A stretch of 64,000 nt of DNA, from positions 1 through 64,000 of the forward strand of contig JACGCK010000136.1 in the NCBI GenBank assembly GCA_014925825.1. Reading direction: 5' to 3'. Of this stretch, positions 1 through 64,000 are shown one piece after another; the first letter of the stretch is position 1; every line of letters begins with the position of its first letter. The notes under the pieces are model-generated. The model worked only from the letters and a program-made list of their open reading frames with translations. It was not told the origin of the DNA and made no database searches. The position numbers were made by a program, and so were the translations under genes. This DNA comes from Pholiota molesta (taxonomy: Eukaryota > Basidiomycota > Agaricomycetes > Agaricales > Strophariaceae).

Positions 1-1012
1 ATATTAACACATTTCTTGGTAGCTTAGCACCAAAATAAATGCTGACCTATAGGGTTACACACATGAAAATTGGATTGGGGTACTTTCTCCTTGATGTACT
101 CATATCTCAACCAATACCATAGCTACAAGTAAGTTCAAGGGCACATTAGCATATTAACCATGCTGCCTCTAACTCTATTAATCGACGATTGTTCTCCAAA
201 TGCATTGTGTCAGCTATATCAGCAGAATGATTAAATCTAGCAGAAACCAGGAAATATACATCTGGCACATTCAATTATGCTTGGAATATTGTGATATTCG
301 GAGTGAGTATATTACCATATCGACTACCTAACATATCCAAAAGTTAGACAAGGAGAGTAAGAACTGCACCCTACAGAGCCAAATATGTCGCGACCTACCC
401 ACATATTTTTGATGTATGACTTGATTCATAGATATCCCTATGATCTAAACACCTCAAGTGGTCTAGAATATGCTCTGATGAATAACTTTTTTTATAAATG
501 CCTATATTAAGTGAGATTGGTGTCAAGTAGCTATGATAAGCATATTACAATATATTTGGAGTAGTAACAGTATATAGATATGTATGAATCTACTGACATT
601 TTCAAGAAATCGAAGAATTTTGCGATGTTTTGGTATCTAGAGGTCGCAATTCTTTTACTGGTCTTTCGAATTTTGGCAAGGTAATTCTATCCATACTATA
701 GAGCACTCCTTGAAAATCGTGTAATTTTAGACGCATAACTACATTCACAGGGTGATATTGTTCTGTATTTATTGTATTTAATCATTTTGGTGTGATCACT
801 GGAGTAATTGGTGTGTGTCAGAATATTGTATGTGTAAATATTTGATAGGCCCTGCTACCGTTTTAACGCACTCATGTTTCTGTCTGTAGTGACAATATTG
901 GCTGAGATATGGGTACATAAAGGAGAAAGTACCCCAATCCAATGTTCATGTGTGTAACCTTATAGGTCAGCATTTATATTGATGCTAAGCTACCAGAAAA
1001 TGTGTTAGATAT
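1..1012. mobile_element. MITE-like non-autonomous DNA element with ~120 bp terminal inverted repeats
   Basis: Positions 1 to about 120 reappear as the reverse complement of about 893-1012, with roughly 90% identity by eye. The shared text includes the blocks read as TAGCTTAGCA, GGTTACACACATGAA and GGATTGGGGTACTTTCTCC. The ~770 bp between the arms is AT-rich and has no coding potential. Long inverted ends around a short non-coding core fit a MITE or foldback-type element. The left end coincides with the window edge, so the true end and any target-site duplication cannot be checked. The superfamily is not assigned. Confidence 0.6.
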
Positions 1013-1189
1013 GTACCTCTACCTATTCACCGCTTTATATATGCTAATAAGCATCCCAAATGCAGTGAAAAGCCCCAATATAATACTGAAAAAAGCGCGA
1101 TATTAAGATAACACATGCTGCATGCAGTACAATAATGTATCAATGGCGTAGGCGTATAGTACCGTATTTATATAAAATAATACAAAAAA

Positions 1190-2525
1190 GAACAAAAGAA
1201 TAGGATAAGAATTGAGGGAGGAATCGAATTTTCAATATGGGGCGGAGGGGGAGGGTGCCACAATTCTATGCCCGGATTGGGTGATGCCGAGCACGGCAAG
1301 CCTAAAAATAGTATCATTCCGGCCAGCAATGCAATATTCATGCCAGCCCCATGTCTGGTTCACTACCTTGCTGGCCTCCGAATGCCATGATCCAGGTGTC
1401 ATTAAATCCAGTAAAATCAGGTGATTCCAACGCGCCTAAGTACGCGCCGGCGCGGTATGCGGTTCCCGCGCCATTTGATGAAAGATCAATTCCTTGCTGG
1501 AGCAATGGGAATACGCTCACCGAGGGCGTATAGAACCGCGTTCAAAAGATCTGTTATTCAGCTATTTTATGGTGAAGTATCGTGCGGATATTCAACCCGT
1601 AGCCCGTGCTATTAATGTAGGAGTGCAAAATAGCGCGGGCCATTTTATGTGCCAGGGAACGAACGGAAAATTATGATCAGTAGTGCGTTCGAAAGATCTT
1701 TTTAATATCTATACACTCCAATTTAGATTATGCAAAACGGAGCGCCGGTTCATGAGAAACAAGCCATCTTTTGTGGGCGCATTTTAAGCGCCATCAGTAA
1801 TTCGCTTCTAGCGCCCTAACAAGTGCAGCTATTAATATGAAAATTTTAGATTTGAGATCAGTGTAAAATTCTGAATCTTTCTGTATATTATGGCGCCTAA
1901 GCGCCCAATATTGAGCGAGCCAACCCAGGTGCATATACCGGGCATGCAGCCAACAGACACGTGCTCGGCCCGAATACTAAATATAGAATCATGCCTGCCA
2001 GCCAGCCAATATCCATGCCAGCCCAGCATCTGGTTCAGTACCTTCCCGGCGTCTGATCTCCAAAGTCGATGTGTCATTAAATCCAATAAATTCAGCAGAT
2101 GGCAACGCACCTAAGCGCTCGCTGAGGCGATTTGTGGTTCCCCTGCTATAAATAAACAACCATTTCATGAATAACGTCGCGTAGAATGTTCCAATACAAA
2201 CGAGTAGGGTACCGTTGGAAAGGTGTGATATTAACCTATTTTACAATATAATATGCGCGCGGATATTCAAAGCGTAGCTGGCGGTAAAGCGGTGCGAGCA
2301 TAAATATGTCCGGAGCGTTTTACGGAGCAAGGAAGGGACGTAAAATTACGATCATGGACGCGTTCGAAGCGCACGTTTAATACCTCTAGATACCACCTAA
2401 AATCATGCAAAACGAGCCCCCGGTTGCGGAGGAAAGCAATATTCTTTTTGGGCGCTAATTTTACGCCATCAGTAATTTGCATCTAGCGCGTCAACCACTG
2501 CAGCTATTAATATGAAATTTTTACG
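1190..2525. repeat. Diverged tandem duplication, two ~660 bp units
   Basis: About 1190-1850 and 1851-2525 align in the same order with heavy divergence. Paired anchors are GTGTCATTAAATCCA (near 1400 and 2070), the GCGCCATCAGTAATT-type block (near 1790 and 2467) and GCAGCTATTAATATGAAA (near 1827 and 2500). Short open frames in this stretch are broken and I recognise no protein in them. It is probably an old non-coding repeat. Confidence 0.5.
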
Positions 2526-3160
2526 GTTGTATTCAGAATCAAAATCCGCATCTATCGATATAAAATTGTCCCAAAGGGCCCCAAACAGAGCGGACCAGCT
2601 GCCCAGCTGCAATCCCACCAATAGTGGAAAAATGTTATTTTTGGTATTTCCACTTTGGGATGACCCTGACAACAGCGACGACGAGTGCGGGGCACTGTTG
2701 AGCATGGTGAGCAAGTGCACAGCCTCCAGTGATCACCATCACCGCCCCCAGTGACCAGCAAAGACCACCTGCCAAAAGTGGAATGTCTTTAAACTCAGCT
2801 TGGTGGAGTGGCTGTGCATGTTAGTTAGGAAGCTGGATGCAACATTTATGTTTCCCTAGTTGACATGATTCCATGTAGAATATTAACAGACAAGGCTGGC
2901 GAAGGGAGGGAGAGAGAAGGAAAGAAGCGTTGAGAAGCGTTGGCAATAGTCCCAAGCCGCTTATCTCCCTATCCTTTGCCGAATACTCATCACAATAATT
3001 CTTTTATTATAATAGATTATAATGCTATATAAAGGACATACATGTTTGTTGGCATCACCGGAGGCCGAATCATGATCAACATGCCGGAGGATGGAGGTTT
3101 TAATCGATACTTAGGGTCCCACTTGACCCTGTTGATGGGATCTTAAAAGAACAATCGACA
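2526..3160. other. Intergenic stretch, no gene recognised
   Basis: There is no convincing open frame or known repeat. It separates the tandem repeat from the abrupt 5' breakpoint of the retrotransposon near 3165. Confidence 0.4.
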
Positions 3161-3195
3161 TATGACTCGAGCTTTCGCGACGGGCGGATCACGAG

Positions 3196-4254
3196 GTGCC
3201 GGTGGGCGAACGGGACAATGGGGGCATCCAGGTCATACCCCCGGAGAGAGTGGCGAAGGAGACGGATGAGGTGCGGAAGGTGCGGCGAGCGGTGGTGGTG
3301 GACTGTGGTCGGTGTGCGGCATCGGAAGTGGTGGCGAGGGTTAGGCGGGCGATTCCCAGTGACGCGGATATTTTGGCGAAGATTCGGGTGGCTTCAAGGA
3401 AGGACTCGCGCCTGGACGCGATGTGGACCTTGGCATCGGCGCCGGCTCTGCTTCGGTCGCGTTTGAAGGATTTCGTGGTGGATGATGGGTTGGTTCGGTT
3501 CCGGGGCTTGGTGTACGTGCCGAACGACGAGGACATCAAGCGTGAGGTGCTGCAGTTGTACCACGACTCGATTCCGGCGGGGCACCCTGGGCGTGCCAAT
3601 ACTCTGGCCTTGATTGCGCGGAATTACTACTGGCCACGCATGTCCGAGTTTGTGAATCGTTACATGGATGGCTGCGAGATGTGTCAGCGCACGAAACCTC
3701 GGCGGACGAAGCCTCACGGACCTTTGCAACCACTGGAGGTGCCAGACGGCCCCTGGCAGCACGTTTCGACGGACTTCATTGGACCGCTTCCGGCATGCAA
3801 GGGATTCGACATGGTGCAGGTCGTCTGTGACAAGTCGACGAAGCGGGCGCACTTCATTCCCTCGCGGCAGGATGACTCGGCGGTGCAGGCCTGTGATCGA
3901 TACATCGAACGGGTATGGTGCTTGCACGGGACGCCCAAGAAAATTGTCTCCGACCGCGACCCCAAGTTCATCGCGGCGTACACTCGGCGCTTGTGGGAAC
4001 GGATGGGCATCAAGCGCGCGCTGTCGACGGCGCACCACCCGCAAACAGACGGCCAGACCGAGCGGGCGAACCAGGAGCTCGAGATATACCTTCGCGCCTA
4101 TGTGGACTATTATCAGGATGACTGGGTGGACTGGTTGTCATTTGCCGAGTTTGCTTACAATAATCGGGTCAATGCTTCAATTGGCATGTCGCCATTCTAT
4201 GCGGAGTATGGGTACAATCCCTCGTTCTCGATCGACCCTGTAAATTCACAGTCA
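3196..4254 (+). pseudogene. Chromovirus pol fragment, integrase N-terminal and core part
   Basis: This open frame encodes an HHCC integrase zinc-binding motif (the pair ending GHPG, then CEMC) followed by the retroviral-type integrase core. The catalytic acidic residues are visible: D in STDFIGPLP, D in VSDRDPKF and E in QTERANQELE. The frame extends upstream of 3196 to about 3166 and has no ATG, as expected for an internal slice of a polyprotein. Reading is interrupted at 4255-4262 by the target duplication of an inserted hAT-like element; the frame then runs into that element and stops at 4329. The second half lies at 5718-6323 in the compatible phase. Confidence 0.85.
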
Positions 4255-4262
4255 GTCCCGAA
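4255..4262. repeat. 8 bp target-site duplication, left copy (hAT-like element)
   Basis: GTCCCGAA directly abuts the left inverted end. The same octamer follows the right end at 5718-5725. Confidence 0.85.
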
Positions 4263-5717
4263 TAGGGATGCCGAAGTTCGGTTCAGCTCGGTTCTTGACC
4301 CCTTCAGCCAGAACCGAGAACTGAACTGACAGAGAACTGCCCGAACCGGAACTGAACTGGAATAGAACCGACAAAATCGGTTCTGTCGGTTCGGTTCTGG
4401 TTCTGGAACCGGTTCGAACCGTAGAACCGATGGAATTTTATCCAAACCCATCCTTACGCAGGTAGAATCACCACATGAAGGGGTCTCTATGGGTGCCCAC
4501 CAAACGCCATCAAGTTGCGTCTCTCCGCCTCAGAACCCTGCATATTGCAGGCTTCCTCGTACGTGGAGACGGTATAGTGATGGTGGAGGCATTAGCCGCC
4601 CACTCGCGCCGCCCGTTCGTGTGCCGTCCATCTGTCGCCTGTCGCGCGCCATCGTGCGCGGTCGTCCGTCGTCGTTCGAGCGCCGTTGGGTCGTACCTGC
4701 CGTTGGCTTGCTCCCACGGCGCCCGTTCCTATCGCCCTTGGCGCATCGGACGAGCAGCCCTGCGCGTCGTTGTACGGATACCTGCGCGTCGTTGTACGGA
4801 TACACACGCTGTCGCCGAGCCCGAGCCCAGTCACGATGCTGAACTGGTGCTGCGCCGCGGCGGCGGCGGCGGCAGACACCAGGGACGCGGAGAGGGGGTT
4901 ATGGTGCGCCAACGCGGACGCGCCGAGGCGCTGCGACGATGGAGGTCCATCATTGCTGATGAACCCGCGGGGCACCCAGCCCGCGCCAGCTGCGCCCAGC
5001 TCAAACGGGGACCCGTCGTCACCAGCGCCCTCGTCGCCCTCCCTCGCCTTCCGCCGCCCTCCCTCTTCTCCGGCGCTCGCTCGCCAACTCGCCGTGGCGG
5101 CGCCTCGTAGTGCGCGATTGGGTGCCGAGCCTTGCAGTGTGTCGCGTGTCGCGGGCGCTCCGTTGGTTGCTGGGTGGGGTGCCGTGGGCTGCGCGTTCGC
5201 GCTCGTCGTCGGCCGGTGGTGACGTGGCATGCACGGGTTGGCGGCTGGCGGCGGTGCGCGTGGTGTCGCGTCGTTCTAGGCGCAGCTGTCTTACACCGGC
5301 CCACATCCTCGACAGAGGGAGGGGCACACGGCGCGCGGTGATGTGGAGAAGAGGGTGCTGCAACAGAGTGAAATCAATGTTGATTTCATTTTCAAGCGGA
5401 GCTTCAATCTCCGAACGTGGCTTGATGGCACGTGTCAGCACGTGTCGTGTCATCTCTGTCCGCCAATTCTTGCTGGTTCTCAATGATTTTGGTGTAGCTT
5501 GCTCAATTTTGCACCAATAAATACCAGATTTTGAGCACAGAAAGTTCGGTTCGAACCGGTTCGAACTCGGTTCTGGTACCCCCAGGATTCTCAGAACCGA
5601 GAGCCGAACCGTATGCCAGAATGCCCGAACCGGAACCGGACTGAACCAGAACCGTCGGTCCGGTTCGGCCGGTTCCGGTTCTCTGCGCCAGTTCGGAACC
5701 GAACTTCGGCATCCCTA
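4263..5717. mobile_element. Non-autonomous hAT-like DNA transposon, 1,455 bp
   Basis: The ends are a perfect inverted pair beginning TAGGGATGCCGAAGTTCGG. The element is flanked by a perfect 8 bp direct repeat GTCCCGAA (4255-4262 and 5718-5725). Eight-bp duplications and TAGGG-type ends are typical of hAT transposons. Subterminal regions (about 4285-4425 and 5540-5700) are packed with short GGTTC/GAACC motifs in both orientations, which could be transposase-binding repeats (inference). The GC-rich core (4.5-5.3 kb) has long frames in several phases, none resembling a transposase, so it is probably non-autonomous. The phases on either side match when the element and one target copy are ignored. 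Confidence 0.85.
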
Positions 5718-5725
5718 GTCCCGAA
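5718..5725. repeat. 8 bp target-site duplication, right copy (hAT-like element)
   Basis: GTCCCGAA directly follows the right inverted end and matches 4255-4262 exactly. Confidence 0.85.
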
Positions 5726-6323
5726 AGCCGATGAAAGATTGGACCGCATACATGAAGTCCAGGAGCAGCTGAAGGCGTTGTTGGAGTTGGCGGGTGAGAG
5801 AATGAAGCGATTCCATGATGCGTGGGTGGATGAGTCGCCCGATTTTATCGTTGGCGATCGGGTGTTCCTGGAGCGCGCAGATTTGCGCTCGACACGCCCG
5901 AGTCACAAGCTAGATTTTAGACGGTTCGGCCCCTTCAAGATCTCGCAGAAATTATCGGATACAGCGTACCGTCTTGACCTGCCTGATGGCTGGTCGGTTC
6001 ACAATGTGTTCCACGTTTCATGCCTGGTTCCGGCGCGGGAGGACACGATTTTGGGCCGGCGTCAAGAGCCACCGCCACCTATCATTGTCGAGGGGAACGA
6101 GGAGGTCGAGATCGAGCGCATCTTGAAGGAGAGGAAGACGAGGGATGGGGTGGCGGAGTTTTTGGTTCGTTGGAAGGGATTTGACGAGAGCGAGAACGAA
6201 TGGATCAAGGAGTACAACATGCAACATGCGTGCGAGGCGGTCGAGGAGTTTCGACGCGACGAGGCGCTGAGGGGGAAGAAAAAGAAACGACGTGGACGTC
6301 GAGCACAAGAGGGCGAGGTGTGA
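5718..6323 (+). pseudogene. Chromovirus pol fragment, integrase C-terminus and chromodomain
   Basis: This is the continuation of the interrupted pol frame. It encodes the integrase C-terminal region with a GPY/F-type module (RRFGPFKISQKLSDTAYRL), then a chromodomain (from EIERILKERK through FLVRWKGFDESENEW), and a lysine/arginine-rich tail ending at TGA 6321-6323. In chromoviruses this domain directs integration towards marked chromatin. The first codons after the insertion read V-P-K in phase with the upstream half, so the hAT insertion is the only break seen in the retained pol region. Confidence 0.85.
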
Positions 6324-6431
6324 GAGAGTGGGGGACAGGCTTGGGAAACCTAGGGTTGAGGGCTTTTTTTTCTCTGCTTCTTTGCTTCTCTTTCCGGCGC
6401 TTATTTTTGGCCTTGAGAAGGCGGGGGCAAG

Positions 6432-6613
6432 TGTCACGATACACGTGACTCGTTCCAGTAGATATCCCTCGAGTACCTTATTCCTTTTCTTCACTTTTGT
6501 CCACTTCGTTTCTAGGTTCGTCTTTTTGTATATATCTACGTACACGCAGCTATATACCTTCGTTTCTAGCGTCTGTCGGCCCCGCGTTGCGCGTGCTTAG
6601 CAGCACCCTAACA
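6432..6613 (+). repeat. 3' LTR of the chromovirus, ~182 bp
   Basis: A TGTCAC... to ...TAACA segment begins directly after a purine-rich stretch (GGCGGGGGCAAG) that fits a polypurine tract, 108 bp beyond the pol stop. Boundaries rest on the TG/CA ends. No second LTR copy is present to confirm them. Confidence 0.6.
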
Positions 6614-6639
6614 GTGGGGGGGCTCAATCGACACAGGTA

Positions 6640-9600
6640 CAAACGTAATATCCGATGCCCACCACCTTTTCTGGAAGGAATCCATGGCTTCTATGATAGC
6701 TTTATGAGCCTCAGAGACCCGTGCTAGATACATAAAAGCCAAGCACCCGTACAGGCATGGACCCCGGAGAATACGAGACCTTGGACCGACTGGGCTTTAT
6801 TACGAGTAGATAGAGCTGTGCTCAGAGATTAGGTACTGGAGGGGGAGAATCGGGCACGACTGAGATGGAGCAGAGGAAGAAGGGTTTCACTCACGGCCCC
6901 GGGAAGGAGATGCGTTAGTCCTATGGGTGTCATGTCGATTGCCTTTGTGCAAGAAAGGTGTCATTTGAAAAGATCGACGAACATATGGGCTTCATATGTG
7001 ATCGACAAAGATCGGAAGGTCGAGGACCACGTACATATAAAGCCTATGCGCATTCGAGAAATAACACCTTTCTTGAACGTGCAAAATGACGAAATGAATG
7101 GATGGAGTGGGAGAGCGTCGAAGTGCAGATTCCAGAATCCAACTTGGATCAAGGACATCACATCACATGACCGAAGCAGCGCTCGGACCTCGGCCTCGGG
7201 AGTCCGAGGCTTGCTCCCATTCACGTCGCGTCAACATCAACTCGAACACTACCTCCCGTCCCTTGGACCGTAACCCTGCACCTCCTCCGTTTTGTCTAAG
7301 CACTCGTTCGCGTCTGTCGCAAATCCACACGCCGCACCATTCTGACTTCTACCCATGGCCTAGCCCTCCGGCCCACAAGTCCACGCCTGCCTTACACCCC
7401 GCACACCACCTCTCCCGCACAGAATCTCCACTACACCTCCATCTCCAACCGTGCCGTCTGCGGAGTAATCTTTCCTTGCCCCTCTACGATGTGTGGGTGG
7501 ACGCCTCACCGTCCTCTCGCGTCGTGCGGCCGCCGACGTGTCCTCTCCTAGGACAATGCGGCGCGGACGCGACGTGACTGGCCAGCTACTTTGGGCGTGT
7601 CCGGGGTATCGCTTGGAGTTGGAGGAGCCGCGTCCGGGCGGATATGCAGTGCTCGCTCGGCGGTATGTATGTATGTATGCGTACCTGTTGCTGCTGCATC
7701 TCGATTTCTGACGCGAAATATCCAGCGCCTCCATCCCTGTTCCTTCCTGGAATGCGAGGTATCCTGCACTGCGAGAAACGTTGTGCTCTCTACGGTAGAC
7801 TACGCTTATGGTCGGCACGCAAGCGACTCCGTCAAATCCTACGTGGCTTATCTCTGACGGTAAGGACCAGCCCTATCCACCCACTCCCGCGATCTTCCCT
7901 AAACCACCGCCCTTCTGTACACAGACATCCGGCCCATCTAGGGTTGCAGTTCCGTTAAGCAGTATCGGCGCACACGCCTGCTTCCACTCCACGTTCGGGC
8001 GGGTGGATTTCGGTGGACGATGCTGGTAATACCGCGAGGGACTAGGGCGGGTTGTAGGGTGTTCCAGTCCGTTGGGGATACCGGGGTGGGCGTCGAGGCC
8101 GTGTATGACTCGCGTCAGCTGGGGCTTCCGGCGGTGGATATGCGCCACGGGCGGAGGCGCGGATGTCGCGTTTCCAGCCAATCCGTTCGTGTGCGCGCAG
8201 TTGGGCCCTGCATGGCGCTTCGCCATCCACAGTGATTGGAGCATCTATCTGTGTAAGGTGGTACGTTCTCTATTCATCTGTATTCCGTATCCTGCTCACG
8301 CTGTCTGGCTCTCCACCCAACCCTCGATACGCTCGCCATCCGCCTAAGTCCATTGCGCTCCGAGTGATTTGAAGGAGGGCGCGGAGGTTAGAGAAGACTC
8401 GTCAGGTAGGGAGGTCTCGTTATTCTCAATTTTTGCACGCCGCACGATGCTGTACATTCGTGTTGTATGCAATGGAACCAGATATAATCGTTTCTGCGAG
8501 TGGGCCACTGAAATCTGGGAATCGATGCTGGTGTAAGGTGTCGAGGTATCATAATATCTGCTTGTGGCACGGTAATACATGACGGATCGCATGTCTGGTA
8601 CATCCTGACGCGAGGCCGCATTTTGAAACCATAACGGCTGTGGCGCGTTAACCGCTCACCGGTACGCACAAGAATCCACAGCAAAGATCAATCATGGCTC
8701 TCCCCCGACATCCGTGCGTACATCCACTGTGCATCAGAGAGAAGGGGCGCCTGGCAGAGCACCGCGCCGTCGACCTCCGCGAGTTCAGCGCCACATCCAG
8801 GACACGCACAGGTGGCTTAAACGTCTGCATTGAGCATTGAAATACACGTGAGTCCCAGGTGCGGCGCAGGGAGTGCGTCGGGGCGTGGCACGGGGGAAGT
8901 GACGCCCGCTGGCGATGGGGTAGGAGTTGACGTGTTCCCAGCGCTGGGGGACAGCGCATTGCGCACAGCCGAGAGCCGGGGGAGGAGCTGGCCCGGCGGG
9001 GGCGCTTTCATCAAGTTCAAACCCGACCGATTGTGAATGGGTATCAGACGTCCATCACATGATGAGTTCAAGACAATCATGGACCTTTACCCAGAGTATA
9101 TGGAACGCAGCGGTCAAATATACTCGAAGATCTCCCATATGTGGGATATCTGCAAGGTGGCGCATGTACATATATAGGGATCTGGCCCGCCGCCTCCGCA
9201 GGTAACACATCCAAAAGAACACAGGCCGACGTTCGATGACAGCGGTATGCAGATGTGTGTACAGAGACAGCAAATTGGAAAAAAACGGGCACAACGTGCT
9301 AGATCCAAAGAACCGTCCTTGATCACGAAGACGATGAACAACGCAGCAGTAGAAATTTGGGGTAGCTTGATAGAAAAGGACTAGTGATAGAGACTGGACA
9401 TGGGGGCATGCATTCGTTTTTCTCTGGGGTACAACGTGCGTGCTTCGAAGACCTGTGGGCGCGGAGCTAGCAATGACTCTTGGAAGGCAGTAACCTTTAC
9501 CTAGAATCTAGAGGTATATTGATCGCAGCCGATCCAACATATGCAAGGTATAGCAAGACCTTGAATTATCAAAGGACTCGCCGGGTCATACTGATATGCC

Positions 9601-10430
9601 ACATTATACCAGCGGTGGCGGATGTAAATATGTAGGAATATTACTTGCCGCGCACAGGTAACACATTATAAGGAGCATGGACCGGCGCTCGATGACAAAG
9701 GTATGCATACGGTTCTATAGAAACCGAAAATGGGAGGAAGCAGGCGCAGTGTGGCAGATTCAAAGAACCGTCCTCGATCAAAAAAACGATGGATAAAGCA
9801 GCAGTGCATACTCCGCACTGCGCTGCCGACAAATCAACGTGGATGGTACAACACCGATCTCGTGTTGGCCAGCTCATCCACAAGGAAGGCATAAAACGGC
9901 GACGTGAACAAACACCATCGTGTCCGCGTTCCGGGTACAGAGCAGCGTGAACGCCCGCACCGGCGGTCTGGGACGACATCGGCCACACGCGAGCCACGAC
10001 GGGGCCCTGCCAGGCATACCCGGGTCTACCATATATCAGAGCGGAGGTCCTTATCAGGAGGGGCCAATAACGGACGGGTTCAGCGCCTCATAGAGGACAT
10101 GCAAAGGTGGCGCAAATGCGTGCATTGGGCACCTGAGTCCTCCTGAGTCCCATGCGAGGGCAGAGGCGCAGCAAGTGCGTATATGGTTGGCCCCTGAGAA
10201 TAGGAGCTCGCAAACAATGAGAAGGACTTTAGGAGTGGGTGAGATCGTTCTTGGAGTTCATTGGAGGCGGAGGGCAGAATAATGGGAGGGTTTGCGAGGA
10301 GGAGCGGCATCCGATCATCGATACAGAATCCATCACATGATGACCTCTAGCGCTCGGACCTCTTCGTGTCCAGGGCCGGCCCGCTCTATTCAACCTCTAC
10401 CTCTGCCCACAACTCAACGCCTCCCCACAC
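6640..10430 (+). repeat. Left arm of a giant imperfect inverted repeat
   Basis: This arm is found in reverse-complement order at about 10430-13620. Matching pairs include: 6690-6940 with 13370-13620 (the block around GGTCTCGTATTCTCCG); 6950-7260 with 13060-13370; 8640-9070 with 11325-11770; 9480-9720 with 11040-11330; and 9900-10290 with 10600-10920. The arm is about 600 bp longer than its partner, partly because a ~300 bp block at about 9050-9340 resembles 9500-9780. Similarity over 7270-8640 is weak. I see no gene. It begins about 27 bp after the chromovirus LTR. Confidence 0.65.
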
Positions 10431-10534
10431 ACGCCAACCCCGAACCCGGATCCATGCAAGGTCAAGCGGTGCAACCTGAGCGGGCTGCCCAAGGACACGA
10501 GGAGGTCCGAGCGCTAGAGGTCATCATGTGATGG
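10330..10534. repeat. Near-perfect hairpin at the centre of the palindrome
   Basis: Positions 10330-10371 and 10493-10534 form a 42 bp inverted pair with one mismatch by eye. It starts CCATCACATGATGACC and contains AGCGCTCGGACCTC. A further ~15 bp of partial pairing runs inward to 10386 and 10478, leaving a loop of about 91 nt. The same outer motif (TCATGTGATG next to GGTCCGAGCGC) recurs in decayed form near 7165, 13100 and 16715, which suggests it is a conserved end of a repeat family. Confidence 0.8.
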
Positions 10535-13500
10535 ATGCTGATATCGATTGCAATCCGCTCTGAGATCTGAGCCTCTGCCAGTTCTCTTCCTCGTAAACAC
10601 TCCCATGAGCTTCAACAACGGTCCCACTTGCTCGTAAAGTCCACCCTCTTCGTCAAGGGGCTTCTATTTTCCGGGCCAAGCACACACGCACGCGCTGCGC
10701 CTCTGCCCTCGCATGGGATTCGGGTGTCCGATGCAATCATTCGAGTCACCTTTGAATGTCCTATATGAGGCGCTTGTCTGAGTGTGAAGTTGGGCCCTCC
10801 TGATTAGGACCTGCGCTCAAATAGAGGGCAGACTAAATATGCCTGGCAAAGGGGCCAGTTGTTCCTCTGGACTCGTGTGTGGCCAATGTCGTTGCAGACC
10901 GCCGGTGCGGGCGTGCATGCGGCTCTTCTTTGTTATCGACGGCGAAGGGCGGCGTGCTGCTGCTGCTGCTTCGCCGTCTTCTTGCTCGCGGGCGGTTCTT
11001 CGATGTGTGGGGGATGTCGATACCTGTCCATCGAGCACGTTGTGCCCGATTCCTCCAAACTTCTGTCTCTATACACATCTGCCACAAACCGCTGTCATCG
11101 AACGTCTGAATCGACCCATGTTCTTTTGGATGTGTTACCTGTGGGGCGGAGAACCATACTTATTCCTATATATGTACATGCTCCACCCCGCTGACATACC
11201 ACAAATCGAGACGCATGGGCCGGCGTCTCCCATGATGATGCAAGGGCTTCCTTGATCTTCGAGTATATTTGACCGCTGCGATCAATATACTCTGGGTCAA
11301 GGTCAACATGTCCCTCCCTGCAACTCATCATGTGATGGACGTCTGATACCTATTCACGATCGGTTTGCTGATGAAAGCGCCCCCCGGCCAGTTCCTCCCC
11401 CCGCTCTCAGCTGCGCGCATCGCACCGTCCTCCAGCGCTGAGAGCACTCACGCACTCGTCAAGGTCCTACCCCATCGCCAGCGGGCGTCACTTCCCCCGT
11501 GCCATGCCTAGACGCGTTCCCTGTGCCTCACAGGGAACTCGGGTGCTCGATGCCACCTTTGAATGTCCCCATATGTGGCGCTGGGCTGAGATGTGCGAGG
11601 TTGGGCTTGGCCCCTCTCGATCAGGAGCCTCTCTCTGACGCAAGGTCGACCCACCTATGCCTGGCCAAAGAGCCAGACTGTCTTTTCCTGTGCTTTCCAT
11701 ACGGGCTCGGCCTGCGGGCGTTCAGCGATCTTGTTCAAGGCAGACCGCAGGCATTGTGACGAAATTAACCTCGAAATAACCACATCGCCAATAGAGTACT
11801 GCGCGATCCGGCAAAAAAAAACATATTCTCATTTACATAAAAGGTCCTCCAATTTTCTGCGCTTTCCACTTCGACTCGAGAAAACCTTGACGGTTCGTCA
11901 ATACATATGTATTTACTTGCAAAATAAACAAGGAGAGAACCAATTGAGTAATCATCTGCTGCCGATATAGCCAATATGAATGAATAGGTATGGCACGAGA
12001 GTGCCCGGCGCGATCTGGACCATTGATGACTATGTATGCGGGTGAGCAACAAGCACGGAATCCAAGGCATAGGGGAGCCATACGTACTGGTGATCTAAGG
12101 TGGACGACGAGCCCTGCGGACGCCACGTTGTCTGTCAGCCAATACAACGCCCTGATTTCATTCCCAAGGAAGGGGCAACCGCGCGTTCTTCTGCGAACCT
12201 TATATGGGAAAGAAAAGAATTTCAGTGCATTAAGAAACAACGCGGAAAGGAGTGAGCAGCGTATACCGACCTTGGTTTACTCTCGAAGCGGCGTCCGTCG
12301 TCATACATAGAAATATTGCCTGGCTCACTGAAAGTCGTGGTCACAAGTTGGTTACTGGCGCCTCGCATGCAAAACGACTTGAAAAACGTACCTCGGCACA
12401 AGGATCACAGAAAACGCCCTCTTCGTCTTATGCCCAATACATTCTCAAAGAGAAGCGCACAACCGTCACCCCCTAGGTCCTAATCTCCTGTGTCACCGCC
12501 CTACAAAAACTCAATATATAAGCACCTAATAAGTATCATTCAACGACCAGAGGCACAGCGACAAGATAAGACACTCACGCAAACCATCCCACATCGCATG
12601 CAGGTACTGTCACTGTGCATATACTCAGCCCGAGCAGGCGGGAAATCCTGAATGTGCGTATGAAGCCCCGACTTCGTCGAGGACGTAATTGACGCACAAT
12701 CACCCCGTAGACGTCGCCGAGTCGGAGTGTAGCCATAGCGTGCTGGAAACAAGGCGCTCCGTCAGTGGGATGTCGGGGCAGGGGAAGGGATAAGCGCTTT
12801 GACATACATCATGCCCGCTCTGCGAGCCCCCCGCGAATGCGTGACGGGCGCTGGCGAGTGCATCTTGCAAGTGGACTTCAAGAGACACGTCCAGATTCTG
12901 CGCGTGCGTTGCCACCTGGCGGATAAGGCATCGTGCGCTCAGGATATGTGTCGTGGGGTTACGGTCGTCCGTGGTATGAGAAGCGGGTGGATGAGGCAGA
13001 AGGCTAGGGTATTTTGCCAGAGGTCGGTGCGTTTGGGTAGTCTGGGTAGTGTTTGAGTTGACGGTTTAGGTAATATCAGTCGTTGAATGGGAGCAGGAGG
13101 TCCAAGCGCTGCTGCGGGTCATGTGATGTCATCGAGGAATCCTCAGGCTGGATTTGGGCTGGATGCTGGATTCTGGATTCTGCACTTCAACTCTCTCCAA
13201 CTCTATCCATCATGTCGTCGTGTTGCACATTCAAGAAAGGTGTTATTTCTTGCATACGCATAGGGTTTTATATGTATGCGGTCCTCGATCTTCCGATCTT
13301 TGTCGATCGTACATAAAGCCCATATGCACATATCTAAATCATCATTGAATGACACCTTTTTTGCCAGAGGCAATCGACATGGCATCCATAGGATCGACGC
13401 ACGTCCTTCCCGTGAGTCGAACATTCCATCTTCTCCTCCACCTGCTCGTACTCCCCAGTCGGCCCAAGGTCTCGTATTCTCCGAGGTCCATGTCTGTACG

Positions 13501-13620
13501 GATGCATGCTACTACGAACTCGGATGGGCCTCTGGCCCATAACGCGATCATAGCAGCTATAGAGCTCATCTATGTTAGACATATGGACATCGGATACTAC
13601 GTTGGCGCCCCTTTCGATTG
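10430..13620 (-). repeat. Right arm of the giant imperfect inverted repeat
   Basis: This is the reverse-complement partner of about 6640-10430, with many small indels. It also contains a relic of a permease gene (about 12150-12510) with no obvious counterpart in the left arm, so that relic was either inserted here or lost on the left. A CTG-type triplet run lies near 10951-10967. Blocks starting CATCATGTGATGG at about 10522 and 11328 head two diverged direct units within the arm. Confidence 0.65.
12150..12510 (-). pseudogene. Relic of the Mup1-like permease, internal exons
   Basis: On the minus strand this stretch matches about 35020-35375 of the intact permease, covering the exons encoding AALFFGNVFGNK and SALGNVITVTYAASR plus the start of the next exon. 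Shared landmarks are the ATTCTCAAAGAGAAGCGC-type block and CCGTCACCCCC just before TAATCTCCTG. Frameshifts and stops are present, and neighbouring exons are absent. It is a dead fragment stranded inside the inverted-repeat arm about 22 kb from the intact gene. Confidence 0.65.
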
Positions 13621-14640
13621 GGATTTCCGCAATCTAATGTTACCGCACTCCAATGCTTCACTCCTCCCACCGCTCATTGCATGGACCCCCGATGCGCGTG
13701 GCACGCCGCGCACTACGTATCCCTCATGAGGTACAGCTCCAGCTTCCTTTTCGACTGTACCTCTTGGTCAAGATAACGCCCTAACTCAAACAATTTCGTA
13801 GCTGATCACTCAGGGCCTTATCTGTGATCGCACAGGGTGCACCTCCCACTCCATCCCCACCACGGCAGCCAGATCCCACCCACCACGCGCCTACTGCCGC
13901 CGTTCGTCACCTACACTGCGGGCTCGGGATGCTCATGGCTCAATACGCCGGCGAGGCGGGCGCACACCGTACTTTCCTATGTACGCTTCCCGTAAATGGG
14001 TGTACACTCTGCATGCGCCTGCTCGTCGGCTTATCAAGTAGAGTTAGTTCCATTTGTTGTCCCGAGCCCGCGCCTCATGGTGCCCTCCGAGCCCGGTGTG
14101 CGTTCCGCGGGCGCCCTGATTCCCACCCGATGCCATGGGAGGATGACATCCCTTCCGCGACCTCTGTTTTTCTATCCTGTTTCTCTGTAATGGCGGCTCT
14201 CGGCGGCGGCGGCAGCTCCACGTCCAAGAGGGTTCGCGCGTTGCTTGATTTGTCCGGCGCGTTGCCTTATGCTCTCCGCAGCACACTCCCCGGTGTTGAC
14301 TTGCGTACAGGGCGCCCGGCCATCCGGAAGTTATGTGCCTCAGACCCCTCTTGATGATGGAGAATGGCTGCGCTGTGCAGGGCGGGATGTATGTACTGTG
14401 CTAATTGCTTCGGCTTCCTCCAAACTCTGTGGTAGCCTATACGATTCGATGCAATAAAAACCTTGGCATCACGATGATGAAATTCTATCTAGAACATGAA
14501 CAAATTCAAGAGCCATTGACATCAGCCACATTTCGTGCCAAAGTGAAATTGTACATCGACAGCATCATCTGTGCGGACATTCATGGGATGAACCTGGGAT
14601 GAACACCAAAGATAAACGGTATTCTGAATAGGACAAAATG
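13620..14640. other. Repeat-derived stretch without a recognised gene
   Basis: Parts resemble the 17.3-18.2 kb repeat: the CCAAGAGGGTTCGCGCGTTGC block near 14225 looks like the TTCAAGAGGGATCGCCACTCG block near 17500. An open frame at 13824-14354 (plus) is proline/arginine-rich and resembles no family I know. I treat it as non-coding. Confidence 0.35.
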
Positions 14641-14644
14641 TGCA

Positions 14645-14945
14645 AGTATACGTTGTAGGTCAGATTGAATTCAATAGTACGTTCGACCCTCTCATATCGC
14701 AGCACTCTATTTGATCTTCCAACGCGGGAACTTAAGGAAGAAAATCGGTCAACATTTATCCCTATCAAACAACATGTATCAAAACGCATCACATCATCAA
14801 CAACCATCCCATCCTCGAGCACCTCCTCCTTCCTCGGAACGAGCTCGTAGCGAAACACCCTCCAGGGAGTCCAGGCAGCCCAGTACGCGACGCCAGCAGC
14901 GAGCATTATGGCTGTACCGACAAGACAATGCCCATAATCCGCGCG
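14645..14945 (-). pseudogene. Relic of the Mup1-like permease, 3'-terminal exon
   Basis: The minus strand encodes a recognisable last-exon peptide (AYWAAWTPWRVF, then YELVPRKEEVLEDG) matching the C-terminus of the permease encoded at 34171-36876. Similarity continues into its 3' flank (14645-14790 with about 34030-34180). The stop codon is lost and the frame runs on. It has a local arrangement like the other permease 3' ends, so it came from the same duplicated module. Confidence 0.7.
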
Positions 14946-14949
14946 CCGG

Positions 14950-16550
14950 TCGCGGAAGGTCCAGGTAAGTAGGAGCGCTGACGGCGTGCCATGCGCGCGC
15001 GACCGTCCAGCGGGATCGCGTACACGAGTGGGGTTGGCGCTGCGGCAAATTTATGCTATTAGTGTGCAGAGGATGACGATTGCATGGCGCCATAAGGTAT
15101 GCGTAGGGCCTGCGATCTGAGGGATAGCGGCCTCTGTGGTAGGGTGGACACTGAACACGTTGGATTCCTCGTGAGAAGTCGACAGGTAGCAGGGAGGATA
15201 TGAATGGATACGTACCGGAGCATGACGCGTTATCATATCCGCAAGCGCAGCCCTTTGCCCACGGCACGCGCAGGCGCAATCGATGCTGTACAACTATCCA
15301 CCTCGGTCAGGGCCACGCGCCCTGCGCGCGACACGCACCTACGCTGGCGGTCCACTCCAGCACCAGTGTGTATCGCGAGAAGCCGCCGCCGACACGACAC
15401 CGTCGACGTGCGCCTCCACGTGGGCCTAGGGGGGTTACAGATTCAGATTCACGGTGGTGGATGCCTTTGAAGAAACACGGGGTGTGGATTTGCTTCTAAG
15501 AGTACGGAGTCTTTGGACCTGAACTAACACGGTGCGCCTTGGGTGCGCCATAAGGTACAAATCCTCCTCGTCCTTGTTATTCATGCTATTATCAGCATCG
15601 ATCTGGGCCACGCGCCAACGGCGGTGGCCCGCGCCGGAGTGCATCAACACCCTCAACATGCGCCTCCACGTGGTCTTCGACACAAACAGCGGGCCCAAGC
15701 CGTTCTCACATGCGAGCCACACAGGCGTGCCCAGGTCGACGAAAGGAGATGGAGGCTCAAGGAGGAGCACCGAGGGCGCCATGGGCGGGCGGCCGTCCAG
15801 CGGGATCGATGCTGAGTGCTCTGGTGGCTCCGCACGCTCCGGTACGTCTCGTGGGAGGGTGTGTAGTCCAGAAAGGATCTGGAGGATCCTGCCCAAGATC
15901 CACCTGGAAGCAGACGCGTCAACGAGAAAACAGCGCGGATGAACACCCGGCTGCCCTCACATATACCATGCACAGATGGTTTTGCCACAGCTCCTGCTCG
16001 AAAATCGCGACACAATATCGTCACCCTGTCCGCGCGGATTCCGTTGCGCGGCGAGCGAGGGCCTAGGGGGTTACAGATTCAGATATACGGTGGTGGTCAG
16101 GGTTTGTGCGGGAGAGGGCCGGGGTCTGCGAAGTGTGGAGGAGTGGACAAGACGGAAGGAAGGCTAGGGGATTATAGGTACCGGAGTGCAGCGCGTTCAG
16201 GTTGTGGGTCAGAGGCGTTGGAGGGTGTGTAGAAAGCATGAACATGACGAAGTTGGTATGCCTTTTGGAAACCATGGGGGTGTAGAAATGCTTCTAAGAG
16301 TACGGAGTCTTTGGACATGAACGAACGCGGAGCGGTAGGAGAATCTGGGAAATTTTTCGATGTTGAAATATAGACATCTACAAACGAACCGTAGTCGATT
16401 TCAGCATTCGAAAGGAACGAATAACATGACACATACCAATGGTTCTTCATATTCCTTCACTTTCCTAACGACCGCGTCAACGACACTCTAAACCACCCTC
16501 CTCGCCTCGCACAACCCCCATCTTCAAACCAAATGAGACGCGACGGAGTC
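14950..16550. repeat. Shuffled duplicated modules, no intact gene
   Basis: Several short blocks occur twice at inconsistent spacing: CCGTCCAGCGGGATCG (about 15003 and 15793), a GTTACAGATTCAGAT block (about 15434 and 16071), AAGAGTACGGAGTCTTTGG (about 15498 and 16296) and GCGCCATAAGGT (about 15087 and 15548). This indicates repeated local duplication and deletion. A minus-strand frame at 15435-15896 looks protein-like in part but matches nothing I recognise. Confidence 0.45.
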
Positions 16551-16689
16551 GCGGTGAACATGCTCGAACATGCGCGGGTAGTCGAATATGAGGTTCAAGG
16601 GATTGGTTTTGAGTGCTGGGTAGTCGACACCTGGGTTGGGAGAGTATGGATGAACGCAGAAGTTGGACGTTGCAGACTCAGTGACGGTG

Positions 16690-17370
16690 TCCCCGGGCCG
16701 AGCCCCAAGACGAGAAGGTCCGAGCGCAGCTGCTGGCGATCAGATGGGTCATCCATCGATTCGGCCAAGTTTCCGTTCCTCTGCAAACTCATTCGTTACT
16801 TGTACTTGTTCCATACATTTCGTTCCCCGGTGCACGTCCTACCTTCAAGAGAGTTGTTATTTCCCAAACGATCATAGGCTGGGTGTGGTCAGCGATTCTC
16901 TTTCGCCGACTGCCAAGTCTATGTTGGCCAGTTAAGGATCCAACGTCAACTCTCTTCAACGAGGGAAATTGACGGGGCCTACGTGATGGCAGTCCCTTTT
17001 GCCAGTCCCTCCCGCAAGCCCCCTGTCCTTCTCATTGTTCATTTCTCCTTCTCGAATGAGTTCCGAGTGCAGTCAGACTCACCGAATCAGTTCAAGGCTC
17101 TCTACTCTCGGGGGTTCATGCCTATACGTATTTGCATCAACGCCGTGTATGGTACTCTGGGGCTCAATGTGCGATCATTGACGTTGCCTTGAAATACCCC
17201 ATACCTGGCCACATCGTCATAAGCATGGACGCCCTCTTGATTAGGACTGCCCATCTGATATGGGGTGATTCAATGCAACGCAAACCTCCCATTCCTACGA
17301 AGCTTCATACAATCTGTATGACTATCGGCCGTCCTATAGCCGTGGCCCTCGGTTCTATGGTCCAGTACCC
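16690..17370. repeat. Diverged relative of the inverted-repeat family
   Basis: The GGTCCGAGCGC motif (about 16718) and the stretch about 16980-17260 resemble the units at 10540-10810 and 11340-11640. Shared text includes a CTTTGAATGTCC-like block and a final GATTAGGA near 17240. The units are strongly diverged and I see no coding content. Confidence 0.35.
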
Positions 17371-18180
17371 TACTTCGCCTGTTAGCCCGAATTTCCTCCC
17401 TTTCCACTCCTTTATGTATTTTCACCAACGTGACGTGCGAGGGCGTTCAACACCTTCTTATCCACTTCCTGCGCCGCTGTCAGTGGTAGTGGTTCCATGT
17501 TCAAGAGGGATCGCCACTCGCGCAACCGATGTTATGTCCGTCTGCAGCAGAGGGGTCCAGAACGATACGCCGTGTCGGTCTTTCGACTCGTCCGCTGGCC
17601 GGCGGTCATATGTTGTTCAAGAAAAGGCGATCGCTCTGATTAACGCCCGTGTCCCACTCTGTTCTGTTCGCGTCATCCACCTCCGCCTTTTAAGGTGTCC
17701 ATCGACGGGACGTGCAAGGGCACACTTACTTATCCCCTTCCTGCACCGTCAGTGGTAGTGGTCCCATGTTATGAGGGTCGCCGCTCGCGCTCTGTCCGTC
17801 TGCAGCAGAGGGGTCTGGAACAACACGCAGTGTTGGTCTTTGACTCGTCTGGCCGCCGGTCATAGCTAACATTTATGGGATTGCGAGGTGTCGACCCCAC
17901 TTCGCCTGTTATCCCGAGTCCCACTCTGATCTTTTGTCCATCTCCCTTTCCGTTCCTTTTTGTATGCGAATCAACGGGGCGTGCAAGAGCACCCAACCCC
18001 TGCTTATCCATTTTATATGCCGCTGTCAGCCAGCGGTAGTTGTCCATGTTATGAGGGGTCGCCGCTCGCGCTCTGTCCGTCTGCAGCAGAGGGGTCTGGA
18101 ACAACACGCAGTGTTGGTCTTTTGACTCGTCTGGCCGCCGGTCATAGCTAACATTTATGGGATTGCGAGGTGTCGACCCC
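17370..18180. repeat. Three tandem copies of a ~0.25-0.28 kb non-coding unit
   Basis: The last two copies share a ~134 bp block with near-identity (about 17764-17897 and 18044-18180, offset 280 bp), containing CTGTCCGTCTGCAGCAG and CATTTATGGGATTGCGAGG. A third, more diverged copy lies at about 17370-17640. Each unit also carries a GTGCAAGGGCAC-like and GCCGCTGTCAG-like block. The last copy leads directly into the lectin-bearing duplicated unit. Confidence 0.65.
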
Positions 18181-19684
18181 TCTCAATTGCGGACGTATTG
18201 CTCTGATCATAGCATGCGCCTCCGTTGACATCTTGTTTTCTTGTATATATCAAGTACAGGTAGCACTGGCAAATTTGCACTGGTGTCTCTACCACGATTA
18301 CGAGCGAATGTGCTTTCCCCTGCTCGAATCCTCGATTGAGTAGGTCCCTTGTATTTAATGCAACGCGCAAGCGTTTATCGACCTCGTCTATGTATAGCTG
18401 TCATCCACCAATACATCCCCAGTTTATCGTCAGATTTCCTTGCGCTAAGTGCTACTTACTAGAGAATGGGAATGAATGTTGCTCAGAGCAAACCAGCCGT
18501 TCAAAAGCCGCACTGATAATGTTGAAACGACACGCCCAAGCGCGCATGCATACATCGTAGATCGGTAAGTTCAGACTCCCGTGAAATGAATACGTGTTCG
18601 AATGCATAAGCATCTGATGATTCTAACCCGTCCCGAACCAAAACTTAGCCTCCTCGCATGTAAAAGTAAGTATTGACGATATATCAGCGGGCTGGGCGGG
18701 GCACTTTGGAAGAAACATGCGATGCGGCAGCGGTCTTCAAGCTTACGCGGTTGATCGACATTATCATCACTGACAGTGATCAGCCGCATTTCGGCGTCAC
18801 TGTTAGCATGGTTGGATAGCTGTGTGCGACACATTTCCGACGGTCGGCGCGTGCGCGGGAGCTTTATGGGTAACAGTCCATATTACCTGTCATTACAAGG
18901 CATCTGTCGGGCACCGGGAATCGAATTTTTTTCAAACTCTAGAGGTTGCCTCGAGGCGTTTCTACACGAGCCGCCGAGATTCTATATGAAGCCTCTGTAC
19001 ATTGCTTGCGCTGCAGACAGACCGAATAGTGAAGAAGGCGTTGTGGGCGTCTGGCTAGCTCGACCAATATAGTAAAGGGCTTAAAATAGTCTAAGTCTGA
19101 CCGCACCTGTACATCCTCACTTGTTGCGCCGTGCGGTATCGACCTCAGACGTAAATTTGAGAACCGACAACTCTGTTGCATTCTGTTGCAATATACTAGA
19201 ATATACTTATCAAACATGTATGTAAAAGCGCGCACATTCTACATTACGCGTGGGGAAAAACAAGATGGTTATCGAAACGCAAACAATGTATGCGCAAGCG
19301 CTCAAAAATCATCCTTGGCAGAAAGTCTGTTTGCGCACGAACACAGTGGGTAATACTTAGATATCGACTATGTATCTCACTTACAAAAAAGCAAAACCAA
19401 GGACACGGGTGCGACATCGACATCACCTAAAATCGCCTTGGGGTGCGCTACAGCCTCGTCGTTTCTACTCTATGTTTCCAAATTGACACTAATCTCGCGA
19501 AATGCAGCCAGACCCCATAGCCTCGAGAAGCGTGATTCCCGCCGAAATACTGGTCAGAATACGGGCATACCGAGGCCGCTCATCGCTAAAAATAAACTAT
19601 CTTTATCATTGGTCAGGAGCCACGGCGCCGACCGACTAAATTACAAGTAACTTCTTTTTGGTATGCCGAAGTGCAATGCTGGGG

Positions 19685-19691
19685 TATAAAA
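19685..19691 (+). promoter_or_regulatory. TATA box of lectin gene 1
   Basis: TATAAAA lies 72 bp upstream of the lectin ATG and is conserved at the equivalent place in the second copy. Confidence 0.6.
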
Positions 19692-19756
19692 GACCATAGA
19701 CTCTGAGCAATCCCCAGCTCCATTCAATCCCTCGCTTTCATTTACACTTAATCGAC

Positions 19757-21003
19757 ATGGGTTTCTTCGCATTATCATCGTTCATTGCCATTGCGGTAGC
19801 AGGAGCTCGTGCAGCTATCCCCGCGTATGTCAACATATTCTGTGCATCGCTGTAACATGTATCTAACGACCTTTTTCTCTTTCCAGTGCAGGCGACTTTG
19901 TCCAGCTCCAGCCTACGACCAGCGGCTCTTTCCCCCGCACACCCTGCATCACCGTCTTCGCCGCAGCCAACGGCTCCGCCGTCGTCATCAACGACTGCAG
20001 CGCGTCCACTCAGCAGCGCGGATGGAATGTCGTCGGGGGCGGCGGAGCGCCCACGCAGATCCAGATCTTCAACACGTTCTGCATGGAGGTGACCGGGGAT
20101 GTGAACCAGTCGGGGACGAAGGTTGAGATCAACTCCTGTGTCGCTGGAGACGCCAATCAGTCGTGGCAATGGAACGCGGATGGAACGGTCCAATGGGCGG
20201 GGACTGACAAGTGCCTCGATTTGACTAACGGTGATTTGGACAATGGCAATCAGGTTAGTTCGTCTTTCTTGTTGACGCGCTTTTCGCGTGCTGATTTGTT
20301 TGCGGCTGGAAGTTGCAAATCGCGACCTGCGTAGCTGGAGATCAAAATCAACAGTGGACGTCGAATGCCCTGGCCAAGTAAGTCGCGCATAAGCTATTGC
20401 AGAATTTGAATCTAACGAGCGCACGTTAGTCCCGTCAACGAGGTTGTTCTCGGTAGCGACAGTAAGTCGATGCAATACTCATTACAATCATATTGATTTT
20501 GATATCTCATGATTTTAAATTACAGATTCCCTCTGCATGGGCGCCAACTCATCCACGAACGGCGCACCGGTCTTCATCACCCCCTGCAGCGACACCACCT
20601 CGCGCAAGGTCTGGACGCTGCCCCAGATCGGACACGGCAACAGCGGCACCTACCGCCTCGCCTTCGGCCCCGACGGCACCGCGCCCGTCAAGTGCCTCAC
20701 CGTCGCGGGCGGCGTCGCCGCCCCGGGCACGAAGCTCGAGCTCTCGGACTGCGTTGCGGGGGATGAGAGCCAGTTCTTCATCCCCACGGGCACGATCCGC
20801 TGGGAGGGCACGGGGTTGGCGGACCCGCTGTGCGTTGACCTGACGGACGGAATTACGAACGCGGGAAATCAGGCAAGTTACCAGCCAAGTAGACTTCTTG
20901 ACGACCTTCGCTGACTATGCTTTTGTAGCTTCAAATCTCGAACTGCACTGGTGATAGCACCCAGATTTGGCAAGACGTTGCTCCTCCTCAGACAGCCATC
21001 TGA
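19757..21003 (+). CDS. Secreted ricin-B-type (R-type) beta-trefoil lectin, copy 1
   Basis: Six exons (19757-19824, 19887-20253, 20313-20377, 20430-20461, 20526-20872, 20929-21003) join in phase into 317 residues. The N-terminus is a signal peptide (MGFFALSSFIAIAVAGARA), so the product should be secreted. The mature part shows repeated R-type lectin signatures: CMEVTGD, NQSWQW, CLDLTNGDLDNGNQ, NQQWTS, CLTVAGG, CVDLTDG and a final QIWQ. About six such repeats suggest two tandem beta-trefoil lobes, roughly residues 25-155 and 160-317. R-type lectins bind galactose-type sugars; the ligand here is not predictable. There is no enzymatic domain. The last intron begins GC rather than GT. No defects are seen, so this is the likely functional copy. 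Confidence 0.88.
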
Positions 21004-21730
21004 GCTCTGGAGCGCTACGGATCCGTGCGAGCAACGTCTAAAGGAACACTTACAGTATACATTACTATTCGCGAGTGTTAATAGGTGTTAATTCGAGGAC
21101 TACGACTAGACTAATTAGCATCTTCTTGAAGTTGATATAACCGCATTCAATTTGCAATATACTTGACTTTGATGATTTGCATTCAACCTCCCACCCCAAG
21201 TCAGAAAGCTGTGAGCCGGAAATTATGGTGATAAACTGTGTTGGTCGTTTGACTCGTCTGCAGGCTGGGTTCCGACCCCTCTTAATTGAGGATGATTGTT
21301 CTGAGTAATAGCTTCAACTTGCTTGCACGTCCATTGTCCTTTGGTTTTCTTATATACTTTAAGTATGGATAAATCATAGCAGCAAATTTGCACCAGTATC
21401 TTGATTCTCTGCCACTGTGGAATTCCTTTCCTCATCTCGATTGAGTAGGTTCCTTATATTGAATACGATGCACAAGCATTTATTGACCTCAATTATGTGT
21501 ATCCAGTACATTACAAGTTTATCGTCGAATTTCCTTGTACGTGCAAAGAAGGGGAATGAATATAGGTCAGAGCAAACATGTAATAATTTATAATTATCAG
21601 ATTCACATCTCGTAGATTCGCGCAGTAATGTAATAGTCCATGAATTCAAAAGCTGGACTTATCACATTGAAGCTATAATTCATACAGGCCAAACCGCGCA
21701 TGTATACATCGTAGACCGGTAAGTTCAGAC

Positions 21731-21920
21731 CGTTTTAGTAGTGGACTCTGGCCCGAGCTGGCCGAGCCTCGATTAGATTAGATTCCATGCAGTAGCACAG
21801 CCAGTCGATCCTCCTTGGCTCTTGCCATCGCATGCTCAGCCTGTCTGCACAGCGCACTCGACTAGTTATTCGAGCCTTGCCAGCCCACGCACCTTAGGGT
21901 AGGTCTTACTGGCCTACTCC
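21731..21920. mobile_element. ~190 bp insertion present only in duplication unit 2
   Basis: In unit 1 the flanks GGTAAGTTCAGAC and CCGTGAA are almost adjacent (about 18575). In unit 2 they are separated by ~190 bp of GC-richer sequence. Its ends show weak inverted similarity (AGTGGACTCTGGCC against GGTGGAGTAGGCC read from the other strand). It could be a small MITE or SINE. It is recognised mainly as an indel; no clear target duplication is seen. Confidence 0.4.
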
Positions 21921-22955
21921 ACCGTGAATAGTTACGTTTTTAAATGCATAAGAATCTAATCCATTGCGAATCAAAGCTTCTTGTATGTTTATTGACGACA
22001 TATTTGCGGGGTGGGCGGGGTACTTTGGAAAAATGCGAGGTTGTAGCTGTCTTCAAGTGTACGCGTCACTGATAGCTGTCTGCGAAACGTTTCTGACGTC
22101 GGCTATGTCGGCTCGTGCTCGACAGCTTTACAAGTAACAGTCTACAATATCCGTATTACCTGTCGTCACCTGGTGGGCACAAGGAATCGAGCGTCTTCCA
22201 GACACAATAGGCACGTCTACACGAGTGCCCCGGCCAAGATAAAATATCTCTATATATTGCTTACGCTGCAGGCAGACCCAAGACTGAAGAAGCCGTTGTG
22301 GACGTCTGGCTCTCCTTGACGAACATAAGCAGTACAAGGGGCTTAAATTAGCCATTGACACGAAGCTACGTATAATGACTTCATCTGCACATACATACTG
22401 TTGCGATATGGACCTCAGACATTGACGTAGATTTGAGATTCGTGAGTTCTGTTCGATTATATCGAACAAGTATGTATGTAAAACCGTGCACATACTACTG
22501 AATTACACGTGGGGCTCGGAGTAAGCGGAAAACAAGATGAATATCTAGACACAAACATTCTATGCCCAAGAATCATTCGTGACAGAAATTTTGTTGCACG
22601 AACACAGTGCCAGTAATAAATAGTTTTTTATCTACGAAAAAGTAGAGCCACTGACGAGCTATAAGTAAATGGATATAACATCCACATCACCTGTGAAATC
22701 CAGTTGGGGTGCGCTACAGCCTCGTCGAATCTCCTCTATGTTTTCGAGTTGACACTAATCTCAGGAAATGCATCCAGACCTCGAAGCCTTGAGAAGTGAG
22801 ATCCCCGCCAGAATATCGTTTAAAATAAGTACAGGCATACCTAGACCGCTCATCGCTCAAAATAAACTATTTTTATCATTGGTCATGGAGGCGCCGACCT
22901 ACCAAGTTATAGGTAGTCTAACTTCGTTTTGGGATGCCGAAGTGCAATGCTGAGG

Positions 22956-22962
22956 TATAAAA
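22956..22962 (+). promoter_or_regulatory. TATA box of lectin gene 2
   Basis: TATAAAA lies 89 bp upstream of the lectin 2 ATG, in the same AAGTGCAATGCTG context as in copy 1. Confidence 0.55.
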
Positions 22963-23044
22963 GACCATAAAACCTGAGCAATCACAGACCTCAGACCCAA
23001 CTACTTTCTCGTTCCATTCGAACCTTCGCTTTCATCTAATCACC

Positions 23045-24297
23045 ATGGGTTTCGTCGCAGTATCATCCTTAATTGCGATTGCGGTAGCAGGAGCTCATGC
23101 AGCAATTCCGGCGTATGTTAACATATTCCCTGCATTCTTGTAACATTTATCTAACGACGTTCGCCCTCTTTTAGTGCAGGCAACTTTGGCCAGCTCCAGC
23201 CTATTACTCGTGGCTCTTTTCCGCGCACACCCTGTATCACCGTCTTCGCTGCGGCCAATGGCTCGGCCGTCGTTATAAACGACTGCAGTGCGTCCACTGA
23301 ACGGCGTGGATGGGACGTTGTTGCTGGGGCGGGAACGCCCACGCAGATCCAGATCTTCAACACTTTTTGCATGGAGGTGACCGGAGGTGTGAACCAGCGG
23401 GGACGAAAGTCGAGATCAACTCCTGTGTCGCTGGAGACGCCAATCAATCGTGGCAATGGAACTTGGATGGAACGGTCCAATGGACGGGGACTGACAAGTG
23501 CCTCGATCTAACCAACGGTGATTTGGACAATGGTAATCAGGTTAGTTTCTCTTTTCTATTGACGCGCTTTTCTTGTGCTAATTTATCTGCGACTGGAAGT
23601 TGCAAATCGCGACCTGCGTAGCAGGAGACGAAAATCAACAGTGGACGTCCAACAACCTGGCCAAGTAAGTCGCGCATAAACTATTCCAGAATTCGAATTT
23701 AACGAGAGCACGTTAGTCCCGCCAACGAAGTTGTTCTCGCTAGCGATCGTAAGTCGATGCACCAGCTAATATTCATTAAATTCTTATGATTTGATATTTT
23801 ATAATTTTGCTTACAGCTTCCCTCTGTATGGGCGCAAACTCGTCGACGAACGGCTCGCCTGTCTTCATCACCTCTTGCAGCGATACCACTTCGCGCAAGG
23901 TCTGGACGCTTCCCGAAATCGGACACGGCAATAGCGGATCTTATCAACTCGCCTTCGGTCCTGACGGCACTGCCCCGATTAAATGCCTCACCGCCATGGA
24001 CGGCGTTGCCGCTCCAGGGACGAAGCTCCAACTCTGGGATTGCATCGCGGGCAGCGCAAGCCAGTTCTTCCTTCCTACCAACTTTATTCGCTGGGAGGGA
24101 ACTAATGCGGCGCAGGGCCTGTGTGTTGACCTGACCGATGGAATTACGAACGCGGGAAACCAGGTAAGTGAAAGGCGAGACATCTCTGAAACCCTTTGCT
24201 GACTCTGCTTTCGTAGCTTCAAATCGCAAACTGCACTGCGGGAGACAATAATCAGCTTTGGAACGATGTTGCTCCTTCTCCTCAAACAGCAATTTGA
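23045..24297 (+). pseudogene. Secreted R-type lectin, copy 2, frameshifted
   Basis: All six exons of lectin 1 are present with conserved splice sites (23045-23112, 23175-23540, 23600-23664, 23717-23748, 23817-24163, 24217-24297), and the signal peptide is intact. Exon 2 lacks one base near 23397 compared with copy 1: ACCAGCGGGG where copy 1 has ACCAGTCGGGG. This shifts the frame and gives an in-frame TAA at 23509-23511 before the second trefoil. Downstream exons still look protein-coding, so the break is recent or is a sequence error. The last intron here has a normal GT donor. A truncated permease follows on the opposite strand. Confidence 0.75.
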
Positions 24298-25862
24298 GCA
24301 TTGGAGCACTACGGTTCCGTGTGAGCAAGGTATAAAGGAAACTTACAGTATATTACCTTTATTCCTATTCGCGAGTGTTGAATCACGGACTACAACTGGA
24401 CTGTTCAGCACCTTTATAACACTGATATAATTGCATTCCACTCGCAATGTACCTGACTTTCGACTATTTGAATTCAACCTTCCACCGTAATTCATGCTAC
24501 AATGCATCATGCATCAAATCTCAGCAGAACATGGCTCTTGAAATGGCCACGGTGGAGGCACTCAAGGCTACAGACTCAAGGACGAAAGTGTTCTGAGTTG
24601 AAAAGTATCCGATGGTTTCCAGCGAGTCTTCTTGCACTTCCGTGCCGTGTGTCAAACCTCGTTTTGAATACCCTGTATGTATCTCGCCGAAGGTATGTCA
24701 GAGAGAAACCGATCGTTATTTATTTTTGACCGACCATTATCTGAAATTGAACCAGATTCACATCTCGTCGACTCGCGCAGTAACCTATATATCAGAAAGC
24801 TGGACTTATAACATTGAAATATGTAATTTAAACAAGACAAACCGGGCACGTATACATCATAGCTCACATCGAATTCAATAGCCATGCAGGTGTACATCCC
24901 ACCCCATCGCACAACTCTATTCGATCTTCTGACGCGCGAACTTCAGGGAAAAGAAAAACATCCATCAACTTCAGCCCTATCGTAACAGCAGACGTTAGAA
25001 GTTAGAACGCACCACATTAACGACCGTCCCATCCTCCAGCACCTCCCTCCGCGGAACGAGCTCGTAGCCAAACAACCGCGGCAGCACCGCCCGCCACACA
25101 GCCCAGTACGCGACGCCCGCGAGCATGATCGCGATCCCGACCAGACAATACCTACATAGGAGCAGAGACCGTCAGCGACCGCCGATGATGCGAACTAGAT
25201 TCGAATGGATACATACAGGTAGTACGGAAGTGGCGGCGTATCGCCGACTTTGTTCGCAGGGTGCAGGAAGGGCGCAATGATGACTAGTACAAGGAAAAGA
25301 AAACATCAGGGCCATGACCACGAACAGTAGAAGAGACACATGAAGACGTACGGAAGACAGCGGCAGCGAAGAAGAACACGGCAAACGGAAGCAGCCAAAC
25401 TGCAGCACAACACACCAGCCGTCAGAAACCAACCACGAGAAGCCCAACAACCGAAAGGAGACGTACTTTTGAATGGCCGTTGGATGTCCGGCTTCTTCCA
25501 CCTCAGCCAGAACAGGCCCTATAGAAAAACATTCCAATCAGCGCCAGTCGCAACCGAACAAACGAGAAAGAAAGGCAGACCAAGACGATGAAGAGATTGA
25601 TGATCTGCTGTTACGCTACAGCAGGAGGGGCGCTATGATCACGATCACCTATGAGCATTCGCCATGCGTTCAGCAACCGCGCGGAATGGAACAAGCAAGA
25701 AAGTCAATAGGACGCACGCACGGAGGGTACGAGATGCACGATGAGCACTGGAAGCGGCGATTTTCCCGTGGGCCATTCCGATGCCCAGAATTTGTTACCG
25801 AGAGGAAGTGGTACGCCTTCTTTTGCCAGCTCTTCATAAGGAAAACAGAAAATATGGGCGAA
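24241..25862. repeat. Segmental duplication shared with 33404-35085
   Basis: The end of lectin exon 6, its 3' flank and the 3' half of the minus-strand permease align collinearly with 33404-35085. The similarity stops at about 25862 within a permease intron, which marks where this copy was truncated. Confidence 0.75.
24995..25862 (-). pseudogene. Mup1-like permease, truncated 3' half
   Basis: On the minus strand this retains the last five or six exons of the permease: ELAKEGVPLPLGNKFW, WPTGKSPLP, then VIVIIAP and the C-terminal NVVRSNF with stop at 24995-24997. The 5' two thirds are missing; beyond 25862 the sequence is unrelated. In the exon encoding VIVIIAP a deletion of about 30 bp relative to 34815-34855 creates an in-frame TAG at 25616-25618. 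It is therefore dead twice over. It lies tail-to-tail with lectin 2, the same arrangement as the third module. Confidence 0.8.
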
Positions 25863-28220
25863 TTTAATAGCCACAAAAGCGTACATTGACCCTCCCCTAT
25901 AGAACATGTAAGCCAACATCCGAGGCGCCACACCCACCCAAAGCATCTGCGTGCCGCAGAAGCTGCATGATATGCGGCGTTCTTTGTACACGCAGATGGT
26001 ACGGTAGGGGTACGGGCGGCAACCGCGTGTAGTGAAGTCTGCAGGCCTGAGATGCTCTATGCCGAGTGTTGGTGGCACTGGCGGTGATAGCGGCGCCGGG
26101 AGGATGGCCTGAGTTGGCTGTGGATACGGAAGCAAGGAGCAATGGGCCGGAGCCGATGTTGGGGGTCTTCGCGGTGGTGGGGTCTTTCGGGCCCAGCCAA
26201 GCCGTCGAGTGCGGACCTCAGGACCTGCAATCCGTGAACGTACCAAGAGGAACTAGTCTAAAAAATGAGCGACATCAAAGGCAATATGAACCCGTTCCTA
26301 CGCGAATACGCTCACCGTATTCAACCACAAGAAGCGCGAACGAAAACGATCTCAACGTCCCAAATTGCCCCCTATGTGTTCCCATCCCCAGACCAGCTAC
26401 AAGGCCAGCCACGCTTGCCTGTAAATGGCAGTGCTCCCACAGCGTCTACGACTAGACCTCTCCGATTAAAGGAATGTTCCGGCGCTACCAATGACGAAGG
26501 TGTGAAAGGTGCAGGTATGCGGTGCGCGCTAAGGGTACATGGACTTCTTGCGTATTCACCGCGTCCTAATGAAATGATAAGTAGTGTCCGAGAGTTCACG
26601 TGCATTAGGGAAGACAAGAGGTTCTGTGCGTGTCGACTGCAAGGGAAAGGTGGCGTACAGGACAACACTAGATGTGAACCTCGCCGCCGCCGGAGCATCC
26701 CAATATACCGGCTACCCATGGATGGTCAGCAAGAGAGCAAAAGCCATGCGCGATCGAAGGAGTATCGAAGCCTTCTTGCTTGCCCAGCACCTTGGATCGC
26801 GGGTTGCGTTTGTAGGGTAGTTTCAGAGGAGGTATACCCAGCAAGGCTACTAAAAGAACGAATAGACATGTCAGCAGGAGAGCGCGAGGTGAAAGGCGAC
26901 GTACTCTTAGTGCCACGCGTGCGCAACGTTCGTCGTCCCCATCTTCCCCAGGCCAGTCTCCATCTCCATCTCCATCTCCAGCCTTCAGCTTCAAAGCTTC
27001 ACTAGCCACTGGTAAAAGCGGATGGTCTCATATGGGATGGCGTGTTTGGTATCGTTAGAGTGAGATCGATAAACCAATACGGCGCCGCCCTAACAAATAC
27101 TCAAATTCTTGGGGATGGGGCAAAATTTGGTCAGTATATTGAGCAACAGAAAAAAAACAAACGATAAGCCCATGCATGAGCCCAAGTCGTTCGGCGAAGG
27201 TAGGACTCGCCTGCGGGGCGCTTTTGGGCGGCATCGATCCGTACCCATCGTCGGGCCATCGATAGGCGTCATCAGAGCCCCTGGCGACTGGTGCGCCGCA
27301 CATGAGAGCCCAGAACGACACACGCTCCGTCTAAGCTCGTGTCGTGCGCCAGAGGACACCCGAGTCCAGCCACGGGCCCGGCGATGGGTCGAATATTGAG
27401 GATGTGGTTGAAGTTGAAGAAGACGCGTGCGTGGAAGAAAAGGTAACCAGGCCCGGGCCGGGAAGCTTGACCAATGGCCGCGGCGGGCGATTTTGTGTGG
27501 AGGAGTAGACAAAACAGAAGGCCACAAGAAGGCTATAAAGCCTAAGATAATACATATGTGAAGGGTGCCGCAGAGGGATGCTCTCCAAAGCTTCAGCGCT
27601 TCAGCGCTCGCTCAGCCCAAAGTTTCAACGTTCAACGGCCATGATGGCAAAGAGGTCCGCTATCAAAATGTGGAAGATAGAGAGTGGGTGTTGCACCTGT
27701 CGTTCTTTGGGCAGCGAAACTTTTTTACAATGAAATCAGATCAAATCACATCCCATCTGCGTCCGTCGGTATTTAGCGCAGATCATTCTGATTATTCTGC
27801 TCAGGCACGCCGCACGTTTCTTGATTCTGTCGTAGACGTCGTAATATCAAACATATGGGATTGATCTCAACTCTCGAGAGTATAAACGAGTGCCTACGAA
27901 CGTCATGTAGCCTCCAAAGCTCTACAAAGAGGGTGGTCTAGTGATTGTTACGTCCTCAGCCTTATTGTGCGACCCAAGAGGCCGTTGATGCTGCGAATAA
28001 TTCTCGACGACCAACTTTCGCATATCAAGAATGAGGCTCGATGCCTAATGTAGATAAAGAGTAATTAGAACTCGTCAATCGAAGTCTCAAATCTGAAGTT
28101 CATAGATACATACCGACACCGAATCAGAGATACGTAGCATCTAAGTTCAAAGGCATCATCAGAACAATATAATTAAAGACCATGATAAGTCGCACGTACG
28201 AGAACTGCGTGGTCGTTCAT
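25863..28220. other. No confident gene; unidentified open frame 26265-27005
   Basis: The longest frame (plus, 26265-27005, 246 codons) begins MSDIKGNMNPFLREYAHR. It resembles nothing I know and has no clear domain, signal peptide or membrane segment. A minus-strand frame over 25863-26246 is an accidental extension of the permease relic. A CCATCT hexamer run lies near 26960. I treat the region as intergenic and probably repeat-derived. Confidence 0.3.
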
Positions 28221-28228
28221 CGATGATA

Positions 28229-28442
28229 TGTTGGATTGACTGATTTCAAGCGCTCCACCGACGTACCATGCTGCTTGGTTGCGTGACTTTCTATTTCACA
28301 ACATCTTTGTTTTTTATATTTCATGTGATTTCTACGTAGTTGTTGATGTATTTAAGTAGCTACGATGATGAATGGGACCTCGCGCGTTTGCGAGGGTCCC
28401 TTTTCCACCCGCCTAAACGTTCGAGAACCGTTTAAATCAACA
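28229..28442 (+). repeat. 5' LTR of the gag-only copia-type element
   Basis: 214 bp, identical to 29586-29799. It contains a stem-loop at about 28375-28401 (GGGACCTCGC, loop, GCGAGGGTCCC), which might mark the transcript end region (inference). Confidence 0.9.
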
Positions 28443-28623
28443 CAAACGCGCATTATACCCTCTGCGCAGCTCTCGTGCCATTCCGAGCGACATCTTTGCT
28501 TTCTCTCTCATCACGCAAACTCGGTCTTATTTTTAGGTTGCAGTACCTAGCGAAATAAACTGCAGAAGAACCCTCCGAGACACTTTTATTCCGCTATCCT
28601 TGCTATTCAATCCCCCTCTCGAG

Positions 28624-29484
28624 ATGACGACCTCTGAATCTACTGTTCGCTTCGAACGCCTCAACAACACCAACTATGCGGAGTGGTCTCTTCGCATGGA
28701 AGCTGTTCTCGTGCGGGCAGGCTTGTGGGAAGTGGTTCAGCCAACTGTCGACACTTTCACTGCGGACGGAAAGGAGAAGGACGCATCGACGATTGCGACG
28801 GAATTCGAAGCCGCGCTGAAGGCGCGCAAGAAGACGAAGATGACTGAAGCGCGAGCCGAGATTATTTTGCGCCTCGAGGATGGCCAATTATCTCATTGCC
28901 TGCGATCAGACGACCCCCGCGAAATTTGGCTAAATTTAGCAAGTGTTCATCGGGCCGCCGGATTCGCGACAAGCTTAGCGCTGCGCCGCAAATTTCTCAC
29001 GCTGAAGAAGACCTCCGAGACTATGCAAGCCTGGATTGGACAAATTCAAGCACTCGCTTTTCGACTGGAGCAAGCCGGGATAACTGTCAGCGACCAGGAC
29101 AAAATCCTCGCTTTAACCATGGGACTCCCTCCGAGCTACGATCCCGTCATCATCAATTTTGATTCCACTCCCACCGACCAACTCACTCTCACTCATGTGA
29201 TTTCGCGCTTGCTAAATGAGGAAGTCCGCCAACTTTCCGGAAAACCGAACGCCGAAAATTCCGAAGGGGCACAAGACGAGGCGATGGCCGTCACTCAGCG
29301 CGGAAACAAGCGCGGGCTAGTGCGCCAAACTTCCGAAATTATTTGCTTCTTTTGCGACAAGAAGGGACATTACAAGTCAGATTGTCCAGAGAGATTAGCT
29401 TGGGAGAAGACGAAGGGGAAGAATGCCGAGACCGCTGCAGCCGTTTCGATATCCGACGACGAAGATTCCGATTTAGCCTTTTGA
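28624..29484 (+). CDS. Copia-type Gag protein with CCHC zinc knuckle
   Basis: A 286-residue frame starts at the first in-frame ATG (MTTSESTVRFERLNNTNYAEW). The N-terminal FERLNNTNYAEWSLRMEAVL segment and the helical middle (MQAWIGQIQALAFRLEQAG, ILALTMGLPPSYD) are typical of Ty1/copia Gag (UBN2-type). The C-terminus has a zinc knuckle CFFCDKKGHYKSDC (C-x2-C-x4-H-x4-C) and an acidic tail. Gag would form the virus-like particle and bind the element RNA. No pol domain follows. The intact frame with identical LTRs suggests it is still functional. Confidence 0.9.
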   Translation: MTTSESTVRFERLNNTNYAEWSLRMEAVLVRAGLWEVVQPTVDTFTADGKEKDASTIATEFEAALKARKKTKMTEARAEIILRLEDGQLSHCLRSDDPREIWLNLASVHRAAGFATSLALRRKFLTLKKTSETMQAWIGQIQALAFRLEQAGITVSDQDKILALTMGLPPSYDPVIINFDSTPTDQLTLTHVISRLLNEEVRQLSGKPNAENSEGAQDEAMAVTQRGNKRGLVRQTSEIICFFCDKKGHYKSDCPERLAWEKTKGKNAETAAAVSISDDEDSDLAF

Positions 29485-29585
29485 AGGATTTTGATAAGAT
29501 TGCGGGGGTGCTGCGGGTATGAAGTTTCCTTTATTTCCTTTTTGATATTCCTTTCATCGTTTGCGGTGTTGCGCTTGCGGGGGTG

Positions 29586-29799
29586 TGTTGGATTGACTGA
29601 TTTCAAGCGCTCCACCGACGTACCATGCTGCTTGGTTGCGTGACTTTCTATTTCACAACATCTTTGTTTTTTATATTTCATGTGATTTCTACGTAGTTGT
29701 TGATGTATTTAAGTAGCTACGATGATGAATGGGACCTCGCGCGTTTGCGAGGGTCCCTTTTCCACCCGCCTAAACGTTCGAGAACCGTTTAAATCAACA
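29586..29799 (+). repeat. 3' LTR of the gag-only copia-type element
   Basis: 214 bp, identical to the 5' LTR, followed directly by the TGATA target duplication. Confidence 0.9.
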
Positions 29800-29804
29800 T
29801 GATA

Positions 29805-30535
29805 TTACTGTGTTCGAATTGTAAAATTGAGGTTGGAGATAATCGCATTCTCAATGTCTTATACCCAACCTTTTCTTGTATTTGTTATGATGATGGTCTC
29901 CTTGTTGGTGATAGCTCTGAAATTTTATTTTGTAATCAAATAAAATACAAGTTCAATAGCCCTATCGACAAACCATATCCATGAGCTAAAATGTCCGCGG
30001 AAAATCGTATATGTATAGCGTACAAATTATACAGCAACTCAAAATTCATCATATATACTTGAAAGCAAACTGTAAAATCGACACGCTTTGCCTACTTGTC
30101 AGAACGCTAAATGGGTTTCCATGTCGGGTTTCTGGTGGTCTTCCCCATGATCGATGGTTGGGCAGAGTGCCCCTGTATCCCTTTACCTTTAAGCACAGGT
30201 AAGCCTGTGGAGGCCTGGGCAAAAATCGGCGCGGATGGGCTATACGGTGAAAGGGAGAAATTCGAAGGAGTGGCATTTGAAGGTTGAGCGCGAGAGGTAG
30301 TTGATAGCCTATTACGAAGGCGATGGGTGGCGGATGTTTAAATTGATGTTGAAACCTCAGCGGAGGTTGTGCGAGTGCTGCTGCTACTGCTGCTACTACG
30401 CGCACGAGGCGAGAACGAAGACATCGACGGCGAATTCGAGAGGTGGCGAGCAGCGGAGGGGAAAGTGATTGCAGCGCGGCCGCGTGTAGCAGTCAAAGAC
30501 TAGGAATGCGAGAAGATGAAGGAAAAGATGCAATG
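29805..30535. other. Intergenic, no gene recognised
   Basis: The AT-rich first part and the more GC-rich part from 30200 contain no convincing coding frame. The right end is the likely 3' untranslated region of the minus-strand NACHT gene. Confidence 0.4.
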
Positions 30536-33190
30536 TCAGGCGTATGATCGTGATGCGGCGGGTTCGTCGGACGTGGAAATCGTGTATTGCGTAGTTTCTT
30601 CGCCGGGCGATGGTGTTGGAAATGCTGGTTTGTAGTTCGCGCATATCGAACAGTCTGCCTGGTGTGCGTGCTCGGGAACAGAAATGCCGCATCTCTAATG
30701 AAGGAACGGCACGCGTCAATGGTGTCAGTGAACTACCATAAACGCCGAATAAAACCACATACATTGATGTATTCCAGAGCAGAATCGGCCATTCTCTTCC
30801 TCCCTCTACTGATGGGCTCGTCGTCCTTGTACTGAACGGCGAGCTCCCACAAAAGTCGTGCCAACTTGGGGTCTTCTGGCGCAGCAGCGAGAATCCTCGG
30901 AAAGTACCTTAGGTCGCTGTATACGATCTTGAGTGTTGGAGGCGAATCAGGATCATGGTAATGCCGGTGGCTTTCAACCCCAATTCCAATACGATCATCA
31001 AATCTTTAATATTATTTTGTGTTAGATGTCAAAATTTGATGTACAGCACAACATCGGTAGACATACCTTCGACCAAGTACCTTCAGAAGCTCTTCCGCCA
31101 GTGCCCCAATTTTGACTTGATCCGCAAAGTAAACCCCAGCTCGGGAAGAATCAGTGAAGAAGTTTTGAAGAATACTGCATTTGTTAACTCGCACAACAGT
31201 CATATGCGATATTTTTTGGAACCGGAATAATTCCATGTCTAGCTTCATGAGATGAATCGCGTCGGAAGGAGGCAGACTATGCACCAATATGTCGAAGATA
31301 TCAGATACCGACACAACGGTATATATATGGGGGTCTGGAATTGCATAGACGGCGGAGATATGGCGCTGGATAAATTCAGGATATTGTTGGTATCGGTGAC
31401 AAATCCAGTCGTCAAACTCGTCCCTCAACCGTCGATATAAGTCTGCATTGATTTCACTACACTGTCAAAAGTTGCAGCATCAGCAACGTATGCAAGGCGG
31501 ATCAAGTAGGAGGTAAGTTATACCTCGGTTCGCAAATGATCGAAGAAAGCATCCCATTTTGTCATATAGAACACTTCCAGTGGAATATTCGAGAGAAAGC
31601 TCGTCAAAGAAAAGTTCTTCAAATCGGTTACAAGCTCTTCCGTATGGGGGACTTCAACATAGTGATGTATGAATCCGTTCACTATGACAGCGAATCGGTC
31701 TAGGTCTTCATACTCCTTTTCCGACGCAATAGTGATGTATCTGTGGAGACGTCGAGCGAGGTCTGTATGTCGTAACGTAGCGTCAAGAAAGAAGCACTCT
31801 GTGCGGCTTTTATCCATCAGAAAGTCTTGTAGAGAGGCGTGGTACAGACGGAGATTATTGTTTTTGTCACAGCTGCCTAATGTTGGTACTAGAATGAGGG
31901 CATGCATATCGATGAGGGCAGCCGCAACGTCTCCAGTTTCGTATCCCAGGAGTGTTTCTACAAAATCAACACACAGAAATTCACCGTAACCAGTTTGCAA
32001 GAAGACAAGCGCGAGGATCTCAAGAACTCGAGTTATATCCTCGACAGATGATAGGATGAGATCGTATAGGGAATCTAGCTGCGCGAATGGGGTATCCTTT
32101 CCGGGATCAGCCAAGCCGAGAACGATTTTGAGCTGCTTCGTTGGATTGCGCCGCGGAGAATCGATGTATTTCATGACTGTCGAGGCGTATATAAATTGTC
32201 CAGAGGCCTTTCGAAGGAGATAGTCGATGTCCTCTTGGCTCGGCCATGGTACCGGGAGAGTGTTACCGGAGGGGTGTAGCTCTCTGATTTCGCCAAATTT
32301 CGCGAATAGGAAGATACAGATGTCATCATCGGGTTTATAATGCTCGTCGAGCGCCAGGCCTTGCATCAAGGACTGCAAAGGCTCCCTGTTAAACGTTTGT
32401 CGGATGATGTATTCGGGTCGGCTTGCGACGAGGAAGATGAGCGGGATGCATAGTTGTTGAATGGATGTGGCAAGAGCATGTAGGAGCTCCTTCTGTACCG
32501 TTTCTTCGCGGGCTTCGTCCAAGCCATCTATAATAACGAGTCTGGGTTGGGCGATAGAAGTTTGCGTGAATTCACCGGCGGCGTCGTTAAGAGGTTTAAT
32601 GATCAGCGCTTGCATCTGGCTCAAGAGTGTACGGGAGAAGACGAGAGGGTCCTGTTCTACAGCGATTACGATGTGTGCACGAAGCTCAGGAATTGATATG
32701 GAGAGCTGATAGGATATGGATGCAATGAATCGCGAGGTGTCGTTGCGCCCAATGCCGGTGCGAGAGAAGAAGAATGATGCAACAAGGAGTCCTTCTTTGG
32801 CGCAGATCTCCGCTATAGTTTGCGCAATCGCTGTTTTGCCCGACCCCGCTGGACCGTATATCCAGACGATAAACTTCTTGAGAACTTCTGGGTTTCGCAC
32901 CCAGTGTTTGAGCTCCGCGAGGATTGCCAAGCGTGTCTGCGGATGGCATTTCGGAGGGTCGACTCGCTCGGCAGCATCGTAAAAGGCTCCAGCAGTGACG
33001 TTCTGGTGGAGGAGATCAAGACCTGCAGAACGCAGATCAACAATTCGTTGATTAGTCTCTGAGAACAAGTATAGTATGTACCTCGGCTGCTGCTGGCTTT
33101 TAGATCTCCGGTATGGAAATGGGCGTCGCCTTGAACGTTTGAAAACTGACCTCCTTCAATTACAGTTTTATGACTAGTTCTATGGAACAT
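30536..33190 (-). CDS. NACHT-domain NTPase (NLR-like), five exons
   Basis: Exons 33190-33082, 33022-31524, 31461-31067, 31003-30763 and 30694-30536 join in phase into 800 residues. The short N-terminal part carries VIEGGQFSNVQGD, a motif common at the start of basidiomycete NACHT proteins. It is followed by a GLDLLHQNVTAGAFYDAAER linker and CHPQTR. The NTPase core has Walker A GPAGSGKTAIAQ and Walker B LVIIDGLDEA (NPHP3_N-type NACHT), then the helical arm ending near FFDHLRTEV. Fungal NLRs of this class act in non-self recognition and programmed cell death. The ~260-residue C-terminal part has no WD, ankyrin or TPR repeats that I can see. Its tail has CGISVPEHAHQADCSIC. Exon 1 starts only ~215 bp from the lectin remnant. 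Confidence 0.85.
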
Positions 33191-33403
33191 CGCACAGCGC
33201 GCGAACGGCACAGGATGGAGGGAACGAAGAGAGCATTGTGACTGATAATCACAGCCTCAGGAACCCATCCCTGACACTGACATAAACATTGACCATTGTG
33301 TTGCAGCACTGCGGTCTCTGCCCCAACACGGAACAGGGCCCACAGACCTAATTTTAGCACAAGCGCTAGCAACTACGGTAATGGGCGGGATCAAAGGTGC
33401 CTG

Positions 33404-33462
33404 GGGGAGAGAACAATCAGCTTTGGAACGATGTCGCTCCTTCTTCTGCAACAGAAATTTGA
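33404..33462 (+). pseudogene. Remnant of lectin exon 6 (third module)
   Basis: The stretch AACAATCAGCTTTGGAACG...GAAATTTGA repeats the last codons and stop of lectin copy 2 (about 24240-24297). Everything upstream of the final exon is absent; the NACHT gene's 5' end sits there instead. The 3' flank continues collinear with copy 2 into the permease. Confidence 0.75.
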
Positions 33463-35085
33463 GCATTGGAGCACTACGGTTCCGTGTGAGCAACGTATAA
33501 AGGAGTTTTAAACTCACAGTAAGTTACCTTTATTCTTGCTTATTCGCCACTGTTAATTCACGGACTATGACTGGACTGTTTAATATCTTCGAAAAGTTGA
33601 TATACTAGTAAGTAGTTTCATTCAGCTTGCAATAAACTTGACTTTGATTATTTGCGTTTGAGCTTCCACCTAGTATTCATGCGACAATGCGTCATGCATT
33701 GAATCTCATCAGAACATGGCTCTTGAAATAACCACGATGGAGGCACTCAAGGCTACAGACTCAAGGCCGAAAGTTTTCTGAAGTTGGAAAAGTATCCGAT
33801 GATTTCCGGCGAGTCTTCTTGCACTTCCGTGCCTTGTGTTCAAACTCGTCTTCAAATCCTTGTACGTATTTCGCCGAAGGTATGTCAGTGAGAAACCAAT
33901 CGTTAGTTCTTTTCGACCAACCATTATTTGAAATTGAACCAGATTCACATCTCGTCGACTCGCACAATAACCTATATATAAGAAAGCTGGACTTATAACA
34001 TTGAAATCGTATTTTTCCGCACATATACATCATAGCTCAAGATCGAGTCCAATAGCCACGCAAGTGCACATCCCACCCCATCACACAACCCTACTCGATC
34101 TTCTGCCGCGCGAACTTCAAGCAAAAAAGAAAAACATCCATCAACTCCAGCCCCATCATACAGCAGAACCTCAGAACTTAAAACGCACCACATTGACAAC
34201 CGTCCCATCCTCCAGCACCTCCTTCCTTGGAACGAGCGCGTAGCCAAACACCCGCGGCAGCACCACGCGCCACACAGCCCAGTACACAACGCCCGCGAGC
34301 ATGATCGCGATGCCCACCAGACAATACCTACATACATAGGAGCCATCAGCGATCATCGCCGATGATGATGATGCGGGATAGATGCGAGTGGATACGTACA
34401 GGTAGTACGGCAAGGGCGGCGTATCCCCGACTTTATTCGCGGGGTGCAGGAAGGGCGCGATGATGACTAGTACAACGCAAAAAAAAAAAAAAAAAGTCAG
34501 GACCATGAACCCGCGCATCCAGCAGAAGCGGCACGGAAAGACGCACGGAAGACAGCGGCAGCGAAGAAGAACACCGCAAACGGGAGCCAAACTGCAGCAC
34601 AACGCCCCAACCCGTCAGAACCCAACCACCAGACGCCCCACAATCGCAAGGAGACGTACTTTTGAACGGCCGTTGGATGTCCGGCTTCTTCCACCTCAGC
34701 CAGAACAAGCCCTATTTACAAAAGCGTTCAGATCAGCGCCCGGTCACAACCGCACAAACGAAGAAGAAAGACGGACCAAGACGATGAACAGATTGATGAT
34801 CTGCTGTGGATATCCCTCCACGTCCAGGATGAACGGGTACGCGACAGCAGGAGGGGGCGCTATGATCACGATCACCTACAAGCATTGACCATGCGTTCAG
34901 CAACCGCGCGGAATGGAACGAGCAAGGAAGGGAATAGATTGTACGCACGGAGGGTATAAGATGCACGATGAGCCCTGGAAGCGGCGATTTCCCCGTGGGC
35001 CAATTCGATGCCCAGAACTTATTACCGAAGGGTAGTGGTACACCTTCTTTTGCCAGCTCTGCATACGGAAAAAGAGAAAATCCGG
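33404..35085. repeat. Segmental duplication shared with 24241-25862
   Basis: This is collinear with the 3' flank of lectin 2 and the truncated permease, including the GCAACTCGTC-type and TGCACATCCCACCCCATC blocks in between. It is the third lectin/permease module, with the reciprocal loss: lectin gone, permease complete. Confidence 0.75.
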
Positions 35086-36876
35086 GGCGTAAGTAGATAA
35101 ATCAAGGAAGAGAAATGTACGATCAACCGACCTTGATTAACTCGAGACGCCGCATATGTCACCGTGATAACATTGCCCAACGCACTGTAAGCAGCAGCAA
35201 GTCAGCGACAGCCCACATCCACCATTGCACGTTAACGACTCGGAAAACGCACCTCAGCGCAACGATCACAGACAGCGCCCTCTCCGCCTTATTCCCAAAC
35301 ACATTCCCAAAGAACAGCGCAGCAACCGTCACCCCCGACGCTCTGATCTCCTGCTTCGTCGCTGCCCTATACACAAACACACCCACACGCAGCACAACAA
35401 GTAAGTATTAAGCATGTATGTAATCACCCGCAGCCCACGGCCAACGGCCAGCGGCGCTGCGAAACATTAGAACAAGACCACTCACGCGAAATACGCGACG
35501 TTCGCGAGCAGATAGAGCACCGCGCAGATGCCGAGCCCCAGCGGGCCCGCGATCTTCAGCGTGCGGATCGGGTCCTTGACCTCGTTCAGCACGTAGTTGA
35601 TGTTCGACCACCCGGCGTACGCGTTGAGCACCTTGAACGTCGCCGTCGCGTACTGGGGTCGTGGAAAAAAGAGAAAGAAAGCGGCGCATCGTCATTGCGA
35701 GGCTTCAAGCGAGACGAGGAGGGAGGGCGACGTACATCGTTACTGCTATGCGAGCTCCCGGCGAACGCGTTCCGGAAGTTGGCGTGTGGGTCTTTGATGT
35801 GGGTTTTCCCTGATAGCACCACCCAGCCTAGAGAAGCGGCCGATAACGGTAGATTGAGAACAAGAATAGATTCCGCAGGATGAGCGGCACGTACCACTGA
35901 TCACGACGAAAAGGAGGATTACAATTTTGAACACGCTAAGGGTCTGAAGCGCGATACCTATATATCAGACAACAGGATGGCAGAGAACGAAGGTCGGCTA
36001 TACGAACATTCATCAAGAGGACACCGATTCTTGGAGTGAGGCCATGTAATAGGGTGACAAAGAAAATAACTGAGAGGAGTCAGTCAGTCATCGATACACA
36101 GTTGCGGAGACAACGTTAGATGGCATACCTCCTAAAGCTATCCCTCGGACGACCCACCGATCGGCGGCGTGGCCAGCAGCAACTAAAATGCTGGAAGTAG
36201 ACGGGAAGCCAAATGAGTATCAATTCCGAAGAAGAACGCTGCAGGACCGACTTGTTCGCAAAGACCTGTCAATCATCCAATTAGCACGAGAAAACACCAA
36301 AATTAGACCAGAATCGTACAATGCAGCCCGACGCCGTAAAGCCCAACAAGATGGCGTTCGCCGCGAATATCACAGTTGCCAGAAATTTTGGCTTTTTATA
36401 CACGGCTTCGAGATAGACCTTCTCTCCGCCCGAGCGAGGGAACATGGTCCCGTACTCCAACCAGACGAAGAGACCGCAGAACGAGAGAACGAATCCGAGG
36501 ACCCACAGCATCAGCGACGCGCCCACTGAGCCCACTGATGATAGAATGGAAGATGGTGTCGAGAAGATACCGGTTCCGATAATGCGGCCGACACTTTGGG
36601 AGCAAGTGTCAGAGAGAAGGAGAGAGTGAGAGAACGAGAACGTACATGAGCATGGTACAGCTGAAGACGCCCAAGTGGCGTCCCATTCCACCAGCCACAT
36701 CTGTCAAGTACGGTCAGCGACTCAGCGCTGCTCTATAACGGTTGTGCAGGAAGAAAGTACGAACCTTCCTCGAACGACAGCACTCCAGGATTGTCCGTGT
36801 TGACCTCAGTCTCGCTATGCACGCTATCGACGCTTCCCTTCTCTCCATACGCTTTCTGAGCCGGAACGTCTGCCAT
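34171..36876 (-). CDS. Amino-acid permease of the LAT/Mup1 type (probable high-affinity methionine permease)
   Basis: About 17 small exons on the minus strand read through in phase from ATG 36876 (MADVPAQKAYGEKGSVDS) to a stop at 34171. Conserved pieces in order are RIIGTGIFSTPSSIL, LFVWLEYGTMFPRSGGEK, AANAILLGFTASGC, AAGHAADRWVVRGIAL, NAYAGWSNINYVLNEVKDP, ALFFGNVFGNKAERALS, NKFWASNWPTGKSPLP, VAYPFILDVEGYPQQIINLF and a C-terminal YALVPRKEVLEDGTVVN. Hydrophobic segments fit a 12-TM APC transporter of the plasma membrane. GTGIF and SGGEK-type motifs mark the L-type/Mup1 branch, whose fungal members import methionine. Exon 4 is only 14 nt (36265-36252). Three dead partial copies lie at 12.2, 14.8 and 25.4 kb, so this is the only complete copy here. 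Confidence 0.85.
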
Positions 36877-36889
36877 GGTCGTCTTCGCC

Positions 36890-37830
36890 TTCCACTATGT
36901 CGAACTACACGGAGAGATGGTCGACGGGAGAAAGGAAGTACAGATCAGAGTTAGGGCTGTGAGGCATATATGTGGGTATGGGCTCCACGAAGCGAGGAAG
37001 GCAGTGACAGGAGCGTAGTGGGAATCGCCATTCTTTTCGAGAATGTCGCGAGATACAAGCCAGATGGCTTCTCCAACTCCTTCGGCTGTGGTGGTATGGC
37101 ACAATCCACATATACTATGGTCAGTTTGATCCCGTCAAAAATCTAATTATACCACTCACTCCGTGTCACACACTGTTGCCCGTTTCATGTTATGATGTTG
37201 TGCTCTCTCCACAGCATGCTCGGCAGTCCTTGGACTTTCAAAACTCCTTGAGCATTGTATTGAGGCGTAATAGCCATAGGCTTGATTGAATTTGAGGCGA
37301 AATGGGCTTGTATTCCAGCCAGTGTCGAAGAGCGTGACAATGTTTAATTGGTCCGAATTTAACCAGAGAATCATCGCAATTCATAATCCTAATCATAATC
37401 AACCAAAACAGGCGCTGCAAGGCTCAGCAGTTGAGGTCCTAGCGAGGCGATTGTTAATTTTAGCATATCCTTATCGTGAGCAGTTTGAGAACAAGTTTCA
37501 GAGCTCGATAAGGATTCTATTTATACTTCTCGAATGAACAGATGAGGAGGGTAGGAGCTCAATAATGATGTACTTGAGTCGTACATAGCCTTGATCTCAA
37601 GGGATAGTGAATCATCCATTGGCAGTTGAGACTTCGATCGCAGTCTCCAGATGTCAAAGGCAATCCTCTTGTAAAATAACATTGATCACCCGGGACGGAC
37701 AGGTCTTTTTATGAGAGCAGGGCGCGTCGTACATAACCTTTCTATGAAGGTGTCACTCAGTATAATCGTAATGAATTGTTGATAGTCGACTGCATTGCGG
37801 TGCACAATCTTTCCCACTCGATCCAATTGG
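36890..37830. other. Permease upstream region, no gene recognised
   Basis: Short minus-strand frames (36895-37104 and 37156-37374) match nothing I know. The stretch probably holds the permease promoter and the 3' flank of the F-box gene. Confidence 0.35.
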
Positions 37831-37838
37831 TCGTACTG

Positions 37839-39763
37839 TTACTCGATGGTGTATATATCCAGGACGATAGTAGCGAGCTCAAGCTCAATCTACAAAAACG
37901 GATGGTAAATTCAAACAAAAATCACAAGGCAAAAGAATCAATGTTATGATAGAAATAGATTAGAAAACAGGGTCGAGAACGCACCTGTACACCAATAATG
38001 CATTCCTCATTTACAAGTATATTACCGTACTGCTTCGAAAGCTCCCGCGTCCAGGATACGAATGGAAGGTGTGTCTCGACATCACCTCGAAAGTACGGAT
38101 GTCGGATGATAGTAATACTCGATGGCACCAACACCCCCGGCGGATTCATCGCTGACAACGGCGGCCGCGGAAGGACGCCTTGCGCGGCCAACACGGCGGC
38201 GCGGGAGAAGTCCAGCACCTCCACAGACGGGTCGGGCTGGGTAGTGCGTGGAGCCTGGACGACGCGCTGCCCGTGGACGCACCTACACGGGCATCGGGAT
38301 TGATTTCAACGGCGCAGATAAGACCCGCCGCGCGGGTGCGTGCTCACCTATTATACCATCTCGCCGTCGTCTTATACGCAGGGTAGATGATGCGCGTGTT
38401 CTGCGGGCCCCACTCCATCCAGGGGACGTCCAGAGCCACCCCCGCACCAGAGCCCGCATAGCGCGCGATGTAGCGCATAAAAACCCGCTGGTGCACAAAC
38501 ACATTCGTGGATATGCTGGACGGGGGCCCCTCTGCATCCTCTCTGTACGTCAAAGTGAACACATGCAGGCGGTCCGCGTCATTGACCACAAGTGGGATAT
38601 GGAGCGTCGCCTGCGCCATTACTGGCCCGGCTTGGGCGGATATGCCCATGATACTGATACCCGTGGAAATGGGGGGAAGATGCAGCGTGGCAAGGTGGAT
38701 GGCTGGAGTCGTGACTCCGGAAGGTCGTATGAATTTGTACAGCTGAATCGACCCAGAATCAACTAGGGAGCTAAAGAAACAGTACGTGTGGTCGATGAGA
38801 CCGAATTGGTGACCATATCTCACAGGTGGAAGCAAAGGATCAACAGCAAGGGAGGAATCCTGCAAATTTTGGTTAAAAAGATTAGAGGACAGCATAAAAA
38901 CCGTGGCGCACCAGTATAAGATGTGATGTGGTCCAATCCCATATCATTACACGCCACCACCGTACTAAGGGGTCAAAGAAAGTGAATGCCAAGATGTTAT
39001 GCGCAACATATAGAGAAGGTTGCTCTGGACGGTTACCATAAACTACGCTGGGATATATCGTCATCATCAAACAGCTATTGTGCGCTAATGGGTGGGAGAT
39101 GTCGGTAGACATGGTGCGAGTATGGATACGAAGGCTACGATCGTCAGATTGCGCGGGTTGGCTACGAAGACGCTGAGATTTGGACACAAAGCTTATGCAT
39201 CGATGAACAAGTACTTACGTATCATCATCGTACAGCAACGCTATCATGTCTTGTGTAGGGTCCATCGTGAAAGCTAAAACTAATGTCCCTGTCCTGGCGT
39301 TCTGGAACGAACATTTTTCGATGTTGCTGGAAGTAGGTAGCGATATGATTTGCGCGATGTGCTCCCTGTTGGTATAAGCGAATGCGGCTCCGACAAGTCT
39401 AATTCCGTAACCGTCATATGGCAACTCTAGAGTAACAAGCTCGCCAAATTCAAGTGAAAGCCATGCCTGGCGATGTCGAAGAAGATGTTCGAGGAGGTCA
39501 GCATGGGGAGCAGACAGTCGGGCGTCTTTAAGGCCATTCAAGTGAAGTTGAATAGTATACGCCAACAATGAAGAGTTCTTGATGGTCTCGCAGACGGATT
39601 TGCATGTCTAGAATCTCACATATTCAATGACTGCTTTCCAGATCAGAGTCAAAATAAGACAAAGATAAGATCGTACCATTGAACAGCGAGCTAGAGCAAC
39701 AGCATCAAGAAGGGACAGGATCTTGATTCTCAGCTCTTCTGGAATACCGGGGAGACTATTCAT
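37839..39763 (-). CDS. F-box protein, six exons
   Basis: Exons 39763-39677, 39607-39219, 39161-38912, 38859-38348, 38282-37985 and 37889-37839 join in phase into 528 residues. The first exon encodes an F-box (MNSLPGIPEELRIKILSLLD, then AVALARCSM), which continues into exon 2 (TCKSVCETIKNSSLL). The rest is a long scaffold without clear repeats, typical of expanded agaricomycete F-box families; landmarks are LVTLELPYDGYGIRL, WWRVMIWDW, WMEWGPQNTRIIYP and VSWTRELSKQYGN. F-box proteins recruit substrates to SCF ubiquitin ligases through Skp1; the target is unknown. Exon 3 uses a downstream acceptor (after 39162), because the nearer AG would give a stop. Confidence 0.75.
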
Positions 39764-39881
39764 TATTTGGAAGGATAGCTGGCAAGCTCGAATTGAGCAA
39801 AATACAGATGGTAGTCTGGCTTGAGTCTGGCACGTTGTCATCAATTTCATTTCGTATCAAATGAGCAAAGGTATTTTTTTG

Positions 39882-40536
39882 TTACGTAATGAAGCTATTA
39901 CAGTCGGAGGACCGAACTGAGGACTTGAAAAGTGTATCGCATTTCGTTCCTCTGCCTGTACATAGATACCCGTTGGAAATCCTCGCGCTCACCTCCTCTA
40001 AGGACGCTGCCTCGGACAGCGCCCAGCTGAGGCTCGAAAAACACCCTACTCCGAGCTCAGTAGCAGATTCGAAGATGGCACGCGTAATCTCTACGTCCTC
40101 TTCACGAACCACCGCAACACAGGTTTTCTTCGCCCATACGTAGCACGTATTCATACGGCCGCGCAAACGACGCCGGACTGTCTTTGATGACAAGGTGCCG
40201 CATGTACCGCGAGAGATCAGGGCATCAGCAAATCAGCCCTAGCGATTTCGTCGTCGTGTCATGGGTACTTTGTACTCCGAGTCATAGTTGATTGTGATGG
40301 ACTCGACTGCGCAGCGCAGCGGTGTCCGCATGGCTGAGAATCCTGCCGAAGATCTCAAAACTCAACATCGGGAGGCGACGCTCCCGAGGAGGATCTGGGA
40401 GTACGAACGTCATGGAACAGTAGTGAGTAGCGAGGTCGCGCTGGAGAGCCGGGTAAATACCAGGTAGGAGCAGTCGATGATGTAATAGATCGAAAGGTGT
40501 AAGGTGGGGAGGCGATCCCGGAGGTTGAGAGGACAT
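39882..40536 (-). pseudogene. F-box-like gene relic
   Basis: The minus strand starts with a plausible coding exon (MSSQPPGSPPHLTPFDLLHH) leading to an F-box-like MLSFEIFGRILSHADTAAL. It then loses frame: YMRHLVIKDSPASFARPYEY and ITRAIFESATELGVGCFSSL are readable but in different phases with stops between. The pattern resembles other basidiomycete F-box proteins and it lies just upstream of an intact one. I could not find introns that repair it, so a decayed gene is more likely than an active one. Confidence 0.4.
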
Positions 40537-40559
40537 CGTGGCGGGTGTAGGGAAGTGGG

Positions 40560-43380
40560 CAGAGAACTGCAGAAACGCTGAGTTGGAGGCTACTTCAGTG
40601 AACTATGCCAACCTTCCCTCAAGTTCTGGAACGCTGGAACGGTTATTGTCGGCACATGGGCCCAAGAAAGACCAATGGAAGAGATGGCCTGACCGATGAA
40701 TCTGGCAACAGTATGGAGTGAAAGTGGCAAGATCCTACAGTCGCCAATTTGGGGCATTTGAAGCGTCCGCCACCTCCGCGTCAGAGTGACCCATGATCGA
40801 TATCGTGTGAGGTCGTTCCTAAGTTGAATCACATCAGTAGTTAGATCACAAATACCAACCACGACTACTCACCGGTCAAAGCATGTATATTCTGGATTCT
40901 CCAACAGGCGCGTCCAGTAAGTCCTGTTCATGACAAAAAAGATTTCGTTGCCAGCATGACTTGTTGACGGCTTTAACATACGAAGACGTATATTCAGCGG
41001 CCCTAAAGAAATAGATCGTGGTAGAATGGAGCGTTCGAATTTGAATGTTCATTATCAAAACGTACTGAAATATATACAGGCAGGCAGACGGTATAGAATT
41101 CATATGTATCGCCCGCAAAGCATCCATCGAATGGTGAAGCCGCTGGTGGGACTCGATTTCTCAAACCGTAAGGTCTGACCATCCAGACCACCTTCTAAAC
41201 GCAAGTTCACTACAGAAAGATAGCGTCAATATATGTTTGAACACAAGAATGCAAGATATTAGTCAAGAAAATATAGTGGGTCGGTCGTATGGCGAGACGT
41301 GTCAGATACCGTTGTAGTAAGGTTAACTCACAGGGCCCACTCGTCCGTAGACAGTAGGCACTCGTGGTACAGTAAGTAAAGTTGTCATCACTGTCGCCCA
41401 TCGCAGCCGAGGAAGGTACATACAACGAGAAACAATGCAAGGTTAAAAGAACTAACCAGGCATATTAGGACGCTAACGTTGTCCAAAGTCTTGCGAAGAA
41501 TGAATACGAGGTCAATCTGGAATGAAAAATGTGTTAGAGAACCGGCTAAAATGAATTCGGAAGAAGGCAATAAAATGGGGCGTCAGCTACCGTTGTAGAA
41601 GATGACCTCAAGAAATGAACGAATCTTTTCAGATCCAAACATTTCATTCGGACAGTGTGAATATTTTGTAATCATTCGCGTCGAAACAATTATGGAAGAA
41701 AGGGAAGGCCAGAGAATCATAAACGGGTGGTCGAAGAAAGAAGAAAGAAACATGAGTCGGATGAGTGAACTTACCACATAACATCGCAGCCAAATAACCA
41801 AAAGGCGCTCGGAGGCCACACAACCGCAGCTACGTAGTATCCGCCGGAATGATCCTAAACCCATGGCAGTCGAAACAAACGCCCCGCGTGAATAAGGCGA
41901 TGGAGCAAGATTGAAAGTACGCATGCGATGCTAGAGTGGATTATGAATTAGTTAAATTGATCTCGTCTCGGTCTTCAACGAATGAAAAGAAAAAGAAAAA
42001 TCAGTCCCGAAAGATGGTTAATTGATTGGCAGCATAGTGAGGCGAGCCCCTAGCCTTCATTTCGAATGTATCGTATGCATCATATGTAACGGAAAGAAAC
42101 GCGGAAAATCCATGCTCACCCAATATATAGTGACAAATCAACGTAGACTCGCTCATCTCTCTGTTACTGAGGTCATTCAAGATGCATGGAACGAAGCCGG
42201 GTATTTCATCTGAAGATGGGGAAGGGAGATCGTGGAACGAAAGGAAGGCAGTTATGAACGAACATCGGATGAGGAAGAGGCAACGGCAACGTCCACTCAA
42301 ATTTTTTTATAAAGTACTACCCAGTCAGGTGACCGCAATTTGAATCGGAGATCGAAGTTGGTTCAACGTCTCATCAATCGGCCGCGTTGACGAGCCTTAC
42401 AGTTACAGTTACACTGACTCAGATTAAGGACGCGTCCTGGACGCGTTTAAAGTTTGGATATTTGAATGGATATAAATGTCACTAATGTTAATTCAGGTAG
42501 AACGAGATCGAAGCCCATGTGAAGTTGGGTCTAGTTGGGTATGTTCGTTACAGTGCGTACACACACCCTCGCTGCTACATACCAACTACATACCTCCTTG
42601 CAGCGAAAGCGCTCCATGATCGCCTTCAAGTTTCCGAGCAGCCACTTCTAGATTTTCTGCTGACTGTCTCCTTTCAGAAATGTCAGCGATAACGGCGAAC
42701 CACAATATGTAGCGATTAGCGCGAGCAATAAGGCCCTTGGCAGAATCTTATTCGAATTGTTATGGCGAATGCGACGTTTGCCCATCGCCAAGGAGGCAAT
42801 AGAGTGGCGATTGCTGCGGCATAGTACATATGTAATGTATTCCGGCGTCTTCTCTTCCATTTCTTGCTCATATTCGCCATACATCTCATATTTTCCATCT
42901 TCCCAGTCATAGTTTGTATATCTACGTCCCTTTCCATCACGACACACTGATTATTCGCCCCATAGATAGTCTAAGACGTTGCGGCATGTTCTAGTGCATG
43001 CGACCTATATCAGACTTTTAACTTCGAAGGAAGATTGTCCCGAGTCGATGTTATGGAAATCGCTTGTCCTTACTGGCGCTTAAATCACGCAAGCCATGTG
43101 GCTTACAGGTATGATGAACTTTAGATACGGCAGCGATGCGATCTAAATATCGGTGATTGGTTACTCAAGCTCCGCAAACCTTAATCTTTTAACGAAAACC
43201 TTTTGAATATGCAGCCACGTTTGTCTTTGGTGGTTACTGTAGTCTGTAGACCAACATTAGACGCTCATTGAAGCCGGAGCTGCAGATTGTCATCGATTCC
43301 AACTCACTGCATAATCCTCAGAAGGTCACGCTAAAGACCCGAATCCGCTAGCGACTGCTTGGAAGTAGCTCTGAGTCTGT
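40560..43380. other. No confident gene
   Basis: Several minus-strand frames of 60-110 codons (for example 41583-41924 and 42001-42300) look hydrophobic in places. I cannot join them into a gene or recognise a family. The AT-rich character fits intergenic sequence or a badly decayed gene. Confidence 0.3.
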
Positions 43381-43386
43381 ATTACT

Positions 43387-43983
43387 GGGTGACTTTCCAT
43401 AACGCTAACTTGAATTATTTAGAAGTTGAATTGTTTAGCGACGTCAGTCGGAGTTCCAATGGTGAAAAGTCGAATTTCCATAATGCCCATAAACGCACAT
43501 TTGGAGTTGATATCTTGAATCGAAAGGGCGAGCTCGTCAAAAAGTCCTTTCCAAGGCTCTCTGAAGCATCCCATCCTATTTTTGGGGATGCAAAAGTGTG
43601 TTGTCCATAGTAATATATATGAAGATGCTATTCCTCAATTTTTCTCCAATAACGCGAGCCAGCAGGCAAAGCTGTTGCATTTGCGAATGCAATGAGCGGG
43701 AGGACGCCGAGCAAGGGTCGGCATTGATGCCGGTGTGCCGGAAAGGGACATCTGGCGAGAAAGGAAAAATAGGGTCCTGAATGGCAACCGCTGACAGTTT
43801 TTGACAACTCAAGATTTGGAAGAGGGGGGGTAGAGGCCTCTTCTAAATACGAGGTTTAGACCTGTCAACTTGAAAGCCAGTTGACAGCCCGGAGGTTGTA
43901 CCGCCAACGGCACCTCGGCCAAGGACCCTTGTTGCCATGTATTTAGAGATAGATATTCAAGTTAGAGTTATGGAAAGTCACCC
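43387..43983. mobile_element. Candidate MITE, ~597 bp, with ~28 bp terminal inverted repeats
   Basis: GGGTGACTTTCCATAAC at 43387 reappears inverted at the right end (GTTATGGAAAGTCACCC ending 43983). The pairing continues inward through CTAACTTGAAT with one mismatch. Both ends abut ACT (43384-43386 and 43984-43986), a possible 3 bp target duplication. No coding frame lies inside. A perfect 9 bp stem CTGTCAACT...AGTTGACAG lies near 43862-43887. It sits in the upstream region of the first DUF6533 gene. Confidence 0.5.
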
Positions 43984-44245
43984 ACTACTGAAGTAAGTGA
44001 GAATGTTCAATGTGTGCCTGTCTTAATTGATGTGTCAACATGTCACTTGAACCGCAGGGACGTAGTTCGTCTACGAATTTTCGGGAGGAATTCTGAAACA
44101 ATTTCGACCGAATATTCTGCAGTATATAGTCTGGGTATTCGTGAGTTCGACTTCATACGTCTCTTGCCCGCACTCCACATCCCATCTTTTCAGGCGACCA
44201 GCCCCTCCTTGTTGATTTCTACTGTGTAAGGAGTCGCAGTGTCCA

Positions 44246-45647
44246 ATGACATCGATCGCTGGCAGCAACATAGCCGTCGCAGTGGACTATCAAATAACTC
44301 TAATAGCAAACTTAATATCAAGTGAGTACTTTTCAGGTTGTGCAAGAGTTTCGTTCATCGTTCAAAATAACTCTTCGGGGACGTGTCGGCGAAGTAAGTT
44401 GGAGCATTGAGCATACAAGTATGGGAATTCGTTGCTCATCTGACCGACGAGGTCGAATATCTTTGGAGGTACGTCCTCCATCTCTGACGTCTGAGCTTCC
44501 GCTTGAAGCCTGATTTCTACTCTTCTATATAGAGGAAGATTTAAGTCCGTCAAAGCGCTGTATTTTTGCTCGCGCTATGTTATGCTAGCATTTCAAATGT
44601 GCGTAATACCAATATTTTCTTGTCAACGTCCATCGTTACTTAAAGCATTCCCCAGCGCCAACCAAATTTTTTCTTATGGCATTGGCTCCCGAATAGAGAG
44701 AACGGGGAACTGCAGCAAGCTCTTCATCTTCAAGTGTCTTATGGGCCACCTCTGCTTGAATGTATTGGAAATGATCTTACTCATTCGAGGTAAAGCTTTT
44801 CCTTTTCAGCTATTTAATTCGTTGGTTTTTTGATCGACAATATTGAAGTATACGCCCTTTACAACAAAAACCCAAGGGTCAAATACTTCCTCGCTGTCGT
44901 ATTCGTCTCCTCTTCAATCCTTGAGATTACTGGGACTACATTCATAATACGAAGTCTCCTTCGAATGAATGGATGTCAGCCTCCGAAAACGGGCAAGATA
45001 ACTGTAGCGACTTACGGGTAAGTAGTCATATACTCCACGATCTTTTCTGCTGTCTTATGAGCTATAATACAGGTCGGGCGCTGGGATGTTCCAATTCGTC
45101 ATCTTTACCATGAGCTTATACAAGCTTGTATGCGACGGGCGTCTATCGAAGACTCCTTTGACCTCCTTGATGCTTCGAGAAGGCATAATCGTTTATGTGA
45201 CTCTAACTGGTGAGTAGGGTAGCTCGCGTGGTTCCTGCCCGTATATTAACATATAACTGTCGAAGCCATCATGATGGCTCTTTTGATGCATGAATTAGTC
45301 GGAAAAGTAGACCTAGGTTTTTGCCGCGCCGTCTTCTCGTACGTGCGACTTATCATGGTCGATAATATTGTTCTAATAATGTCTTTAAATTTAGGTGCTA
45401 TGTATCTCTGATTTCGATGTCGGTAAGTATGTTCTACGAACTCCTTATCTGAGACTGCGATTGATATGTTCTAATCACTATTCACCTACGCCAGGCATCG
45501 AGCCTAATTCTCAATATGCGAAAGTTGGCCGTAAAGAACTACCTGCGGCATCAACGGCCTACTGGGTCGCAAAATATGGCTGAGGACGCAGGCATCAGGT
45601 CCTATACCATTGATGAATCGATCTGTTTAACCTCCTTTTATGAATAA
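44246..45647 (+). CDS. DUF6533-type seven-TM membrane protein, tandem copy A
   Basis: Eight exons (44246-44321, 44399-44468, 44533-44789, 44849-45017, 45073-45209, 45266-45338, 45395-45422, 45495-45647) join in phase into 320 residues. The N-terminal VWEFVAHLTDEVEYLWR and ALYFCSRYVMLAFQM match the DUF6533 signature (a helix with an acidic DEVEYLW end). Later hydrophobic segments (YFLAVVFVSSSILEITG, FQFVIFTMSLYKLVCDG, IMMALLMHELVG) complete a serpentine-like topology, and the tail ends ICLTSFYE. The function of the family is unknown; it is greatly expanded in agaricomycetes. A close paralogue follows head-to-tail 715 bp downstream. Confidence 0.82.
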
Positions 45648-46361
45648 TTTAATCTTTCTCTTTCTGTTATCAAACGTGGACCTCTTTTCGACACGCTGGC
45701 GCAATTCAAGCTTCAGGCGGCCACCTACATCAGACCAACATCAGACCTACAGATATAGCGAGCGATGCCTGCAATGCCACCGAATGCCAGTCCACGTGGG
45801 AAGTGGCTGTGTGCAGGCTAGGCCGCGCTCGTTAACGAGAATGACGGAGAGTTGGCAGGAATCGCTCGCTTAGCGCCCCCCCTGCGCGCCTCGGGCCTCA
45901 TGATCAAGAGTACATACTCCACAAACTTTTAATAGTTTACGAGAACCACATGACTGTGGACAAAGATAGCTCTCCTTGGTGGTTACTGTGGACCACTATT
46001 ACGGACTCGAATGGACAGCAACTATCTTGTTGACTTAAAGAACATCGAAAACGATCCCAACGTCATTGTCGAAATTCAAAGGTAGCTACATCCAAAGTTA
46101 CATCAACCATCGGGTGTGAGAGAGGGAAGAAGAACATCTAAAGTATATTGATGCTGTCACTGCAGGGACCGGTGAATGTCGGGAAATCTGAAACCATTCC
46201 AGAAAGTACCGTCCGAACTTCGAAATTCGAACATTCTTCGATATATAGTCAAGGATATTAGCGAGTTCGACCTCCACATCTCTTATCCGCAGCCCCCTGT
46301 TCAAAGTCCTCCCTTTCCGCTCTGTTCTCTCCGCTCTGCGGTATAGGGAGTCCAAATATTC

Positions 46362-47796
46362 ATGAACTCGATCAGCGGTATCAGAAACGTGAATTATCAA
46401 TTACCTCTGGCAGCAAACTTGATATCAGGTGCGTATTTTCCTGACGCTCAAGTAGCTATACCGGCCCAATTCATCGTTCAAATTTACGTGGCAACGTTAA
46501 ACGGCGTGGCGACGCAGTGGGAGCTTTGACAATTCAAGCATGGGAGCTGGTTATTCACCTGAACGATGAGGTGCAATATCTGTGGAGGTACGTTCGTCTT
46601 TTTCTACACCCAGTAACCTCTGATTCGAAGAGGTATTTCTCTATTTACTCCCCTAGGGGAAGGTTCAACTGCGTCAAAGCTTTATATTTCTGCTCGCGCT
46701 ACGTCATGCTGGCAGCTCAAATGTGCGTAGTGCCGTTCTTTCCTCTTTGCATTGCTCATCAATGTTATTGTTATGGATACCCTCCCTCTCTCGAAACAAT
46801 CCCCAGAGTCAATCAATTGCTTTCCTATGGTGTTGCAGTCAAGATAGCGAACATGGGTAACTGTAGCGGAATATTCGTCTTCAAGGCCGTGATCGCCCAT
46901 GCCTCTTTGGTTATGTTGGAAGTAATCCTACTTATTCGAGGTAACGCTCTTTTGTTCCTGCCAGTTATTCGCCTGACCGGCGGCTTCATAATGTCTTAGT
47001 ATATGCACTCTATAATCGGAGCTACAAGATCAAATGCTTTCTTACTATTGTATACGTGTTAGCTCTGTTGCTTGAGCTTGTAGGGATCACATGCGTAGTA
47101 CGACGCCTCCTTCAACACCAAGGATGTAGCCCGCCAAAGCTGGAGAAGATTTCATTGCTAATATTTGGGTAAGTAGAAAGGTAGACCATGTTTTAATAAT
47201 AATGTCATTCATATAATACGATCTAGATTGGGCGCTGGTCAAATTCAGTTCATTCTCTTCGCTTTGAGCTTATACAAGCTTATTTGGGACGGGCGGTTAT
47301 CAAAAACCCCTCTGACATCGTTGTTGCTTCGAGAGGGAGTTGTCGTATTTCTGGTTGTGACTGGTGAGCAACATGAGTACTTTCGTGCGATTTCGGTCCA
47401 TATATCTTGACATTGATCGAAGCCATCACCGCAATTCTCATAACACATGAATTGGCCCATAATCTCAAACTTGATTTTGCCCGAGCCACCTTTTCGTACG
47501 TGCACATAATCACGAACCCCAGTTACTTCTTGCTCATGCTGCTCATTATTCAGATGGTACTTATCAGTAATCTCGATGGCGGTTCGTAAATACGACTTCA
47601 CTTTGCGAGCCCTTGCAAACGCTGAATGATTATCTACAAATAGGCTTCGAATTTGATTCTGAATATGCGAAAGCTAGCCGTCAAGGACACTCTGCGTCTC
47701 CAGCGACCTATTGGGTCGCAAAATTTGGCAGAGGAAGCAATGACGAGGACCTACGATATTGATCAATCTATATGTTTGACGTCTTTTTATGAATAA
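46362..47796 (+). CDS. DUF6533-type seven-TM membrane protein, tandem copy B
   Basis: It starts MNSISGIRNVNYQLPLAANL and follows the exon plan of copy A. Shared segments are AWELVIHLNDEVQYLWR, KALYFCSRYVMLAAQM, SYGVAVKIANMGNC, VYALYNRSYKIKCF, LYKLIWDGRLSKTPLTSLLL, ATFSYVHIITNP and the C-terminal NLILNMRKLAVKDTLRLQRP to SICLTSFYE. The ATGs lie 2,116 bp apart. Upstream sequence is also shared (44080-44245 with about 46190-46361), so the promoter was duplicated too. Minor differences include the first intron, which here is ~90 nt. Both copies look intact. Predicted to be an integral membrane protein; ligand unknown. Confidence 0.8.
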
Positions 47797-47799
47797 TTT

Positions 47800-50700
47800 A
47801 ATCGTTTCTGCTGTGGAATCCTGACCCTAAAACAGACTTAAAATATCTCCGAGCCCTACAATAATTGAACTTTCATACTTTTTCTCGTTGTAAGTAATGA
47901 ATGTTTCTATGTTAAATTATAATATGGTTCTTAATACGAGATATGGCGACCATATTATCCCCGGAAAGGGGTACGGTGTCGAGTACAGTATACAATCTAC
48001 TAAGACCAGCTTTCTGATCAGCAGAAAGGTTATGTTCCTGGTACCTCGAGCTTCAAGCTCTTAGACCAGTATACGTCGTGGGGAGCAGTAAAGAAGAAAA
48101 GCTGTTGTTTCTCATGGTTATCTTGCTTAAATATGTGCATGTTGCATGGAAAAGAACCAGCCTCCAGATCTAACAAACGCCTATCCTCAGGTTGCTACTT
48201 ATGGATGAGATCCCCTACTCCCCGCACATTGTTACTTTATAGATGAATTCACCCTGAGATATTGATATTGTTTGTTCATTCATTCCCTCATCCAAATTAA
48301 CTAACACTCCTTTAACTTTAGGCATTATGGTATACTGGGCAATCGATTGTCAGTAGTTGCTCAGCGCCGGATTCGCAGACCTCAACAATCGATCAGCAAT
48401 GACTGACAGGTGCCAAAAGGAACCGCAGTGGTTGAGGCAAATACAAGCGTATCATGAAAATACTTGTGGGAGACCCAAGGGAGACCAACAGAAGATCAGA
48501 CATACAAAGCCTGGGAATAATACGACTGATGTCTGATGATGGCTGGAAGACTCAAGGACTCAGCGCGATCTAGCTGCCAGTGGGATGGCGAAAGATGTCA
48601 GTCCAAGCTAGCGCTCTCAAGGATAAGTAGTCCCTCCGATCGAGTGTCGTGGCTTTGCCGTTTCAAAACCTTGGCTTCAAATAAGGTTGAAGAATACTGG
48701 AGAAATTATCTCTATCACTCTGTCTCAGCCTGTGGCATGCTACAGAATGTCATGGATTGGTCGCCATCTGCACCTCCAGTATTGTATTGATTATGGCAGG
48801 TCGAAGGTTTTGGTCGGGTGTGCTATGATTAAACACCAGCTTCGAAACCACCAGGCCAGGTCGTGCCGTTCTCGTAAAAACCTAGGTGATTCGGTGCACA
48901 GCCCACGCGTCTGGCGCGAGGCGCACTTCGATCCCGCCAGGACCTCGAAACAACCTCGCGTCAATCGGCACAGCTCCTTTTACTTTAACAATAACTCTAG
49001 CTCAGACACCTTACTCATACTCCGCATACTCACGCTAGCTCGAACTGCCCACACCTGTCCACTAAGACACCGAACCCCAACTTGTGAATTCAAGCCAGCC
49101 GAACTGCTCTACTCCGACATCGGAGCTGCTTGTGCCTATCTGTTCGCCCCCGATGGCTCTGACACCGTGGAGACAGAGTGCTGCTCACTGTGCTGGTGAA
49201 CTTCGTCTGAAATAGACACTCGATCGAATCCTGTTGCGTTCGTTGCCGTTCTAATGACGACAGTGGAAACTCGAATAAAACTCGAAGCTTGAGCGGTGAA
49301 TTTTTCTGCTTCTGTGGGTGCTTGCGTGTACGTTACTAGCTTCGAGGTCCGATACGTGCGTCCAGAATGTCTGCGCGGTGCCACACTGCCATCGAGCCCC
49401 GGGAAGGCGCCTGACACTGCGCATTCGCCGCATGTTAATCAATACGTGGACTCCATCCATCGCGTTTCCACACATCTTCACGTATAAGCAGCGTGCTCGC
49501 CTGGGCTGGCTCTGTATGGTGGGTGGGGTATGCGCTATGTCCACCGCTTCGGTATCACTGGCACCAAAACAATAGCAGCGCACTTAGTGACGCCGTTCGC
49601 CGAATGATTTTGGCTGCCAGATGACCTTGTGACCTCCTGAGTCTCTGTCGAAAGCCCCGACTCCGGTTCTGACTCCCACAACACCAGCAGGTCTACGGAG
49701 AATGTACTCCAGACAGCCTCCATGATCCTGTCGGTCTCGTTTGCTTCTCGGAATTGAAGTGCAAAGTTTGATTAGCGGGCATAGTTTCTTCCCACTGCGC
49801 TTGCACCCATGCTGATGGATGTGAATTAATAGATGAATAAGGTGTAACGATGCTCGAGCAGTTGGCGTACATGCGCCGATTGACAATCGTGCCGTGAGCG
49901 CGTGAATGATGATGGGAACCGCGGTCAGACGTACGCCCGCGGACGGTCCAGGTTCGACTTGGGTACATATGTTGCGGCAGGCAACCACACTCCGTTCTAA
50001 TATGGTTAGCGCCTAAGACGACAGCCAGAAATAATTTGACAAGGCGGCTGCCCTGCCGAACGCGTCAATACTACCCACTGCGTGCTGATCTTGACCGCCA
50101 TTATTTGGACAATAGAAGCTACATTAATGCTGATCCGAAGATGCAATTGTAGACGATGTTATTCAAATCTCATCTACATATCGGCGGCTAGAACCAGAGT
50201 TGGAATATATTAGACACAACAATAATACAGACAAAAAAGTATGAAAGGATGACTGGCGACAGCAAAGTTCCAATGAAACAAATGGTGAATACAGTACATA
50301 ATACTTCATCATAGACATCATCATAAGCAGGGGGGCATAACAGGCTCCGTGTGCGAGTGCGAGCGGTGTCGCCTACTCGAGTTCGTATTCGACATATCGG
50401 GCGATGGACATCATAAGCGGTATCCAGATCCTTGGGGGTCCGTGTGCGTGCATGGTGTCGATGTGAGTGAGGGCAAGAGTATATGGGAGTGACGAGGAAA
50501 AAGACCCAAAATATATATGTAGGGAAATGTATACTAGTAATAGTGTGGACGATGCATTGAGATAGTAGGGTTTTAGGTACGTAACATGCGAATGTGGTGG
50601 GAGAGCGAGGACGATCATATGTAGACAGGTATGAAATCGAGAAACACGGAACGAGGGTAACGACAAGACAGGGTATCACACGTGAGTAACTTTTGGGGGG

Positions 50701-51100
50701 TTTGGGAAAGGTTAGGCATGTGTAGGGAGAAACGGAGACGATGGGGTGAAGAGGGGCAGGGAATGATGCGGGCGGTGGAATAGCAGCAGTCATAGAGAGC
50801 AAGACAAGAGTGGGTGATGGAATGGATAGAGAAATCGAACAACGACGAGGATGATCCAGCTGCCAAGGGAGAAAGTACAGTTATATAGCTCACAGGAAGA
50901 GACAGACGAAGACAGAAAATGAGACCAAAGAAAGAAAAAGCGAAAATGAAAGAAAGCACAGAATCTTTCCATCCACCTACTAGACAACCAACCAACCGAG
51001 CTTCCAAATGTGAGTCGACATCCCTCCAACGGCAAGAAATGTGCGGATGTCGACAGGTCGAATTTTCGTGCCTAATGAATTGGCCAGCTTCCAACAACGG
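47800..51100. other. No confident gene; right end is zinc-finger gene 3' region
   Basis: The stretch 47.8-50.2 kb has only short frames in both strands (longest 48687-49199, plus) with no domain I recognise. From about 50.2 to 51.1 kb, directly downstream of the minus-strand zinc-finger gene, the sequence is A/G-rich on the plus strand (C/T-rich in the sense of that gene). It may include its 3' untranslated region. Confidence 0.35.
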
Positions 51101-51107
51101 CCGCTGC

Positions 51108-54100
51108 TCAAATCGGCTCGTCCTTCCACGTCCTCTCGCCATGCGAGCTGCTGCTATTAGCCTCCGCGGCATCCACCGCCTCAAGCAGCTCCGCTTCTGC
51201 ATCCGCATCGCCCTCCTCGCCCTCGCCGTCCAGATCAGCCGCGTCCACGGCGCCCAAGATCTCCGCCTCCGCCTCGGCGTCCGCGTCCGCATCGCCATCC
51301 GCGTCCGTATCGCCCCGCGGCGAAATCGACAGCGCGCTCCTCCCGCCGCCGAGCAGCGACCGCTTCGCCCCGCCATTCGCGCCGTCCAGCGGCCGCGCGC
51401 GCCCGTTCCTTGACGCCGAGCGGCTGTCGCTGAGCCCGCGCCCGACGTCCGAGGTCGGGATGTCCCCGCCGTCGTTCTCGTCGTCCTCGTCATCGTCGTC
51501 GTCGCGGAGCGCCGCGATGGACGGCGGGGGCGGTTGCTGGCGCTTCGCAGGCGTCGGGCTGGGCATGGCGCCGAGCAGCACGGCAGGACCGCCGCGCGCG
51601 CCCACCTGCGACTGCGTGGAGGACGCGTGGAGCGAGGCGTCTTCGCGGAAGCTGCCGCCGCCGTGCGGCGACTGGTTCGTGAGCAGCGTGTCGGAGCGGT
51701 GGATGGAGCGGTCGGAGGATTGGGAGAGCGGCAGCTGGGAATGCGACCCCGAGCGCGGGATGGGCTGGTGCTGCTGTGCCTGGACGGCGGCGAGGCTCGC
51801 GAGCTGCTGCTGTTGGTCAAGAGTGCCCCGGCGCTCGACGCGCTTCATCTTCTTCCTGCACCTGTTGGACACGAGGCGAGGGTGTGAGTATTTCCATACA
51901 AGGCGAAGGGAGATGAAGAACAAAGACATTAATGAAAATTCAATCCACCGCAACCACCCATACCCGAGGCGAACACGCCGCCGCAAGCGACGATAATTAA
52001 GCAAAGGGCAGCACAAGAACAAAAAAGGCGCCACACGAGGCGCTGTCACCTCATGAACAAAGACAGACAGACAGATGGATGGATGGATGGATGGATGGAT
52101 AAGCGCACCACCGAGCTCGCACCGAGCTCAGGGCCCAGCCCCGAACCGCGGCTCCCCGCACCGACCAGCCCCCATCAGGGTCGCCCGCACACCCCAGCCA
52201 GCGGCGCCCGCATCCAGCGTGGAAGCAAACCAGCCCGCCAATCACACACCCCACCCACACACCCACGTACCCACGCACCCGCCACCCGGCCGTGGTGATG
52301 GATCACGACGATCATGGGACGTGGCACTCCGCGATAGGGGGGCACAGGCCGCGCGTCGCCCAGGCATTACGCGCTCCCAGCTCCATCCATCCGAGCGAGC
52401 CGTCAGCCAGTAACCCCCGATGCCCGACATCCACGCACACGCATGCAGGTACACACGCGCCGCCGCCGATACCGAGGTGATGGCGTGATACATGCATGAT
52501 CGGCGCCTTTCGCGCAAAGGCGCCATCACAACGGCAAAACCAAAGACCCGCACAACATCCGCCACAAAATAGAACAAACGGGCGGGCGGGACGGGGTGAC
52601 GGGACCCCGCCACAGTCCCGAAAAGGGGATATGCGAAAACAAAAACAAAAAACAAAAAACAAAAACAAAAACCGCGCTCACCTATCGCACACCGTCCCAG
52701 GCCCCATCGGCCCCGGGCCCCACTTCTCCACGCACTTGCCGTCCTTGTAGCGCCCGACCATCCCGCACTGCCGGCAGATCCGCTGCCCCTGCGCGTTCAT
52801 CGACGCAAACGGCACGGCCGGCGCGGCGGCGCTCGCGGGCTGCGCGGGCGAGGCGGTGTCGAGGTTCGGCGTGGACGCGCCTAGGAGGAAAAGGAAAGGG
52901 GCGTGTTAGCAGGTATGTTTCGGAGTGCGAGGAAGGAAGGGAAGAGCAGAGATTTATAAAATAAAAAATGAAAAATATTGAAGCCATGAGCACACACCAT
53001 CCCATCCGTCTGTAGAACTAAACGCAGCTGGTTACAGACAGGCACAACAGCCCCACTTCGGGCGCAACACAGCCCGCCCGAATCACAAACGTACGGTGGC
53101 GGCGCGGGTTGGCACCATCCCATATCAGAACCGCATCAGAACCCCAAACCCAAGACAGGCGCCACAGCCCAACCCGTCCATGCCGCCCCACCCCAGCCCC
53201 ACCCTCCCTGCGCCCCACCCAAACGCGCTCCCTTATCCCCGCAGCAGCTTGGCACACCAGGCAGCGCGGGCGGACGACGGCCTTTGTGGGCAGACGGGGG
53301 GGAAAAAAAGAAGCCCGAGGGAAGGGAAGGACGCACGCGCGCGGCTCCCACGCGCGGAAGAAGCGCCACGCGAGGGTCGGATGCCGTTGAGACGGCGGTG
53401 GTAACCCGCCACCGTGTTCGCTCCGCGGAGGCGCGGGCGCGGGTGGATGCGGCGGACGAGTGGGTTGTGCGCCGCACCAGAAGAACAATGCTTGTGCGCG
53501 ACACCAGAAGAAAGAACACAACGAAACCCGCCCACCAAAAAAAAAAAGAAACACAAGGGGAAAAAAATACAATTGAGAAAAAAAAACACTCACTCCCCCC
53601 AAGCGTACCCGGGAACTTGCTCTTCTTCGTCGGCGCGCCCGTCACCACCGGCGCGAACACGTGCGTCGTGTACACCACCCCCTGTCCTCCCCCTCCCTGC
53701 CCTTGCCCCTGTCCACCACCGCCGACAACCCCCGGCCCCACACCCACGCCAGGGCCACTACGTATCCCCGCCGGATACGCATACGCCTGATGCTGGTGCG
53801 CGGGCGACGGCGAGAGCCCCGGCCCGCGCGGGCTCGCCTCCGTCCGCCTGCGCTGCAAACCCAGACCCGCTTGCTGGTGCGGGTGGTGCAATGATGATGG
53901 GTGCATGCCCTCCATGTAGCGGCTCCCATTCTGCGCCTGCGCTCCGGGGGGCAGGGTGTTGGTGTTCGTGTTGGTGGAGTTGGTGAGGTCGTCGCCGGTA
54001 GTGGCTTTGATGATCATATCGTCGATATCCATCGAGCTCGCGGACGACCGGCTGCCCGAGCGCGAGTGGCTGCGCGCGCGGCGCGGCGCGTAGGCGGCGC

Positions 54101-55415
54101 CGTACGCGCGGTCGATGATGCGCGGGTTCGCAGTGTTATTATTCCCTTGGGTGGCGGCGGCGCCCGCGGATGGGGCGGCGGAGGAAGAGGGGGCGGCGGA
54201 GGAAGGGCGGTGTAGGCGCGTGAGGAGCGCCGCCTGCTGCTGCTGCTGCTGCTGCGCCTGGCGGACCTGGTCCTGGTACTCGCGGTCGTGCGGGTGCGCG
54301 AGGGATGTGATGTACTAATGGGATGGAAGGGAGCAGATCTGGGGGGGAGGGACGTCAGCGGGCGAAGGGGCGGGGACGCGGAGGGGTACGTACCGAGGCA
54401 CACGCAGGACACGAGGCGCGCGGGTAAGAGGGGGCGAGAAGCGGGGCGTCGGATCAGATGGGAGCAGCAGGGAAGACTCGCATGGAAGACGTACCGACTC
54501 AGAGTAAGCCGCGCCCAGCTCTCGTCCGCGCGGGTCGTCGCCTCGGGAGCGCTTGCTCGGGGGCGCCCCGTACATGCCGTCCATGCTCGGTGTGCGCCGC
54601 CTCCTCGACCCGCCGTACGCAGGGGGGTTCGGGGTCGGGTGCGGGGGCAGCGGGAACGCCACCCGTGATGAATTGCTCCTGACGTGCCCCCTGCCCCCCG
54701 GCGGCGGCATGCCGCCCGCATACACGCTGCCCGCGGACGACGCGGTGAGGACCCACGCGGGCAGCGGGGGCAGCACGAAGGGCAGGCCGGGGGGCGGGTC
54801 GTCGACGCGCGTGCGCGCGAAGGCCCCGCGGGCCTCGCGGGCGGCGAGCTCGAGCGCGGTGGAGAAGTCGTCGAGCTGGCGCCACGCCTCCTGGAGCTCG
54901 CGCGTGCGGGCCTCGAGCTCGTCGCGCTGGCGCTCGACGGCGGCGAGGCGGGCCTCGTACTCGTCGACGATGCGCTTGAGCTGCTCCGCGGGGATCTGCT
55001 TGGGCGAGGGGGCGGCCCCGGCCTGCGGGTGCTCTGTGGTGGAGGGGGCGGGGGTGGTGCCGTTGGTGGCGGGGGAGGCGGCGGCGGCGTCGTGGAGGAT
55101 GTGGTGGATGCGCTCGGCCTTGTCAGCGCGCTTGCGGGCGGCGGCGAGCTCCGTGCGGAGCTGGTCTGCGTCGCGGTAGGCGTCTGCGAGGAGGGCGGCG
55201 AGGTGGTGGTTTGATGTGGGGGCGGGGGTGGTGGGGAGAGGTCCATGGTGGTTTGGGCTCCTCTCGCCTCGCCGTCCTTCATAAACTTGCCCCGGCACAA
55301 CAACCAAAAATAATCCGCAAAAATGCACCCCCGCGGCTCGGCTCACCCGCTGAACCAAACCATCCCGCCCGGCGGCTATCCCCAAACCCGGCCACGCCCG
55401 CGCCGGCCCCTCCAT
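51108..55415 (-). CDS. Coiled-coil / GATA-like zinc-finger protein (putative transcription regulator)
   Basis: Exons 55415-54495, 54314-53609, 52880-52682 and 51861-51108 join in phase into 859 residues. The N-terminal half has a leucine-rich coiled coil (about residues 145-200: QLKRIVDEYEARLAAVERQR). It is followed by Ser/Pro/Gly- and Gln-rich disordered sequence (QAQQQQQQQAALL) and RRARSHSRSGSRSS. Exon 3 ends within a Cys4 motif: CRQCG, KCVEKWGPG, then VCDRC completed in exon 4 by RKKMKRVERRGTL. This resembles a GATA-type finger with a long loop and a basic tail, so DNA binding is likely (inference). The C-terminus is acidic (DADGDADADAEAEAE). The start is uncertain: the in-frame ATG at 55415 gives an unusual N-terminus, while an ATG at about 55244 lies in another phase. 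Introns 2 and 3 are 728 and 820 nt. Confidence 0.7.
52071..52102. repeat. Tetranucleotide microsatellite (GGAT)n in an intron
   Basis: About seven uninterrupted GGAT units lie in the 820 nt third intron of the zinc-finger gene. Confidence 0.85.
52634..52672. repeat. CAAAAA-type simple repeat near a splice donor
   Basis: A run of CAAAAA/CAAAAAA units lies just inside the third intron, within ~10 nt of the donor end at 52681. Confidence 0.8.
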
Positions 55416-55419
55416 CCCC

Positions 55420-58400
55420 GTCGGAGCGCGGCGTCAGATGACTCATCGTCCCCCGCGCTATCCCCCCGGCCTCGCCCCTCCACGCGCCCCCTTATCGCTA
55501 TCGATCCGGCGTGCGCGCGCCCACCCACGCGTACAGCTCCCGCGCCCGGGGTCCCCCCTGCCTCGAGGCGCGGGGGAGGGCCGTGTGCTTCGCGTCCCGC
55601 GACGCCCCAGCCCCATTTGGGCTCGCGCGAGCGGCCTGGCCCGGCTCTGGCTGCGGGCGCGCGTGGCGTGCCACTCCCTTCCCAGCGCATATCCCGCGCA
55701 GCGCCAGGGTCGGGCCTCCGATAAGCACATCCCATCCATCACCCCCCATCTGAATCGATCCCATCTGCTGCTCGCCTCGCCGCCTGCGCACTGCCCAGTG
55801 CCCACAGGGCCGCGTTGCGCTCGCTCGCCCGAGGCCATTTCCGGCTGCGCCACAGACATCATCATCACAGGGAGCACATTGATCGACGCACATCCGAACG
55901 CAGAACGCACATCACAGGGCCCCTCCCTGACGCACTCGAGGCGGCGACGAGGCACTTTGCGCGGCCCAAAACGAGGAATTGTCCAAAAGGATATCCAGAA
56001 TTGGCGCGCAACGCCCCCTTCCCTACCCACTTTTTTTCCACGTGGAGAACCACAAAAATACCCCCCTCCTCCAGCTGTATCACATCCCATCCAGATTCCA
56101 TATCACCTCGCACGGTCGTTGCTTTCCACAAAACGCGCAGGTCACGGTACCCACCCACTTCCGGATTCCGAGTCCAGCTTCCCCCACCCCACCCTCGCGC
56201 GCATTCCATTCACACCATATTCACACCGCTGTGCTTCTATTAGTATCACGCCCGTCCGAGGCTGCTGCGACGGGAACAACAGACCATGGGACCCTCGCGA
56301 GGATGCCCACCGCATTCCGATCGCCGACTCCGCCCGCCGCGAAATGAAAAACACGCATCTCCCAAGAAGCTCCTTTCCTCCGCCACCTCGCACGCCAGCG
56401 CCATACCGAACGCGCAAATGAAAGCCACAATGCCACCCGGGTACGCGGGCGCGTTACGCACTCCTCACCCATCTCGGCGGCCGGAAAAAGCACGGAGGAA
56501 AAGGAAGACTGGCCGCAGCCGGGTAGACCGTCGACATTCTCTGACTCTCCCACCGCACTATGTATGCCAAAGGGCGATGCGCTTCACCTCCCACGGAATA
56601 GAGGAAGACCAGATACTCGCCGGGTGCGCGATGGGTGGGATCGTCCAAAGTGAATGGTGCTTGGTGCTCGGCGGCGCACATTGTCGGCAGAACGACCGTC
56701 CATCTCCCATAACCAATCTCAAGGACACGCCCTCGGGCGCCTACTACGCGCCCACCTCAAACCCACGATGGAGCCTTGGCAACAGTACATAGGTGGACAA
56801 AGGCATGATTCTGAACTGCGAGGCTATCTTAGTATCTAGCAGCATCTTGCTACGCGATGGTACGCCTGTGTAAAAAAATTTATCTTTTTATTTCTTTAAA
56901 CTGATTGGTGCCTCGGACATAAAAAACAACGGTGAACTGTATCTCAGAAACAAGCTTGCGTGCAGAACAAAGGAGTCAAATATGTAAGTTGATAGATCGA
57001 ATGCTCAGCTCGTTGTGTTAAGATATTAATAATGCTCATGCTCGCTCTCGCAGGAAGCCCAGAATTAAGGTGGGGGTATGTAGATTGACCCAAGAAACCA
57101 AACTTTACAAACGAAGGAGAAATATACGACATCTTCTGGCGCATGCGCACTCAAATTGCGTCCGCCAGGTCCGTGAATTTGGGAAAAACAAATAAGCTAC
57201 TCTACGCATGTAAGTATCTAAAGTGCCCGTTCTCAAATAAAAGATTAAGGCTAGGCCGCACGGAATCATATCATCAGCCATGCACAGGATAGTGACTCGG
57301 AGGAGCAGTTGATGTAATAATGTGCGCGCGAGAGGAGACATAGTGTGCCTTCCTACATGGCTGACCAGGCCACGTTTGCTGCTCGACGTATAGTATACGG
57401 GCGCACCCTCCTGTACCCGACGTATCGTCTCGCCCTGTGCGGCTTTGGCTATGCAGAAGAAAAGGAACAGAATACATAGATCAAAATGGGGGGGAAAAAA
57501 CATATCTTAGAAGTCAGAATTTGAAAAGCAGATTCAACGTCAAATAAAGCGCGTCCGACACACCCTATGCCCTAGTTCCATCTCCATCGCACTTGTCGGG
57601 CTATGGTCGAGTGTTCGTACATTGAGCACGGGAGCGTGTTTTGTTGATATTGTCGAATTTGTGCGAGCGCCTAATTTGCTGGTCGGTGTGCCGTGTGCAT
57701 TCTCACGCCGTGTTTGAGATCCTAAGCCATCGCAAAAGGAGGTGGGAGTACGAAAATTTGATAATTGATAACCATTGTGATAGGGAGAAGTGTAATTGGG
57801 TCAGCGGGTAAAAGGTATGTATGAAAGAGAATAAATATTCTTATCGATCGTTGAGCAATCGTTGAGCATGAGCTCGCGCGGCTTGATCGGCATCACGTGG
57901 GAAGGTGGACTTCGCGCCGCGTCGACGAGCGCGCTGTCCATCTCCTCCACAGTAGCTTGGTTTCGTTCGTTCGTTGGGAGGCCGTTGCCCCGAGCTCTCG
58001 CCGACCCCAATGTCTGGACCTCGCTCCGTGGGTGTCGGGCCACCGGCTCTTGGGTGTTTAACGCGTACTATTTCCTTAGATTATCCACTATATTCCTTTG
58101 GACCTATATGCAATGCCATTTATAAACCCATCGCTATTCCCACCCCACCACCGGTTCGGCGTACGCCGCACAACTGCATTGGCTTGGATGCAGGACGTTT
58201 GGATACCGTACGTGTTCGTCAATAATAGGTTGGGTTTAGACGCCTCGCGGACGGATGACGCACGCGCGCACGCACGCACGCCCGACGAGATCGAACCCTG
58301 ACTCAGGCGGGCCGACCAGGATCGACACCCCCGCGACGGCATCCCATCCCCACCCCGACCGCGGCAGCGCACTAGCGGCGCGCCCATCGCGCAGGCGTCC

Positions 58401-61400
58401 CACCGCCGACGCTGGTTCGCGCCAGGACTCGTGTGCGTCCTGATCGCCATCATGTCTGCTTGCATCACCCATCAGTGATATCGATACCGCCCGATCTGTG
58501 ATGTGACGCGTGCAGGAGTTTGGGAGGAGGAGGACCCACAAGCGTAGTAGTGCTATGAGCCCCAAGTGCTAAGTACTCTCGCACATCGATCGTAGATCGT
58601 CCCCATGGAACGCCTCGTATCACATCCATCCCGAGGCTGCGCAGGCCTGAGAACGAATGCTCCAGAACCGACCGCGCGTACCAACCATAAGCTCCGAGAG
58701 AGAAGCCTACAGACGCCATCGACCACAAAACTATGTATAGGGACAGGTCGCGTTGAGAAGCTCGTCTACTAAGCTACCCAGCAGACCCAGCCATCTCGGG
58801 CCGTATTTTACATGTTCCCATATACAGATGCCAACTTGAGCAATCTTTCGCGTACGCTCTTCCATCGCCCATACCGGAGTGCCCTCAAACGTATAGAGAT
58901 TTCACCAGAACCATTTTCCGAACTGGCTGGACGCCTTATCCATATTTCCAGTACACCACATCAGATCCCCACCGCCACTGAACATGTCAATGAAACCTGC
59001 ACCACGAAGCACGTCTGCGCTTCCACCCCGATCCGTCGCCTGCTCGCAGGCCACACACACACGCCTCCAACCTGACCGCACCCCCACCTGCCGCCCATCC
59101 GCGGCCCACCTGCCTGCCACCCCCGCGTCCAAAAGCGGGAATTCACCAAGACGAGCCATGGCGTTCGATCGCCTGCAGTGCACGCTGCGTGCAGCGTGCC
59201 CCCCGGGGGGCTTCGATGCGGCCAAAATAGGACGCCCGTCTCGGTTCTGCCGCGGCTCGCGAGCGAGGGCTGGAGCGTTATCGTCCCCATGACCCGCCCT
59301 GCACATTCCGAGGGAGCCCTGGCCCCGCATCCGACCTATGTCATCATTAATTGCGCCGCATTCGCCCAGCCTCGCGGCGTGCGCGAGGCTGGGTGGGCTC
59401 GTTCCCTCCCTGGTGTATTTACGGCGCCTTTGTCAGACGTTCTGCTTATCTTCCCGTAGAATCCAATTGGGCCACCAGCGCACCGGGGTAGGAGAAGGGT
59501 GCGTACGTGTAGGTACGTATCCGCTACTCTGGACTGATCAGTGGGGCGTTCGTCGCAGCGCCAGCTCGATGCGGTTTGGGAGGATAAGCGCTTGTGCGTA
59601 ATCAACGCAGTGCAGGGCGCTATTGTGCGTTCCCCATCGATAAGGTACACTGCCTCTTCATGGACTTGATTTCCTCCCGGTTCAAGGCGTTGACCGACAA
59701 GTGTTTCGAGTGCGCACTGTCGGATTCTATGCTCTGATTTTCCCTCGGCCGGCGGCGAAAAACTAGGCCAACGCTGCTCCATCATATTCACTACCCTCCG
59801 TATCGTGAGTTGAAGGAGACTTGATATCGATTTTTCTATAGAAGCAAGGAATGCGGTACGATCCGCCGATTCGTTCCTTGGTTTCCTGTCAATGATTTTT
59901 ATGAGGTCAACACACTGTTACCGACCTATAAAATGAATCGTCTGTCTAATCAACAAACCGCGAGATTCGCGAAGATGCATGGCCACACGCGTGCCTGCCA
60001 TTGTGGGGAAAGGCTGGCCCACATTTGAGCTGACAAGATCCATGTTAAGACGTCTTCTTTGTTGTGTACACTAAGCCTGTTTTAGTAGATTGTTTTCGTA
60101 CTTCGCTTACCTCGCTTCCTCACAAACTATCACAGTGGTCAATCACACGAACACACTAAGCATCAGCGAGGCTTGGGTATTATTGGAGGCTTGGTATCCA
60201 TCCATCCGCTGAAGCGTTACTCCTATTGGCGATTGAGCTTTTTTAATTTGGAAAAGAATATACAGCCATCTGTAGAAGACTCGTGCAAGGCCATCAAAAT
60301 AGACAACAAACGCGTTCAAATCCTATGTTTAACAATCGACGATTACGGTCAGTTATAGCCATCTTCAAGTCTTCTACAATCAAGTTTGAAAAGGTGAAAC
60401 ACTGGTTCATTCCAGCACGTTGAACATATATGCATCGGTCATGTGGGTGAAGTATGGTTCTCAATCGGTAGGTACGAGTTTTACGAGTATGCTTAGGCTT
60501 AGCCTCACCACTTACACATTTTAGAGACTCTAAATGTAAAGTATTCAGAGATCTGATGCAAGATACATCTGTATTAAATACATCCTGAAAGCTATGTTTC
60601 GTCAGTCCTCTTGATTGACCATACTTGATAAACCCTCCAGCGCGTTGGACATTTTACATGTAGATTACGCATCCAAGCAGGCGCTGTTTACGCATACTTA
60701 ATATAAAGTCGCCCAATGAGTTAATGATAAACATTGAGCTCTCCTTTGGGATCCTGATCTAGCCATCAGTTGTCTTTCCGTTTGAGTGGCACGTACACCG
60801 GCTAAGAGGTCCTACACCGCTGTCCCGATGCTTGTTGATTGCTGCGCATCCGTGGTAAAGATAGAAATGCTCGCGCTCTATGTCTTTCCAGCGGTTCTTG
60901 GGGGTCTGACGCGCCATCTGAGAAATGATGCGAATTTAGCGCGAGCAGTTTGGCTCGATACCCAGTTCGTTTTTGGCTTGCGAAGCAAGGTTATAAGCGG
61001 TTCCGACTATGATGCCATATCGTCCGACTTTTGGCTCGCGATGATAGCAGCGCTGGTGATTTTCATGTCTTGAATCGCAGCTGCCTGGAGGTGCTCCTAC
61101 TCCCACTGAAACTTACGCACGCGTAGACTTATCCTGCAAGCGGCGATCGAAGATCTGCCTTTGAACAGCTCCATTTCCTTTGGTATACTGGGTCATGGCA
61201 GATTGTGAATGGCGTAAATACTCCCCAAGTTGTGCCGCAGGGCTTCATGTTCAGCACTGACCTAAGCCTAATAGCACCAATTCTTAGCATGCTGGCAAAC
61301 GTTCGTGCGAATGAATTGCATCCCGACACGGAAGTGGAGATTAATGAGAGCTCTGGATGCTTTACGCCCGCATCATTGTAGTCTATAGCCCATAAGTAGG

Positions 61401-62560
61401 CCTACAGCGCTGAGGTCATGTGAACACGCCGACAGCGCTCTTCCCGTATCCTGCGGTGATGAAGTCAAGAGATTTCAGTTGTTACAGTCCATTCGAATTT
61501 TGAGGCATATAATCCTACGGCATGTGCGGATGGAGACAAAACCTTGATTTGCGCTCAGCCGCCCTTTATACACCTTACTAATTATTATTATTGCCTGCCC
61601 GAGGTATCGCGTATTCTGGCTCATTCTCTTGGGTAAGGGTAACGTTCTAACCTATTCTAACGGCATCATTCGTAAAAGAGGCTTTCCAACAGTTATTGCC
61701 GACGATGGAGAGTAAACTAGAATCGGAGCCAATATTTCTGTGGCCGTTAAAGACTATCAGGCATCCTTTGAATATGAAAACCGTTTCTTCGAGCAATCAT
61801 CGCGATGCTTATGGACTCTAACTTCAGATAATATGTACTAAAGATAGATTCCATCACCCCGTGAGAATAAATAAATTCGGCACCTATGGGTAACATGAAG
61901 CCGGACCGCTGGTAGCCAACTGCTCTTCTTTCTTTCTGTCATACCTGATGTTTATCGATTTTTATCAATGTCTTGTGTGAACTGTTCCGCTTATTTCATG
62001 TCGAGGTTAGAATCCAACCCAGTCAACTATCGTTGGAAAACTCCTGAAAATCTCTCTAACAAGCTTCCTGATGTGACTAGTCAGACGATCGCCTTCGAAT
62101 TCGGATCCTTGTCAGCAATTTTATCTAGTCAACCACGCTTATGAACTGCGCAGGTTCCGATCCATTTTTAAAGTTATGGTGTGAGCCTGTGAGGCGATAT
62201 TCTCTAAATAACTCCTACTCAGATATACTTCCGTCGATATGTGCATAGGACCGAATTTTGAAGGATAGCGATGATTGCTGAACGCGTTCTGTTAGCTCTC
62301 AACTCTCCAATGTGAATCATTATGCTAGGCCAAGGGTTATTCCCGAATCTCAGTATCTTCAAGACCTCACTGAAGTTTGAACTCCATTGGGCAAATCCTT
62401 CAGTAGCACGGCATGGTTACATCTTGACATCTGTCATAGAACCACGAACTCCGTGATCTCGAGGGTAAGAAGAACTGGGCAACGTCAAAATGTGTTTTGC
62501 TTCCTTCCTTCACGAGGTGCTGCACCAGCGGCACCTACCCCGCTGTAATTCTCTAGCACT
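55420..62560. other. Long stretch without a convincing gene
   Basis: From 55.4 to about 56.8 kb the DNA is GC-rich and carries long overlapping frames in several phases (for example 55438-56421, plus). Their Pro/Arg/Ser composition follows from base composition, so I do not call them genes; this is likely promoter and 5' region of the zinc-finger gene. From 56.8 to 62.5 kb the DNA is more AT-rich, apart from GC-rich patches near 58.3 and 59.1 kb. No domain was recognised. Frames at 57105-57503 (minus, hydrophobic start) and 60786-61073 (plus) are the only ones with a hint of protein character. Confidence 0.35.
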
Positions 62561-62571
62561 CAGCGCCCACC

Positions 62572-64000
62572 ATGGTTGCTATCAGCGAAGACATGCCGTT
62601 TTTCGTCCAGTCCAACGCTAACCTCGGCGCCGTGGAGATTGCGACCTTCTTGGGCCTGGTATTGTTCGGTGTATCGCTGTCACAAGGCTATACCTACTTT
62701 CTTCGTAGCGCTGGCGATCCCTTTCGACTCAAATTATTCGTACGTCTTCAATTACTCCACTCCCAATGACCCATTCTAACATTGTCAACTAGGTCTTTAT
62801 TTTACTGTAAGTCACGTTTACACGTCATCTATATCTCGACGGGGAGATGACATTGTGCATCTCAGGTTAATGGAAAGCTTTCACTCATTTACGGCGTCTC
62901 ATACAATCTATTATGATACTGTGTCGAGATACAAGAACCCTGAGATAAACTCATATTCACTTTCGGCCAACGCTGCAACGGAAACCCTCATTACCGTGAT
63001 GGTTCAGGTATGTGATATACTGCACAGGCTGGTCATTTTCCGACGCTCATATCGTGACACCTGTCCTTGTAGTGCTTTTTCTCGCAACGAATATATCGTC
63101 TTTCGGAAGGAAAGCTGCCAATCACCATCGCATGCTTCGGTCTAGCCATCCTTCGCTTCGTCTTCGGCCTCGCATTTTCAGCGGAATCTGTGATAGATGT
63201 ACATCGCACTCCAAACTGGGTGGTGTTCGTCACCAAGTTTAACTGGTTGATTACCACGACATTAGCTGTGGGAGGGTCCGCGGATATTTTGATCGCTGCT
63301 TCTATGGTGTATTACTTGCGCAAAATGGTTTCACCGGGTAATATGAAATCGTACGTGGCATATTAGGTCGATTTACTCCATCTATTAACAAATTTTCAGG
63401 ACAACAGCAATCTTGAATCGTCTGGTACGATGGTCTCTGCGTAAGGTGGATCTTTGACGAGATAATTACTGGTACTGACAGTGCTTTTCTAGAGACCGGG
63501 CTTCTTACAAGGTCAATTCAACGGTTACAATACGAACTTGTATACTGAGATCCCCTGATACAGCCTTACATCATTAACAGTTATCATATTCGTGATTACA
63601 CCCTCCAATTTCCGTCCCCGAAACTCACTAACCTGTCTCGCGGTGTAGTTCCAGGCAATGGCGAATTGTAAGCCTTATCCTTCGCTATGTATACGCCTTC
63701 CTCACGTTTCGTACAGTGGTTTGGTTTGCATTATACGTTATCCTGGCCAAATGTAAGCTTTTGCTAGTCCAATACCTCACCAATTTGCTAACAAACTCCC
63801 TTCTTCTTCAAGTATACTCGAATTCGCTACTTGCTTCGTATGTCATGCGATCCTGGCTTTTCGGCCTGATTTTAGCTGACGATATCATGCAGACTCAATG
63901 CACGACCGCAGAGGGGGCACACTCACGCGACAAGTAGATCAAGGCAGCAAGCCGCAATCAGCACGCACATGGACTTCGAAGCTATGCCGCCGCCGGTTGG
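62572..64000 (+). CDS. DUF6534-type seven-TM membrane protein, 3' end cut by the window
   Basis: It starts MVAISEDMPFFVQSNANLGA. The first exon (62572-62739) encodes the family's opening helix (IATFLGLVLFGVSLSQGYTY). It is followed by a 14 nt exon (62793-62806) and then LMESFHSFTASHTIYYDTVS. Further exons give FFSQRIYRLSEGKLPITIAC, LAILRFVFGLAFSAE, NWLITTTLAVGGSADILIAA and the conserved ILNRLVRWSLQTGLLTS. The last ones encode WFALYVILAKLYSNSLLAS and SLNARPQRG. All splice phases I tested agree. The order of hydrophobic segments is that of DUF6534 proteins, related to the DUF6533 pair 15 kb away and likewise of unknown function. The frame is still open at the window end. Confidence 0.8.

Follow-up and report, generated by a model that had tools for sequence, protein, structure and literature searches.

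A gag-only copia-type LTR retrotransposon lineage with a putative self-primer in the fungus Pholiota molesta

TR-GAG elements are short LTR elements in which gag is the only open reading frame (ORF), with pol presumed to be supplied in trans; those of plants were reportedly described by Chaparro et al. in 2015. Drosophila Copia encodes pol. Copia elements primed by a half-tRNA are of the hemivirus type. Tf1, which is self-primed, is said to need a U5 stem next to its primer site.

Self-priming and its variants have been described in several groups. In the Tf1/sushi group, the primer site is complementary to ~11 nt at the 5′ end of the RNA (available portion of PMC7175516). Self-priming has also been predicted for the plant TAR copia lineage, Houba and Osr-1 (available portion of PMC6317226). 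In a survey of ascomycete copia elements, the GalEa elements of Pezizomycotina have no tRNA primer site and carry a hairpin there instead, the site being palindromic and no LTR sequence being complementary to it (available portion of PMC5445492).

The locus described here resembles each of these systems in part. It shares with the plant TR-GAG elements the short gag-only LTR layout and the presumed use of pol in trans, but its host is a fungus, its LTR is followed by a self-complementary site, and there are several families in which selection on gag could be measured. With the Tf1/sushi elements, as the same portion of that source presents them, it shares a primer site complementary to the expected RNA 5′ end and a U5 stem by the site, whereas those elements are Ty3/gypsy with their own pol and the present one has a copia-type Gag and no pol. 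The TAR elements are likewise copia type with predicted self-priming, but in the portion available they are classified by pol domains, so they carry pol, and no gag-only form appears there. GalEa is, like the elements described here, a fungal copia without a tRNA primer site and with a hairpin at that place, but in the portion available it has pol and no LTR complement, whereas our families A and B have the LTR complement and no pol. The likeness to Drosophila Copia (PDB 8vvw, 8s41) concerns the capsid part of Gag, the capsid alone being compared. In the open-licence literature, the 12 papers found on TR-GAG retrotransposons are all on plants by title, and no report of a fungal gag-only or a fungal self-primed copia element was found by title; gag-only elements and predicted self-priming copia elements are thus already known from plants, and for fungal copia neither was found in that literature. 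We think it probable that the locus is a complete, recently inserted non-autonomous copia-type LTR retrotransposon belonging to a persisting gag-only lineage, whose cycle would combine putative self-priming with pol supplied in trans.

Structure of the element and its family

The window is the whole 64,000-nucleotide stretch of DNA analysed; it lies on contig C42 of a 65.6-Mb genome, and the other C-numbers used below are contigs of the same genome. The element is a complete LTR element of 1,571 bp at 28229–29799 (Table 1). An earlier note had claimed identical LTRs of 214 bp, a TGATA target duplication and one intact Gag with a zinc knuckle and no pol, and each of these was recovered on direct reading. 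Two identical repeats of this length cannot be chance, and no ORF longer than 103 aa other than gag overlaps the element on either strand.

Table 1. Features of the element (positions in the window)
Feature	Positions	Strand	Basis or remark
Target site duplication TGATA, left	28224..28228		Direct reading, matched to right copy
5′ LTR, 214 bp, TGTTGG...TCAACA	28229..28442	+	100% identical to 3′ LTR
TATA-like TATTTAAG	28349..28356	+	33 nt upstream of putative primer start
LTR hairpin GGGACCTCGC-GCGTTT-GCGAGGGTCCC enclosing putative primer	28374..28400	+	3′ LTR copy at 29731–29757
Putative self-primer GCGCGTTTG	28382..28390	+	Exact reverse complement of primer binding site
U5, 52 nt, with TAAACG/CGTTTA stem	28391..28442	+	Length measured
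Putative primer binding site CAAACGCGC	28443..28451	+	Begins at first base after LTR; 9-nt anchored match
gag ORF, 286 aa from ATG, stop TGA	28624..29484	+	ORF listing, domain search
CCHC zinc knuckle	29341..29391	+	PF00098, residues 240–256
Acidic tail with aromatic last residue (SISDDEDSDLAF)	29446..29481	+	Comparison with homologues
Internal polypurine motif copy GCGGGGGTG	29502..29510	+	Sequence reading
Polypurine tract GCGGGGGTG, abuts 3′ LTR	29577..29585	+	Sequence reading
3′ LTR, 214 bp	29586..29799	+	100% identical to 5′ LTR
Target site duplication TGATA, right	29800..29804		Direct reading

Gag contains Retrotran_gag_2 (PF14223, E 1.3e-26), DUF4219 and the CCHC knuckle, and its capsid part matches the Drosophila Copia capsid by sequence (E 7.6e-14). 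The predicted fold has a mean pLDDT of 78.9 and a pTM of 0.58; the capsid model matches the Copia capsid 8vvw in Foldseek with E 1.2e-8, but with an rmsd of 8.0 over 200 columns. The copia-type assignment made previously is borne out by PF14223 and the Copia-like capsid, and it is by Gag only that the element is copia-type: the Ty1/copia (Pseudoviridae) pol order PR-INT-RT-RH is absent from an element without pol.

A search of the genome for further copies with the element's LTR, as had been proposed, gave 12 matches forming six pairs (C42, C46, C101, C124, C607 and C625), here called family A; LTR match counts are lower bounds. The paired LTRs are 1.29–2.70 kb apart, the widest pair being that on C124, with a ~1.3 kb insert in gag, and all six interiors are gag-only. 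A second LTR query added one unpaired match at C179:393700. This single LTR-like match (C179:393700–393946), 94% identical to the C607 family-A LTR and with no listed partner, is a possible solo LTR. When the genome was searched with Gag, 70 rows were returned, the best 15 of which (E up to 1e-18) belong to 12 loci, with six in family A, five in a family B and one in a family C (C333). Family B has LTR pairs at C115, C444, C79 and C23, as well as C25 with one LTR match, and family C includes a second locus, C588, which was found via its LTR and gives only fragmentary matches to Gag. The gag-only layout of family A recurs in families B and C, and no listed reverse transcriptase (RT) match lies inside the gag-only LTR pairs. 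The layout of a TR-GAG element (an LTR pair with target duplication, one gag ORF, no pol) is therefore found here in several copies, namely six in family A, four plus C25 in family B and two loci in family C.

Two further details of these copies were observed. Within gag, the C23 copy (L025) carries an insert of ~0.8 kb and the C124 copy one of ~1.3 kb; the alignment overlap suggests an 8-bp duplication at both. In the short stretch after gag, the polypurine motif occurs twice, ~75 nt apart, in both families A and B, and both copies keep the family's own ending, GGGGGTG in A and GAGGGGGTA in B.

A 5-bp target duplication, read with the element ends allowed to shift by up to 8 nt, flanks all 11 elements in which both LTRs could be delimited (six in family A, four in B and one in C). 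The duplicated sequence differs between all 11, that of C625 being TTTTT. LTR pairs are identical in 7 of the 9 elements compared, with C79 differing at 1 site and C23 at 2; C46 and C444 each have one mismatch in slightly longer repeats, and none within the LTR ends set by the duplication. The C124 pair has 2 differences of 206, and the C625 pair is 95.5% identical. A query made by joining the flanks of the element aligned across the junction to C94:1–119 at 96%, the match ending at the contig end, and at five other places at 82–92% (C378, two on C603 and two on C8). The genome thus contains the target sequence in uninterrupted form, with C94 a possible rather than an established allele, and the insertion is therefore real and lies in a sequence that occurs more than once. 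Recent movement, of which the earlier note saw signs, holds. The element region is itself surrounded by long duplicated segments (window 19430–24339 and 24236–35072, ~3.3 kb and ~9.2 kb apart), mostly 78–91% identical. By eye, the window also holds two ORFs at 3196–6323 (+) resembling a Ty3-type integrase and chromodomain end, an apparent broken chromovirus-like element, and a 516-aa ORF at 31518–33068 (−) resembling a NACHT-type NTPase with a P-loop.

Complementarity between the primer site and the LTR

Just inside the 5′ LTR, families A and B carry a putative primer site that is complementary, over 9–11 nt, to the element's own LTR. This is a new finding that goes beyond the earlier note, from which the sister families, the selection on gag and the differing primer type of the pol-bearing elements compared were also absent. 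The family-A site, CAAACGCGC, is an exact reverse complement of the LTR segment GCGCGTTTG, and in C607 both sides have changed with pairing kept (CAATCGCGCG with CGCGCGATTG). The family-B site, TAATTGAGTGA, pairs with the LTR segment TCACTCAATTA, C444 and C79 reaching 9 Watson–Crick pairs, or 11 with G–U. In L083, a B-related element, CAATTGAGTG pairs with CACTCAATTG, changed on both sides relative to family B. Each group thus contains one compensatory change: T–A to A–T between C42 and C607, and A–T to G–C between family B and L083.

Counted as Watson–Crick pairs anchored at the first base after the LTR, the match of the site to its own LTR is 9–10 nt in 5 of 6 family-A copies, 9–11 nt in all four family-B copies and 10 nt in L083. 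The sixth family-A copy, C625, has lost the part of the LTR that would pair, leaving a match of 3 nt. In contrast, all five pol-bearing elements compared have a match of 3–4 nt and family C one of 3 nt, although these reach 6–8 nt when G–U pairs are allowed. The Tf1-type pattern, ~11 nt of compensated complementarity to the own LTR, is thus seen in two groups, with 9–11 nt and one compensated position each.

Alternatively, mobile gag-only elements of this kind could take a tRNA or a fragment of one as their primer, and the site–LTR match would then be due to chance or to another role such as dimerisation. We regard this as unlikely. Two families whose sequences are unrelated both have the match beginning at precisely the base required of a primer site, and it is preserved by double-sided change in each group. 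Shuffling gave P ≤ 0.0025 in each of the 10 matching elements (5 A, 4 B and L083), where copies within a family are not independent. Constant spacings would also fit a primer lying at the 5′ end of the RNA: all four family-A copies measured have a U5 of 52 nt, three family-B copies and L083 have one of 55 nt, and a TATA-like box (TACTTAAG in C46) lies 33–34 nt before the putative primer in all four family-A copies measured, none being found in family B by the patterns used. To the credit of tRNA priming, the compensatory change affects only one position per group, and tRNA genes were looked for in the window alone, where none was found.

RNA folding bears on both readings. In folds started at the primer, the primer and site pair with a probability of 0.90–0.99 in 8 of 8 elements. 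In family A, an RNA start several bases further upstream lets the LTR hairpin close and so abolishes the fold: in C42, a fold begun at least 4 nt upstream hides the primer in the hairpin (pairing ≤0.07), and in C607, pairing is 0.94 with 6 nt upstream and 0.33 at 8. With 400 nt added downstream, predicted pairing is 0.40 in C42 and 0.0 in C115 of family B, which gave 0.39 at 100 nt and 0.98 at 200. This drop in longer folds and the hairpin's own stem favour tRNA priming. The core pattern of the hairpin was found in both LTRs of five family-A copies and, with 3 mismatches, at two places, with 0 in the reversed control. Under self-priming, the hairpin may act as a switch, the RNA 5′ end lacking its first arm and leaving the primer free, and the 3′ end being closed.

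Selection on gag and the source of pol

Pairwise gag dN/dS (Nei–Gojobori) was 0.052–0.173 in 21 comparisons, 15 between family-A and 6 between family-B copies, with dS up to 1.26; three of the six family-A copies are partial, C625 has a stop, and one family-B copy is partial. Thus gag is under purifying selection. Because gag is kept under selection, the element seems to need its own Gag, for which cis preference would be the simplest reason. Four aligned family-A copies share the same stretch from stop to LTR (94–105 nt), and therefore much of the family-A divergence probably accrued in the gag-only state.

Non-autonomous copies usually arise by deletion from autonomous families, and the gag-only form might be a passing accident of this kind, derived only recently from an autonomous copia family. 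We find this quite improbable. The earlier note had left it to be seen whether the element was a single deletion derivative whose other copies carry pol; all six family-A pairs proved gag-only, two further gag-only families exist, and LTR queries of the genome found no pol-bearing copy with the family-A LTR. The dS values and the common stretch after the stop also speak against it, the copies having diverged with gag still under selection, and so does a primer type unlike that of the pol-bearing elements compared. In favour of a deletion origin, the Gag of pol-bearing C555 has a stretch (NAVENDSDSDIAF) similar to the tail of the gag-only Gag, and so the lineage probably once had pol. Overall, the Gag is only ~23–33% identical to the Gags of pol-bearing families in the genome, a point against the borrowing of pol.

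A domesticated gag gene lying by chance between repeats, with which the selection on gag would agree, is very improbable and is refuted for this locus by the perfect LTR pair, the target duplication, the uninterrupted-site sequences and the recent copies at unrelated places.

Immediately after the LTR, five pol-bearing copia elements (on C224, C124, C14, C555 and C123) carry GGTTATGGGCCCCG, and the pol-bearing element on C489 carries GGTTATGGGCC. The sequence GGTTATGGGCC... is, we presume, complementary to the anticodon part of the initiator tRNA and of half-tRNA-Met type. This type of site is common to the five pol-bearing elements, L084 and family C, and is absent in families A and B. The C489 lineage, considered as a self-primed helper, was ruled out by its half-tRNA-type site. 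Among 64 near-complete RT matches (at least 200 of 244 profile positions covered), 42 are preceded on their own strand, within 9 kb, by a listed half-tRNA-type site, and C489 adds one; these counts use 97 of 100 sites among 117 pattern matches, the reversed control gave 28, and at some distances between site and RT (0.7–1.4 kb, >6.5 kb) the site may belong to a different element. The RT match at C625:24597 has no half-tRNA-type site among the matches listed. None of the 43 RT matches (of 64) with a typed primer site belongs to an element with a self-complementary one, and such an element may be present among the other 21.

Recent-looking LTR pairs occur in pol-bearing elements on C224 (100%), C123 (100%) and C555 (99.5%, with a 1,523-aa frame). 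Their LTRs share the start TGTTGG with the gag-only LTRs of families A and B, and therefore elements of this type are a plausible integrase donor for the gag-only elements.

Elements related to family B were also seen. L083 (C596:6900–12750) is a 5.5-kb LTR element without recognised coding sequence, its LTRs 98% identical to each other and flanked by CATAT on both sides, and 77–78% identical to family B over 94 bp. Its LTR spacing made it a candidate autonomous partner, which was rejected: the frames listed in it reach no more than 212 codons, and neither the two gag-only Gags nor the four gag-pol proteins used as tblastn queries gave a match. With an LTR and primer site related to those of family B, it is a possible second-order parasite. 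A second L083-like element lies at ~C106:36.8–41.7 kb, as judged from pattern and LTR positions only. At C610:133484–134488, two B-like LTR matches ~0.9 kb apart accompany a B-type primer site; this element, known from positions only, is possibly a miniature (TRIM-like) member. The ten weaker B-LTR matches are all more than 5 kb away from any listed RT match.

Taken with the evidence on priming, the reading we favour, and hold to be likely, is that these are a lineage of Tf1-like, putatively self-primed gag-only parasites, with their own capsid and primer and a borrowed pol.

Relatives in other fungi and a proposed cycle

In a protein search with Gag, 260 proteins matched, of which 120 were listed (184–324 aa); those named among the matches listed include Mycena, Gymnopilus, Bondarzewia, Pleurotus, Jaapia and Trametes. 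None was found in viral contigs. This first search admitted only proteins of 157–500 aa, and it was repeated with the query padded to 902. Among 5,612 candidates of 496–1578 aa there was then 1 match, P0122, a partial Gag near the protein's end with no pol domain (Pfam, E 0.01). A control Gag from a pol-bearing family gave 101 matches among 4,307 candidates, 99 of them with at least one of the pol-associated domains PF00665, PF07727, PF13976, PF22936 and PF25597, and 84 with PF00665 or PF07727. A gag split from pol by a frameshift would escape this comparison, and the homologues in other fungi, known as proteins only, could be ORFs of that kind. In a tree of 46 Gags, which included 24 of the 120 listed homologues, one branch has all 15 Gags from pol-bearing families (some from broken copies) on the same side; its support is modest (84/82), and the long branches in the tree may be misleading.

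The Gag tail is conserved in these homologues. Among the matches listed, F, W or Y is the last residue in 98 of 112 with a recognisable knuckle, and the last 15 residues are 33% acidic, compared to 15% overall. As a trait of gag-only elements alone, the tail was rejected, because the similar stretch in the pol-bearing C555 Gag is internal, with more sequence after it. This internal position suggests that the gag-only stop may mark the mature end of Gag; the acidic–aromatic tail may be such a mark or a dock for the helper pol.

We propose the following cycle. Transcription would start in the LTR at, or within ~2 bases of, GCGCGTTTG. Gag would be made from the element RNA and would package RNA, probably its own preferentially, as the selection on gag suggests. 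Next, as in Tf1, the RNA would bend back so that its first ~9 bases anneal to the primer binding site and serve as the primer for reverse transcription; what is observed is the complementarity, with its compensatory changes, and from these we infer priming. Protease, reverse transcriptase, RNase H and integrase would be provided in trans by a pol-bearing element, for which the numerous copia elements of the genome are the simplest source; such mobilisation would be implied by recent copies without pol. Integration would complete the cycle, producing the 5-bp duplication that is found.

A broader reading, held tentatively and at slightly less than an even chance, is that a long-lived parasitic LTR lineage spans mushroom-forming fungi, having its own capsid and RNA primer and borrowing the enzymes alone, its primer site co-evolving with the LTR independently of helpers that use tRNA fragments, with a possible hairpin switch and a role for the tail. 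The retrotransposon cycle would then be naturally split, with capsid, RNA and primer from one element and enzymes from another. One can then ask what the recruitment of a foreign pol demands of a capsid, for what reason a parasite retains a gag of its own, and whether a self-primed parasite is released from the tRNA choice of its helper. Short single-ORF Gag proteins in fungal annotations should also not be taken too readily for debris, since they may represent complete mobile elements.
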